This document shows positions 1-64,000 of a DNA stretch of 64,000 bases, in pieces. The notes under the pieces are model-generated. The model saw nothing but the letters and a program-made list of their open reading frames with translations. It was not told the origin of the DNA and did no database searches. A program made the translations under genes and the position numbers. Positions within the stretch are counted from its first letter, which is position 1. Each line of letters starts with the position of its first letter. The stretch is from Phytoseiulus persimilis (lineage: Eukaryota; Arthropoda; Arachnida; Mesostigmata; Phytoseiidae): the NCBI GenBank assembly GCA_037576195.1, contig CM075104.1, positions 8,190,775 through 8,254,774 of the forward strand, given 5' to 3'.

Positions 1-3000
1 GGCGCAGCAGAAAGAACTCAGACGAATCTAAACGATGGAGGTGGGAACCCATCGAGAGAGCGCATAGATCTTTATAAAAACGACGTTGGAGACGAGAGAG
101 AGTGTGGCGGAGGAGGCAAGAGGGACGGCATGAGTGAGAAGCGATGAGAGAGAAGGGCACTGGTAACGGATGTTGGTTACCATGGAACGATACGATGGCG
201 CAGGCGAGACAACAACATTCGTCGTTCTCGTCGACCATTTAAGGCGATGCTCTTCGTCGGGTGCATTCGTCCCTCAGTCGCCATACTGAGGAAAATATGG
301 GGAGAATCTGAGATTTTGCTCTCCTTGTTCTCTCCGCCCTGTTCTCCTTCTCTGCTTCGCTCCAAATTCGCGGCTGCATTTCGGAGCCATCGGAGCGTGG
401 GTGGGTTCTCATTGCCCGCCAGAGTGGCTCCATTTTATCTGAGAGCCCGAAGGAGAAGCTCTACGAAGAGTCTAACCCGATCTGAACAATTTGCGGCACT
501 TCAGAGGTCCCATATTTCTGTCACGACGACAGCCGTCTCGATCGTTGTTCCAGATCAGCGGAACTCCGGATATAGTGTGTGTGGGAATAATGATTGTCGA
601 AAAATAATGAAGTCACTTCTCGCGCGATCCAGGATGTCCTCACAGAATGCTCCCGTAGCAGTCTTCGCGATTGACACGCTTCACGAATCCCGGATCGAGC
701 GGGCAATAAGTGCTAATAAAGACACCATGATTGAAATTCCCGAGACATCGGACGACGCCGGGCATCGAGCTCACTGTGCTGGTTTCTCTACGGTCGCGAG
801 TCAGCGACGTCCAATGCTACGCCCCGGACGCGTGTTTCAGCTCCTCCTCACTGCCCAGCGTATTTGAAGACGTGCCGGTACTCGAAACTCGGCATCCGGA
901 CGGTTCTTGGAACCTGGAAGCTCTTTTCCGGATATCGCGATCTGCATCAGAGGAATGCTTGTTTCGTGTGAAAACGTAGAGTATTCTCTGTGTCGTCCTT
1001 GATGAGGTACGTTGCAAACCGGTCATGACCCCGAGGGGGCGGCACCAGGAGCAATTCATTGGAATCTGTTCCGGGTATTTCGGTGATCCCCGAGCTTCCA
1101 GCTCGCCGCTTCGTCTGAGCACTAATCGAGGTTTTCTGGCGCGCAATCCTTTTGTGAGCAGAGAGTGCTGAATCTTGAACCGAAACCCAGAGATCCCTGG
1201 CACGATATCAATAGCTCCCCATTGTTTGAGCAGAGATCTTATGTTCAGATAGCTAAGCATCGTGATTCAGATAGCCTCGACATTTCATCCTCCCCTACTC
1301 ATCAATTTGCTTCCATGTTATCCATCTGAGTTCACGTCCTGGGACCTTGAGACTCGGTAGAAATTCACGGCACAACGTCTGCCCCGTTGATCGTCTCCAA
1401 TTCATCCTGTCGAATCCCGAAATTCGACCGATCGTCGAGGTACAAATGGTAGATTGGATAACCTGAAGGAGAAATGAGGAGCGGTCCGAGAAGGGCTCAT
1501 ATGGGCGTCCACTTCCCTGCAGAATTGATTCCGCTTCGTCTCTCGGCAACCGAGAAGAACGGTTGTTCATGCTGATTTCCGAGCTTTCAGAGGGGGTGCA
1601 CATATTGGTCTCGTACTCAATCCTGGAATTCTCGAATGGAAGCCGAAATTGAATGAGGGCTTCTCCCGTAAATTTTTGACCCTCTCGAAAAAATCGGAGC
1701 GTTTTCGGCTCATCACGACCGGAGTTCGAGTACGAACCGGAGTCTCGAAATCCGTTACACAAATGACGGAGTTCTAGCAGAGTGCACCAAAACAGCAGGG
1801 AACGACGTTCCCAAGTCAAAACGTCCTTCATTCGGAGTAAGTACGAGGTTTGGATTATATTCGAGTGAAGGCTCATCCAGGAGCCCTTCCATGTGGAAGC
1901 TCGAGGACAACCAAGGCATAGGAAAATCACCTTTCCAACGCTCAGAGCCGTCTGAGCTGCTTCCCAAAGAGGCTCAAACCCTCCTCGGAACCACTCTCTT
2001 TGGTTGCCTCGAGCAAGTACCAATTCGCCCGGTCGGTGATCAAGGATGCGGGGGAACTCATGTCAGTGTCTCGTTGTACGGCAACACGTTCTCGCGCGGA
2101 CAACGGATATGTTCCCAGGATGGTCCCACACGTCACCGAGCTGCGATCAACTAGTTGTCCAATGCCAGAAGTCGAAGATGCTTCAAGAACAAGAACGGCG
2201 TCACCAGGAGCTCCGAAACGAAATTGTGGTCGATGTTACCCCAATTAACCTGCGAAGATGCGTCCTGGGGAACCGGAAATGCTCTCCAGGAATTTGTCGT
2301 GGAATACAGAGAGTGCGGGATCGACGCCCGGTGAAGATGCGAGGGAGCTATAAGTATAAAACTCGGGGCCATCCTCGGATGCGTCACACGAGACATGAGG
2401 ACGAAACAGAACGCTGCCGTCGCTCGGGAGTCTGGTCTCGACGAACACATCACGAGCCATCACTGAGGAGGAGGGGGAGTCTCCTTCCGATACGACCCCA
2501 TTGCGAGTGGAGAAATCCCACTCGGATGTTCATCGTGGCACTCGATCGCGCGTTCCTCCAGTGGATGGCGCTCGGACGGCTTTTCTCAGAGATTTCCGAG
2601 GCCGCTCTTGGGCGGCAGGCCTGTCGGCCGGCCGGTCGGTCGGTCGTTCGTCCCGGTGTTCTTTGGTCGACCGAAAAAAACATCGACAACTGAACCAACG
2701 AGGCCACAGCTGCCGAGACCCACGTTTGGCACAAGCCGACTGACATCCGTTACTAAGATGTTCCCTTCAGGCCGACAACGGCAACCGATGCCGACAAACC
2801 AATTTTGGAAATCCGTGACCTGCGAGGAAAAAATATTTGTTCCCTGTGTCTTGTTTTGCGCCGAGCTCCTTAAAGTGTGGGAAGCTCGAGTGCTTTGCGC
2901 GGTCTGCTCGGATGGGCTTGACAACGGTCGTGGAATCGGTCAAAAGCTCGCTCCTTGGGAGTCGCCATCCTATCCATTGTTTTCGTCGCTCCTATTCCCA

Positions 3001-6000
3001 CGGCTTTGCCTGCCGCATCTTCTTGTTTCCTTTCCGCGTCCGTCTACCGAGCTCCCTCTTCCCGTGCCACTCTCTCGCGTCGTGCTCCTCTTTGACCGTC
3101 TCAGAGTCCGCATCTTCCGTTCTCTCTTTATGCTCATTCTCATCCGTATATCTGTCAGCCAAGCCGACTTGTCGGTCGTCGTTGTACCCTCATCTCTGAA
3201 AGCGTTCAGATAGAGGTTATCGATGACAGCAAAGATCCCTCACAAAGATAAACAGCGCCACTGTATGTATGCGGCCGCGGCGGTTCTTGCACGGAGGGCG
3301 GCTGCCGGTTCGGTGCCGCCCGTCACCGCTAGATCAGATCGCCTGGTTTTTGCATCGCGGCGTATGGCGGACTCACCGACCAAGCGACTGACTGACTGAC
3401 TGTGTAGCTGGCCGGGGTCCTACCGGATAGCGTGTAAGTGCAGCAGGAAGATATTGGTCAGCTATCTAGCGAACCATTCCGGCTCTGAGCTCCCGGCAAG
3501 CATAAAAACCCTCGAGAGTGAAAAAGAACACCTGACTCGTCTCTGTCGCTGGATTCCGGCGTGCGTCCTCTACTCATACAACAAAGGCTATATGCGCCCT
3601 CCCGACGCATCGGGCAGCGACTGAAGTATCGCTCGCAAATGAGCTCCGGTCGAAGCGCGATCTCGTAAAAGGACTCGGAACGCTGGGAAAATTTCATGGC
3701 GGGAACCTTCGAGATCTAACGATTGTCGCCCGCCCAAATTCGCAGCCGCTTCTGAGAGAACCACGAACTGAGCGCAATGGAGACTGTTTGAGAAAGGGAT
3801 GACTGGAGGTTTGCGATTGGAGAACATTGAGAAAGTGACCGAGTGGTCAACGCGGTCTCGATCTCGCCAGACAGTCGTCAAGAACCTCTTTCCAGGGCTC
3901 CGGTATCGAAACCGATCAGGTGATGACACCCGATCTGGGTTCGAAGGTCAACCACCGTAAACTCTCTGACAGTAGAGCGGACGGTTCGTTTTTCCAGATC
4001 CAATTTCTAAGATTTTTCCAAATATTCCAGATCCGCCTGTCTTTTGGAGATCGCCCGTCCATTAAAAGATGCCCGAATGGTCGAGGCTCGCCTTACTAGT
4101 AAATAGTTCACGGTATGTTGGTCTTTCGTTATCAGTTTGAAAGTACATACGTCGGTCCCTGTCTAAGTGGATGAGGGCGGAAATCGAAGAATCCGATTCC
4201 GCCGTAAGGAAGACGACTCGGAGCGGCTTAGCACGGAAAGAGCTGTCCTCCAAAATAAACTGCTTGGCTCAACCTGACGGCACGGATGAATGTCCCCATT
4301 CGGAATGTGCGTGTGACATCAAACAGCACGTCGCTCGGGATTCTCCGAAGCCACTGTCGCATGTCCGAACCAAGGTGAAATAGGAGGACAAAAATACCTT
4401 CGCGATTCTTCGGTGGAGAGCAGTGAAACTCTGGTGGCATGCCATGATTCACTGGGCGGAAGAGAGATGATGCGGCAGAGGGGAACGTAGCTCGCTGCCG
4501 ATGTATATCTGGACCCTTCCCACGTTGCCCCTCATCCTTTGTCGTCGGCTGGTTCGCATATCCGCTCCTCAGTAGGAGGGCCGCTCGGTGCTCTCCCCCC
4601 AAGATCCGTCCGCTCCTCGGTGAGGTGGTCGAATGGTTCGTCTCTTCTTTTCCATGTGTGGGCAGGCATGTCGTACTACATACATCTGGCGGGAATGTCG
4701 CCCGCTGACGCTTGCATTTACATATATACGAGGTCGTGTGATAGCCGTGTTCGTAATGTCGAAGACTGGAGCTCGTCTTCTCGGCGAAGCCCCGCCAAGA
4801 CGGTTAGACGCTGAAGACCAACTTCAACGGTGAGAGTCTTCATCAACGTCTTTTCCGACGCCCAGAAAGCCTCGACAGGCCCGAAATGAACCGCACTCAG
4901 GATCTCTCTGAGAGGAAGATAACAGTGCGAGCTTAACCGGGAGAGGGAAAAACGGGAGTGAGTGCATTCATAAGCCGATCTGGGAGCCGACTCTTCCCAT
5001 TGATCGGCACTTCACATTGAAGACATAACGACCTCATTGAATGCCAAGATGTCTACTCGGACAACGAACGACAATAGGTCTCTGATGCTTCTGTAGAACA
5101 GAAGTATTCTCACGATGCGAGGTGGATACTTCGCGCAGGCTCCGAGGCCGCTGGCGAACAAACGGAGAGAGCGGGTAACTTCGTAGATTCCGTACTCTAA
5201 ATAAACCGATCTTTCGACAGGTTCAGTTGGTAGCTCTCAAATGATCATGAGCAGGGCCCGAGTGGGAACACAAAGGAAGGTCTCATGGCTGAGACTGACT
5301 CAGTTTGTTGTCCTCATCCTTTCCGAAAAGACCAACGGGGGACCACATTTTCCAACTCCCGCCCTCTCTCTGCTCCCCAAGCGCCCCGGTGTCACAGCCG
5401 CTGTTCACGTCAAGAGGATCACTAAGGAAGGACGCGGCTCAATTTCCAGCTATTCCTCAGCGGAGGAATTCATTAAATATCGAATTACCTGTTGGTCGAC
5501 CCAGCGACTATCAAAACATGGAAACTCCTCGTTTTGTTTGTCGCTGTACCGTGCAGAAAGAGAAAGATGGCAAAACTAGTTGAACTTGGCGAGATAATAA
5601 TTGCGTCGATGGAGCCACGAATGGAGTTTTGAAAAGGCGCCAGTCGATACTTCTGCTGCTGCCGGCGTTCCTGCGCTGTCATACGCAGCAGGTCCGTTTG
5701 CTCTGAGCGACACTCGAGACGAAGAAGATGCCAAAAACTTGCGGCAACTCCGAACACGTCAGACACCCGGGGCTTCAAACTTCTGAAAGTCGATTTCGAG
5801 CGTTCCTCGCCTTCATGTCGTCCATGCTCGGAGGTATGCTCGGCCCCGTCCATCAACCCGGAGCGTCGTCATCGATTTTCCGCAGACGACGAGAATCCAC
5901 CCAGATTTTCACATTGTGTAAACTTTGCGAGAAATTCAGAACGCCCCCTGCCTGATCTCCTCTGACTGAGATACAGCAATCGATCGGCATCCGGGCACGC

Positions 6001-9000
6001 ACGTGCTCGCTCCTCTCCACGAGCATAGCTCCGCGCGATTGGCCTCCGTCTGCCCTGAAGATCACTCTTTTTTCGCAAAAGACCTACCGAAACCACATTC
6101 TCGTCTCATCTGTCAGATTGCCCACGCCGAGGTGGGTACGCTTTCCCCGCTTCGCGAACGCAAAAGGGCTTTCCGGCTCTCAACAAACGACGGCGACCCG
6201 CCGAGCCGAACTTACCTAGCCGACTAACACAATTACGCGTAAACCCGCCACCGTGAAGGAAACATTCCGGGTTCCCGCCGCGGCTAGATGAAGATTCCGA
6301 GAGAGAGAGAGAGCCGACGACGGATGGAACGCGTGCCGTTTCAATATCAGGAGCCAGGGGTTTTCGACCCTCCCGCTTCGACATAGAACCTGCGTCTGAG
6401 CAGCACAACGCTGTTCCGTATATCAAATGCTGGATCGATCCTGCTTCGGAATCCGAATTCAGGCTACGATTCGTGAGGTTCCATTGCCGTGACTGTCTAT
6501 GACGTCATTTCGAAATGAGATCGTTTGCCCCTTGTTCAGATCCGGGCCTTCCGGTCGAGCACATCCTTGGGCCTGCGCGAGTCTCTTTCCATCCGCGAGC
6601 CTACCAGACGAAAATCCCTCGTCCATATTCTTCCGGCCCGGAGCCTGAAAGGCGTCCAGGTCGCGGTCTTTGGCGCGGCCCTCAAAAGGTTCTTGAAAGA
6701 ATTCAATGGACGCCGTGGGCCATCGGTGACAGAGTGGCCCTCACCGGCCGACCGGTGAATCCGAACGACATTAGGCCTCGTTTTGTGAATAGCTGGACTT
6801 TTAGCTCACGACGCCTAATTGCAGGAAAGCGAGGGAAGATGGGAGGGGCCCCGGCTGCATGCTTCCATGGCTGCAATGTATATGTATGTATATGTATATG
6901 AGGGGCAGAGGTCGGAAGTCTAGCTGTAGGAATGGGAGAACGAAAGGAAGGCGCCGAAATAGAAGCGTTCTCGACCCCCCGTTCCAGGAGTATGAAGAGG
7001 GGGAGTTTGGTTGAGCACCACGAGGCCGGACGCCGCGCGACCATCACCGAAGGAGCTTATGGATCTTTGCTATTGTGGAGCTTGAGCGTTGTCATCTCTC
7101 CCTTCCTCCCCCTTCCATTCTTGCACGCGGAACGCAGTATTAAAGTGAAAGGGTCATTGTGGGGTCCGTCCGTGCATCTGCATGGAGGTGCTGCTGATGG
7201 CTCTGACACCGAAGGGTTTGGTGGGTGAGCTGGCGTCGAACGGCGGAGGGGAGAACTGGCTCTCTTGCGCCGTCCTCAGAAAGTTTGCGCGTCCAGTGAT
7301 CCCGCCATCAATGACGGCTTCCCGTCCAAGGAATATTCATCTTCATATCCAGGTTGATCACCATTTCTCGTTTTCCGTCTGCTCTCTCTCATCTCGTTTT
7401 CTTAGTTGCGCGCTTTATTACTCGCGAGAATATGAAGGCCAACGCAGCTGCATCGCGGCAGGCAGCTCGCTGACGGTTTTTCCGGGGTGTGAAACTTTAA
7501 ATTGTTCCAAATTAAACAAAGTGCCCCTCACTGCGGGTCTACAGATTCTGCGGCAAGGAGGCAGCCAGACGCTTCGCCCTCCACAGCAGCGGAGCGTTTT
7601 CAAGTGCGACCGCAGAACAGGATCGTAGCGTATTCCTCTTGGTCCTTGTTTCCTCGACCAGTCGGGTGATGATGTTGGAAAATATCGAGTTGCTCCGAGA
7701 ATTCCGGGCGGTAGAACAAGCTTCCGGTGGCTCAGACTCGCTTTCAGGTGACAGACAAGGCTGTCGTACTTTCGACGGTCAGCCGCGGAATGGCGATGCG
7801 CGTTCCCCTATTGGCGGAAACCAGAGTCCACCGTCTGACTATCTCTTCCGCTGTCGACCGACGATTTCGCGTTTAACGAGCGAGTTGTACAGCTGCCTGA
7901 CTCGGGGTTGGCAGGAGAGCGGGGTCGGCCAGACCGCCGTCCAAAAGGCACGGCAACCTGCAATCCAAACGGCTTGACAAGGCTTGGAGAATGGCAGGGG
8001 GGAGCGCCGGGAGAAACAACCGTCGACGTTCTATCCGGGGAGCGGCATGACAACGGACGATCCGGAGGCGAGTCAATGAACGAATGCTAACGTCCGGAGC
8101 TTCCAATGAGAGTCACGTCTACACCTGGATACCAGGAAACGACGACCAGTCCGCCGGCAGCGCGGACGAACACCGATACACCGACCGACGGAAATTGCCA
8201 ATTGGCTTTCAGTCGATTAATCAGCAGCCTCTGTCACCAACTCAGTTCAAGGTTTCCAATTGTGAACGCACGCAAGTACACACGTTTCCTTCCTTCGCTG
8301 GGAGTGTGGGAGCCGAGCAATGACCGTCAGGAGCATGAAGGATGTCGCCTGTATCAGGAGAGCGGAGTTCCCTAATTCCTGTGCTCCCACGTGGAACTGT
8401 GAGTTGGGACGAACGTGAGGAGAGCACTCCTCCGAAGACATTTACACCGCTCGGCAGGAATGGACGAGACATACGAAAGGGAAGCGTATATACAGCCGCG
8501 GCTGGTTGAGATGGGCTCAAGCGGTGGGCGATATTTCACCGTCGACGTCGAGTAAGTGCTCGCCGGCGCCGGCACCGCTGAGGTAGTTGCCGGAGCAGGT
8601 CGAGCAGGTGGGTCGAAGGAAACTGAACAAGGGAGTTGGTTCCGGGCACGAGATACTCGGACCGAATCGGTTGCACGATGGGTCTCTCATTCCTCACAGT
8701 CCGCACGGTTCCAAGCTGCCTGTCGCGTGTGGAGTCAGCTGGGTTTTTGCTGCGGTTTCCATTCTGTTCGTTCGCCGCCCGCCCGCCCGCCGGCTCAGTC
8801 GTTCAAGCAACCAGCCGACCAACGGACCCACCTGGAGACGCGAAAGTCCCATTCAATGAGAGGTGCAGCGCTCGCTGTTGCCGAGCATGTGACCGAAAAG
8901 CCTCGTTACATGGATGACACGTCTGTGAAAGGAAATCTGGCCGACACGCTTTCGGGCACGTTCATATTCTATTTAGCTCATACCTCTCCGGATCGCTCTC

Positions 9001-12000
9001 GTCCTCCTCGGAGTGAGCAGGGAAGAATGGGAACAAGAAGCCGATCGACTCCATTTGGGAACGCCGCAAAAACTCTCGACGCGAGCGGACGCCTGACCCT
9101 GGGAAAAATTGTCTCCTCTGGAGCGACATGCTCAGCTCATGAGACTGAGACTCCGATGAAGTTGCGGCAGGGGTTCGTTCTGGACAGAGAACTCCCAAGG
9201 CAGTCGGGGCGCCGACGAGGCCTTCACTGCGATGTGAAAATCACTCTCCCGCTCGGTCCGCTCCGGGCTGGAGTTGAAAACAGAGCTGTGTGATGATGTG
9301 TATCGTGGACGTTGGAAAGCATGTTGTATCCATACCAGGTACCGCTGGTCGATGGGAGAGGACTCGGGAAAATATTCGTGATGGAAACGGAGCGAGGACT
9401 ACCTCCCGAGTTATCCCATCCTAATCAAACCCACTCCAGCCGGAGGATTATGCCCCTGGGGCAATAGAGCACTCGGTACTGTTTTGCTCACAGCCGTTGC
9501 GGTCTTTCATCGGAGCACGGAACGAAAAGAAACGAGAGCCGACTGCATTACGCTCAAAGTGACAGAATCTCCTGTTTACGACCGGCCTGGTTAACAGTCG
9601 AGTCGACCGATTGCTCTATTGATTAATCTCGATGCGATGGACGGGACACCCTGACGTGAGGGGACAACTCAATATATTAGTTCGCATCGCACAAATATCT
9701 ATAGCGATCGAATCGGCCGAAGTCGAATCGCTGATGAAGTGGACATGAGCAGCAATGCTATCTGAGACGATGATCGAAGTACGCACAGAGACGAAGGGTC
9801 CTCCAATCAATCTCCAAAGTGGGAACTTGCGATGCTCCACTGAAGGCCTCCGATTCGCGACTATGGGTTCTCCGGCCGAATCAGGAACGGAATCGGAGAC
9901 AATGAGACCAACATACAGTGCCCGATGAGCGCGCAGCTTTCAGCAAGGGTCTGGTGCGAGACGGGAGAGGACTTTGTTGTCGTTGCAATCTTTACCAGGG
10001 ATAATCCCATCAGATTTCTGAAATGAGCATCAGCAGCACAGGGCGGATTTGCAAACGATCCAAATGGATAGCTGAAACCGTCCGACAATAGTGATCCCAG
10101 ACGGATTAATTTCATAGAAAAGCCGTTGAGCTCGACTCGAGGCCGCGTCCGTTTGCGGATTCTCGGAACTCCCGAGAACCGCATGAACAGAAGTTCACCG
10201 ACCCACGCCGCGAATGAGCGAATGATTCTGCAACGTCGTTTCTGTGAATCACGCATCCAAGAGCAAAATCCAAGATCTCGCAGAATCCAAAAAAATTCCC
10301 GAAAGCCCCTCCCCCAGTCAAACAAATCCTGTTTTTCCTTGTTGAACAAATCCCGCGGTCTCGGTTGGTGAACTCCTGCTGAATTCAGTCGAGATTCCGG
10401 GTGGAGGGACGTTCAAACCGCCGAGCCGCGCATTGTAGTTCGGGGTGCGGTGTTCTCGACGCGATCTAGGTGGGAAGCGGGTTTAAACACGGGTCCTCTT
10501 TTCGAATCTCCTCCGGATCCTCGAGGACGTGAACCTCTTCCCAAACGAACGAGGGATGCGGTTACGACCTGCGCTGCAGGAGAGCGGGGATCAAGCTGAG
10601 ATCTAAAAGCCCTGTCAAAAAATCCGTCCCGGAGCTTTTGACTTTTTTCAGGAAAGGAAAAATATCGGAAAAGCTTCATTACAATATGAATGGGAATCAG
10701 CCGTCACCCGTGGCTGCGGCTGGAGAACAGTGTCATGAGGGGACCTGGGATGATTTTTCGAAGATGGAGAGCCACACTTGTCGAGTTTCCCGTTCGCTCC
10801 AAGGTCGCCATGGTCCCGCGAGCGCCTCGCCAAGAACCAGTTCCGGCCGCGCACCCTCAAAAAATAGTCTCTGTATCCTCACGAGGAGCTCGAGCTGCCC
10901 AGAGCATCGTGTAGACTTCTGTTCGAACGGAAGCAACGCTTGGGAAAAGAATCGAAAGGAGTTTTGACGAGTCAGCGAGTGGGTCCGGTTCCCTGTCGTC
11001 CGACCATCCACCCACACGCCTGATTTGAATGTTGGGCTCGAGTCGCTGGCCGGCTGCGCTCAGAGGAAGCTGCATGATTGAGAACAAGCGAATGAACAAT
11101 CGAATGACAATGAGAAAGAGACGAACGGGGCCGCGACCCGAGCCAACGCGACTGCGGGTGCAGCAGTTCTGTTGTACTGTGCGTTGCATATTCATTACGG
11201 GGAGGAACAAGCTGATCTTTGCCTCTTTTCTTCTCCATTTTCACTACGGCCCTCGTACAAACTGCAAGCTGACGTTGGAAGCATGAGCTCCCGCGGCGGA
11301 TCCGAAGAGGCCTGTCGGAGCCTGTCGAGTCGCCTGCCCCTGCTGGAAGACTCTGCGGAATCCGATGGATTTGTTGAGACGTCGCCCGAATCTCGACTGC
11401 TCGACATCGATTGCGCTGAACACCCCCGTGCTCTGATGACCTGACGTTTCGTGATGGATGTGGATTCACTCGCAGTGATAATTGAACGAGCAGACAAAAT
11501 ATTCGATGCAACGCCGCAGGGGCAACTGATCTGCCGGGAGCTGTGATTTCTCTGAAGCGCGATAAGGCTCCAAGGAGGACAAGCCTTCCGATAGGATCCA
11601 GACAGCCAGTCATCTGTGGGGGGCGGCAGGATCGAGGTGTGCGTGTCTGCTAGCCACCAGGCAGGAGTTCATTGCGAGCAGAGGGTGAAACTCGAATCGG
11701 TGTTATTTTTCGCTCCACAGGGGGAGATAGATGAATAGAGTGAAACATAGAAATATGCACGTGCTTCGAAAATGAACCGCAAAACGACGCAGCCGACCGA
11801 CGGAGCGAACCTACGAAATATTCCACCAGACCTGACCGAGCGTACCGCTATGCGGAATGCTCCGTGCAAAGCCTCGTTAGCGAAGAGAGACGGCTGAAGG
11901 CGTCGCATCGAGTAAAGGGGGCTCCGCGACGAGTGGTCCCGCGCATTCGAGAGAGAGGCAAACAGTTGGGCTTGGGTCCGAGATTCTCTGTTTCTCAATG

Positions 12001-14840
12001 AGAATCGCCCGAATTCAATCGTTCGATTAAGACCCAGGAGCGCAATGGGTTCGACCAATTCAAACGAGCGGGAGCTCTGTTGTCGAGCTACCGCTGTTCA
12101 AAAGCATAGAACTCAATGTATTTTATGGAATCGTGAGTTTTTTTCGGAAGCTCTCAATCAAACCCTACAGTTGAGGAAAGTTGCACGTTATTCGATGTCC
12201 GTGCGCTCCAGGGCAAAATCGCAACGAACTTGGGCCAAATGCGCATTGGTCGACAAGTTGACTCGGCGCATTGGCAGATTGAGTCGATGAGACTATTCGC
12301 AATGTGATGATTCCATGCGATTCCCAACAGGGGAATTCCGAGGAACAACTCCTCTCTCTGATTGCGTGCGTGACACGATCCTCGGTTTCGTCACAGATAC
12401 GAAATGGATTCATTCGACAGGGAATTCGTGAGTGACATGAATGTTCCTATCTGTATGATGGGCTCGATCGTTTGAGGAACGTACGGAGTGACCAGAACGA
12501 ACCCAATTCGCATTTCAGAGGTCTCCTCGTGCAGTTCGAAACTGGCCTAACACAGTGAGGTTCACGTGCCCGACCGCAGTGCTCTCCTCAGTGGTCGACA
12601 TCCCACGAGTTTCTAGGGGTGAGTTATCTTAGACTTTCCTTCCGTAGTTTTCCGGCATTATCGCCTCACATACGTTGCGGACACGTGGACACATTGTTTG
12701 GTCCACGCACCGCATCCTGGCGGCGGGCTAAGAGCCGCAATCGAGTCGAGAACAAGATCGGCGATCGACGGTTGGGTCCATTTTCGGGGTTGAATCCACT
12801 TCAACGAACGGTGCTCGGGTGAAGGGAGACCTTGAGGGACCCAACCTAGCTCCAGGGGGACGAACCGAGCGGCCCTCTCGGCCCGTTGCGCCCAAACCCG
12901 CCGGAGAAAGTTCACAGCCCCCTTGAAGAGGACCTACTTGAGAGATCTTGAGCTCGTCAAGGTAGGGACGTTCTGAGCTCAGCTCCCGGACGCGTTGGAA
13001 TTTGTGGAACTCCGTCCGATGGAAGCCGGCCTATGGAGCCCACAAAACAGGCGACACCCGGTAGGAGTGGTGCTCCAAACATTTCCGGGAGTCGGAACAG
13101 TCTCAGCACCGAAGAGCTCTTCGAGATTCGACTTCTGTGTCCGGTTGGAGCTGCGCTTCTAGTTTGGCGATACGGGCAGCTCCGAATCGCCCCGTTCACC
13201 GCTCAAACTGTGATAAACGGACGCGTGCGACAGGTTGAACTGATTTTGTTCCGAGAGGGAGCGTTACCTCACACACTTCGTCCATCCCGAGTGACTCTTC
13301 CGAGACCGTCCGAACGTACTTGGAGGGGACCAGCCGCCAAAGTGAATGATTGTCCTCTCGCAGCCGAGGTCGACTCCATCACGAGTTTCGTTTGAGTGAC
13401 GGAACGAGTGTACGGAGCTCCATATGGAAGCCCCGTGCAACGGCACGCTCCCAGATACGCGCCTGGGCAGCGCTCGCTCCGCGTTCATCCATTCGCGTGT
13501 GTTCGTCTTCCGTTCGTCTGGTTCAGTCGGTTGGGTGGTCGGTTTGCGTCGGTTTGCCGTCTGATTGCCGCTCTCGTGGCTAGTTGAACAGAATGACAGA
13601 CACGATCACGGTGATTTATTAGCCCACTTCCCAACTGCCATTAGACAACTACAGTTGGTGACTGCTCGGCCAGCTCTGTCTGTGTGGCCAGTCAGCTTGC
13701 CGTCGGGAGGGCGCTATCTGGGAGCCACAGCGTCGAGAGACACAATGGAGACCGCACCGAGCATGGTGTCTTCGTAGCTACGCAAGATAAATCCCGGAGG
13801 TACAGGGCAACGTTGCGTTCGCCCGAAGGGGCCGCGGAGGGCGACTGTCAGTGGGGAGGGCGAAATGAGGAAGAAAATTAATAATGAGGGGGAAAGGTGG
13901 GGGGGGGGGGGGGGGAGCCGGAAATGAGGAACGCGATGCCAACTGCTCTGCTCAACCGTGATCGTTCGTCTCTCTGATCCCGTTCGGATCCATTGACGGA
14001 CAATTCGATCCGATGAGAAAGTAACGAACGCTTTTAGCGTGATTGCGATTTGCTGCTTTCTGAAGATCCAGCCCTCGGCGACGCAGACAGCCCCCGCCGA
14101 TGTTCCGCTCGTTGTTGGCAAAGGTCGTGGCTCAGCTGCTGACGGTGGACAAGTTCATTTTCTATCCTTGCTTCAGGCTTTCGGGATCGCCTAATCTGCT
14201 CCGGAAATCGTTAGCGCCGGCAAACGGTCATTCGTGGGACGTGTGGAACGTCCGAGCTGTGTGGAGAGGATGGGGACGAGGATCGGGATGGGTGGGGTGA
14301 TCTCGGTGGCTTGGCCGTCGGCCCGCCGTCTCCGCGTGGGTTGCTGGAGGTCCGTTGTGTAAGTGAGCGATGGCGGACGTTAGCCACCCTAAACGCGTAA
14401 ATCTTCTCTTCTTTTGTTGTCGCCGGCAAGACCTCGGGCGTTTCTCGCCTCGAATGTGGCTAGCTCAAGTAATTTCAAGTCTAGCAGGGTTCCTCACTTT
14501 GCTACAGATGTTGCATGACTACACACAGAGTGCGGCCCGGGCATCGCGCCGGGCGGCTTCCGGCTGCTAGCAATTGATTCGGATATCACGATCCAGCCCG
14601 CAGGTTTTTATCACCTCCATCGCAGTGGCCGAGGCGCTTTTTCTGAGGGATCCTCCTTTGCCGATAAGCACCAGCAAAAACTTATCTTCCATTGAGCACG
14701 ACTCTGATTAGCGGATATACCCGCGACGTCCCGTCGGGATGTCATGTATCCGTCTCATCGATCAGGAGCACCAAAGATCTTCTCGAGATGGCATGGAGGT
14801 CCGGCTCACACTCATGGAGCACAGCCATCATTCGTATCGT
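1..14840. other. gene-free stretch, no recognisable exon
   Basis: I read both strands and found no peptide I can assign to a family. Open frames reach 200-245 codons (for example 247-867 plus, 1295-2023 minus, 8556-9293 plus), but their translations are compositionally arbitrary and overlap equally long frames on the other strand. That is expected by chance at about 50% GC. Small low-complexity patches occur: GGTCG-type repeats near 2620-2645, a GACT run near 3385-3400, a GA run near 6300-6315, a TATG-type run near 6877-6900 and a run of 17 G at 13899-13915. Exons with no obvious homology could still be hidden here. Confidence 0.5.
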
Positions 14841-14968
14841 AGTCATAACTGGAGGCTGTCAGTTCAGGTAATCTTTCGAAATTATCCTTCCATTACAACG
14901 GATCGATCTCGGGCAATCGATGGAATAATTTCGAAAAATCACCCAAACTTCCAGGCTCCAGTCATAAC
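14841..14968. mobile_element. 128-bp foldback MITE, copy 1
   Basis: The left arm (AGTCATAACTGGAGGCTG...) and the right arm (...CCAGGCTCCAGTCATAAC) are imperfect inverted repeats of roughly 48 bp each. They enclose a short centre containing GATCGATCTCGGGCAATCG. The same arrangement and length recur at 28057-28184 and 36410-36537. There is no coding capacity, so this is a non-autonomous element, best described as a MITE or foldback repeat. No clear target duplication was found. The superfamily is unassigned. Confidence 0.65.
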
Positions 14969-17900
14969 GGATTTAGACATTCCGGCGTGTGGCGCTTTGA
15001 GGTTGGGCCACCCGTTCATAGAAGCATGGGGCACGACTAATTCTCCGTCGGACGCGGTACACCGTAGTCATGGAAGCTGACGACAATTTTCGAGACGTGG
15101 TCGGTCGGAACGGTAGAACGGGACCTTCGCATCCTATGGATGCGCCCAATAAGTCGTACCAAGCCATCTTATTTGTACGCAATCTCCGAGCTCGGAGAAC
15201 TCCTGTCCCTTCCAAGGAAAGACCTCGGTGGGAAGGGCCCGACGCAGCAGCGAAATAATCCGCAGTCGATCCTCATCATGGTGTGGTTTTCGCATGCACC
15301 GCAGCCAGCGACCCAGCGTAGGAAACTCGACGTTCACTTACGGCGCCAATATCGCAAACGGCCACATCGGCGACATCAGCACCCGCAATCTTCTTCCATA
15401 CGGTCTGTGCCCTCATTCGCATACGGCGCGGCCGATGCCGCCCCGGTCGTATTCGTCGCCAGCACGAAAACGATACGCCAATCTGGGTCCGTTGAGAACA
15501 CAACACACAGCCACCGCAGTCGGGTGAGCGAACGAGCCACGCGCACCTATTGGAGGATATTTACCCGCCGGGCTAGTTGGGCTAATGTCGCGTATAAGTA
15601 CATGGCCCTCGGAGTCCGCTCACTTGCCGCCGCTGTTGAGGATGCTGAGTGGCGAGGAGAGGAGGCTGAAGGAGTCGCCGGCCACATACTTCGTAGGTCT
15701 GCTCGAGCAACGTGCCTCCTTCGCCGGGTGAATTGAGACCGTCGTTTGCTTCCGCGCGGTCGATCACGCGACCGATCGGCTAACCGCTCGCTTTTCCTGA
15801 CCAGCCATTAGTTAGTCGGACATGAAAGAAACTGCGGCGGCTCGTGGAAATGGAACAAAAACGTTTTATTGGCGACCGTTCATTCGCAGCCGGAAACTTA
15901 ATAATTGAAGCCGGCCGACCGAGGCAAACCCAGCGAGCAACGAGGGCGCGCACGATCACACTCTCGCCCGGCCGCCTATTGCCGAAGCAGAAGGCCGATC
16001 CGCCGGCCTTCGGGACCCGGTGTCGCCTCGGTCCGCTGCACGGTCTGTTCCATGCGCAAGTTTTCGAGACTTTATTCCCCACGAAAACAGATTCTGTCGC
16101 CCGCTTCGACATCTCGTCGCAGGCCCGATGCGCGATCTACGGCGGCGAGACGCTCCCCCATGAGCGATTGAAGGATTCGCATCTGGCTTTAATCTCCGTC
16201 TTTGGTTTGTGCGTGAACGTGAACAAGGGCGCCGAGTTCAACCGCCGCCCGGGCGCGATGGCGCGCAGGAGTGTTATTTCTCACTGGTGTAGTCGACACA
16301 CAGAGGTTTTAGCGCGAATATGCTGGGAACAGGATCAGCGGACGCTCGCACGACCTCTTCCCGGCCATGCTCGATATTGGGAAACGATGGGAAAAAATGG
16401 CAGCGAAGCTCCGGAAACGGAGCAATCCAAGCTAAGAATTCAAAGATGGAAGAATCAACAGATTGAGAATTCCGCGACAACGAAACCCGCCTCGTTTTCC
16501 TGCGGGGAAAATCCGCACGAAACGCCCGAGGTTCAGCCAGCGGGAAACGAGAGCGGGCACATCGGAGAATTTCCTCCCGACAGAAATTTCCGATGAGGAG
16601 CAGAGGTTCCTGAATCAGCGTTCTGAAATCGAGGAGAGAGCGCCGCACGTCGGGCGAATGCTCGGACAGGTGAGTGAACCCGAGGCAGAATAAACGTGTG
16701 GTGTAAGCTCGCGGCGAAGGAACGCTCGAGCGAGCAGGGCGAGAATGTTTTGTACAACACATGGACGAAGCTCGTCCCGTCGTGGGTTCTCATTCCGGCC
16801 AAGAGGGCGCCTGAGCAAATCCTTTTCCATCTCTGTAGTTCTTCATCTAAGAATGCATTCCGTCCTCATCCCTCGCTTCGGCCGCGTTCCCTTTTTTGTC
16901 TGTCGCCGGAACAGGCTTCCGCACTGGATAACTAAGAACGCAGGTGTCTTTTGGGACAAGAAAAGCCCAATGGGCCCGTCACTGCTATTTCGGAATGTAA
17001 AGCTCAGACGACCGTCCTGCGACGACCGCTGAGCGTTGGGAAAGACGGTCGGGCACACGGTCGAGCGTCGGAATGAATGCTCATCTCGCTCGGCAAAGGT
17101 TTGCCGTCGATCGGTCCCCGCGAGACCTACGACGTAGCTGACCGTCGTTTTCATGGCAATTGTCGTACCACGTGTAGAGGATCCTTTCATTCCGAACAGC
17201 AGAGATTCGAGGAGTTCCCCGATTCTCCCGGAGCCAAATTAACTCCTCCAGGCAGCCGCAGCTGTGGCAGAGAAGGAGTCAGAGAATTCGACAACTGTCT
17301 GCAGTCTGTCTGCTCGGATAACCGGTCGGGTCCCGGTCGGGTCGCAGAAGAGAAATCCTCACTATTGTTTCCGAAAGGGAGGAGGCGGAAGCACAAAGGG
17401 GTTCCCGGTCCTCCGCCTACATTTCACGAAACGTCTGCTCCAAATGACGCGATGAATTTCCTGCCCCGGATCGATGACGCGGGCTTGCAGCGCTCGGCTT
17501 GTGAACGTTTGACAGCTCGGCCGCATTCGCATCCTGCAGCGGCTGAGAGTCGCAAACGAGTTCCGAGGAGTCCGAGGGCTTCAGGAAGACCTCAACGAGA
17601 GAGAGACCGGAAGACAAAGCAACATATTCTCCTGATCGGCTTGTCAAAGTCTCCATGATCGCTGTGGGCCTCGATTCGAACACAGCGGCGTAATCAAATT
17701 GTGGTGGGAAGGGACTCCGCACTCTCGACCGTTTTTGAGGGGCGCTTGACTTTCTTCTACCGATTCCGATGTTTCGGCCGTTTGCGGAGCAGGAGGCCAA
17801 AGCGTGAACGCGAATCAGCGTCTGCAACCTCCGCCGCCGTCGTCCCGTTACGGTACCGTACTCGGGTTACGGTGTCGTACTTTCAGGTGCGAAACGGCGA

Positions 17901-20900
17901 AATACGAGGTACAAGGTCTGTTCATGAACGAATCCGCTCTCACAAGCGCATATCCGCGGTCGGGACGAATGTGAGGGAGCCAAGCCCTTCAGGACTTCCG
18001 AGTTAAGATTCAACTGGCCTCAGCCGGTGCCTCATCGTGGAGAAATAATTCTAGAACGGTCGAATCCGCCGGGCCGCCGAGGTTCTCCCCGCAGCTTCCG
18101 GGAGGAATCGGTTTCGCATTCAGAACAGTTCATTAAGTGAACGATTTTTTCAGCGATTCCACGAAACGTGCGGCGGCGGGGAACCGAAGTAACTCTTCTC
18201 ATCGGTTCTGCAACTCGTTGGCTGACTGCTTGGACGACTCGGTGACTGACTCGACCGCTTGACGGTGGGGTTCGTTCATCTTCAACAGGCGAAGAGCAGC
18301 TCCACCGCAACTGATGATCTGTCTCCGACAGACACTCAATTTGCATGAGACGGTCACACACAGTATTCTGCAGGCTCTCGAGCCAGACAGCCATCCTCCT
18401 TTCACCTTCTCATCTACCCCGGTCCACTCCAAACATTCGCGCTTGTTTCACCGCACACCGTTATTCTCCCGCAGAGTTGTCGACGCCCGAGAGAACGTAA
18501 GAAGCTCCTCGTCGTTTGGCACCGACTCCGGCTTGCAGTTGACATTTAACCGTCAGGGGAGAGCCGTGTTGCGAATCTTTTCTATCTGTGCGACGTCCCC
18601 GCTCGTCTGTTAACACTTCGGGGAGTTTGGAACAGAACCCCTCTGGAACGCGTGACGAGAGGAAACCGGAGGCAACAACGACCGCAACGTTGTCGTTCAA
18701 CACGTCTGTCGAGGAATAAGGGGAACTGTCTCTCAAACAGTCTTGGGTGGCCATACAGCTTGTCTCCGTTGTCTTGTCATGTTTTTCTTCTCGTTCCCGA
18801 GGAGGACGACATTTGTTTGAAAGAGCGCCGCGACCGGAGCAACGAGCTCAAGGGAAGATTGACCAGACTGTCAGGGAGCGTTGCAGTCCCCCTCGACCCC
18901 CGTTGTTTCGACAACGTTTGCAACTTGTTCTTATCGGTTCAAGCAAGAGCTTGGTTCCGTATTCATCTAAGACGTTTATTTACGATGAAAATCCCGAAGC
19001 GTGCCGGATGTTAGCCGAGTGGAGACAGGCCTGATAAATAAATCAGGAGGATAAATAGCGAGAGACGAGGCAGACGTTTAGTTTTCGTCAATAACTGAGC
19101 GGACCGATCCGGACGGCTGTGAAGAACATCCACCGCCAACGAAATTTTCTTCGAGCGCTCTCCGCTCCCGTGTACCTCGCCCGGAGATAAATATCCTCGA
19201 GATTTGAGCTTGTTCCAAGACCTCAGGCTCACGAATCGGAAACCCCGCGCCGAAACAAGGGAGCGTCGGTGATGTCCGATACGATTCAGCGACGAGCCCT
19301 CCCAGGAAAAATCTCGAAATGCGCGAGGGGCAGCTTTCTCGCGAAACCATCACCCTCCGATATTCGCGAGGAATCTTGAGACGGATAGAGTGAGCACTGT
19401 TTCTCGTTTTACACAATTACGCAATGTGAGTTCGTGAGGGCTTTGTACCGGCGACCAGGTGCGCATTGTCGCACCGCGTGGCATCGATTGACTCGCGAGC
19501 ATCGATCGAACCGGGTCCAATGGTATCTACTCCCCTGGACACCGTGATCGAATGAGATCCGGGTCAGGACGCACTTGGCCCACAGTTGAAGGGTAATCCG
19601 CGGTGAACACATACACACGAACGCACACACACTCTGAAGTGAATGTTGAAGAGCAAACACTGCACGCCTATCTGTTGTCACTACGGTGCGCGATTGTATC
19701 CTCCAACAAGCTGAACGAAGACTCGTCCTTCGCTCTGCTGCGATGTCCACCATGATTCAGCAGAAGGAATCACTTCGACGCAACTTCTAGTGCACGATGC
19801 TGAAAAGAGCCTGGAGGTATCCCGCAGACGGGGTCTCTATCGAGAAAATATCCGATCGGAGCGAATCTCATAACCGGGCGGGAATCTTTGGGTGTCCCAT
19901 CGCGGCATCGACAACCCCTGGGAAACGAGGTCTACTTCTGTCTGGCTTTGAAATCCGGCGTTCCCCGTTTCGTCTCTGAATTTACGAACCGGCCTGGGGA
20001 GCAATTCGAACATGACGTCTGACGTGCCTCGTCGACGTGAAGGGAGATTGACAGTTGTCCCGAGGTGGTCTTGCGCGGCGGAAACTCCACAATTAGGCGG
20101 AATCCCAGGACGTTGATCTTCTGCGAAACATCACCGAATACTCACTGTAAGCCGGTTCCGGAGCGCGTGCGGTCGCGATGAGAAAAAGTAGTAGGGCCCA
20201 CATACCGCATCCTCAGTGACTTCACCGCTCACTGCTCAGGAGCTTTCACGTGGGCTCTGGCTCCTCCGACGTCCTCGCCAGGAGGCGCCACCGAGATCCC
20301 TCTCCATTCTGAGTGAGGGATTCCACGCTGATTTCCCAGCGAATCATTCCCACACCTCAACGGGCCCGGACGAAGCTGGAGTTCGAACCCGTCTTCACGC
20401 TCAGTGGCTTTCCGTGGTGATCCTCGCCGCGAGTCCTCGTTGGCGACAACCTTTCTCCTCGAAGCGGGGAACCTTTCGCGACCAAAGCGAGCTTCGCTCT
20501 GCTTGGTCTGACCTCGCCGGCGGTTCGTTTGGAGGATCGATGCAAGGTCTCTTGTTTGGGGGAGATGAGAGAATCCATCATTGGCGTTTGCGGGAAGCGT
20601 CACGGAAGCAACTTGCGGGAGAATTTTCCCGTAGTGAAAAATGATCGACGGAGGAGGTCGTTGCGTCAGCCCCGTTTCCGCTGAGATGCTCTGAACGTCG
20701 ACAAGAGCTTCCGGGAACTTGGAGGTCTACTACCTTCTTGAAGAGGGCTGCGGTGATGGACTGCATAGTCACCGAGGCCTCTCAGCCCGAAAAGCTCCGG
20801 TGCTCGCAAAACGGCCTCTCTGAATCAATATCTGGATGCGACGAGCGCTCCGCGTATCTATCGCTTCGGTTGAATATTCAGGTCAAGAGCTCACAGACGG

Positions 20901-21360
20901 AGCTTCCCGCCCTTCCGGCCTGAAGAGATTGGTTTCTTCAAGTTTGACAGATTCGCGAATACCCTCAGGCAGCATCGAGTCGATTCACACTCTTCGGACT
21001 CATCATAAGAACGCACTTGAGGATACCGTCGAGGTCGTCATTCAAGAATGAAGAGACATGCAACAGGAAGCCTTGAGCAGGACTCCTGCAGGCAAGGTTC
21101 TTCGATGCGAGTCACATCGTCGGAAACTAACTCTGATACAGAAGCTACTTTCCGAGATGCGAAGTTGGAGCTCCTGGCATTATTACGCGAATTTTTCTTC
21201 AGCCGACCCGCGACATCTACCAAAATTTTAGATTGTTTTCCAATCGTCAGAAGGTTCCTTTTTCGACATGACTAATTCCGGACTAAGGATGGAAGTTCGG
21301 GGTCTAATGCCGCAGATCAGCAGGAAGGAAGGCTAACCGAATAGGACGAGCACAGCTGTT
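14969..21360. other. gene-free stretch, no recognisable exon
   Basis: No conserved protein segment was recognised on either strand. The longest frames (15844-16596 plus, 250 codons; 17077-17658 plus, 193 codons) look non-coding: their translations are rich in R, S and P, match no family I know, and have no convincing start or splice context. An exon-like segment with a GTGAGC donor-like end lies near 15300-15526, but nothing supports it further. Confidence 0.45.
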
Positions 21361-21373
21361 AACTTCGTGTCTG

Positions 21374-21501
21374 AGAGTCGGTCGGGGCACTCGAACCCCC
21401 ACCGTTTGGAAACTGTTCTATCAATCGTCCGGGATGGATCCGATGCAATGAGGGGATACTCTCGAGAAAAAAACTGAATTTCCAGACTCGAGTGATCAGA
21501 C
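21374..21501. repeat. decayed MITE copy (same family as 14841)
   Basis: The right half (about 21450-21501) aligns column by column with the right arm of the copies at 14.8 and 28.1 kb: a GGATA block, a run of A, GAATTTCCAG, then CTCGAGTGATCAGAC. The left arm is badly eroded. It lies about 210 bp beyond the 3' end of the ALAS coding region. The boundaries are set only by assuming the 128-bp length of the better copies. Confidence 0.4.
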
Positions 21502-21709
21502 AGGGTTCACAATCCTCGCGGACTGCTCGTGAGGACGCGAATGAGGTTTGTGTTCTGGCGAAGCCTTGTTTTGTCGCGATACAGTAGAAATACTGAAATG
21601 CGCCGCCGATCTGGGTTTCGCACTCCTGAACAGCCAGAGCGTTGAGGATGATCCCGGATTGTTTTCTCCCAAAAAGCTCAGATATTCGTAATCTGGAGTA
21701 AAAATACAT

Positions 21710-21715
21710 TTTATT
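21710..21715 (-). terminator. polyadenylation signal AATAAA overlapping the ALAS stop codon
   Basis: On the minus strand the ALAS stop codon TAA (21716-21714) runs directly into TAAAA, so an AATAAA hexamer starts at the second base of the stop. If it is used, the 3' UTR is only a few tens of bases. No other AATAAA was noticed immediately downstream. Confidence 0.5.
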
Positions 21716-23243
21716 AGCATTTCTTGGCAGCAGTACTCAAAGAAGTTTCCATCGATCCGATGTTCCAGGCTCGTCTCAAGTTATCGACAAAGCGGTCGAC
21801 CATCGATTCGGTGTGAAAGGGTGTCGGCGCTAAACGGAGCCGCTCCTCGCCGCGAGCAACCGTCGGGTAGTTTATTGCCTGGACGTAGTGTCCGAAATTC
21901 ATGAGTTCGTTGCTGATTCGAGTGCATTCCTCGGGGTCTCCGACATGAACAGGAATGATGTGCGACTCGGAATTCAGCACAGGAAGTCCAGCTTGTTTCA
22001 ATTTCAGCCGACAGTATCGAACAATTTCCTGATGGCGGGTGCGAAGCGCTCGACCTTCGTCCGAGGCGAGCACTTCGATCGACGCTCTAGCGCCGCACAC
22101 AACGGTGGGAGGGAGAGAAGTTGTAAATATGAATCCGGCCCCGTAGGAGCGGATGAAATCGACGAAGTTTGCGGACGATGCAACGTAGCCTCCGATGTTT
22201 CCGAAAGCTTTTCCCAGAGTTCCCGATACGACGTCCATCTTGTGCATTATGCCTCGTTGTTCGCCGACGCCGGCTCCGTGCTTGCCGTACAGTCCGACGG
22301 CATGAACTTCGTCGACGAACGTTATCGCCCCGGAGTCGTGAGCGAGATCGCAAATCTGCTCCATGGGCGAGATGTCACCGGTCATGGAATGGACGCTTTC
22401 GAAAGCCACAATTTTCGGCGTCGATTTGGGAACTTGCTGGAGGAGTTCACGCAGATGTTCCACGTCGTTGTGTCGGAAGATGTGCTTGGGCGCGCCGCAG
22501 TTTTTGATCCCTTGGATCATGGACGCGTGATTGCCAGCGTCCGAGAATATATGAACATCTGGTATGAGTTTCCCCAACGTGAACAGGGTAGTGTCGTTGG
22601 CAACGAAGCACGACGTGAACAGCAGGGCAGCCTCTTTCCGATGTAGTTTCGCCAAGTCCAGCTCGAGGTTTTCATGCATGAGGGAATTTCCAGAAATGTT
22701 CCGCGTCCCGCCGGCTCCCGCTCCGTGCTTCTCGAGAGCCTGTTTGACAGCTTCGGTGACTTTCGGATGACGCGACATTCCCAGATAATCGTTCGAGCAC
22801 CAGACGGTGATGGATTTGTCCGGTTTCGAGACGCTGTGCTCTGTTGCGTTGGGGAAAACAGCGGCGAGACGATTGACTTTCTTGAATACGCGGTACGAGT
22901 GATCCATCTTCTTCTTGGCGATCATCGACCTGAAGTGCGTTTCGTAGCCGAAATCCGGCTTCTTGCATTTAAGCGGGGGCTCCACGAAGTCGATGCTATC
23001 GGCTGAGAGAGACTTGATGGCGGATCTGTTCTCGGCCAGAAACGGGCAGCGACTGCAGCGGCTGTCCACATCCACCGGGCAGGATGACGACTCCAACTTG
23101 GCTTGCTGGCTGCAGGAAATCGTACTGACACTTGCCATGTTGCGCGCGAGGAACGGGCACTGCCGCTGATAGACGTTCATCAGATTCGACGCATAGTTCT
23201 TGACGTAGGCGGAAGAGAGACGACTCACGAAGGGGCACGACAT
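21714..23243 (-). CDS. ALAS: 5-aminolevulinate synthase, mitochondrial
   Basis: The 509-residue product catalyses the PLP-dependent condensation of glycine and succinyl-CoA to 5-aminolevulinate, the first and rate-limiting step of heme synthesis in the mitochondrial matrix. Residues 1 to about 85 are a targeting and regulatory leader with four Cys-Pro heme regulatory motifs (Cys3, Cys29, Cys55, Cys66). The catalytic core has the glycine-rich HGAGAGGTRNISG (173-185), FVDEVHAVG with Asp311 and His314, and the PLP Schiff-base lysine Lys345 in SGTLGKAFG. It continues without gaps to the C terminus. The ATG at 23243 is chosen because MSCPF is the classic animal ALAS N terminus. The frame is open six codons further upstream, but through a likely splice-acceptor region. 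The coding region has no intron. The length is near that of invertebrate ALAS and shorter than human ALAS1 (640 aa). All catalytic residues are present, so the gene looks functional. Confidence 0.97.
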   Translation of the reverse strand: MSCPFVSRLSSAYVKNYASNLMNVYQRQCPFLARNMASVSTISCSQQAKLESSSCPVDVDSRCSRCPFLAENRSAIKSLSADSIDFVEPPLKCKKPDFGYETHFRSMIAKKKMDHSYRVFKKVNRLAAVFPNATEHSVSKPDKSITVWCSNDYLGMSRHPKVTEAVKQALEKHGAGAGGTRNISGNSLMHENLELDLAKLHRKEAALLFTSCFVANDTTLFTLGKLIPDVHIFSDAGNHASMIQGIKNCGAPKHIFRHNDVEHLRELLQQVPKSTPKIVAFESVHSMTGDISPMEQICDLAHDSGAITFVDEVHAVGLYGKHGAGVGEQRGIMHKMDVVSGTLGKAFGNIGGYVASSANFVDFIRSYGAGFIFTTSLPPTVVCGARASIEVLASDEGRALRTRHQEIVRYCRLKLKQAGLPVLNSESHIIPVHVGDPEECTRISNELMNFGHYVQAINYPTVARGEERLRLAPTPFHTESMVDRFVDNLRRAWNIGSMETSLSTAAKKC

Positions 23244-23499
23244 AATAGTTTTCGTCTGCAACGCAGCTTCTGGAACCCACGAGAAAATGAAAGAAACGCC
23301 TCGTTAGAATGGAGCACGCTAGGATCTCCAGCGATCTCGCAGGGACGACCCTCCATCGAGCTTCGGGAAGAGTCACCGTCGGAGCGAGCCGGCACGAAAT
23401 TCGAAAAGTTTCGGCATTCGTCCGGGCGAAACACATTGCACCATATGGCTCCACCGTATCGGAAGAAGAAAGACACACGTCAGCCAGCGGAGAGCCTAC

Positions 23500-23550
23500 C
23501 TTGCTAGCGGCTATCAGAGAAATGACGTTCGGCTGCGTTCGCACAAGTGG
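23500..23550 (-). other. probable non-coding first exon of ALAS
   Basis: Upstream of the coding exon the minus strand shows a good donor, AGCAAG|GTAGGC, with the exon ending at 23500. An acceptor, TTCCAG, ends at 23270 and is preceded by a pyrimidine-rich stretch. Together they define a 5' UTR intron of about 229 bp. A second possible acceptor (TTGCAG) ends at 23256. A TATA-like element sits 20-30 bases upstream of this segment. The start near 23550 is inferred from TATA spacing, not seen directly. Confidence 0.4.
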
Positions 23551-23570
23551 ACGGGATGATGGCAAGGGCG

Positions 23571-23578
23571 AATTTATA
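23571..23578 (-). promoter_or_regulatory. candidate TATA box of ALAS
   Basis: The minus strand reads GATATAAATTCGCC here, giving TATAAATT. This is about 330 bp upstream of the ALAS start codon and about 70-80 bases upstream of the predicted donor of the non-coding first exon. A transcription start 25-30 bases downstream would fall near 23545-23550. Confidence 0.4.
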
Positions 23579-23599
23579 TCAAAGGCAAAACCTGCTTCG

Positions 23600-26500
23600 A
23601 CTGACGAAAAGAGTGACTGACGGACGAGCAGACAAACGGTTTCGAATAGACCGTCTGTAGAGCTGAAGGCGGCTGCTTTGTAACATGGATTGAATTGCAA
23701 GAGAACTTGATATACACCGGCTGACTCTCATTTCCAGTACGGTGTACAACGATTACCGGGGTCGATCGAGTATCACAAGGGCCGGTGGAACTCGCTTGGC
23801 GAAAGGTAGAAGTACAATAGTTCCCTCTCCCTAGCTCAGCGGAAACAGCGTTCGAAATCGTACCCAAACAGTTTGGCCCTTCGAGTTTTATCCCAGCGAA
23901 ATCCACCGGGATAGTTTCCAATGGTTCCTTCATTTCATCGCCTTCTTGGGTAACAGTTATTTGTCAAGCCCTCTTGACAATTGAGTCTATCTATGCCTTC
24001 CACCATTCCGCATCATTACCGGACTCCAGGAACGTTCCAAAAGACAAGCTCGAACTTGAAGAAAAACTACAAAAGTGAACGGTAGCCTTGAAGGAATCGG
24101 AGCCGGAAAGGGGCTCGCCGGCTACGGTACAGTTGGTAGCCCCGTTTCTGGGATTCCTTCTCTCGACAGATGATCGTGGTTGGCTCGAGGATATAATTCA
24201 ACCCCGCCAGCTTCAGCCTTCCAGCCAATCAGAAGCAGGAAATGTCTCTGAGACCGCGTGAGCCGTAGTTGACATCGACAACTCCGAATACTCTCATATC
24301 AGCCGTGAGGAGAGCTACAGCGCCAATCTATTCATTTCTGGAAGCTGAGAAAAAAGACTCGCTGATAGGCCAACCGACGATTGTATCGCAGGCGATCGGA
24401 ACCTTCGAAATCGATGAGTTCGAGACTCGTCAGGAAAAAAGTGATATCCGCTGGACCACCCCAAGCGAGTCGTTGATGAGAGATCACTCAAAGACGAAGC
24501 AAATGCCGCGAGGGAATATAAAATCAAAGAGGCACTCCACGACCAGAATACTGATCCCGGCTCACCTCGGTGCAGAAAAGCTCGAATCATTGACCGTAAG
24601 TAGCCCTGAGCTCTCTGATGACAAGCCTGTATACATATTGAGATCGAGCGGAAGAGAAACACTGATGCTCTCGAAAGATTTTGCGCGCTCCGACTCCGAG
24701 CTTGAACATCGAAGGGCTTTCAAGCGTCAGCATCTCCTCTGGGCCTGTCTCGGCCTCCAATGGCGCGGGGAGATATGACGAGTCTGCTTCCGGGCGCAGA
24801 ACTCAACGGAAAAACCTCGAATTGGCCAGAATAGAAGACTGAGAACGCAACGTGCGTCACCAGTAGCGTCGGATCCCGACAACATAATTATTTCCCGGGC
24901 TTGCGGTTGATGGAAACGAGATAAGTTGTTTGTTTCCTGTGACGCGACCTGATTCCGAGTCGGAAGATGCTCGGTGCTTCCAAGATTGAAGCCATACTGA
25001 CTGTGCTCTCGACTTCGAGTGCTTCTGCCGAGCACGGTGAGGCCGGATTGATTTGTATTGGCGAGCTCATCGAAACCCAAGATATTCGACCGCCTTCGAT
25101 CCAATCGCCAGAAGTCCGGATACGACATCGGCTCACGCGGTACAAGAAACATTTCATGTACTCTAAGCCGCAAGAGATCGTTCGGAAGTCTGGAACTGGC
25201 ATACAAGGAACTGTTTTTTCGAGGCGAGCACGATCTCGGAGTGCAAGATAACAGAGAAGAGGCACCACAAACTTACTCTGAACGATTTTCATTTGCTTCG
25301 CGTGGCGAGCGGCACGATTAAGTCCCAATCTGAACCAATTTCAATTCATGATACAGCCGGTGGCGATCCCCGTCACTCAAGGAAAATTCGAAGAAAGTGT
25401 GCTGTTTCACCAAGCATCCAGCGAATCCTTACGGGCTCGCTGCGTAAAGTGGAATCCGCGAGCTCTTGCAGTATGCCTCTGGTGCGTACGTTCGAAATGA
25501 CAAGACAAGCGCCGCCTCGAATTCAGGGATGTTCGTTAATCATTCAGATCCTCCAGGATACACTCCTAGTTCTCCGTGCAACACAGTTCTCAAAAAAGAT
25601 TGTGAACATATCTGAACTGGCTCGTCACGCAGCAATCTTGGAAAGTGCTGCCGCCATCTGACCTCGCTTCGACGTCGCACAGGTCAAGGCTCTAGAACTG
25701 TGCTTCGCTGATTCGATGTCGTTGCTTCCGAACTGTATCGAACAGCATCACCTGCGGCGCTTGAATTTTCTTCGTTCACATTTGACCTCCCTCGGAAATT
25801 CCCGCGGTTTCTCCGAATGAAACTCTCTGATCTGATCGAGTGAAACGTACTCGGATGAACGCGGTCGAACAGGAAGCATTGCAGGAACACAACGCGGCCT
25901 CGAGCTCCGATTGTGTTCGTTGCGACAAAAACCGAGTCGTCAGCCCGATTCCAACCATTTCGAACGAGCACATGGCTCCCGCGAGCGAAGCGAAAATAGA
26001 GCAGATGTCATCGATTAGGAGTGTCAGATGATGTGGTTTGGGCCTCTCACTCGGTAAATCGAAGAACAGCGTCCGCTGACCGCGATCACAGCTGAGAGCA
26101 GTCGAATTCTGCCGCCGTATCAGTGCGCGGATGAGTCTCTGATGTCAGTCTTAGAGGGCTAGAGAAATCGAACGTCTCCGAATACCCGCGCTGCCTCTGC
26201 CCGAATTTTGCTTGTGCCCATTCCCGTGGATACGCTGTGCCGATTTTCAAAGACTCACCGTCTCTGGAGTTTTTTGGCAGTGAAATTCAGGAGGGAAAAC
26301 GTTCGAAAGTTTTCTAATTCTCTCCGGATAATTTCAGGTGTTTTGTCGCCGGGCAAGGACGCAGAGAGGGCGCCACTGATCCAAGCTCGTCTGCTGTAAA
26401 CAAGGAAGGCGCGTGACGAGATTGTCATTGGCTCGGTGAGAACGAGGCCTTACCAAGACAAGGAGTTTTCCGCGTCGGCCACAGCCCTGACGGAACCCAC

Positions 26501-27353
26501 CTCGCAGTTGCTCGCATCGCCTTTACAAAGCCGTGAAACTCGCCGATTCCCTGATAGGATGATTCCCATCCGGGAGTTTGAAGGAAATAGCAGACGATAG
26601 CGAGTCAAGTGAGAATTGGATCGCAAGTGTCTTCCTGTGTTCCGCAGCGGCCGTCTGATGCTCCAACATCTCTGCCAAGCTCGCTCGTGACAACTGTCGA
26701 AAGCTCTCCCGACCAAGAAGGCTCTCGTTCCTCTGGTTTCTTCAGGTCGTTCGCAGCTCCTGTGATTTCCGACGGAGAGGAATCCCTGACATCGATGAGC
26801 AGCGGACAAGAATGACATGGAAGGCACCCAGTATGGATCATCACCGCGACAAACATACATTTCATTCGGGTGATATTCCATTCTCCGAACGGACAGGGAA
26901 AGTTGGGAAGGTGAACACTTGTCGGGGTTCAAGGAGAACGAAGCACAGAAAAACTTTTCGGTGCCCCATGATGTTCGGTCGGTCACGTGTCGGCTGAATC
27001 TTAAGGACGTGACCGTGAGGAACTCGTCTGCGAGTATCTCGATGAGCTCGATCTGACGGGAATCGGCTGCCCTGATCATGACTATCTCTCCACCCAATAA
27101 TTGATTGCCTCTATCGCGCGCTCTCAGCTATGCAAAAAACTTGAAGTATGAACTCTGATGATTCCGAGGAACATGTGTTGGGGGCGTCGAGAGACAGCAA
27201 AATGATAAAAGCCTGCTCGCCGACGCCTTGTGTGACCAGGCAGTTGATAAGCTACGGAAAAGAGCAGATTCAGGTCCGGGTGTTTGAGGGAAAACATCGG
27301 GAATCCAGACGGGCTCGTCAGGACGCTTCAATGAGCGACGCGCGACATCCTCC
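23600..27353. other. intergenic stretch, no recognisable gene
   Basis: No conserved peptide, RNA gene or complete mobile element was recognised. The longest frame (24269-24778 plus, 169 codons) has no family resemblance. The stretch includes whatever upstream control region ALAS has. Confidence 0.4.
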
Positions 27354-27545
27354 CAACACGACAACGATACGAAACACAAACACGACGTTCGGATTCCAAA
27401 CTCTGGAATGGCGAAAGGTATCGAAAACCCGGATCCCAATCCAATCGAGCACCCATTGGAAGAGCTGGAACGAGGTGCCAGAAAGGAAGAATTCACAACA
27501 GGATACGAATGGAGAGACGAACTGCAGACCGATGATAATTACGGT
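27354..27545 (+). pseudogene. Tc1/mariner transposase relic (C-terminal part of DDE domain)
   Basis: The frame starting at 27354 reads QHDNDTKHKHDV, then IENPDPNPIEHPLEELERGA, followed by FTTGYEWRDELQ. This is the C-terminal catalytic block of Tc1-like transposases: the DNDPKH motif with the second Asp region, then SPDLNPIEHLWxELxRR. The Glu of NPIEH is the third catalytic residue of the DDE triad and is kept. Only about 64 codons remain. No N-terminal helix-turn-helix region or terminal repeats were found around it, so it is a dead fragment. Confidence 0.7.
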
Positions 27546-28056
27546 AGGATGAGTTTCCTAGGGGTATTCTTTTCTGAGCCGCCGATTGGCACATTTTCCC
27601 GCGGTTTCGGGTCCCTCCGGGCTCCGAATCAAACTTCGATACTATGATTGGATCGATCCGGGGACTCTCCAGGTGGCAGGGCAGGATTTGGTTCCTGTTT
27701 GCTCCCTGAGTGAAGTGAAACTCATGTTCAGAACACTTTCGCTACTGTTTGTGTCTTTACCTGAATCCGATCCCTTGCGTGCAGGCCATTGCTTCACCGT
27801 AGCGACTTCTCCAGGACAGTATTGTCACTCATTCACGGGGGCTCGTCGGACTAAAACCGCCCGATCCCAGCACGGATAACATCGGAGATCTCGACTCCGC
27901 TGCGATCGCTCTGCTGAGTATAGTTCACCCTCGCCCTGCCGGGTACTGATAGTTCCAAGTCCATCAGAGGATGCATCGTGACTGTCCATCGACCGTCTTA
28001 TACTACGAAACCGGATTTTATCGAAGCAAAACGTTCCGCGACGAATCCGATTTCAT

Positions 28057-28184
28057 AGTAATAGACAGAGCCGGGAAGTGGAGGCGATTTTTGGAAATGA
28101 TCCCCTCATCGCCAAGAATCAATCCCGGCGGTTGATGGAATAATTCCGAAAAATTGCCCGAACTTCCAGGCTCTAGTGATAGAC
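28057..28184. mobile_element. 128-bp foldback MITE, copy 2
   Basis: Its inverted arms match those of the copy at 14841-14968. The left arm is AGACAGAGCCGGGAAGT..TTTTTGGAAATGATCC and the right arm is GGAATAATTCCGAAAAATTG..ACTTCCAGGCTCTAGTGAT. They flank a centre containing AATCAATCCCGGCGG. The length equals that of copy 1. It has no coding capacity. Confidence 0.65.
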
Positions 28185-28189
28185 CACGG

Positions 28190-30730
28190 ATTGAACTTCG
28201 TGAGTGAACGAGCTCTGTGCCTTTGGAAGGCTATGACACGCATTTCGGAGAGCTCTCCCGATCGAGAACTCAGTCTGTTTGACTTGACGCACCTGGTGGT
28301 TCGATGAGTCGATCCTAAAAAATTCACCGGGAGCGGAGTCCGAACTATCCGAATCAGGCTCGTCTGATGAGTATCGACAATGAACTTCATTTCGCACGGA
28401 TGATCGACCGGTGATGGCGAAAATTAGACGGCGCTCTCCGAGGAATTATCAGAAGCCTTCGAGAAAATATTCTCTCTTCCAGCCATCGCCTCGGAGTCGG
28501 CATGAGCACAGACATATAACTCATGTCTACGTGACATCAAGGTCGTGATCCCCTCTGAATGAAACTGCTCGAGGATCATCCGGCTCATCATCATACGCTA
28601 CTCGATGAAGGTGAATCATTCTCCCTAGCGGCTTCGAAAATTCCTCACAAGAAGGAGGAGCCTTGCCGCACGCCTCCAGAAGAGATCCGAGGCTCGTATC
28701 CCGGAAAAAAAAATCAACGGAGAACATCAGGTCAATGGATGCAATTTGTTAGGAATCCCCAAGTTCGTCCTGCCGAGTCCGCAGGAATGATCCCGTCAAA
28801 GTGTCCAAGCGGCCTACAACTGTCAATAGAATGCCAACCAAAGCTTCCTGGATTCGGCGGTTGCCGATTCCTGAAGAGCTCAACGCGCCGGGTCAATCTT
28901 CGTGGATTTCACCCGATTCCCTGAAGTCATTGAAGTGTGCAGGACGAGTTGCGTCGTTGCTCGAGAATGCTCATGGGTAAACTCACTTCGGACAGCGGCA
29001 TATGTTACGGCGGGAGCAATGCCCGAGTTCGGGGAGAACTCTCCGATTCTATGCGTGTTTCCCCGACTCGGCAGCGGGATTGCGACCGATCGCGGAATAG
29101 CTATGTGAGTAAGCTGTAAGCCTCGAGGGTGACTCTTCATCAACGAGATTCATGTCTGACCTTCTTTGTGGCACCGTCTGAGGAACATCAGACATAACTC
29201 TTCTGCAATCCTCAAGCTCCACAGGAGGATTTGTCCGGCCTGAGGCGCGTTATTCATATCGTGAGGGCTACTCGGTCATGCCTCAAGTTGGGCGGCTTTC
29301 CGCGCCGTTGTAGCCATTAACCACTTCCTTACTGGCGGACTCAGTCGGAGCAGCTAGCTTGACCGACGGGATTGCATTGCAGATCTCGATCGTAAGGAGG
29401 GCTCATTGTTTGCCCTCCTATATATATATATGTGTATACAGCAATGGACTGCATTTTGTTGGGAAGTGGACGCGCGTTATCAGAGTTTAAACCTGGTTAT
29501 TCCCTGAGGATACGTCAGAGACTCGTTTAAGCTGCGCGAATATCAAATAGAATCGCAGATGACACATTATCCGGACTCGATCGATTTTCTGACGACACTT
29601 GTCGAGAAACCAATCAGCGGTTGAGTAGCGACTCACAGGGAACGGTCCATCTGCTAGGAGCTTCCGGGTCCCGATGACAACTGGGAAAAGCCACCGAGTA
29701 TAATTATCAGGAAAGACTCTGTAAGAATACGTAGTGGAGCGCTGAGCTCCCTCGCGCCCAGGACGTCGTGCTTCCACCATGAATACGATCCAATTGCTCA
29801 CTTTTGACTGACGATATATTGTCCGGATCCGCTCAAGGAGGAGGGCCATCTAGGCGATCGTCCTCGACAGGAGGACCTCGTGGGACCAAACTGAAGGTTC
29901 TGTCATTTAAACCTTGTATGCAACCAGAAAGTACGGAACTGAGTCTCCTGAGTGGCAAATATCCATTCACGACACACGACCAACGGTACCAGCCGAGAGC
30001 AACATCATCATCTACATGGAAGACCGGCTTCTATTGTGGAATGATACGTTGTTGTCGGGCTCGTTAGCCACGGCAGCCGACTCTCTGGGATAACAGTTGA
30101 GGAGTGTGGGGGAGCGACTGCATTGCAGCTTACAATGCTTTGTCAAAAGAAGAGGGAATGCCTGTCATCGTGAAAAAGTAGCACACCCCATGGAACAAAT
30201 TTCGGAGAATCACGAACTCACAACAGATTGGATCAGGTGGCATCCTATATCAAGGAGAGGCCCGTGCACTACTTCATTACCTCCTGGACACTCTCGAGAG
30301 ACGCCTTGAGAACCGCATTTCACAATTACCCTGGATCACGTCAATTCACGAGGAATACAGGATGAGTCAAACTACGCGGCAGAAACTGAGCGCGATGGGC
30401 GAAATTGAACTCCATTTGAAAGAAACTCAATCTACCATTTCTTGTTTGTCTGGCTCGCCCGGATGATGGATCTCAGGATTCCTCACGTTCTCGCAAGTAC
30501 TCACTCTATGGCAGTAGCGCGGAATCGCAATGTCCGCGCGAAGAGGAACGACGAGTAAGTAAGAAAGTCTGGGAGAGAATGTTTGAATCCATCGAACTGC
30601 TCAAGGACTCGAGAACAAGCCGCCTGAACACTGGGGGCTCTCGTTGGAGATAGAATAGTGGAAGCGCAGTTCTCCGACCTTCTCGGAGAGCTTGAGATGG
30701 AAACAATTTTCAGACGCATCGGCATTCAGT
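28190..30730. other. intergenic stretch, no recognisable gene
   Basis: Nothing conserved was recognised. A perfect 8-bp stem (29395-29402 with 29412-29419) is followed by a short AT microsatellite (about 29420-29434). The open frames here are short and unlike known proteins. Confidence 0.4.
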
Positions 30731-30737
30731 CTTTTTT

Positions 30738-30743
30738 TTTATT
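30738..30743 (-). terminator. candidate polyadenylation signal of FBXO28
   Basis: The minus strand reads GTGTGCAATAAAAAAAAAG, about 470 bases downstream of the FBXO28 stop codon. It is the first clear AATAAA I noticed in the 3' flank. The predicted 3' UTR is about 0.5 kb. Confidence 0.45.
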
Positions 30744-31214
30744 GCACACAATAACACAAGCTCGCCCATAAAATCCACGCGTGGAATCGCGAATCAGAGG
30801 CTGGGCAAACCCAGAACCTGCTTCCTCTCTGCCATTCCCTGGAGAGAGAGAAGATCGTTCAACTCAGATCATTGCTCACAACTTTTGTAGCTTCTGAGCC
30901 AGCGGTTGCCATGAATCGTAAGAGATTTTTCTTCGTCCAACCATATATTCAGCGTCTGAGATTTAGTGAAGTCTATTGTGTTGGCAAGCCGAATTCAAAT
31001 GGCGCTTCGTGCAGCCAAGAACCAGGGAGTCCGATACCAAATCACTGGATAGAACCGGATACGAAACTCTGGTACCTCTCATAGCCCCGACGTTCGGGGG
31101 ATAGGACGCTTCAGTCAAAGCATCGGTTGAACGTACACAATCCGAGACCGGCTCCCGAGACAGGAGGCTTTTGGACGGAACTTGAACAATTTGGGTGAGT
31201 CTTATGCACCACTA

Positions 31215-33785
31215 TTAGGTTTTGTTTCGCCGACTCTTCTTCGGACTTGGCTGGAATTCACCAGATCCGAGATCATTCGATTCAGTATGCCCGTTGAACC
31301 TGGTCCCTCGGCTTGTTGAGACCTCACACGAATCTCTCCTCCACATGCTGCACGTTTTGGCAACCTGCTTTTCCAGTTCCGCCATTTTTTCGCTGAGTTT
31401 AGTCATCGAGGCCGTGCTTGAGACCATCCGATATTGGTACTCTTGGAGTTTTTTTTCTGAAAATCCAAATTCAGGAAATTCGAAGCTGATGCTCGCGAGT
31501 TCCAGGAAAATGTCTGCCATGCAGAAGTTGGTCTCGTGGATCATCTTGACGGCTCTTACCTCTCTCTCTGTCCCGTCTTTTCAGCTCTTTCACTTTACTC
31601 TCGAGTTGTGCAACTTTCCTACCCTGAGCGGCGACGATCTGATAAATGGATACAGTGCAAGGAGGCGCAACGGGACTCCCACTCGTGATTCGGAATCCAG
31701 GAGTGAATCCCAGAACAGTGTCATTCGGCTCCACGATTTCAGCCATGAATGGATCTGTGATTCCTCCTGAGCTGCGATCTGCAAACATTTAAAGTATTGG
31801 AGTGACTCGTAACGGCTCCGCCGAAGCCTGCGGGAGTTGAGTGGGACATAGTTATTTCGGTGGAACGTCGTCTGCCTTCCATCTCCACCAAGTACCTGAT
31901 AGTTTTGCCCGCAGTTGAGGCTGGATGCATTCTTCAAAATGTTCCATGGCCATCGACGAAATGTCGCGGAGCTCCTGTAACTCTTCATGGTGCTCACGTG
32001 GGAAGTCCTTTTTGGTCTCCTGGAACGACCTTGGTTTAGGGACGCTCACTCACTTTTCGGCTGAGGAAGACGCCGCGCCGTCTTCTTCAAGCGACGCTCA
32101 TTCGTTCGAGAACTCGCGTTCGGGAGGTTATTCAGGTTCTCACTTACTCTGCTGGGCTTGGCATTTAGGCCTAGGTCGAGATCGGCATCGCCGCTGCGGT
32201 TGACTAATCTGATGAGGCGACGGACTTCATCAATGACTTTTCCTGGTATAAAACAGCATAAGTTCCTATCCATGAACTTCACGTAGGTCATGCTGAGAAG
32301 ATTCAGACGAGTCTCTATTCCCGAGAGGATTTCACCGTGTCGAGACAATCGATGGAGTCTGGAACGAATCATCAATGCAGCTGTCGCCCATTTTTCACCA
32401 GTCCGAGCGAGCGCTTCAATCTTTCAAGTGCACGAATTATTCGTATTTTTTGCACGATCGGAAAACAGCTTCTTACAGCCGACTCATATTCACCTGCGTT
32501 CGCTTTCTCGCCGAGGTAGCTGTGCTTTGATTTTCTTCAATGACTTGCCATGCAGTTCCCCCAACTCGTAAAAACCTTCGTTGAGCAGGTTCTTCCCAAT
32601 ATCGTCGAACGTCTTGCAAACCTTGCAAAGGGAGAGGAAGATTGTTTAAACGAGGATTCAACAAAATTCAAAGATTATGGCGATAGGTGGGCGAAGCATG
32701 GAGGAGATTTCCCCTCAGGACCCGAACTTGCTGAACCAATTCAGCAAGCTGGAGTGATGAAAGCTAGCTGCGCCTAACGGCCGAAGGTTTCCAATAGCCC
32801 AAGAGCGTTCGAGGAGACAAACGGAGCTGAGCCAGATGACGACGACCATGAGAAGAGCCAGAGCGTAACTGTAACTAATAGTCCTGGAATTTCGTGTACA
32901 AGGAACCTCCTATGTTCTCACAGTTGGAACGAATATTTTCGAGAAGTTAAAACGAAGACGGCCGTAGCAGCCTGTTTGCCTACTGATCACACGGGTGTGA
33001 CCGAAATTCCCGAACAGCTCCGACTTCCTGAGTGTGCCAATTTTTTACAGGAAGAGAAAGTTTTTGGTCTTCGCACTAGAACCTGTTGTCTTCCCCCACC
33101 CCCCGGTTCCCAGACCGAATGCGTTATTGTGAGGGATTTCAGCTTCATACCAGATCTCTGGTTTTCCCAACAGCTAAGAATTGAGCTCACAAAGGAACGA
33201 GGTTCCTAAAGAGCAGCAGTGAAGTTGTCTCGGAATGAGGTCAACCTTCAGAATGAGCATTCCTGTTTTTCTCAGTACAGATTCGCTCGTAACGATATTC
33301 CCCAACGTTCTCTTGGTTTCGCCGATAATGTCAGAACAGCATAGAATCCGAGAGCACACATGTCCCGTATGCATACGTGATGACTAATAGGAACTTCGTT
33401 CCGAGAGCACGTCTCGAGACGGGTCTGGATGAGGAAGATCCTTCATCATGATCACCTCGGAATCTCCGACTCAAAAATAAACAGGTATCCAATCGGGACA
33501 CTCAGTTTCTCATATGACATCCGAATCGAGCAATCATTGCAGCAGAAACAAAACACTCACGGGTCGTAGTTGGGCAATCTGGTCATAATTCAGGAACTTG
33601 AAGATGTGCGTAATGATCTCTTTGGGCAATCTCGAGAACGATTGGTCTCCGACCCGAGAGCTGCATGCGCCGCTTTCGGTGTTACTCCCACTGCTGAGGC
33701 ACTTACTGCAGCTGCTTGCTCGACTGCAGTTACAGCTGCTGGAGCTGTTGTTGCTCCAGTTCGTTTCACACTCGATGGACTCCAT
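31215..33785 (-). CDS. FBXO28: F-box only protein 28, complete six-exon gene
   Basis: FBXO28 is a substrate receptor of SCF (SKP1-CUL1-F-box) ubiquitin ligases, nuclear and kinetochore-associated in vertebrates. Coding exons in transcript order are 33785-33561, 32621-32494, 32358-32148, 32019-31896, 31778-31560 and 31456-31215. All introns are GT-AG (939, 135, 128, 117 and 103 bp), and phases agree at every junction, giving 1149 nt and 382 aa (human: 368). The F-box spans about residues 50-95 (SRLPKEIITHIFKFLNYDQI, then LRPVCKTFDD across the first junction). Exons 2-4 carry the family hallmarks AQLPRRESERR, LSRHGEIL, NLCCFIPGKVIDE and LQELRDISSMAMEHF. Exons 5-6 give a coiled coil and the basic tail SPKKSRR. 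The start is the first ATG after an in-frame TAG near 33940. The N terminus is Ser/Cys-rich and not conserved. Confidence 0.96.
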
Positions 33786-34840
33786 CACGGACCCCAGACC
33801 TTGGAGCTCGCCGCCACTCGAATCAAGTCGGTCGGACCGGTAGAACTCAGAATATCGTCCCGGTTCCGATGCCGAAGCACGAGTCTGGATTTCTGATCCA
33901 GAATGCGGCGAAGTGCTGATCCACAGTCCGTCAGCCAGCAGCTAGATCCAGAACACGACCGCGGCCTCCACTGCTCCTTCGCTATCCGCGTCGTCGTGGC
34001 CTGAGACTGCTCAGAGGGAGCCCCCGACTCTCGATCCGTGTGCTGGGTAAAACAGATTCTGGAGATCGCGAAATCCTGCTGAACGAAGCGGGTTACATCA
34101 AGAGAGATCTTGAAGGCTCACAACGGTGGTTCGACAACACTGATGACGGTGATCTTTACTGAGAGCACTCGCTGCGGCGAGGCGCTTTTTGAATGCGGCT
34201 CGCTCACGAGGCAAATCATGAAGAGATCATGACAGCCTGTCATTGACAGGAGTCGAATTCGGAGTGTGAGGCGGGCGGCCGGGGAGAAATTAATCCAGAA
34301 GGATCTCCTGCATCCGCCTCGAATCACAAGTCAGAGGAGCTCGACGGGGAACGCGGTTGTGGTGCGCGAATCACATCATCACCACACATGTAACCCAGCA
34401 ATTGGGATCTCGTCTTTTGTGCCAATAATTCTAAACACGAGGAGAGAAGCTGAATTATCCCGTTGGTCGCTCCGGATTCTCGATTCGACGTTGCAACTTA
34501 TTCGAGATTTTTTTACTCCTACTGTATAGTTCCAAAAACTAACCTTTGTCGTTGCTACCCCTGACGAAATGAAAAAAAGGTCGGAACAGATCTCACAAGC
34601 TGGATTCCAGAAACCGACTCAAGTTGTCTCGAACCTGAAGATTGAGCGTCTGGTGTCAGGGCGCCGGCAGCTTCCGGCATCGAGAATCATGGCCATGATT
34701 CCCATTCTTCGCGGCCAGAGGCCGGAATGGATTTCGCAAATTTCCTCCACTTCCGGTTATCAGCCGCCGCGGAATTGATGAGTGGGGTACCGTAAGAGGT
34801 GGGGAGCGAAACAAAGGCCCATGAATTCCTTTTTGCAGTA
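33786..34840. other. 5' flank of FBXO28 and intergenic DNA
   Basis: The first part holds the 5' UTR and promoter of FBXO28 (transcribed leftwards), but no TATA box or initiator could be picked out. The remainder shows no conserved protein. The L2/CR1-like LINE relic may begin a little before 34840, but I cannot place its left edge. Confidence 0.4.
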
Positions 34841-34847
34841 AATTCCA

Positions 34848-35985
34848 GATGAGCTGAACGACATAGCCGATGGAAGGGAAACCATTCCGTTGGATTGCCA
34901 ACAGAACAGAGTAACCATGATCGAGAAACCGAACTCAAAAAAGGTCGGATTGAATACGCAGCGCCCGATCACGGTCTCGTCTATCATGTATCCTATGTTA
35001 GCCAGGATCTTAGCTGTTACAATACGAGAGTTGATCGGGAAAGAGGAAATTCTCGGCGAGGCAAACGGTGGATTCAGGCCGAAGCGAGGAGGTAATGATA
35101 ACCTTCGAATTCCAAGCTCCGCCATCGTGATCTCGAGAAAGCAGGAAGCAGGACTTATCTGTTCCCCCTTCGATGCAACCAAGGCATACGATAGAATCGA
35201 TCGGGAGGAACTCTGGACCATCCTATGAAATCGAGGAATAGACCCGGGCTGGACTCGAAACATTCCGAGCCCCACACTCCTCAGATGAGATGAAGATCAT
35301 CGAAGGCGGAATCGAATCCCGATGGGGCACCAACCAAAAGATTCTGAAACAGGGATGCCTGTTATCGGGCGTACCATTTACGCTCTACCTAGCGGACCTA
35401 GAAAACAGGGTAAGGAGGACTGGAGCGAGTTTCCTGGTCCGAAAAAAATGGTTATGGAATCTGGAAGAAAGAAAACCTTGAAGGATACCCAGTCAAGTAT
35501 CGAAGATGTAACCCGAACGAGGAGTGCCATAGTCGCATACGCAGCGAGTAGAGGAAGGAACTGTGAAGGACTGCGGATACGAGGGGCCCAGTGCTAGTGG
35601 TGAACGGATACGAATATTATTCCTTAACGAATATATTACACGCAACTAACTTACGCGAACTCGGTCCTGGTGATAATAGGGAAGCTCCTCGAAGCGTTAG
35701 GAGAGAGACAACGGAAAGCCGGTAGATGGGCCCTAGACATCTCTTACACCAGAGTCGCAAACGAAATCATCGCTGGTGAACTCGCCTGGAACTCGTGATG
35801 AAAATGGATGCGAACACAATCGCCAACGATGGGGTATGAATCAACAAGCCGTGAAGAACGTGATCTATATTTGCAACGACGCATACTACACGGATAAGGA
35901 TATCCTCCTCAGACTGGGCCTCCAGGAGGGAACGGGACGCCCAAACGAACGAATACCAAAAAAACTTGTAGAAGTAGACCTATGA
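34848..35985 (+). mobile_element. decayed L2/CR1-like LINE, reverse transcriptase remnants
   Basis: Successive plus-strand fragments are recognisable: MIEKPNSKK and RPITVSSIMYPMLARIL, then GGFRPKRGGNDNLRIP, then DATKAYDRIDREELW (reverse-transcriptase motif with the first catalytic Asp), up to about 35228. After a frameshift come IIEGGIESRWGTNQK, LKQGCLLSGVPFTLYLADLE and FLVRKKWLWNLEERKP (35290-35481). Further on come a piece with RQRKAGRWAL (about 35700-35800) and LLRLGLQEGTGRPNER near the end. The block with the YADD active site is missing and frames change at least twice, so the element is dead. The wording of these motifs is what I associate with tick and mite LINEs, which is an impression from memory and not a search. 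Confidence 0.75.
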
Positions 35986-36409
35986 TCAGGTGCACAGCTC
36001 CTGGCATGAAAGGAAACATTATGATAGATGTAACATGAATACCCTGACCCTATCTGGACCAATAGATACAATACCACGCGGATGCACGCGAAAGCTCCAT
36101 GCTTCTCATTCAGCAGCATCCTTCGATATTGCTCTGTTAACCCTTCACAGTCTCAAATCACTAATCATGTTGTGCCGGTGTCCCTGCCCCTCTTAGCTTT
36201 GAATAATGGGGAAAATGCTCGGAAGCTCTTCGGATTCTTCATCGGAGAGCACTCCGCTTCGAACCTCCGCGATCATTCGCAATCAAGAGCGCAGGGTGAA
36301 GAGTGAGAGAATCCGGGAAAAAGCTCGTTAGGTTGTGTTCAGCTTCAGGAACCTGTGAAAACGTTAGGAAGCGTGGTGAAATTAATTTCACAAATGTGAG
36401 AGATCGGAT

Positions 36410-36537
36410 AATTTAGAGCTGGAGCCTGTGAATTTGGGTGTCTTTTCGAAAGTATTCCCTCGTTGCTTCTGATCAATCCCAGGCGATCCATGGAATAGTT
36501 TTGTAATTCACCTGAAGTTCCAGGATCAAGTCATAAC
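36410..36537. mobile_element. 128-bp foldback MITE, copy 3
   Basis: The left arm is GCTGGAGCCTGTGAATTTGG..CTTTTCGAAAGTATTCC. The right arm is GGAATAGTTTTG..GAAGTTCCAGGATCAAGTCATAAC. The inverted-arm plan and centre (TGATCAATCCCAGGCGATC) are the same as in the copies at 14.8 and 28.1 kb. It abuts the 3' end of the R1-clade LINE that follows. Confidence 0.6.
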
Positions 36538-36773
36538 TACAGGGTGGCTTGTTTAGTAGGGAATTTTCGAGCCCGATCTTGTGATTTTCAACACAGGAGT
36601 TGCCTTCATTTCTGAGGAAATCCCCTCGGACACCAGGGATTGGATGATTCCTTTGCCCTGGCAGTGTGGTGGATCCACTAAAACCTCATATCTCCGCTGT
36701 GAGGGACCGGGAACCCAGATTTTCGATCTGTCTATTACTTGCGAATCCCTCACGGTCACACCTTACTCGTTGT

Positions 36774-39700
36774 CTATGTTCCCTGAGCTACTTTGATATC
36801 GATTCCCATGTATTTTACTTTGATTTTTTTAGGGTTTGAGATGTCTCATGGGAGGCCCTCTCCGGTCAATCTTCTCCTTCCTAGCGCTATCTTCTTCGAC
36901 ATGACTTTTCTGATGAAACTGGAGATTCTTCTCCATTCCTCTTCGCCGCTCATCATTTTCTCGATGAGTTCGGGTGTTTCACTTGCATCAATAAGGTCTC
37001 TCTCTCTCGCGAAGGCATCGCAGTGCACCAGGGTGTGATCAACGGTGTCTTCTTCGCCGGATCGGCAGTGGACACAGATTGGTGTTGGAGCTTTCCCAAT
37101 TCTTGAGAGTTATGCTTGAAAATCTCCACGTCCAGTGAGTGCCTGGGTGGTGAAGTAATCCAGGTCGCCGTGTTTTCGTTGGAACCACTCTTTCACATTC
37201 GGAATACATTTGTGCGACCATCGACCGTTATTCGCGCCGTCCCATCTCCTCTGCCATTTGTTTACGGTTTCGTCTTCAACTTCTTCCCTTGTTTTGGAAG
37301 TTTCGCTGATGAGGTCGTCATTCCCCTCCTTCTCCCTTGCTGCCCAAATTTCAGCTCGTTCTTCAGCAATTAAGGTCCATGGTGGTGTTTTGGCTAGAAC
37401 TAGGAGTGCTCCAGTTGATGTTGTCCTGTAAGCCCGGGTTATTCTTATGGCCATGATTCTTTGTGTTGTTTCCAGCAGCCGTCTGTTCTTCTCAGTGGAG
37501 AGAGTTCTTCGGGACCATACTGGGGACGCGTAGAGTGCGATGGATTGTGCGACAGTTGCTAGAGTTCTTCGCTGTGCTTCAATTGCTCCATGCGTTCTGG
37601 GGAGAATTCTTTCAATGTCTCTGGATGTCCTAGTAGCTTCTTGAGTGACAACCCGGAGGTGCGTGTTTCCTCTCAGGGAAGATTCGAGGTGAACGCCGAG
37701 GTATCTCACTGAGTTTCCTATTTCTATGCCGTGTCCCTGTAAGTGGAGTGTTGGGTTTCTTTCTCCTCTTTTCTTCACGAGCATTACCGCTTCCGTCTCC
37801 TCGGGGCTAGGGTGAGTTTATTGATCTGACGCCATCTCAAGTTATATCCAGTGAGTCCTGCTTAATTTTTTCTAATTCTTCTAGAGATCTAGCAGTGACC
37901 ATCAGGGCCAGGTCATCGGCGTGAGCAAGGGCGGTCGTTCCGTCTGGAAGATCCTCGCGAAGGACGTCGTCGTATCCCACGTTCCACAGGATGGGCCCGA
38001 GAACCGAGCCCTGTGGGACTCCAGCCGTCATTCTGTGCTTGTTTCCCTCCTCATCGATGATCCACCTATCCTTGAGGTAAGTGTTTATGATGTTTCGGAT
38101 GTATGGAGAGATGTTGCGTTTCTCGAGGGCATCGATTATGATTCTCCATTCAATTGAATTGAAAGCATTTTTAACGTCTAGGAGTATGACAATGATTCTG
38201 CTCCTGCTTTGGTGCTACTTTCTCATTTCATTCTCGACCTTCTCTGTGATGATTTCTATGGGACTCAGCGTTGATCTCCCCGGTCTGAATCCATACTGAT
38301 TGTTTGAAAGCCCTGCCCCAGCCTCAAGTTCCTCCCGTAGTCGGTGGTTTATGACCGCCTCCACTGCTTTTGCGATGGTGTCAAGTAGGTAGATGGGCCG
38401 ATAAGAGTCCGCTTTCCCAGGTTTTGGAATAAGGATGAGATTCGCTGTTTTCCAGTTTTCTGGAAATTCTCCGCTTCTGAGAATTTCCTGTGTGAGCTTC
38501 GCGAAGGTGCTGGGCCATCTGGTGAGCAGTGTTTTGATTGCCTCTGGGGGATGCCGTCCGGGCCAGGGGCTTTTCCTCCGGGGGTTCGAGCTGCGACGGC
38601 TTTTATTTCATCCATTGTGATGTTGGGGATATCTTCAGGTCTGGTTGGTATCACTCTCCGTTGGATTTCCTCTCCTTGAGGGAAGAGTTTGGTCATGGCT
38701 GTCCGGATTGTGTGAGCTGGTAATGGGATTTTCTTCTGCCCGAATTTCTGTCTGATTATTTTATAGGGGAGTCCCCATACGTCCTCCCGTTTTCCATCAC
38801 ATAGTTCTTGCCACTTTTCCCGTTTACTTCTGAGAATTTCGTTTTGGTATTGCTTCTTGGCATTCTTGGCTTCTTTGTATGATTCATGTGCTTCTCGCGT
38901 TTGTTCTGGGCCAGGGTGTCTAGCTCTTCTGATTCTCAGAAATCTCCTTCTTGATCTGACGCAGTTCGTTCTACGTTCTGCTATTTCGCTATTCCACCAG
39001 TACATTGGCTTTTTGTCTTTTCTTTTCGGATGTTTGGACGGGGTTCCTTCTCGGCAGGCTTTTGTCAGGATTTCCGTTAGTGTTGCTGGTGTTATTTCTA
39101 TATTGCTGTCTCTGCTTGTCTCACAAAGATTGTCGAGTTTTTTCAGGAAGAGCTCTTTGTTCATGGTGGTCCATTTCCATCCTTTTCTTTCTTCAATTCC
39201 TCCGATTGCTGTATCTGTATGTATTTCGAATTCTATATATTCATGGTCACTGAGAGGTTCCATTTCTTCATTCACATTCCATTTTCCGATGAGGTTAGGT
39301 GAGTTTGATGCGGATATGTCGATATATGATGTTTGGGTCCCTCTTCTGAAAGTTGGGATGTCTTTCTGGTTCGCTATTGTTAGATCTCTACTTGCCAGTA
39401 TCTCCTCTAGTTCTCTCCCTCTTCTGGTTGTGTATTCACTTCCCCATGACGTCGAGGCTGCGTTGAAATCCCCGGTGAGGATTCATTTCAGTCTGGATGC
39501 TTCATTTATCTTTTGTTCTATCATTTCGAGGTATTTGTTGAATTCTTCAATACTCTTATTGGGGGAGAAGTGGCAGCTGGTTAAATGGATGTTGCCCGTG
39601 ATAGTTATTTCTGTGAGTCCGTGCGTAGTGGTTTTCCTTTCAATTCTTGCTTGTCTTGAGGCTCCTGTCCACCATATCGCCGTGTCTCCCTCTTGGTCCG

Positions 39701-39860
39701 CAAATCATCCTGCATCTGCCTTGGACTTGTGGTCGGATACCTTTCTGTTGACCTCCGAGAGTATGCAGACGTCAAATTCTTTATTCCGGATTCTTTGTTC
39801 CAAGATGTCGTGAGCAGCTCTTGATCGATTTAGATTCATTTGGCATGTTCTCAAGATCAT
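36774..39860 (-). pseudogene. R1-clade LINE ORF2 (endonuclease-reverse transcriptase), broken
   Basis: The reading frame begins MILRTCQMNLNRSRAAHDIL (endonuclease start) and continues with CILSEVN, ILTGDFNAASTSWGSEY and SDHEYIEFEI. The RT region starts near GGKAPGPDGIP and includes LLDVKNAFNSIEW and GVPQGSVLGPILWN. Its active-site box reads HADD instead of YADD. The finger ICVHC...HTLVHC lies near 37020-37080. A deletion of one C near 38548 shifts the frame and later shifts near 37800-37840 restore it. In-frame stops lie at 39705-39707, 39483-39485, 37110-37112 and 36846-36848. The span of about 1029 codons fits a full-length R1-clade ORF2. Confidence 0.85.
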
Positions 39861-40105
39861 TCGGGATATTCTGTAGGTATTTTCGCCTTTCCTTTGACTG
39901 TGAACCATTGTTTCCGGGAGTCTGATCTGAGTGGAGTGGGGTCATTGGTGGGCTGTGATGCTGCTTGCTGTTCTCTGGTTTCTTGCATTGGTTCTTGGAT
40001 GGTTCGTTCTATATGAGATTGCTTCCGGGCCTCAGTTCTGCTCCTGAGTTCTTTGAGGATGCCTAAGTAATTCGGGCACGCTGTAGTTGATGCTGTGTGT
40101 CGTTG
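39857..40105 (-). pseudogene. R1-clade LINE ORF1, C-terminal fragment
   Basis: The minus strand encodes a tail beginning about HTASTTACPNYLGIL, followed by KELRSRTEARKQ, and ending at TGA 39859-39857. The ACPNYL block resembles the final Cys-containing part of the Gag-like zinc knuckle of R1-clade ORF1. The stop overlaps the ORF2 start as ATGA. The upstream three quarters of ORF1 are absent, consistent with ordinary LINE 5' truncation. Confidence 0.6.
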
Positions 40106-40780
40106 AGGAGTTACGAGAGGAAATGCGAGGGAAAGCGAAGAGAATGAAATTAGCCAACGGGCAGGCCCTTGAAAAAGGGGTGGATACGATCGCTTGCCAT
40201 TTTTCGAGGAAATGAGATGACTCCGATCGGTTTTCCGGCGAATGACCGGCTACCTTTCGCCTACGAGCCCGATCGGATGAATTTTGGCGTTTTCACGATG
40301 ACTTTTAGGGATCGAATTTTGCAAGGATGACCGCCTCGATACCCTCTATCGATCACTTCTTGGTTTTCGAGAAAATTACTGAAAAATTAGAGCTGAGAAA
40401 GTTATGGCCAAAACAAGATCGGGCTCGAGAATCTATATATATAAAAATCCAGGGTCTGTTTGTTTGTTTGTTTGTTTGTATGTCCTCAATAGGCTCCTCT
40501 GGTATTGATCGGATCGACTTGGAACAATCTGCATAATGTAGGGCGGCTCTCCGGGACGGACATAGGCCACCCACCCCTCCCCCCCTCCTCCTCCCCTCCT
40601 CCCCCCCTCGCGATTTACCCCAACTTTGACCCCCTCCATACTGTCATCCGCATCCAAATTCTGACGATAAGGTGCACCGCCCCGTTATGACGCCAGCCAG
40701 ACTCATCCCATCGTCATCGGATATCCTTCCCCACCTCCTCTCCTGTACATCTATCATGAAAATCTATCATAAAAATTCCT

Positions 40781-43700
40781 GGAGGGGTGATTTCGAGACC
40801 AATAAGGCCATTACTTCCCAACTCTGGAGGGGTGATTCCGAGACCAATCTGGCCATTACTTTCCAACTCTGGAGGGGTGATTCCGAGACCAATCTGGCCA
40901 TTAGTTTCCAACTCTGGAGGGGTGATTACGAGACCAATCTGGCCTTTAGTTTCTAACTCTGGAGGGCTGATTGCGAGACCAATCTGGACATTACTTTCCA
41001 ACTTTGGAGGGGTGATTCCGACACCAATCCGACCATTAGTTTCCAACTCTGGAGGGGTGATTCCGGTGCCAATTTGACCATTACTTTCCAACTCTGGAGG
41101 GGTGATTCCGGAACGTATCTGGCAATTACTTTCCAACTCTGGAGGGGTGATTCCGGAACCAATCTGGCCATGACTTTCCAACTCTGGAGGGGTGATTCTG
41201 AGACCAATCTGGCCATCACTTTCCAACTCTGGAGGGGTGATTCCGAGACCAATCTGGCCATTAGTTTCCAACTCTGGAGGGGTGATTCCGGTGCCAATCT
41301 GGCCATTAGTGTCCAACTCTGGAGGGGTGATTCCGGTACCTATCTGGCCATTACTTTCCAACTCTGGAGGGGGGATTCTGAGACCAATCTGGCCATTACT
41401 TTCGAACTCTGGAGGGGTGATTCCGAGACCAATCTTGCCATTAGTTTTCAACTCTGGAGGGGTGATTCCGGTGCCAATCTGGCCATTAGTTTCCAACTCT
41501 GGAAGGGTGATTCCGGTATCAATCTCGCCATTAGTTTCCAACTCTGGAGGGGTGATTCCGGTACCAATCTGGCCATTACTTTCCAACTCTGGAGGGTTGA
41601 TTCCGAGACCAATCTGACTATCACTTTCCAAGTCTGGAGGGGTGATTCCGAGACCAATCTGGCCATTACTTTCCAACTCTGGAGGGGTGATTCCGAGACC
41701 AATTTGGCCATTACTTTCCAACTCTGGAGGGGTGATTCCGAGACCAATCTGGCCATTACTTTCCAACTCTGGAGGGGTGATTCCGAGACCAATCTGGCCA
41801 TTAGTTTTCAACTCTGGAGGGGTGATTCCGAGACCAATCTGGCCATTACTTTCCAACTCTGGAGGGGTGATTCCGGAACCTATCTGGCAATTACTTTCCA
41901 ACTCTGGGGGGGTGATTCCGGTATCAATCAGGCCATTACTTTCCAACTCTGGAGGGGTGATTCCGAGACCAATCTGGCCATTACTTTCCAACTCTGGAGG
42001 GGTGATTCCGAGACCAATCTGGCCATTAGTTTTCAACTCTGGAGGGGTGATTCCGAGACCAATCTGGCCATTACTTTCCAACTCTGGAGGGGTGATTCCG
42101 GTATCAATCAGGCCATTACTTTCCAACTCTGGAGGGGTGATTCCGAGACCAATCTGGCCATTACTTTCCAACTCTGGAGGGGTGATTCCGAGACCAATCT
42201 GGCCATTAGTTTTCAACTCTGGAGGGGTGATTCCGAGACCAATCTGGCCATTACTTTCCAACTCTGGAGGGGTGATTCCGAGACCAATCTGGCAATTACT
42301 TTCCAACTCTGGGGGGGTGATTCCGGTATCAATCAGGCCATTACTTTCCAACTCTGGAGGGGTGATTCCGAGACCAATCTGGCCATTACTTTCCAACTCT
42401 GGAGGGGTGATTCCGAGACCAATCTGGCCATTAGTTTTCAACTCTGGAGGGGTGATTCCGAGACCAATCTGGCCATTACTTTCCAACTCTGGAGGGGTGA
42501 TTCCGGAACCTATCTGGCAATTACTTTCCAACTCTGGAGGGGTGATTCCGGTATCAATCTGGCCATTACTTTCCAACTCTGGAGGGGTGATTCCGAGACC
42601 AATCTGGCCATTACTTTCCAACTCTGGAGGGGTGATTCCGAGACCAATCTGGCCATTACTTTCCAACTCTGGAGGGGTGATTCCGAGACCAATCTGGCCA
42701 TTACTTTCCAACTCTGGAGGGGTGATTCCGGAACGTATCTGGCAATTACTTTCCAACTCTGGAGGGGTGATTCCGGAACCAATCTGGCCATGACTTTCCA
42801 ACTCTGGAGGGGTGATTCTGAGAGCAATCTGGCCATCACTTTCCAACTCTGGAGGGGTGATTCCGAGACCAATCTGGCCATTAGGTTCCAACTCTGGAGG
42901 GGTGATTCCGGTGCCAATCTGGCCATTAGTTTCCAACTCTGGAGGGGTGATTCCGGTACCAATCTGGCCATTACTTTCCAACTCTGGAGGGGGGATTCTG
43001 AGACCAATCTGGCCATTACTTTCCAACTCTGGAGGGGTGATTCCGAGACCAATCTTGCCATTAGTTTTCAACTCTGGAGGGGTGATTCCGGTGCCAATCT
43101 GGCCATTAGTTTCCAACTCTGGAGGGGTGATTCCGAAACCAATCTGGCCATTAGTTTCCAACTCTGGAGGGGTGATTCCGAAACCAATCTGGCCATTAGT
43201 TTCCAACTCTGGAGGGGTGATTCCGAGACCAATCTGGCCATTAGCTTCCAACTCTGGAGGGGTGATTACGAGACCGATCTGGCCATTAGTTTCCAGCTCT
43301 GGAGGGGTGATTCCGAGACAAATCTAAGCATACTTTTCAAAACCTGGAGGGGTGATTCCGAGACCAATCTGGCCATTACTTTCCAACTCTGGAGGGGTGA
43401 TTCCGGAACGTATCTGGCAATTACTTTCCAACTCTGGAGGGGTGACTCCGCTACCAATCTGGCCATTACTTCCCAACTCTGGAGGGGTGATTCCGAGACC
43501 AATCTGGCCATTACTTTCCAACTCTGGAGGGGTGATTCCGAGACCAATCTGGCCATTAGTTTCCAGCTCTGGAGGGGTGATTCCGAGACCAATCTGGCCA
43601 TTAGTTTCCAACTCTGGAGGGGTGATTCCGAGACCAATCTGGCCATTAGTTTCCAACCCTGGAGGTGTGATTCCGAGACCAATCTGGCCATTACTTTCCA

Positions 43701-44290
43701 ACTCTGGAGGGGTGATTCCGGTACCTATCTGGCCATTACTTTCCAACTCTGGAGGGGGGATTCTGAGACCAATCTGGCCATTACTTTCGAACTCTGGAGG
43801 GGTGATTCCGAGACCAATCTTGCCATTAGTTTTCAACTCTGGAGGGGTGATTCCGGTGCCAATCTGGCCATTAGTTTCCAACTCTGGAAGGGTGATTCCG
43901 GTATCAATCTCGCCATTAGTTTCCAACTCTGGAGGGGTGATTCCGGTACCAATCTGGCCATTACTTTCCAACTCTGGAGGGTTGATTCCGAGACCAATCT
44001 GACTATCACTTTCCAAGTCTGGAGGGGTGATTCCGAGACCAATCTGGCCATTACTTTCCAACTCTGGAGGGGTGATTCCGAGACCAATTTGGCCATTACT
44101 TTCCAACTCTGGAGGGGTGATTCCGAGACCAATCTGGCCATTACTTTCCAACTCTGGAGGGGTGCTTCCTATACGAATCTGACCGTACTTTCCAAAACCT
44201 GGAGGGGTGATTCCGTCTCTAATCTGACCATTACTTTCCGAGTTTGGAGGAGTGAAACCGGGACCAGTCTGAACATACTTCTCCAAGTCT
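40781..44290 (+). repeat. 45-bp minisatellite, 78 units in perfect register
   Basis: The unit reads GGAGGGGTGATTCCGAGACC followed by AATCTGGCCATTACTTTCC and AACTCT. The first GGAGG is at 40781 and the last at 44246, a separation of exactly 77 x 45 bp. The register holds at every point I checked in between, so there is no net insertion or deletion. Substitutions cluster in a few columns: GAGACC versus GGTACC, GGAACC, GGTGCC or GGTATC; ATTACT versus ATTAGT; TGGCC versus TGGCAA. One plus frame is open over about 1100 codons (about 40957-44301), and a minus frame over 845 codons (43251-40714). These frames are a by-product of the 15-codon unit unless shown otherwise. Confidence 0.95.
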
Positions 44291-44336
44291 GTCAGCAGTA
44301 GACTCCCGAAGCAAGGGACGGGTCGGCCAGCGTAGT

Positions 44337-44354
44337 CGGCCGAAGGCCGGCTAG
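44337..44354 (+). other. Helitron 3' hairpin and CTAG terminus
   Basis: A five-pair stem CGGCC/GGCCG with a GAA loop ends one base before CTAG. In Helitrons this hairpin marks the termination point of rolling-circle transfer. A second GTCGGCC lies just upstream and could allow an alternative pairing. Confidence 0.75.
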
Positions 44355-44355
44355 T

Positions 44356-45785
44356 TCTCGACTAAAAAAAGCCACCCCGTATAGCTTGGAGGTTCAGGCG
44401 GAATGTGCATTCATAGGCCAGCTGTGCATTCATTGGCAAAAGACGCAATATAGGCGAAAAGTGCATTTGCAGACAAAACTGAGTTGAATAGCATTGGCTG
44501 AACGGGCACTTCTGAGCGGAGGAAGGAATCTCAGTGAATAGAAGCTCTGACAAAAACCAACGATAGCTGGCAGGAAGCATGAAAGACACGGTTCTTTCCG
44601 CCCTTCGGCGGCATGAGGGCAGCTGCGGGATTTTCCGAGTATCCCTAGGGAAGTATTCCCAGGCGCATTCGGGCTACTCTATATAATATCGGAGTCGAGG
44701 AAAGTTTGCGGCAGCTCAAGCAAACTGAGGCTTGAGATTGGAGTCGAGTTGATTTCCGAATCGTTGCCGCCTCATACGCATCAAGTTGAGGCAAGCCAAA
44801 ACTTTTCAGCGCTCCGGCGTATTTAGACCGCCTATCACGCCAGCTTCGCTCGCCTCTTCCGCCTGTTTCGAACGCCGGAATTTCTAAGCTCTAGATATAA
44901 CCGCAGGGTCAAGCTTTGGTCCCGTCTTCATCTTCTCGCGAGCGACTGAGTATTGGAAGATTATGAGTTGTCCCCGCGGAAACCCAGATCGAGAACCAGA
45001 AAAATTCTCAGTCCATATGTGAAGAGCTCGACTCTAAACGGCGATAAGTCCATTTTTGTCGAATTCCGGATTTCGATTAATATCGGATCTGGATCAAGCT
45101 CTCTCCCAAACGCTAGTCCCAGATCGGTGATATTCGTTCGCTGCTGCCGCGAAAGGAGGGCTCAAGATTAGGTTCGTTTCCAAAAGGAGATGAGTCCTAC
45201 AGTAGTTCATTACCAGAAGGGAATAAGTTCAAGGTAGCTGTCCATCGAGGAGGAACGTATCCGGAAAGCCACATTTTTTTAGCATAAATGGAGATATACG
45301 CATGGCTGTTGGCAATCTAGTGAGCCCACAGCCTGAGACGATGACCACGGTTCTCCTCTCCCAATATGAGAGCGCTGTTAACTACACAGGACCACGGTCG
45401 TTTTCATTCTGCTGATTTTATTCTTTGATGCAGAAATAATCAGTGATGAGGAAATTCTAATTCGATGTCTCGGATTCGGAGTATTGGGTTGAATATTCCT
45501 CTCCTTGCCTCGAGCACCAAGACCCGCGATAGAATTTGTACGTCGGGTGTCTCTCGTCCACACCAATAATTCCCAATAAGCGCAGGACATCCTTTTTCTC
45601 TGCATCCATCATTCGACTTTCCTCTTCTCATTTTAGTTCGGCTATCATGAAGCCTGAGAAGTTTTTACCTCGCTTGAGAATCGAGACTTGCTCGAAAGGA
45701 GCGCTGAAATCTGTCGAGATTCCCATGACATCACCGAGAATTCTGAGCCTACGTCGCTCAGATATCAAGAAAGTTTGTTTTGCTT
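44356..45785. other. intergenic stretch, no recognisable gene
   Basis: Between the Helitron and the next transposase relic I recognise no protein or RNA gene. The open frames are short (up to about 87 codons). Confidence 0.4.
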
Positions 45786-46489
45786 TCAGAGCGGAGTGAA
45801 CGAACGCTTAAAATTTATAGATCTACCAGTCGTTTGGAAACTCGCGAACGTCCCTTTCCTTTCTAAACTCTTCGAAGTAGCCGGCAGGAAGTAAGATCGT
45901 TTCGTGTCGACGGAGCCTTTTTCGACCCTGCCAAACGCACGGTCGGCAGGCAAGTAGGAGTGCCCTCTGATTGAGAAGAAATATTCCAGTTCGATCCTCG
46001 TTTGCGAGGCGAATGCAGAGAGCATCGCGATCATAGGGTAATCCTCATTCTGACCCGCGCAGTCATCGCTGAACAACCTCACTCTTATCCTACCATTCGG
46101 TAAATTCGTAAATGATAAAGCGCACTTCCGATTTCGTTAGAGCCCCTGCCTGCTAAGTGCTCCCCCCAGGTGTAAAAAGTGGCTGCTTCAGAGCCCTGGC
46201 GCGTCGTATAGTTGGAGTTCACTATGCCGAAGGAGTACTGCCATTGTTGGCGGGAGTAGTAAGCTTCGCCCACAGGTGCGCGTGGCAATTCTTGGTTCTG
46301 CATGAGGTCGAAGCACAGGGTCACAGTATGCGCATCTCGGTCTTCTTTGAGTAGTTTGTAGAATCGCCTGGCTCGGGAAACATGGAGAGCCTGCTCGGCC
46401 ACGATCGTCGCCTTCGCATTTTCACTCTGCTCGACTCGACGATTCTCCATCGCGTTTCTCACAAGATTTTTGACTCGTTTGGTACCCAC
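45786..46489 (-). pseudogene. transposase-like protein with SDDCAGQN motif (DUF7869 type), frameshifted
   Basis: The minus strand encodes HVSRARRFYKLLKED, TVTLCFDLMQNQELPRAP, GEAYYSRQQW and RGSNEIGSALYH (46489-46085). In another frame it continues as FTNLPNGRIRVRLFSDDCAG, QNEDYPMIAMLSAFASQTRI and LPADRAFGRVEKG (down to 45786). The two frames join if one T is missing in the TTT after SALYH, near 46110. Proteins of this pattern are multicopy in arthropod genomes and are usually treated as transposon-derived. I assign the DUF7869 name from memory. The N terminus is not identified and no terminal repeats were found. Confidence 0.6.
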
Positions 46490-46691
46490 ACAAAGTATGC
46501 TGCGAAAACTTGCAGCGCAGACAGTTATTGCGTCCGGAGTTCCGCGCAGCGGGATAGTACCGTGAACGTTCTTTCTTTGGTAGAATCCGTTCGAACTCTA
46601 CGCCGTTTCACAGACACTAAACTTACGAGAGATGTGATGAAAGCGTCCTGTCGCTCTTTGACGCTGTCCTGGTACATCAACGAGTGGACGC

Positions 46692-46835
46692 ATGTGGAGT
46701 CAGACCGTCTTCAAGGACATGGTGGATCGCTTGCATGACAACAGATGTGTCCTGTTGATCGACTCGTGGGGAGGCCACAACGATCAAGAACTCTACATAA
46801 TCCCGGGGAAAGTCGTCGCAGTGAAAGTTTTCCCT
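46692..46835 (+). pseudogene. pogo/Tigger-like DDE transposase fragment
   Basis: The plus strand reads VFKDMVDRLHDNRCVLLIDS, then WGGHNDQELYIIPGK. This resembles the second-Asp block (LLIDSWxGHxD) of DDE transposases of the pogo/Tigger sort. The expected downstream block (an aromatic PxxTxxxQPLD motif) is not readable. It lies immediately upstream of, and opposite to, the SDDCAGQN-type relic. The frame continues openly to 46949 without recognisable similarity. Confidence 0.4.
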
Positions 46836-46949
46836 GATCTCGGCGAAGAGCGTCAACAAAGCAGTCGCTTCTTCACTTCTGATGCTAGTGGCTCACGCGA
46901 TCCGCACCTCCCTTGTGGTTTTGAGGCCTTCTCACTGGGGAAAAATTGA

Positions 46950-48120
46950 ATGGGAGCGTTCGCGGAGAGTACCTGAGCCCTCATCTGAACATGCCCAATG
47001 TCCCAATTTGGACATATTCCGGGCCGTCTCCTTGGAGCGGATGGGCTTGGCAGGAGGATGAATCACTCGCATTAGTGCAGCAGATTCTCGAGGTATTTCC
47101 CGAAGCACTGTGCAGCAACAGTTTCCTCCGATATTTCGCCCAGGATTCGCGATTCCAACGCCGTTTTCGACTCAGAATTTCATGTGGAACTTCGCATTTT
47201 CTTGGTTCGTCGGAGTTCATGATGTTCGCACTCAGCTACTCACTGAACAATGAGGGAGTACGACTCAAGTCTGGCTCAGATATGGGTGGTTAGAGTGCCG
47301 AATCTGACATCATGCGATGTTCTGCGGCGGCTAATTTCGCACTGAGCTCATCTTTTGTGAACAGTGACTGAATCGCACAGAGGTGCACCTTCGTTCACTC
47401 TAGCTGGATGTGACAATCGCTCCCACTAGACGGGAGGAATCATCGGGGCTCATGGCGTCGCATCGGAAGTCTCGATATAGGATCCCACGAAAGATATCAG
47501 GAGAAGATCGCCGAATAGATCCGGAACGGACGTGTAGAACCTATGAACTCGAGATCCACTAGAGTGCGGTAGAATCAAGGAGTGCACCATCTCGCGAAAT
47601 GAGCCGATTCCCCAACTCTCTGCGAGTCTGTGCTGCCATGTCGATGTTTTTCGAGCAATATATGCGGGTAATAATGAAATGGCGGGGGAGGACGTAGACT
47701 TCAATAGATCTTTTTTTTATCCGTTTTCAAAACGCCATAAGTCCAAACATGATGTGTACGTCAGCCGCCCCCTCCTGGCTCAATGATTTGCGAAGTACTC
47801 TGCATCCGGCTCTCCGTCCTTCTGCCTATGCGATCCCGAGGCTTTACCGTGATCATGCTCTCACAGCTTTCACCAGAATAAGAAAAACGATTTCCTCGGG
47901 ATCAACAAAAAATGAGCAATCTCTCGAGTTGATGCATGCAAAGCCGTCCACAGAGATCACGAAGATTCCCTCAATTCGCGGGAGACGGCATCTTCGGAAC
48001 CGATCATATGAGTTCTGACTCAGTGGTACCCACATAGAGTCGCGCATTCCGAATCGAGGCGGCAGGCTGCAGCTTCAGCGATTCGTTTCTGTCCTAACGC
48101 TCGCGCTCCAACGTCCCGCT
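46950..48120. other. intergenic stretch, no recognisable gene
   Basis: No clear homology. The frame 46946-47293 (plus, 115 codons) could be a continuation of the decayed DDE element, but I cannot support that. Confidence 0.35.
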
Positions 48121-48124
48121 CGAG

Positions 48125-48132
48125 GTTGTGAC
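48125..48132 (+). repeat. target-site duplication, left copy, outer hAT (GTTGTGAC)
   Basis: GTTGTGAC directly precedes the outer left terminus TAGGCTTTGC and is repeated exactly at 51089-51096 after the outer right terminus. Eight bases is the hAT superfamily length. Confidence 0.9.
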
Positions 48133-49038
48133 TAGGCTTTGCAAATAACCGCATTTCTAAATAACCGCGGTAACGGCTAACCGATAACCGCAAATCAATA
48201 ACCGCAATGGCGGTTAACCGCAAAATTAGGACCGAAAATCGCGGTTATAACCGCGAACAACCGCGGTTATTTGGGAGAGTGCCCGGAGACATGATCCCGA
48301 ACAGATCCTTCACCGATACCATCGTTTTCACGCCTGATAATATTGAAACGAGTCATAGCCGAAGACGGAGGAGAGATACCACAACTCCTCCATATCCTCC
48401 CCAGGGAAAAGTTTCCACATGAGAGAAAACTTTGTATGATTTCCAGGAAGCTTCTCCTCTTTCATGAGAAAGAAGGTTCTATTATTAACGGACACAACGA
48501 CATCTCAAAACACGTCTCATAAAGACTCGTTTGTTACAACTCCTCACGATCCGCTGAGGAAGTGTTGCAAACTCTGAAATATGGGACTGGCGCCGATTTC
48601 TGCACGTTTTTACGAGCAAAGAGTGCCCAAAGGCATGCTTATTTGTTGAGTTGGGATGACTCACGTAAATTCAACGTCCTGATTCTCTAGTTTTTTCTAT
48701 TGGGAATCTTCGAGGTCGTCTTTTGAGCTGCTTCCAATTTTTGTCCGACTCCAAATACTGCTCCTGGCTTCGATAGCATTGATGCGGTCTTCAGAAAGGG
48801 CGTATGTTCTCGGCTCCGACCATTGCATGAGAGATCCCCGTTTTCTTGAGAGTTCATCGCGATTCTTCCATCGACCCACACGATAGCTGCTTCCGCTGTG
48901 CTGTGTTTTTCTTGATGCTACCAGATGCGTAGAGCTCATGGGGACATGGAGAGGCTGCACCTGATGAGTTATATGTCCAGGTATGATTGGTAGCCGGGTC
49001 CGGCTTTCGGAAGCGTGTGCGAACTTCGCTTAACGGGG

Positions 49039-49046
49039 CTCGTCAC
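49039..49046 (+). repeat. target-site duplication, left copy, inner hAT (CTCGTCAC)
   Basis: CTCGTCAC precedes the inner left terminus at 49047 and recurs exactly at 50848-50855 after the inner right terminus. Confidence 0.9.
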
Positions 49047-50847
49047 TAGGCTTTGCAGTGGTTATTTAACCGCGATTAATAACCGCAATAACCGCGAGCG
49101 AATGGCGGTTATAACCGCATTTAACCGCAATTTTCAACCGAACTCAAAATCGAGGGTTTATCTTATCTGACAAGCATATGATTGTTCGGGAAAGCGTACC
49201 ATCTGATGAGCATACTCAGGAGGACTGAGATCTGGAATTAGGCGCTGATAATTGAACAGAGATGAACCGACAGACGTGAAAGATGCTCTCAGCATTCAGC
49301 TCGGCTCAGCGGATGTGCAGAGACAATGCTCCGCGGAAATGTGATCTAATGATATTTGAGCTGAACTGTTGAGAATCATGAGACGATCACGACTCTGCTC
49401 GGCATATTTGGTTTGCTCGCCGAACTAGTGACATCTTGTGTGATGGCTCCCGTTAAACGAAGTTCTTATAAGGTTCCGAAATAAAGACTCGACCAGCAAT
49501 CATTCCTGGAGCTCTCACACATCACCTGCAGCCTCTTGATGTTTCCATTAACAAGCCGCCCAATGACTCCATGAGAGAGCACTGTACGCGGTGGACTCAA
49601 TCTTCCAGACAAAAGGTCTACGCATCCGGTGAGATCGAGAAACCAAGCGCAGTGAAATTAGTATTTATGTGCGTCGCACCCGCATGTTCAGGCATCCATT
49701 GAAGATTCGTGATGGAGTCCTCCAAGATAACGGGGATCTCTGACGCTCGGGCAGAGCAACGATGATCTCAGAGTCGAAAGCAGCGACTTGGAGTCCGAGA
49801 AAGCTTCGAGCTGCTCGAGGGAGGACATTCAGGAGGGCATTGACAGTTTGAGACTGGTTCCCCAAGAAGTACAAGGGAATCAGGACATCGAGGAATCTGA
49901 GAGCAACGCGGGAGGTTGGACCCGAAGTTTCTGACTATATTCATCGGATGGGAGGCTCTTCAATACAAGTGATCTACGTCGTTCTAGACCATGCAATTGT
50001 GTCAAAACTTCCGTGACTTGCGATTAGGCTTCGCAGCAGTTATTCCACCGCGAGCTATCGAGAGCGTCTCTACGCGACTCACGGGAGCTACATTGAAAAT
50101 GTTCCACTTCCAGGAAAACATCTCATGGGATTCCATTTACGAGCCTCCCGCATCTTTCGCGGCTTCATGAGCCGCGATCGACAGAATACTGGACTTGGCA
50201 CGAGAATTCAGGCTTCATAAAGCCGGGGGCGGTCATGGTCGTCTTCTCGACCGATGCCTCAAAGCTTTATCGGGAATCCCGCCGACATCCGTACAGGCCG
50301 AAAGAGACTTCAGTTCGGTTCGATTCTTGTTGGGGGAGAACCGTGCGAGGATGAAACCGAGCACCCTCAACGATATATTCTTCTTGCGAAAAGCATTCCA
50401 GAACGAACTCTTGTGGAGCGAAAATTGTGTTATAGAGAACTAGTCTCTCCACCATGTGCCGCAGTCGTTGTGTACATATATTGTCCAGTATCTCTTACAA
50501 GCTGATGCTCTCTTAACGTTAATCATAAACTTCCTTTTGGCAAGGTTGCTTCACTAAGAAGCATACTCACTCGTTCGTTCTGTCGTATTTCTGCCTATTT
50601 TCGCTTCATCTATGCCGAAGATATGGGGTGGGGCTTCGAAAAACTGAGTTGTCGGTTCCATGTCCATGGAATCATCTGATTTCCGACGCTATCGCTATGA
50701 AACTCATTGCAAAATATCCCAGCCATGCCCAAGATTACTCTCTGAATGGCTTGCGGTTATTTGCGGTTATAACCGCGGTTATGAGGTTGCGGTTATCGGT
50801 TAACCGTAACCGCGGTTATTTGAAAATGCGGTTATTTGCAAAGCCTA
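49047..50847 (+). mobile_element. inner hAT element (1801 bp), inserted inverted into the outer copy
   Basis: The termini are TAGGCTTTGCAGTGGTTATT on the left and ATGCGGTTATTTGCAAAGCCTA on the right, flanked by a perfect 8-bp duplication CTCGTCAC. Its left end matches the outer element's right end, and its right end matches the outer element's left end. The two are therefore the same family in opposite orientation. It contains a degenerate transposase C terminus on the plus strand. A decayed third copy of the left-type end (TTAGGCTTCGCAGCAGTTATT) lies near 50025-50060. Confidence 0.9.
50195..50443 (+). pseudogene. hAT transposase, C-terminal dimerisation domain
   Basis: The frame encodes LLDRCLKALSGIPPTSVQAE, then RDFSSVRFLLGENRARMK, PSTLNDIFFLRKAF. 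This is the hAT C-terminal block (usually PPTSVxxERxFS...xxRxxLxxxxxxxLxFL), where transposase dimerises. Only this domain is recognisable. The DDE catalytic part and the BED zinc finger expected upstream are not seen, so the inner element is also non-autonomous or decayed. Confidence 0.8.
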
Positions 50848-51088
50848 CTCGTCACACAAGATGTCACAGTTCCAGAACCGATTCATTTATCTTCAATTCT
50901 AGGCGCCCAATTCCATATCCCCAGCCAGAGTACGCTCATCAGACACGACGCCTTCTCAGAGAATCATACGTTTCGGGAAATTGCGGTTAAATGCGGTTAT
51001 AACCGCTATTCGCTCGCGGTTATTGCGGTTAAAAACCGCGCAATATTTGCGGTTATTAACCGCGGTTAAATAACCGTTGCAAAGCCTA

Positions 51089-51096
51089 GTTGTGAC
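51089..51096 (+). repeat. target-site duplication, right copy, outer hAT
   Basis: This is an exact copy of GTTGTGAC at 48125-48132. The right copy of the inner duplication (CTCGTCAC) is at 50848-50855. Confidence 0.9.
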
Positions 51097-54000
51097 ACTC
51101 CGATGGTCCCAACCATCTTCATTCGTTCCCACCGTGCTCTCTCTCTCGGGAAGCGGATGAAACCTCCAGAGAATCCCGGGAACTAATCAGGAACAGGTTA
51201 CTCGGGCAGCTGCCATGCTCTATTGGGTGGATGCAAAGGATGTAGGCCTCCAATTTCAATCGCTCCCAACTCCGCTCGCGGGAGACACGGGAAAAATATG
51301 GAATATACAGAATATGCGGAATTCAGTCAGCTCTCAGATCCGATCAAGCGCGACATGATTCGCGGCACGCTCACGTGAGCGATATTACTGAAATGACTAA
51401 AAATCGAAGAATCGCGACTTCACGGTTTTGGCGAAACAACAACTCTGACTCCGTGCTCTGATCAGAATCATGAAGTTAGTCGGAAAATGAGCGGTGCGAA
51501 AGAAAATTGTGCAGTTCGGCCAAGAGGAAGGGAAGAAGTCGGCCACGGGATATCTGATTTTTCAGTGATTTTTGGTGACCTTCCTCGCCGATTGCACGGT
51601 GCCATGGATGGGATAGGCTGGAATTTGTCTGGAAACGCTCAGAAGCCTCTCGGAAGTGTCACTTCGATACAGATTGATCGGCATATCTTCCCTCTGAGGT
51701 GATGGGCACCGTTTCTCCGGCGGAAAGAACTTAACGGCTACCTCGCAAGATCTCACTTTATCGAATGTTCGGTCGAGAAAGTACTCCTCCGTCGCTGGAG
51801 AGTTCACCCAATTCTGTGTGATGTTGGTTTTGTGGCTCAGTCTCGAGTGCTTCCGAAGGGTCACCAGTGATCGGCACTCTGTTGGAATCGAACTGGTATC
51901 ATGACGGGAGCCTCGAATGCCACGCCTTCGTCGTCCATGGGCATCCATATATACAGAGCGATACACTTACAGAGAGTGCGTGAACTACAAGACGGTGATC
52001 TCTGGGGCTGCGAAGTTCAGGTATCCCACAGAACCCCATCCACTTGCCCATGGCGATGTTTCGTTGCCTCTGCGGCACCGAGATTCAGGACCGTGAGAAA
52101 GTATTCGAATCCGCGGCCCGTTCAAAAAGGTGTTCGGACCGAGAAAGAAGTTTCTCCCGAATCCTTTTCTGGAATCCTGAGATTCGGAAGATCAGCGCCA
52201 TGGAGGGAGCAAGTTTGCGCACGCGCAGTTCCCGAAAAATGGAAGAAGTTAGCTCATGTATTGTTGCCGGCCTTCGTACGCAGGCCGCCGGATCGCAGCC
52301 GGAGTGAGAGCAGGACTTGTCCTTCCCAGGAGCTGAGTCTCCGACGAGGATGCTGCAGGGTGACAACTTCGTGTCGCGAAATTTCGAGCCCGGATTCGTT
52401 CAGGCTATAACTTCGACTTTTCGACCAAATCTGAGGAAAACCGACGAGTTCCGATACGATTATTTTCGTTTCCCAAACGAGCTGATATGATGTCATTTTC
52501 GTCCCGGAGGGAGTCGCGGAGTTTCCCTCTCCTCCCCCCCCCAGGGTGGTCGAGAAAACGCCGAATTGCATCGTTCTCCAGATTCAAGGAGTTGCTCAGC
52601 TCCCGTCCCCGGGCTACCTTCACCTCGTGCCCCGACTCCCCTAGTTCCTGGGATCTTCGCCAGTTTGGAGCACTAGGTGTACTGGAGCTGCTCAATTACT
52701 GCTATTCTCAGTGCAGTAAGAGGAGGAATAGTTTTTCCACATCGAGAAACGAAATTAAGGCCTCGACCAGGTCCACGTATACAGCAGAGATCATACTTAT
52801 CATTGCTACGTAGTTGCTCTGTGGTCCATCAACTCCATCAATCATTCGTCTCCGAACAGGTTTCACCAACTCGCATACCTCGATCCCTTCCAGAAAGATC
52901 CCTCAAACCAGCTGACGCTGTCTCGTCGCTTGGACCTGCTTTATTGAGGACAGCTCACCATACATGGATATGGCCTCCAAGCTTGAGGGGCAAGAAATAT
53001 GTTTCCTCGGATTCCGTAACCAAGTTTCGAAGGGGTTTGATGGCGAACAGGATGGGCTTAGACATTACACCGACCCTGTGCCCTGCAAACGACGCCGAAC
53101 ATATTTCCACCATCCGTCAAGATAGGCGATTTCCGGTGAAATTTCTCTGACTTTCATAGGACTCATACGGATGCCAGAGCTCAACAACCGGCCGACGGAG
53201 TGGCTCGGCGTCTTGTCTCAGATCTCAGGAGATATAACGAATTCCTTTCGTTTTCACGTTTCATTCAAAACGTTCGTTTCCGCTGAGCAGGCAAACAACG
53301 AGATAAGTCGTTGCTAGGGGTGCCGATTTTGCTCGTTTCGCGGGGCGCAAGGAAGGCGAAAAAATTATCCCGGAATCAAGATTAAGATAGCTTTCGACTC
53401 CGAGAATAGGATCACAATCTCAGGTATGTGATCCGATTCTCGGAATAGCGGGCTTCAGAGATCACTCCTGTCCACCTGTTTGGCCACAGTGCGGCGCTAT
53501 CTCCGCTCCAAGAGCTCGAGTTGAGCGACTTCCAAAACTTCATTCGAATTCTCTGACGTTCGAGGCGACACTGGATTCGAGAACGACATGGTCAGCAGGG
53601 GATCCCTCGCTTTGTGAAGAAGCTGGCCCAGCAGTGAGTGAGAGCGTTGCCCCCGAGAGGATTTTGAGCCTGGGGCCTGAACACATGCTGGTGGCGACAG
53701 GATCTCAGCGGTATAAGAAACCACGATTCTTGTCGCATGGAGCTGCGAGGTGCACCTTGGACCTATATTGATGAGCAGCCATGAGCAGTTACCAGGTATA
53801 ACTCTGAATAAAGTTTCTATCTAGGTTTACGTTCAACTCGATCTTTGTTCAAATTGATGTAAGTACGCACCTCCGAGTTCGGCTATGACCTGATCTACAG
53901 GGCGGTCAACGTGAGTTCGGAATTTTCTTGCCCTTCCTCCTTTCGCTCATCACTCGACGAATGATGTCCCGATTCTGTATCTTTTTCGCGATCGATAGCT

Positions 54001-54132
54001 GGAGGGAATACACATATTTCCCTCTTGAATTTACGTCAATAGGTCAATACTTGTCTTTTCTAGAGCGGGTCGAGAACTGTCGTTTTTTTCGACCTATCTC
54101 ACAAACCTGCACGACAAATGTTCCAAGTCAGG
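51097..54132. other. intergenic stretch with a strong hairpin
   Basis: No recognisable gene. An 18-bp stem with one mismatch (CCGAGAATAGGATCACA paired with TGTGATCCGATTCTCGG) lies at 53399-53444 with a 10-base loop. The longest frames (51901-52410 and 52677-53150 plus) match nothing I know. Confidence 0.4.
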
Positions 54133-54335
54133 CAATCGGATTCGCAATGGTTCTATCGGATGCGGGAGGGGATTCCATGGATTCGGTGAAGAAATGACGA
54201 AGATCGGTCCGGAGCTCGGAATAGGCGCCGTCTCATCAGCCTCGCGAACTACACTGATCTGTAGACAAAATCTTTCTTCAGCGAATCCATGGAATCCTGT
54301 CCCGCTTCCAGTTAAACCATTGGGAACTCGATGGG
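54133..54335. mobile_element. foldback repeat / MITE with long inverted arms
   Basis: The left arm (about 54133-54204) contains CGCAATGG...GGATTCCATGGATTCGGTGA followed by AGAA. The right arm (about 54262-54335) is its reverse complement with a modest number of mismatches: TTCTTCAGCGAATCCATGG, then AATCC...CCATTGGGAA. The arms are roughly 65-70 bp with a loop of about 60 bp. It is a different family from the 128-bp repeat. No target duplication was established. Confidence 0.6.
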
Positions 54336-55796
54336 TTGACTCGAGACGTTTCGCGGGCACTTTTTCCTAAAGGAGAAGACGGTTCTCGGGCCGCTCAAGG
54401 AAACGCAATTCTTGACCGATTGACGCAACGAATGAAAGGAAAAGATGTGACATCCTTCCTGCTATCGATCTCGACTAGGAATCGGATTTTCACCGAGCAA
54501 TGAGATAGAAGAGGAAGGGTAAGAAAATTCCCAACTTGAGTAGACCACCCTGTATATTCAGGTGTCTTTGGGGCGAAGGCGGCACCACTCGTTTGGTTCT
54601 TCGGAGGTCGAGTCCGTCGGAAGGTTTCCGCAGCCTGCCACGTTCCGTATTGGATTCCATGTTTAGACCATGAATCATTTGGCTGAATCGCTTCGTCAGT
54701 ATGATCACCATGAGAGCAGAGCATCGGAATTGAAAGCATACTGATGCCTTGAGATTAGAAACGAGAATGAATCATCGAGGGAATCTTCTCTCAGCTGAAG
54801 AGTAGCACGGAAGCCAGCGACTTGAACTCGGCCGCGTATTGTGTCGTCCCCGTGCGTTCACATTGCACGAGTTCCAAGAGTCGAATGTTATGCTCACCAA
54901 TTGAAATCACCAAAACGCGGAGAGGTCTGTCACGTGGATCGAGAAGAAGACCGAATGGCCAGAGTTATTGCTCTGCGTTTCGCTGTGAACTTTTCGCGTT
55001 CCAGGCTTCAAACTGCGGCTCTTTTGAGCTAAAGCTCGACCGACGTCCTTGCCCCTCCAGAAGCGAGCATGAGCGCTTCACCGAACGCCGGAAGTGAGGG
55101 TTCGCAAACAATCCACCTGATCAATTGATATCAAGAGCTCCTCTGAATCAACGAGGAATCACAAGAGCTTGCTCAAGTAGCGTGAGTGATCGACAAGCGA
55201 TACAACGTCTTGAACATGTTTTCTCTGTCGCTCATCGTCAGCACTTTGGTCGGACCACAACGACAAAAATGAGTTTTTTCCCGGAGAAATGATTATGCTT
55301 GAACTCGTATGAGGCGCGAAATCAATGTTGCAAGAGTGCGGCCTGTTCTCGTCCGAGATAGATTACGGTTACCCCGCTTGCCTCTTCCGCCGGCTTGGTT
55401 TATCCGAGATGACGTCACTCGCGCTGTAAATGTCTGAGAATGATTACAGCGGGGGTCTCTCCAGTCGTTTCCGAGACATTTCCCCAACAAAAGGTTCAAG
55501 TGCAACGTTATGAGACATCTGGAAATCAGGAGGTTCCTCGCGCATAAATTTTTTTGAAAATTCGTCGGAGGATATTCCGGAGCTGGCGATACCGAAGTCT
55601 ATCCTACCCACTACCGAAAGCGAGGCGAAATTTCCGAGATCCAACGGCGTGCCGAGGTCTAAAAAAAATCAAGAGGAGGTCGATTCATGCTTTCCTCGGC
55701 ATATTCCATACGGACTCTGAAGTCGCGTGCTGCAAATCCGCCGTTCTCACCGTAGTTTTTCAGTCGAAAGAAATGATGATCTAATCAATCTGTCGC
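54336..55796. other. intergenic stretch, no recognisable gene
   Basis: No conserved peptide or RNA gene was seen. The open frames are up to about 114 codons and unassigned. Confidence 0.4.
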
Positions 55797-55969
55797 TTGG
55801 AGCTAGAAAGGGATGGTGGAAAGAAGCTGGTCGAGGGTACAAGGAGCTGTTTCCGACGACGGCGCCCGGAGCAGATTCGCCTGTTCCTTATTTCATATTT
55901 CCTCGAGGACCGTTCCTGCCGCCTCTTTGGTGGTGGCGCTCCACTACTCCATTGTCTTTTTTCCGGGTT

Positions 55970-56290
55970 TCAGCAGCTGCTGCTCTCGCGGAGGCAGGGG
56001 TTGCGTCTGCTGCTGCTGCTGGCTGTTGTTGTCGTCGAGAGCGGTCGAGCCAGCGAGCTGGTGAGCGCGAGTGAGCGGCAGCAGCAACGGCGGCCAGCAA
56101 CCTTACCCTGATTGGTTCGAGTGCGGTCGGAGAGAAGCTTGCCCATTGGTCGGGAGAGCGGCCTCGATCCATGGAGGCGGCGCATGACTCTTTCCTAGGC
56201 GGCGGCTGCTGCACTCGAGGGGTGGAAGATGACTGCAGCAGCAGCGGCGGCGGCGGCGGCAGCGGCAGCAGCTCCCATCACCACTACCAC
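55970..56290. repeat. CAG/GCTG and GGC trinucleotide-rich region
   Basis: There are clusters of GCTGCTGCT near 55976-56030, CAGCAGCAACGG near 56076-56095, and GGCGGCGGCGGCGGCAGCGG near 56246-56270. They produce spurious A-, L-, S- or G-rich frames on both strands. Together with the Q-rich exon at 57 kb they could be part of the 5' UTR or promoter of one gene. Confidence 0.6.
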
Positions 56291-57026
56291 GACCACCAAC
56301 CAGCACTACTGGCACGACCGACAATAAGAGGAAAAATAAACTTTTTGTCATCCTATCGTTATTATTATAGTAGTCTGTACACTCGAAACTAGGCCCTGGC
56401 CCGAGCCAGCCGGCCCGTGCGCCCGCCCGCCTGCCCGTCTGCTCGTTCTCCTGTTCGTTGGTTTGTTCGCCCACCAGCCAGCCTTTGTGCCCGTCTGCCT
56501 TCTCCTTGCAACGAAGCCAGCAAACCGGTTCACGCGTGATCCGCTCCGGTGCCAAAACCACCATTTCTGTTGTTGGAGTCGCCATTGTTGCTCTGCACAA
56601 CTCCTCCTCCAGCACCTGATTCTCCCTAAGCAACTATGGACGACAACGACGAAAAACTCCGTCGACAACAGTGACGACAACCATCGTTAGCGGTGACAGC
56701 GAGTCCGGACATCAAGAACTTTCCTCGACGGTGTCATCGAGAGCATCACTCGAATTCTCTAACCGAGAACTCCCGGCGAAAGTGTGGAGACGAACTTCAG
56801 TGATAACGTGTGTGCGCGCTCCTCATGCCGGCTTCGGCGCTGGTGATCTTCGTTGCACAGGGTTAGTCATCATTGGGAGGAGATCATGCTGAATCTGGAT
56901 TCGGTGTAAAAGATATCCTCTGCGCAGGGTTCTTTGGGAGAGCAGGACGGCATTCAGGTCCGAACAGCACTCAGTATACGTTCGAATTCCGAACTGGTTT
57001 GAGCTCTATTCTTCTAATTCCACATC

Positions 57027-57258
57027 ATGGCTACGTCCACGCTGTTGGAAACAGGCAACGAACTCATGCCTAGTGGAAGCGCGTTCCGACTCGTCAATCC
57101 GCTGAGACTACCGTGCGTGTCGCCTCCACATCCTCCAGCGGAACAGCAACCACAACAACGACGACCATCTCAGCAACAGAAGCAGCAGCAAAGGCAACAA
57201 CGAGTATCGACCGAGCAGCAACAACCGCGTGATAAACACGAAGATCACCAGAACCCAG
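57027..57258 (+). CDS. candidate first coding exon of a Gln-rich protein (partial)
   Basis: The ATG in CACATCATGG opens a frame starting MATSTLLETGNELMPSGSAF. It passes through a proline-containing stretch (LRLPCVSPPHPP) into a Gln/Arg-rich segment (QQPQQRR..QQQKQQQRQQ) and an acidic-polar end. It runs to CCCAG|GTGAGTG, an excellent splice donor, with the exon ending at 57258 in phase 1 after 77 codons. An upstream ATG at 56636 opens only a 12-codon frame, so it would be a short upstream ORF. I do not recognise the protein. The Gln-rich N terminus would suit a transcriptional or RNA-binding regulator, but that is a guess. No later exon was identified in the remaining 6.7 kb, so it may be long-introned. 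Confidence 0.45.
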
Positions 57259-60200
57259 GTGAGTGACATGACGCCTTGCCCATGCGGCGACCCTGTCAGG
57301 AGGGGATTCCCCCCCTAGATTTTCACGGAATCTCGCTGATCATCTGAGCCTCATCCTCGAGAGGATTTAGCAACGCTTCGTGGCGAGAAAAAAATGGTAA
57401 TGATAGATGGATCCGATATCCACCAGACAAAAGTTCGATTGGAGATCTCCATCTGGCCGCTAGTGATTGTTGGGCTCGTTAGAGGAAACCAAGACATGAA
57501 ATAGAGCTGAAGAGGACCAGAAAGAGTTCGACCAAGCCTCTATAACTCTTCTCCTGATTGGATGCACGCAGCCGTCGGAACAACTGTGCGTGCTGGCCAC
57601 CGATTGCTTGTTTAGCTCTTAGCACAAGTCAATTTCCTCGTCAATTGATTGATAGCCAGCCGTACAGCACACTGATAGAACGACGAAACACAGAAAGAAG
57701 GATGCGCCGCGCAGATGATTAAGTAGATATCTACATAGATTCACGCACAAGAGATTGATGTCGAGGAATCATGAAACGAAAAGCGGTGGATCCACCCGAA
57801 TCTCAAGTCTAGAAACCATTTCGAGGCGACAATGATTATCATTGTTGAGAAGATTTTTTTTCCATCATTAATATCTGTCAGACGGCTTTTCGTTGACTTC
57901 GAGTCCGGTGGACGAGGCAAATATTAATGTCAAGTATGCGCGGCGTGCTCCGTTGTCGATGAAAACCCGCGGAAATCAACGCAGCTTCAGGAAAGATTCC
58001 GCGCCACAAAATAAGTCGAATCTCACATTGACTTCGAGCTCAGTCGGTCGCTTCTCCGCTCTCGACAGAGTTGGGTCATGGTTCAAATCGTTGTGGTTGC
58101 GTCGACAGCGGAACGATCGTATTTGTTCTCATTGAGTACATTGCCGGCATCACCATCGGAGCCGCAGCAGACGCCGATGGATGCATGCCCATCGAGTTTA
58201 TCATTATTGGGCTCGCATGACTGAGCTCGGAGGGCACCTGTGACCCTCATGATCTGCAGTGAACAACTTCAGCGACAGCGAGCAGGCGGGCGGGCCTGCC
58301 TGCCAGCCATCCAGCCTGCCATGCAACCAGCCATGCTCGACAGACTACACTTCTCCTCTGACTAAGCGTGCGCGAACCCTGATCTCCCAATTGATCTAAT
58401 CCAAGGCAACAACAACAACAGCGACATCAACCACTGACTGATATCAATACCCAGAATGAAAAAAATTGTCTCGATTCATTCCGCTGAACTAGCGGCGTGT
58501 CCATACCAGAAAGTTTCGGGAGTTGGGACTCTCTCTCCCGAAGCAAGCGGATATCGGGACACATGTGTACGCCAGGAGGCGAACGAGCGAGCTCAGCCGA
58601 GGATGCCATTCCACCTATTCCGAAATGGAGCCGTCTCAAAGTCTTTCCTACGGAGTTCTCTGGCTCTCCACTCTCGCCGATTGAAGTTTGAGACGGATTT
58701 TCAATGGAGCCTACCGTGATGAGATTGTCATTGGAAGGGCAAGTTGGCAACTTCCTGAAAATGTTTTCAAGTACAGTTGCAGTGCCTTGCTGCTGCACGA
58801 GACTCGATCAGCGATCGAAGCGCCATTGTCATCGTCAGGTGGGGCGATTCGATTCGAGGAGCGGCAGGCAAAGCGTGCTGCGAAGCCGCGCCCGCATCGT
58901 CAACTCGAGTGTCAAACCGTTTCTTTAGCGGTTTCGATTTTCAATCACTTTCTACTTGTCAGCTATTCTAGCACTATCTACCGTGACAGCTAGTCAGTCG
59001 ATAGGTCGGTCGGTCAGTTTGCTTGCTTGCTTGCTCGCTCTTTTTGAGGGTTGACGATATCGGCAGTAGCGCGTCGTCGTCGTCGTCGCCAACAGTATTT
59101 CGGGTGGAGTACTCTGTGTCAGGTGTTGCTATCCTGAGTCACTGTAGAGCGTCAGTCAGCCGACCAGCGAGTTCAAGAGAGGCGTGACGACGGCTTCCTC
59201 GAGGCTGACAACCTTTGGACCGACCTCTCGGTCAGATGGGCCAGACATCAGTCGACCCACTGACAGACCCACGTGATTTACGCCTAACAAGTGCGGCGCG
59301 CGGATGACTCAACGTGATTTTGATTGTTTGGCAGCCGCGCTTCATCCACCAGCAGCAATGATGCTTCGAATAATTCTGATCCATTATTCCGTTGATTCAC
59401 GTCATCGGGATCGTTGCCATGAGGTCATTCCCAGTTCGGATCAGATATCAGTTCGAGGGTTCTTGAGCTCCGGGGCGGAGGAGGGAGGTTTGAGATTTCC
59501 TGAGTATTCTCCGTAACTGAAGTCTCCCGTGCGCACGGCTCACGTTGTCGGTTTCGTGATGGCTGAGTTGTTCGAGCCGGAGTGCTCGACTTCCCACTTC
59601 CGCCGACAGAGCAACGGACGAACGAGGGACAAGTTTATGACCTCGACGACATCCCGGAGGAGTGCTTCTCTATTTTCAGTGTGTAAAACAATTTTGGCAA
59701 ATTTTAACCCCATCGGCCGCTCATCGCCCCGACCCATACTTACCGCCCCGCCCGTGGGCACCCCGATCTCGTGCTCCCACTCCACTCGCTGGGATAACTG
59801 AAGTGAAGTCGGCCAGCAAAGAAGGCAAGCAAGCGGCAGGCAGGCGAATGTGCAGACGAACAACTGCAGCAGGCTTACGGAGCTCGGGTGCATAGCAAAG
59901 TAGGGTCAATTGAGGAACACAAAATATTTCCCTCGAGGCCCTTCCGAAGCGAAGGCGGCGAAAGGCTTGCTTTGAGCTTCGGTCCCACACAAAAATCTCC
60001 AACGCGCTCCTCGGATGGCTATAGCTCGTTTGTCTTCCGGGGCTCTGAACTCTGTTCGGCGGCCGGTGTTTTCCTCGGGTTTCCGAGCGCTAGGAGAATC
60101 TCCACGGTTTCTATTCCAAGATTCATCGCAGAGTGCGTGGTCCGTACGGCGAAATTCCCCGCTTCAGTGTTTCCGCGAATTGTTTCCCTCTCCAAATCCG

Positions 60201-63200
60201 AATGAATTGCGGGAAGCCCTGAAGATTTTCTGCGGCTCCGAGCAAATTCATTTGGGGTCGGCAAAGCTTCCCTCCGACGGATTCAGCAGGTTCTCCTTAG
60301 TTCTAATACTCTGGCTTCCTTCCCGCCCATTTCTTAAGGCCATTGCAGCGGGGGGCTCTTTGGCAATTCCTTCCTCCGCGGTGGAAGATTTTCCAGTCGG
60401 TGGCAACGCCGGGGGAGCAGTGAGTGGAAACAGCGCGACAAAGCTCCTTAGAGCTGATTTGCTGACACGGGTCCAACCCACTGAAGGGGAGCGGTGCAGA
60501 ACGAAGGAGAACAACGAATGAGGCTCCGCTGATCCACTTTCTCTCGTCCATAAATTCCGTGCACGACGAGTGCTCGTCATTTCCCTCATTATCACTGACG
60601 CGGCTGTGGAGACGACTAGAGGAGAAATCCGCATTCAATATTTAGCGTCCCAATTAATTCATAGCCGCGGGCTGGGCTCCGAGCCCTCTCGCGTTCGTGG
60701 CTTGCTCTTGCTCCGATCCACGGCACTTCCGATCCGTCGTACGCCGTGGAATGATCGCGGAGTCCAGAGCGCTCGATGCGGCCGGGTCCAAAGCTCCAGT
60801 ATGGATTTCGCGTTCCGATGGGCAGTTTCCGTGGAAACCGGGATCCAGGGAACGAATCAGGGAAAGAGCTGAGTTCGCACCGGTCCGTACACCGGGGCAA
60901 GCGACAGCCCGTGCCATCAGGTCTTGCGGACTCCAGGGTTTCTTCGTGCTTCCCGATAGATCCTCGATGCGGCGATGCTGCTGCAGCGGCATCGCGGCTT
61001 CTTGTTGTCGCTGCGGTAGCCGTTGCTGTCGTTGTTAGTGATGTTGTCGTTCTTGTTCTGCGGGCGGCCTTCTTACTGCCCTAATAGGATTCACTGTCGA
61101 GCCGGGACACTCGATCCTGATGTCCGGCGGCTTAGGATGTCCTGAACTCACGGAGGACAAGACAATATGCTGTTTGAGGGCCGATGTGCCTGTCCTAATC
61201 CTCTTTGTAAGAGTTCAAATTTGTCTTGGCAGCAGAGTTGTTCTGTCCATCACGCCTCCGTATGAGGTTCCCGCTATTGACTTCATATTTTTCCCTCTCC
61301 CGATGAGACGGCCGAGCCGAAGTGAGATTGTGGACGAGAAGAACGGGGATATATCTGAGCGGGCGACCAGGGCCCAGGAGAAAACAGAAGTCGCACGGTT
61401 ACGGACAACGGTGACAAAGGAATGGTAACTCCTGAGCCGGCATACAGAGCGGGAACTCAGGAATCGGATTCCCGCGACTTGATTCCCTGCAATCATGTGC
61501 GAGTTCCTTTCGACCTGAAGTAGCACATCAGATGGTGGACACGCATACGCGATCGCTCTAGAGCGGCGCATCGACCGGTAGTTCCGGAGGAACACTGGCC
61601 GCTCTCGTCTATATTGCCCCATAGAAGGTGTGCGTCCATCTTCGATTCAAACAACAGCCGATAGCGCTCTTCTTGAGCGTCAACGACTCGCATCGCCGCG
61701 AGATCATCTCCCGAGGGCGTGAACGTCCTTCGGTTGCAGTTCTGGGACCGTGCCTCGTTCTCAGCGTACTGGAAACTTTCGCCACGCGTCCGCACCTCTG
61801 ATATTTTTAGGGGGGGAAAAATCAAGGACGCAGAGCAGGATCAGCTCTCGGGTGCCTCCCACCATTTACCTGAGATCCATTCGGTTTTCTCCTTTTGTCG
61901 AATGAGTGCTCAGTGTTGGCATTGACACGGAACACGTGGTCAGCCTCGCCGCATGAGCCTTTCCCGAACAAGACCTCGGAAGGGGCGGGAATGGGCCATA
62001 TGTCCGAGCCCACGTGTCGAGTGTTTGTCGGAAGGATTGGGAAAGGGGTAAGCAGTCCCACTTGAGCAACGGATCGGAAGCACGACTCCTGCCGAGATGT
62101 GGTCAGGGCGAGGAATATACTGCGCAGCCTAGCCAGGGACGTTCCCTGTCGCCCAGATATACAGCCGCGAAATTCAGGGTCGCATTTCGAGTTTCCGGAG
62201 GTGAGAATGAATACAACTATCCGTGGAAAGTCTCGCCGAACTCCACCGGGAGACACCGAATTCTGGAGCTACAGAGGCACTTCTCACGAGATATCGCAGC
62301 AGCTGAACGATCGCTCAAGAGGGGGGGGGGGGGGGGGGCGAGTGAAGCATCAGAAAGTTCCACGACCGGGAGTTGCCACCGCCGCGCTCGGACCCGGTGC
62401 TGGAAGTGGTATCAAGCCCGCTTAGATGTCGCCCTCGCTAATCAAATTGTGCGACGCTCGGTAAACTCCGAATGACACTTAACGCTTCCCAGGGGCGCTC
62501 TTCTCCGTGGCCGCTTGCTCAACTGACTGACTGCTCGCTCGCCTCATTGGTTGGTGAGTCGGTTGGATATCCTCGGAGGGGAAGCACAGACTCCTGTTCC
62601 GTCTCCATCGTTTCTCATCTGTGTCTGCGACGAAATCGTTGGGACACAACAGATTCACCGTCTCCGTCTGTTTGTTCATGGCACATAACCGCACCGGTGT
62701 TTCCTCACGCGCGGAACACCGGAGCAGGAGGAAAGAACCGACTCAGCCGCGAACTACCCACCTGAGCACTGCGGAACTGCTAAATTATTGGAGGCTTCGA
62801 TTCGACTAGATCCAAACTCGACGTCTTTGAGTCACAGTACACTTGCCAATGGAAACCTCTACCGTGTCATCAATAAATCATAGAGTCGCTATTATCCGCA
62901 ATGGCAGCGTCTTGTGGTCTACGCAAAAACTACTCCGAGCTGGGTCGGTCAGCATTGGGTGTTGTAATTCATTTAGGCTCCTTATCATCCTCCGCTGTTG
63001 TACCGCTCGCTTAAGGACAACAAAGGCACCGACAGACGACGCCAGCGGTTGCGACATCCGTGGTTTTGCCGTCGGGTTGACGTTGCTTGGGATCTGTAAA
63101 CAGATCGAGATTTACGACAATTGAAGCGTCACGACGCTGCAGGCTATGGGAAGCGGTCGCTCCGTTCGCCGAGGGCAAGTGTCAAGTGGATTTGCGTACG

Positions 63201-64000
63201 AATTGAGCTGGTGGCACGAAAAGTACAGCGTTGTCGAACGTGCACGGCTGATTATTCACGCGTGGAAATCAGGGGGAGGGGTGGGGTAACTTCTCGAGCC
63301 GCGAGGATTCCGGGAATCGGTACTTTGCGGGCCGTGCCGCGCGGGTGAGCTCTATGAATGCGTCTATCTGCTCGTCTCCCTCTCTGTGGAGCGACAGTTT
63401 TTCTTTGGATACTCGGAGCGAGTTTCGTGCTGTCGTAGTGGTTATACTAGTCAATCGAACACGCTACCAGTTAACTGAGATCGGTTTGCTGCTCGGCGCA
63501 ATTGGTTTTGATGTTGACTGCTCGCTGCCGATACGTTCATTCGAAGAAGGAGAAAGTTTCCGGAGAAGGCCTCAAGACGAGAGTGTCGAATTAAGCCGCT
63601 TCGCCAGCGGCGGCACTATTACATCGATCAAGTCCGCTATTCTCGCCGCAACCGCCCTCGCAACAGCAACAATAGCTTTGACCATCCGAACCGTTGTAGG
63701 AGGATAACGACCGGCATGCCATGACTAGCGACAGCGTTACGAATATGTGAGGCTGTGCGAGCAGCCCAAACAAATGACTTCCATGTGTCCAGACGAGCAA
63801 CGAGTGGTAATTGCAGGTTAATAAATAGTTTCGTTGAGGTTCTCGCCTGTGCTAGCAGCTGAGAAGATCTCTCTCGAGAAGCGACCGCAAGTGCTCGCTT
63901 TCTCCTGATGAAGCATAATAGACGGAGGAGCCTGGTCCCCCGCTTTCATTCTCAATGGAACGGAGATCTTCGGTCAAGTCCAGAATTCTCGAACGAACTC
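57259..64000. other. no recognisable gene; possibly intron of the 57-kb candidate gene
   Basis: I found no conserved peptide. Simple repeats include CAAC near 58408-58422, GCTTGCTT near 59020-59035, CGT repeats near 59070-59090 and a run of 18 G at 62321-62338. The frames 60015-60521, 61120-61428 and 63345-63707 (plus) are the longest but resemble nothing known. Confidence 0.4.

Follow-up and report, generated by a model that had tools for sequence, protein, structure and literature searches.

The 45-bp minisatellite described here makes up about 90% of a Helitron in the window, the whole stretch of 64,000 nucleotides of Phytoseiulus persimilis DNA that was analysed. It very probably owes its regular length to inheritance of the element as a whole and to turnover of the array in blocks of whole units, at an indel rate which is low throughout the family and with no selection on a coding frame. 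This reading draws on what can be observed directly: the ends of the element and its insertion site, units and unit order shared among copies, block duplications inside the array, the indel rate of the family, and the absence of coding constraint.

A canonical non-autonomous Helitron

The carrier of the array is a canonical non-autonomous Helitron of 3923 bp at 40432-44354, recognized by its terminal motifs, its flanks and related repeats that run across the insertion point; this element and all of its parts are given on the plus strand. It begins with TC at 40432 and ends with CTAG at 44351-44354, and thus has termini of the TC/CTRR type, inserted between A and T without target-site duplication (GAGAA-TC...CTAG-TTCTCG). 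When the joined host flanks were compared with the genome (181 Mb in 127 contigs), 43 matches were obtained, two being the window's own halves and 41 spanning the junction with 81-95% identity; at the two loci inspected at base level, the insertion target is uninterrupted and carries no duplicated bases. T directly follows the right end in all 33 cases in the fetched loci, and A precedes 19 of the 21 copies of the left end in the 20 loci and the window that are not labelled as following a right end or a leader, some of these copies being internal. The Helitron setting assumed in the preliminary description is thus borne out by the TC and CTAG ends, the A|T target and the uninterrupted sequence at the insertion point.

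The left end (LE1, TCTATATATATAAAAATCC) and its leader together span 318 bp at 40432-40749, containing TTTG and C-rich simple repeats, and were delimited by genome matches and an alignment of 39 rows. At least 55 matching pieces exist elsewhere in the genome, some partial and several per locus; this is a lower bound, as 40 of 905 candidates were scored. The right end (RE) is a 63-bp segment at 44292-44354 ending in CTAG; its last 20 bases followed by T occur 290 times exactly in the genome. A hairpin with a 9-bp stem (including one T-G pair) and a GAA loop can be folded at 44333-44353. In canonical Helitrons the hairpin lies about 10 bp upstream of CTAG, whereas here the stem overlaps the final CTAG. 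It is to be noted that the 63-bp right end folds no better than its shuffled versions (z = -1.03, 30 of 200 shuffles doing as well), and the assignment of the hairpin therefore rests on its position.

The whole of 40432-44354 is accounted for by leader, array and right end, and no Rep/helicase gene is found in the element, as is the case by definition for non-autonomous Helitrons. Helentrons and HINEs insert between T and T and have ends other than TC/CTRR, and the insertion site and ends of the window element do not fit that class. The Helitron Rep domain PF14214 has 101 matches in the genome. Among the six best of these loci, searched over 3.5 kb each, no autonomous partner with the same ends was found; one of the six overlaps a sampled locus (L020), where the Rep match lies beyond the right end of the element.

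A 78-unit array in a single register

The minisatellite itself extends over 40779-44291, as defined by TRF, unit cutting and wrap-around alignment. It consists of 78 units of exactly 45 bp (40779-44288), followed by 3 bp up to 44291; TRF reports period 45, 78.1 copies, 90% matches and 0% indels over the whole span. If the sequence is simply cut every 45 bases from 40779, 78 units emerge in a single register. They comprise 39 distinct sequences; the commonest, identical to the consensus, accounts for 17 of the 78 units. A 16-base piece of the unit appears 58 times in the window and never in 100 shuffles. With head-to-tail units in the range of 10-100 bp, the array is a minisatellite in the usual sense. 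The count of 78 units of 45 bp in the preliminary description is thereby confirmed, the unit starts given there (40781 and 44246) being in the same register shifted by 2; the copy number 78 is to be taken as the figure of the assembly.

The same description held that not one length change had been kept. This is correct for the net length, which is unchanged in the window array, but not for every unit: wrap-around alignment reveals three compensated -1/+1 pairs in the divergent units 57, 76 and 78, of the type CATTACTTTCC vs CATACTTTTCC, for which clusters of substitutions are an alternative reading. Unit 57 (43299-43343) has 10 differences from the consensus including such a shift, and units 76-78 (44154-44288) form a divergent right edge of the array with shifts in 76 and 78. 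Compensated pairs are present in 33 of 42 array segments, window included, and are therefore old variants.

The family in the genome

A 36-base core of the unit has 2677 exact copies in the genome. The sample of arrays used below comes from 20 regions that surround left ends and were selected for the similarity of those ends, and is thus not a census. With the window and one further locus, L008, added, the regions gave 42 array segments exceeding 200 bp. Another five, no longer than 200 bp (in L012, L015, L018 (two) and L028), were left out, and so were incomplete units at the ends of arrays. Four of the 42 were then set aside, namely L008 as an older relative, both arrays of L011 as indel-rich, and a duplicate (the L022 array at 559, identical to an array in L021). 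Five of the remaining 38 arrays are truncated at the edge of the fetched region, and the 38 are partly non-independent, L016 and L020 sharing 47 of 49 units and L009 and L013 26 of 31. The largest sampled array has at least 166 units (L024).

Nine arrays run directly into the right end, and the lengths of eight of them leave a remainder of 3 when divided by 45 (3513, 3063, 3198, 2703, 1173, 408, 408 and 3018 bp); the ninth, in L027, leaves 5 and contains two 46-bp units. Much more divergent arrays, with 70-81% matches and the 45-bp period kept, lie beside younger ones in L018 (6121-6316) and L028 (8316-8634).

Inherited variants and block copying

Where did the substitutions in the window array arise? 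Twenty-nine of its 39 distinct units, representing 66 of the 78, recur letter for letter in other fetched arrays, and the ten remaining unit types are separated from their nearest relatives by at most 13 substitutions. Most of the substitutions were thus inherited and did not arise at the present site. The order of units is shared as well: window units 3-25, 23 in succession, match an array on another chromosome (L013), and 18 consecutive units match L017.

Traces of block copying are also visible within the array. Units 13-22 equal units 66-75, so that 468 bp at 41312-41779 are identical to 43697-44164, 53 units apart; units 8-16 and 44-52 differ by 5 mismatches, and shorter repeated blocks are found at lags of 4, 5, 9, 14 and 17 units. 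In L013, two arrays in one locus, of 71 and 60 units, have their last 38 units in common. The idea that the array expanded out of a few variant units, one of the explanations offered in the preliminary description, is supported by these internal duplications and by the presence of 66 of the 78 units in other copies.

These features suggest that the regularity very probably came about as follows. The array is the cargo of an element that transposes as a whole, presumably with the Rep/helicase of an autonomous relative, and each new copy thus arrives with an array already carrying the old substitutions of the family. Arrays also grow and shrink by blocks of whole units, through out-of-register exchange, gene conversion or replication slippage, and the 45-bp register is kept because the changes come in whole units. 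True indels are added at the low rate typical of the rest of the family. The source of the enzyme, the direction of copying between loci and the recombination pathway behind the blocks are inferred.

Is the absence of indels exceptional?

The preliminary description considered the lack of indels anomalous for a minisatellite of this age. Throughout the 38 arrays, window included, 1918 of 1953 units (98.2%) are 45 bp long and 35 are off-length. All of the latter lie outside the window (35 of 1875 units), and at this rate the probability of seeing none in 78 units is about 0.23 if units are independent, a rough value as the arrays are not fully so. Arrays free of any off-length unit number 19 of 38 with the window and 18 of 37 without it. 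Thus, the supposed anomaly is not sustained. Frequent indels in other copies, which the preliminary description had named as evidence against its own view, were encountered only in part: the other 19 of the 38 arrays hold occasional off-length units, with net changes from -1 to +14 bp, but the indel-rich arrays of L011 look artefactual, as discussed below.

Three ratios can be compared with this rate. The 39 rows of the leader have 59 substitution variants and, leaving aside the TTTG and C-rich repeats, 2-3 indels; copies of a nearby repeat show 5 indels against 202 substitutions, though they are an imperfect neutral control, having possibly been under selection while active; and among the unit types of the arrays, 30 are off-length and 490 on-length. 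Indels per substitution thus range from 0.025 to 0.06 over the three. For the at most 13 private substitutions of the window, fewer than one indel is expected at these ratios. Too few mutations are private to the window copy, and therefore the absence of indels in it is not notable.

A larger expectation follows if all variation in the array is counted. A minimum spanning tree needs 68 substitutions to connect the window unit types, units 57, 76 and 78 excluded, and multiplied by the ratio of the array family this gives about 4 expected indels and a probability of about 0.02 for none, if all changes were independent and occurred in situ; the leader and nearby-repeat ratios give 1.7-3.5. Zero indels would then be mildly to clearly unusual. 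Such a count is an overestimate, however, because most of the 68 changes are common to other copies.

It might also be imagined that off-length units are purged by a physical constraint on length, for example through single-stranded replication intermediates or the spacing of proteins. The 98.2% share of 45-bp units is what such a constraint would produce, as is the persistence of compensated -1/+1 shifts in old units, and the old and divergent relative L008 retains the period, 29 of its 32 units being 45 bp and 3 off-length, which would allow for a weak preference for this length. Yet off-length units do survive in 19 of 38 arrays, and they look like products of ordinary slippage: runs of six or more G are present in 13 of the 35 off-length units vs 63 of the 1918 on-length ones, so that about one third of them probably go back to slippage at a mutated GGAGGGG. 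Moreover, the ratio of off-length to on-length types in the arrays (30:490) is not below that of indels to substitutions in the leader (2-3:59). We consider a physical constraint unlikely, and inheritance with whole-unit turnover remains our preferred reading.

Coding frames and assembly

The alternative raised in the preliminary description was selection on the 15-codon phase. Under this reading, the array would code for a repetitive protein (1075 aa on the plus strand, 845 aa on the minus strand) whose reading frame has to be kept. A length of 45 bp is indeed divisible by 3, and long open frames do exist on both strands. However, four of the six frames of the consensus unit are open, and with no stop in these, long ORFs on both strands arise automatically. 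Constraint was therefore sought in the 260 one-step changes between unit types of the family, for each of the four open frames. In the frame of the 1075-aa ORF, stops are 19 vs 13.4 expected, silent changes 70 vs 74.2 and replacements 171 vs 172.4; in that of the 845-aa ORF (LESNGQ...), stops are 7 vs 9.6 and silent changes 53 vs 70.5, the latter opposite to what constraint would give. The second plus frame has 14 stops vs 10.6 expected and 60 silent changes vs 74.9. Only the second minus frame (SWKVMARL...) has silent changes slightly in excess, 78 vs 69.8, and there the stops are as expected (18 vs 18.1). The excess of silent changes joined with depletion of stops that marks a repetitive coding gene is thus seen in none of the frames over the 260 changes. 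In addition, the plus frame of the 1075-aa ORF is interrupted by a stop in 132 of 1918 units, and only 3 of the 35 off-length units (48, 48 and 51 bp) depart from 45 bp by a whole number of codons. In Pfam at E 0.01, the minus-strand ORF matches no family. The plus-strand ORF gave five families, ChitinaseA_N among them, in which no single stretch passes, and these hits were discarded as what weak matches add up to when a repeat is scored many times over. No open frame shows convincing constraint, and we regard selection on the 15-codon phase as hardly credible.

Regularity or copy number could, in principle, be a product of assembly, by collapse or expansion of near-identical units. Assembly does seem to be in trouble elsewhere in the family. 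Exact cores are irregularly spaced at C1:4031330-4039717, which is probably a consensus error of the assembly. The two arrays in L011 (488-4519 and 4981-8101) are built of almost uniform units in which small indels are numerous; only 75 of their 158 units are 45 bp long, even though 13 of the 14 opening units of the first array are. They contain 144 indel runs together with only 1.1 and 0.65 substitutions per unit, and 83 of the 144 runs fall in 14 of the 45 columns, variable ones that we picked ourselves, vs 31% expected. Judged on the first 45 units of each array, units such as GGTGACC look like the product of merging reads that came from different unit types. The indels of L011 are thus probably consensus errors in a highly uniform array, and the locus was not taken as proof of real and frequent indels. 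For the window array, this explanation works in the wrong direction, as damage of this kind adds indels and is not expected to remove them, and its order of 23 consecutive units is reproduced on another chromosome, although the copy number could still be wrong. An assembly artefact as the source of the regularity is accordingly very improbable, and inheritance with turnover in whole units accounts for it better.

A second left terminus and multimers

Directly ahead of the array, at 40750-40778, there is a second TC start preceded by A (LE2), recognized from its exact copies, from RE-LE2 junctions and from copies linked to leaders. Of 82 exact copies in the genome, 68 come after a leader (65 with the standard leader and 3 with a variant) and 14 lie precisely after a right end; none of the 82 adjoins host DNA. 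A left start comes immediately after 20 of the 33 right ends in the fetched loci, LE1 in 8 cases and LE2 in 12, and exact junctions genome-wide amount to 28 RE|LE1 and 22 RE|LE2. A site at 4585 in L011 that had been labelled as a right end is not a true one, and an LE2-like site at 481 in L013 is situated within a diverged leader match.

Tandem RE|LE2 junctions occur in L009, L013, L014, L015, L020-L023 and L028. An A variant is carried by 21 of the 22 RE|LE2 junctions and L013's own leader has G, which suggests that the tandems in L013 were not made from that leader. Ahead of some arrays (L007, L009, L013, L014, L016, L020-L023, L026 and L028), two or more copies of the leader, each of about 320 bp, stand head to tail, and 9 LE1 copies come directly after a leader end. 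The most compact arrangement is found in L022 at 6158-8405, where a 500-bp unit made of LE2, nine 45-bp units and RE is repeated about 4.5 times, with three right ends at 500-bp spacing and LE2 after each: a miniature tandem Helitron.

What could be the role of LE2? As a tentative idea, which we put forward with considerable doubt, the two left termini could have separate tasks, LE1 serving insertion into the host and LE2 only circles and tandems, such that [LE2-array-RE] blocks would multiply leaderless and lie as multimers behind an LE1 element. The pattern may reflect enzymatic use of LE2 or spread from one founding junction. As for rolling-circle copying, which the preliminary description had suggested as a route of expansion, the precise head-to-tail RE|LE junctions show that the family forms multimers of the kind expected from it, and it is a possible cause of changes in the number of units within an array.

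Surroundings of the element

The Helitron is inserted within a repeat (40314-40431 and 44355-44386) of which the genome has many copies. In several places this host repeat forms inverted pairs about 800 bp apart, which are perhaps the terminal inverted repeats of another transposon. Farther away, the window contains a 5-aminolevulinate synthase gene at 21714-23261 on the minus strand, open over 515 codons, with a Pfam match to Aminotran_1_2 and a weak ALAS presequence. Also on the minus strand, 38349-40101 and 37110-37784 are what we take, from a motif, to be remains of a non-LTR retrotransposon; two ORFs tried there gave no Pfam match at 0.01, and 39000-40101 has copies elsewhere in the genome at 94-96% identity.

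Comparison with known Helitrons

As described for Helraiser and canonical Helitrons, the family has TC...CTAG ends, A|T insertion without duplication, a 3' hairpin and precise right-to-left end junctions in tandem; unlike them, the window element has no Rep/helicase and is about 90% minisatellite, and the junctions of the family also involve a second left terminus (PMC5876387). The same source gives precise right-to-left junctions as known products of Helitron circles and mentions tandem Helitrons in plants and bats; they are also mentioned in fungi (PMC5148889).

There is ample documentation of satellite arrays inside both Helitrons and Helentrons (PMC7492417, PMC4595182, PMC12628747). The Cg_HINE Helentrons of the Pacific oyster are similarly non-autonomous, with conserved flanks, a central array and many dispersed copies. 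According to the account of their 13 clusters, however, the monomers are mostly 140-180 bp with at most 29 per array, compared with 45-bp units and at least 166 in one array here, and the ends here are of Helitron and not Helentron type (PMC7492417). In Caenorhabditis elegans, short satellite units are likewise carried and dispersed by Helitrons, with 345 members in six families, a likeness drawn from their description and not from unit sequence (PMC4595182). Centromeric Helitron arrays of plants (Xiong et al. 2016, as summarized in a review) share rolling-circle tandem amplification of parts of the element; many of them have multiple 5' ends and a single 3' end, whereas the present family has repeated leaders too and, in addition, the opposite arrangement, in which several [LE2-array-RE] units come after one leader (L013) (PMC12628747).

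Helitrons with internal arrays are thus already known, the window element is a further case, and the regularity of its array is ordinary for its family; what is particular to this family is the second left terminus. More generally, a striking regularity of length can arise from inheritance and whole-unit turnover without selection, and the proper yardstick for the regularity of an array is the element's own family. Its right ends number in the hundreds and its units in the thousands, and with precise junctions between ends and two left termini the family is a good natural record of how Helitrons seed and enlarge satellite DNA. If the reading with two termini is true, the element would be a satellite factory.
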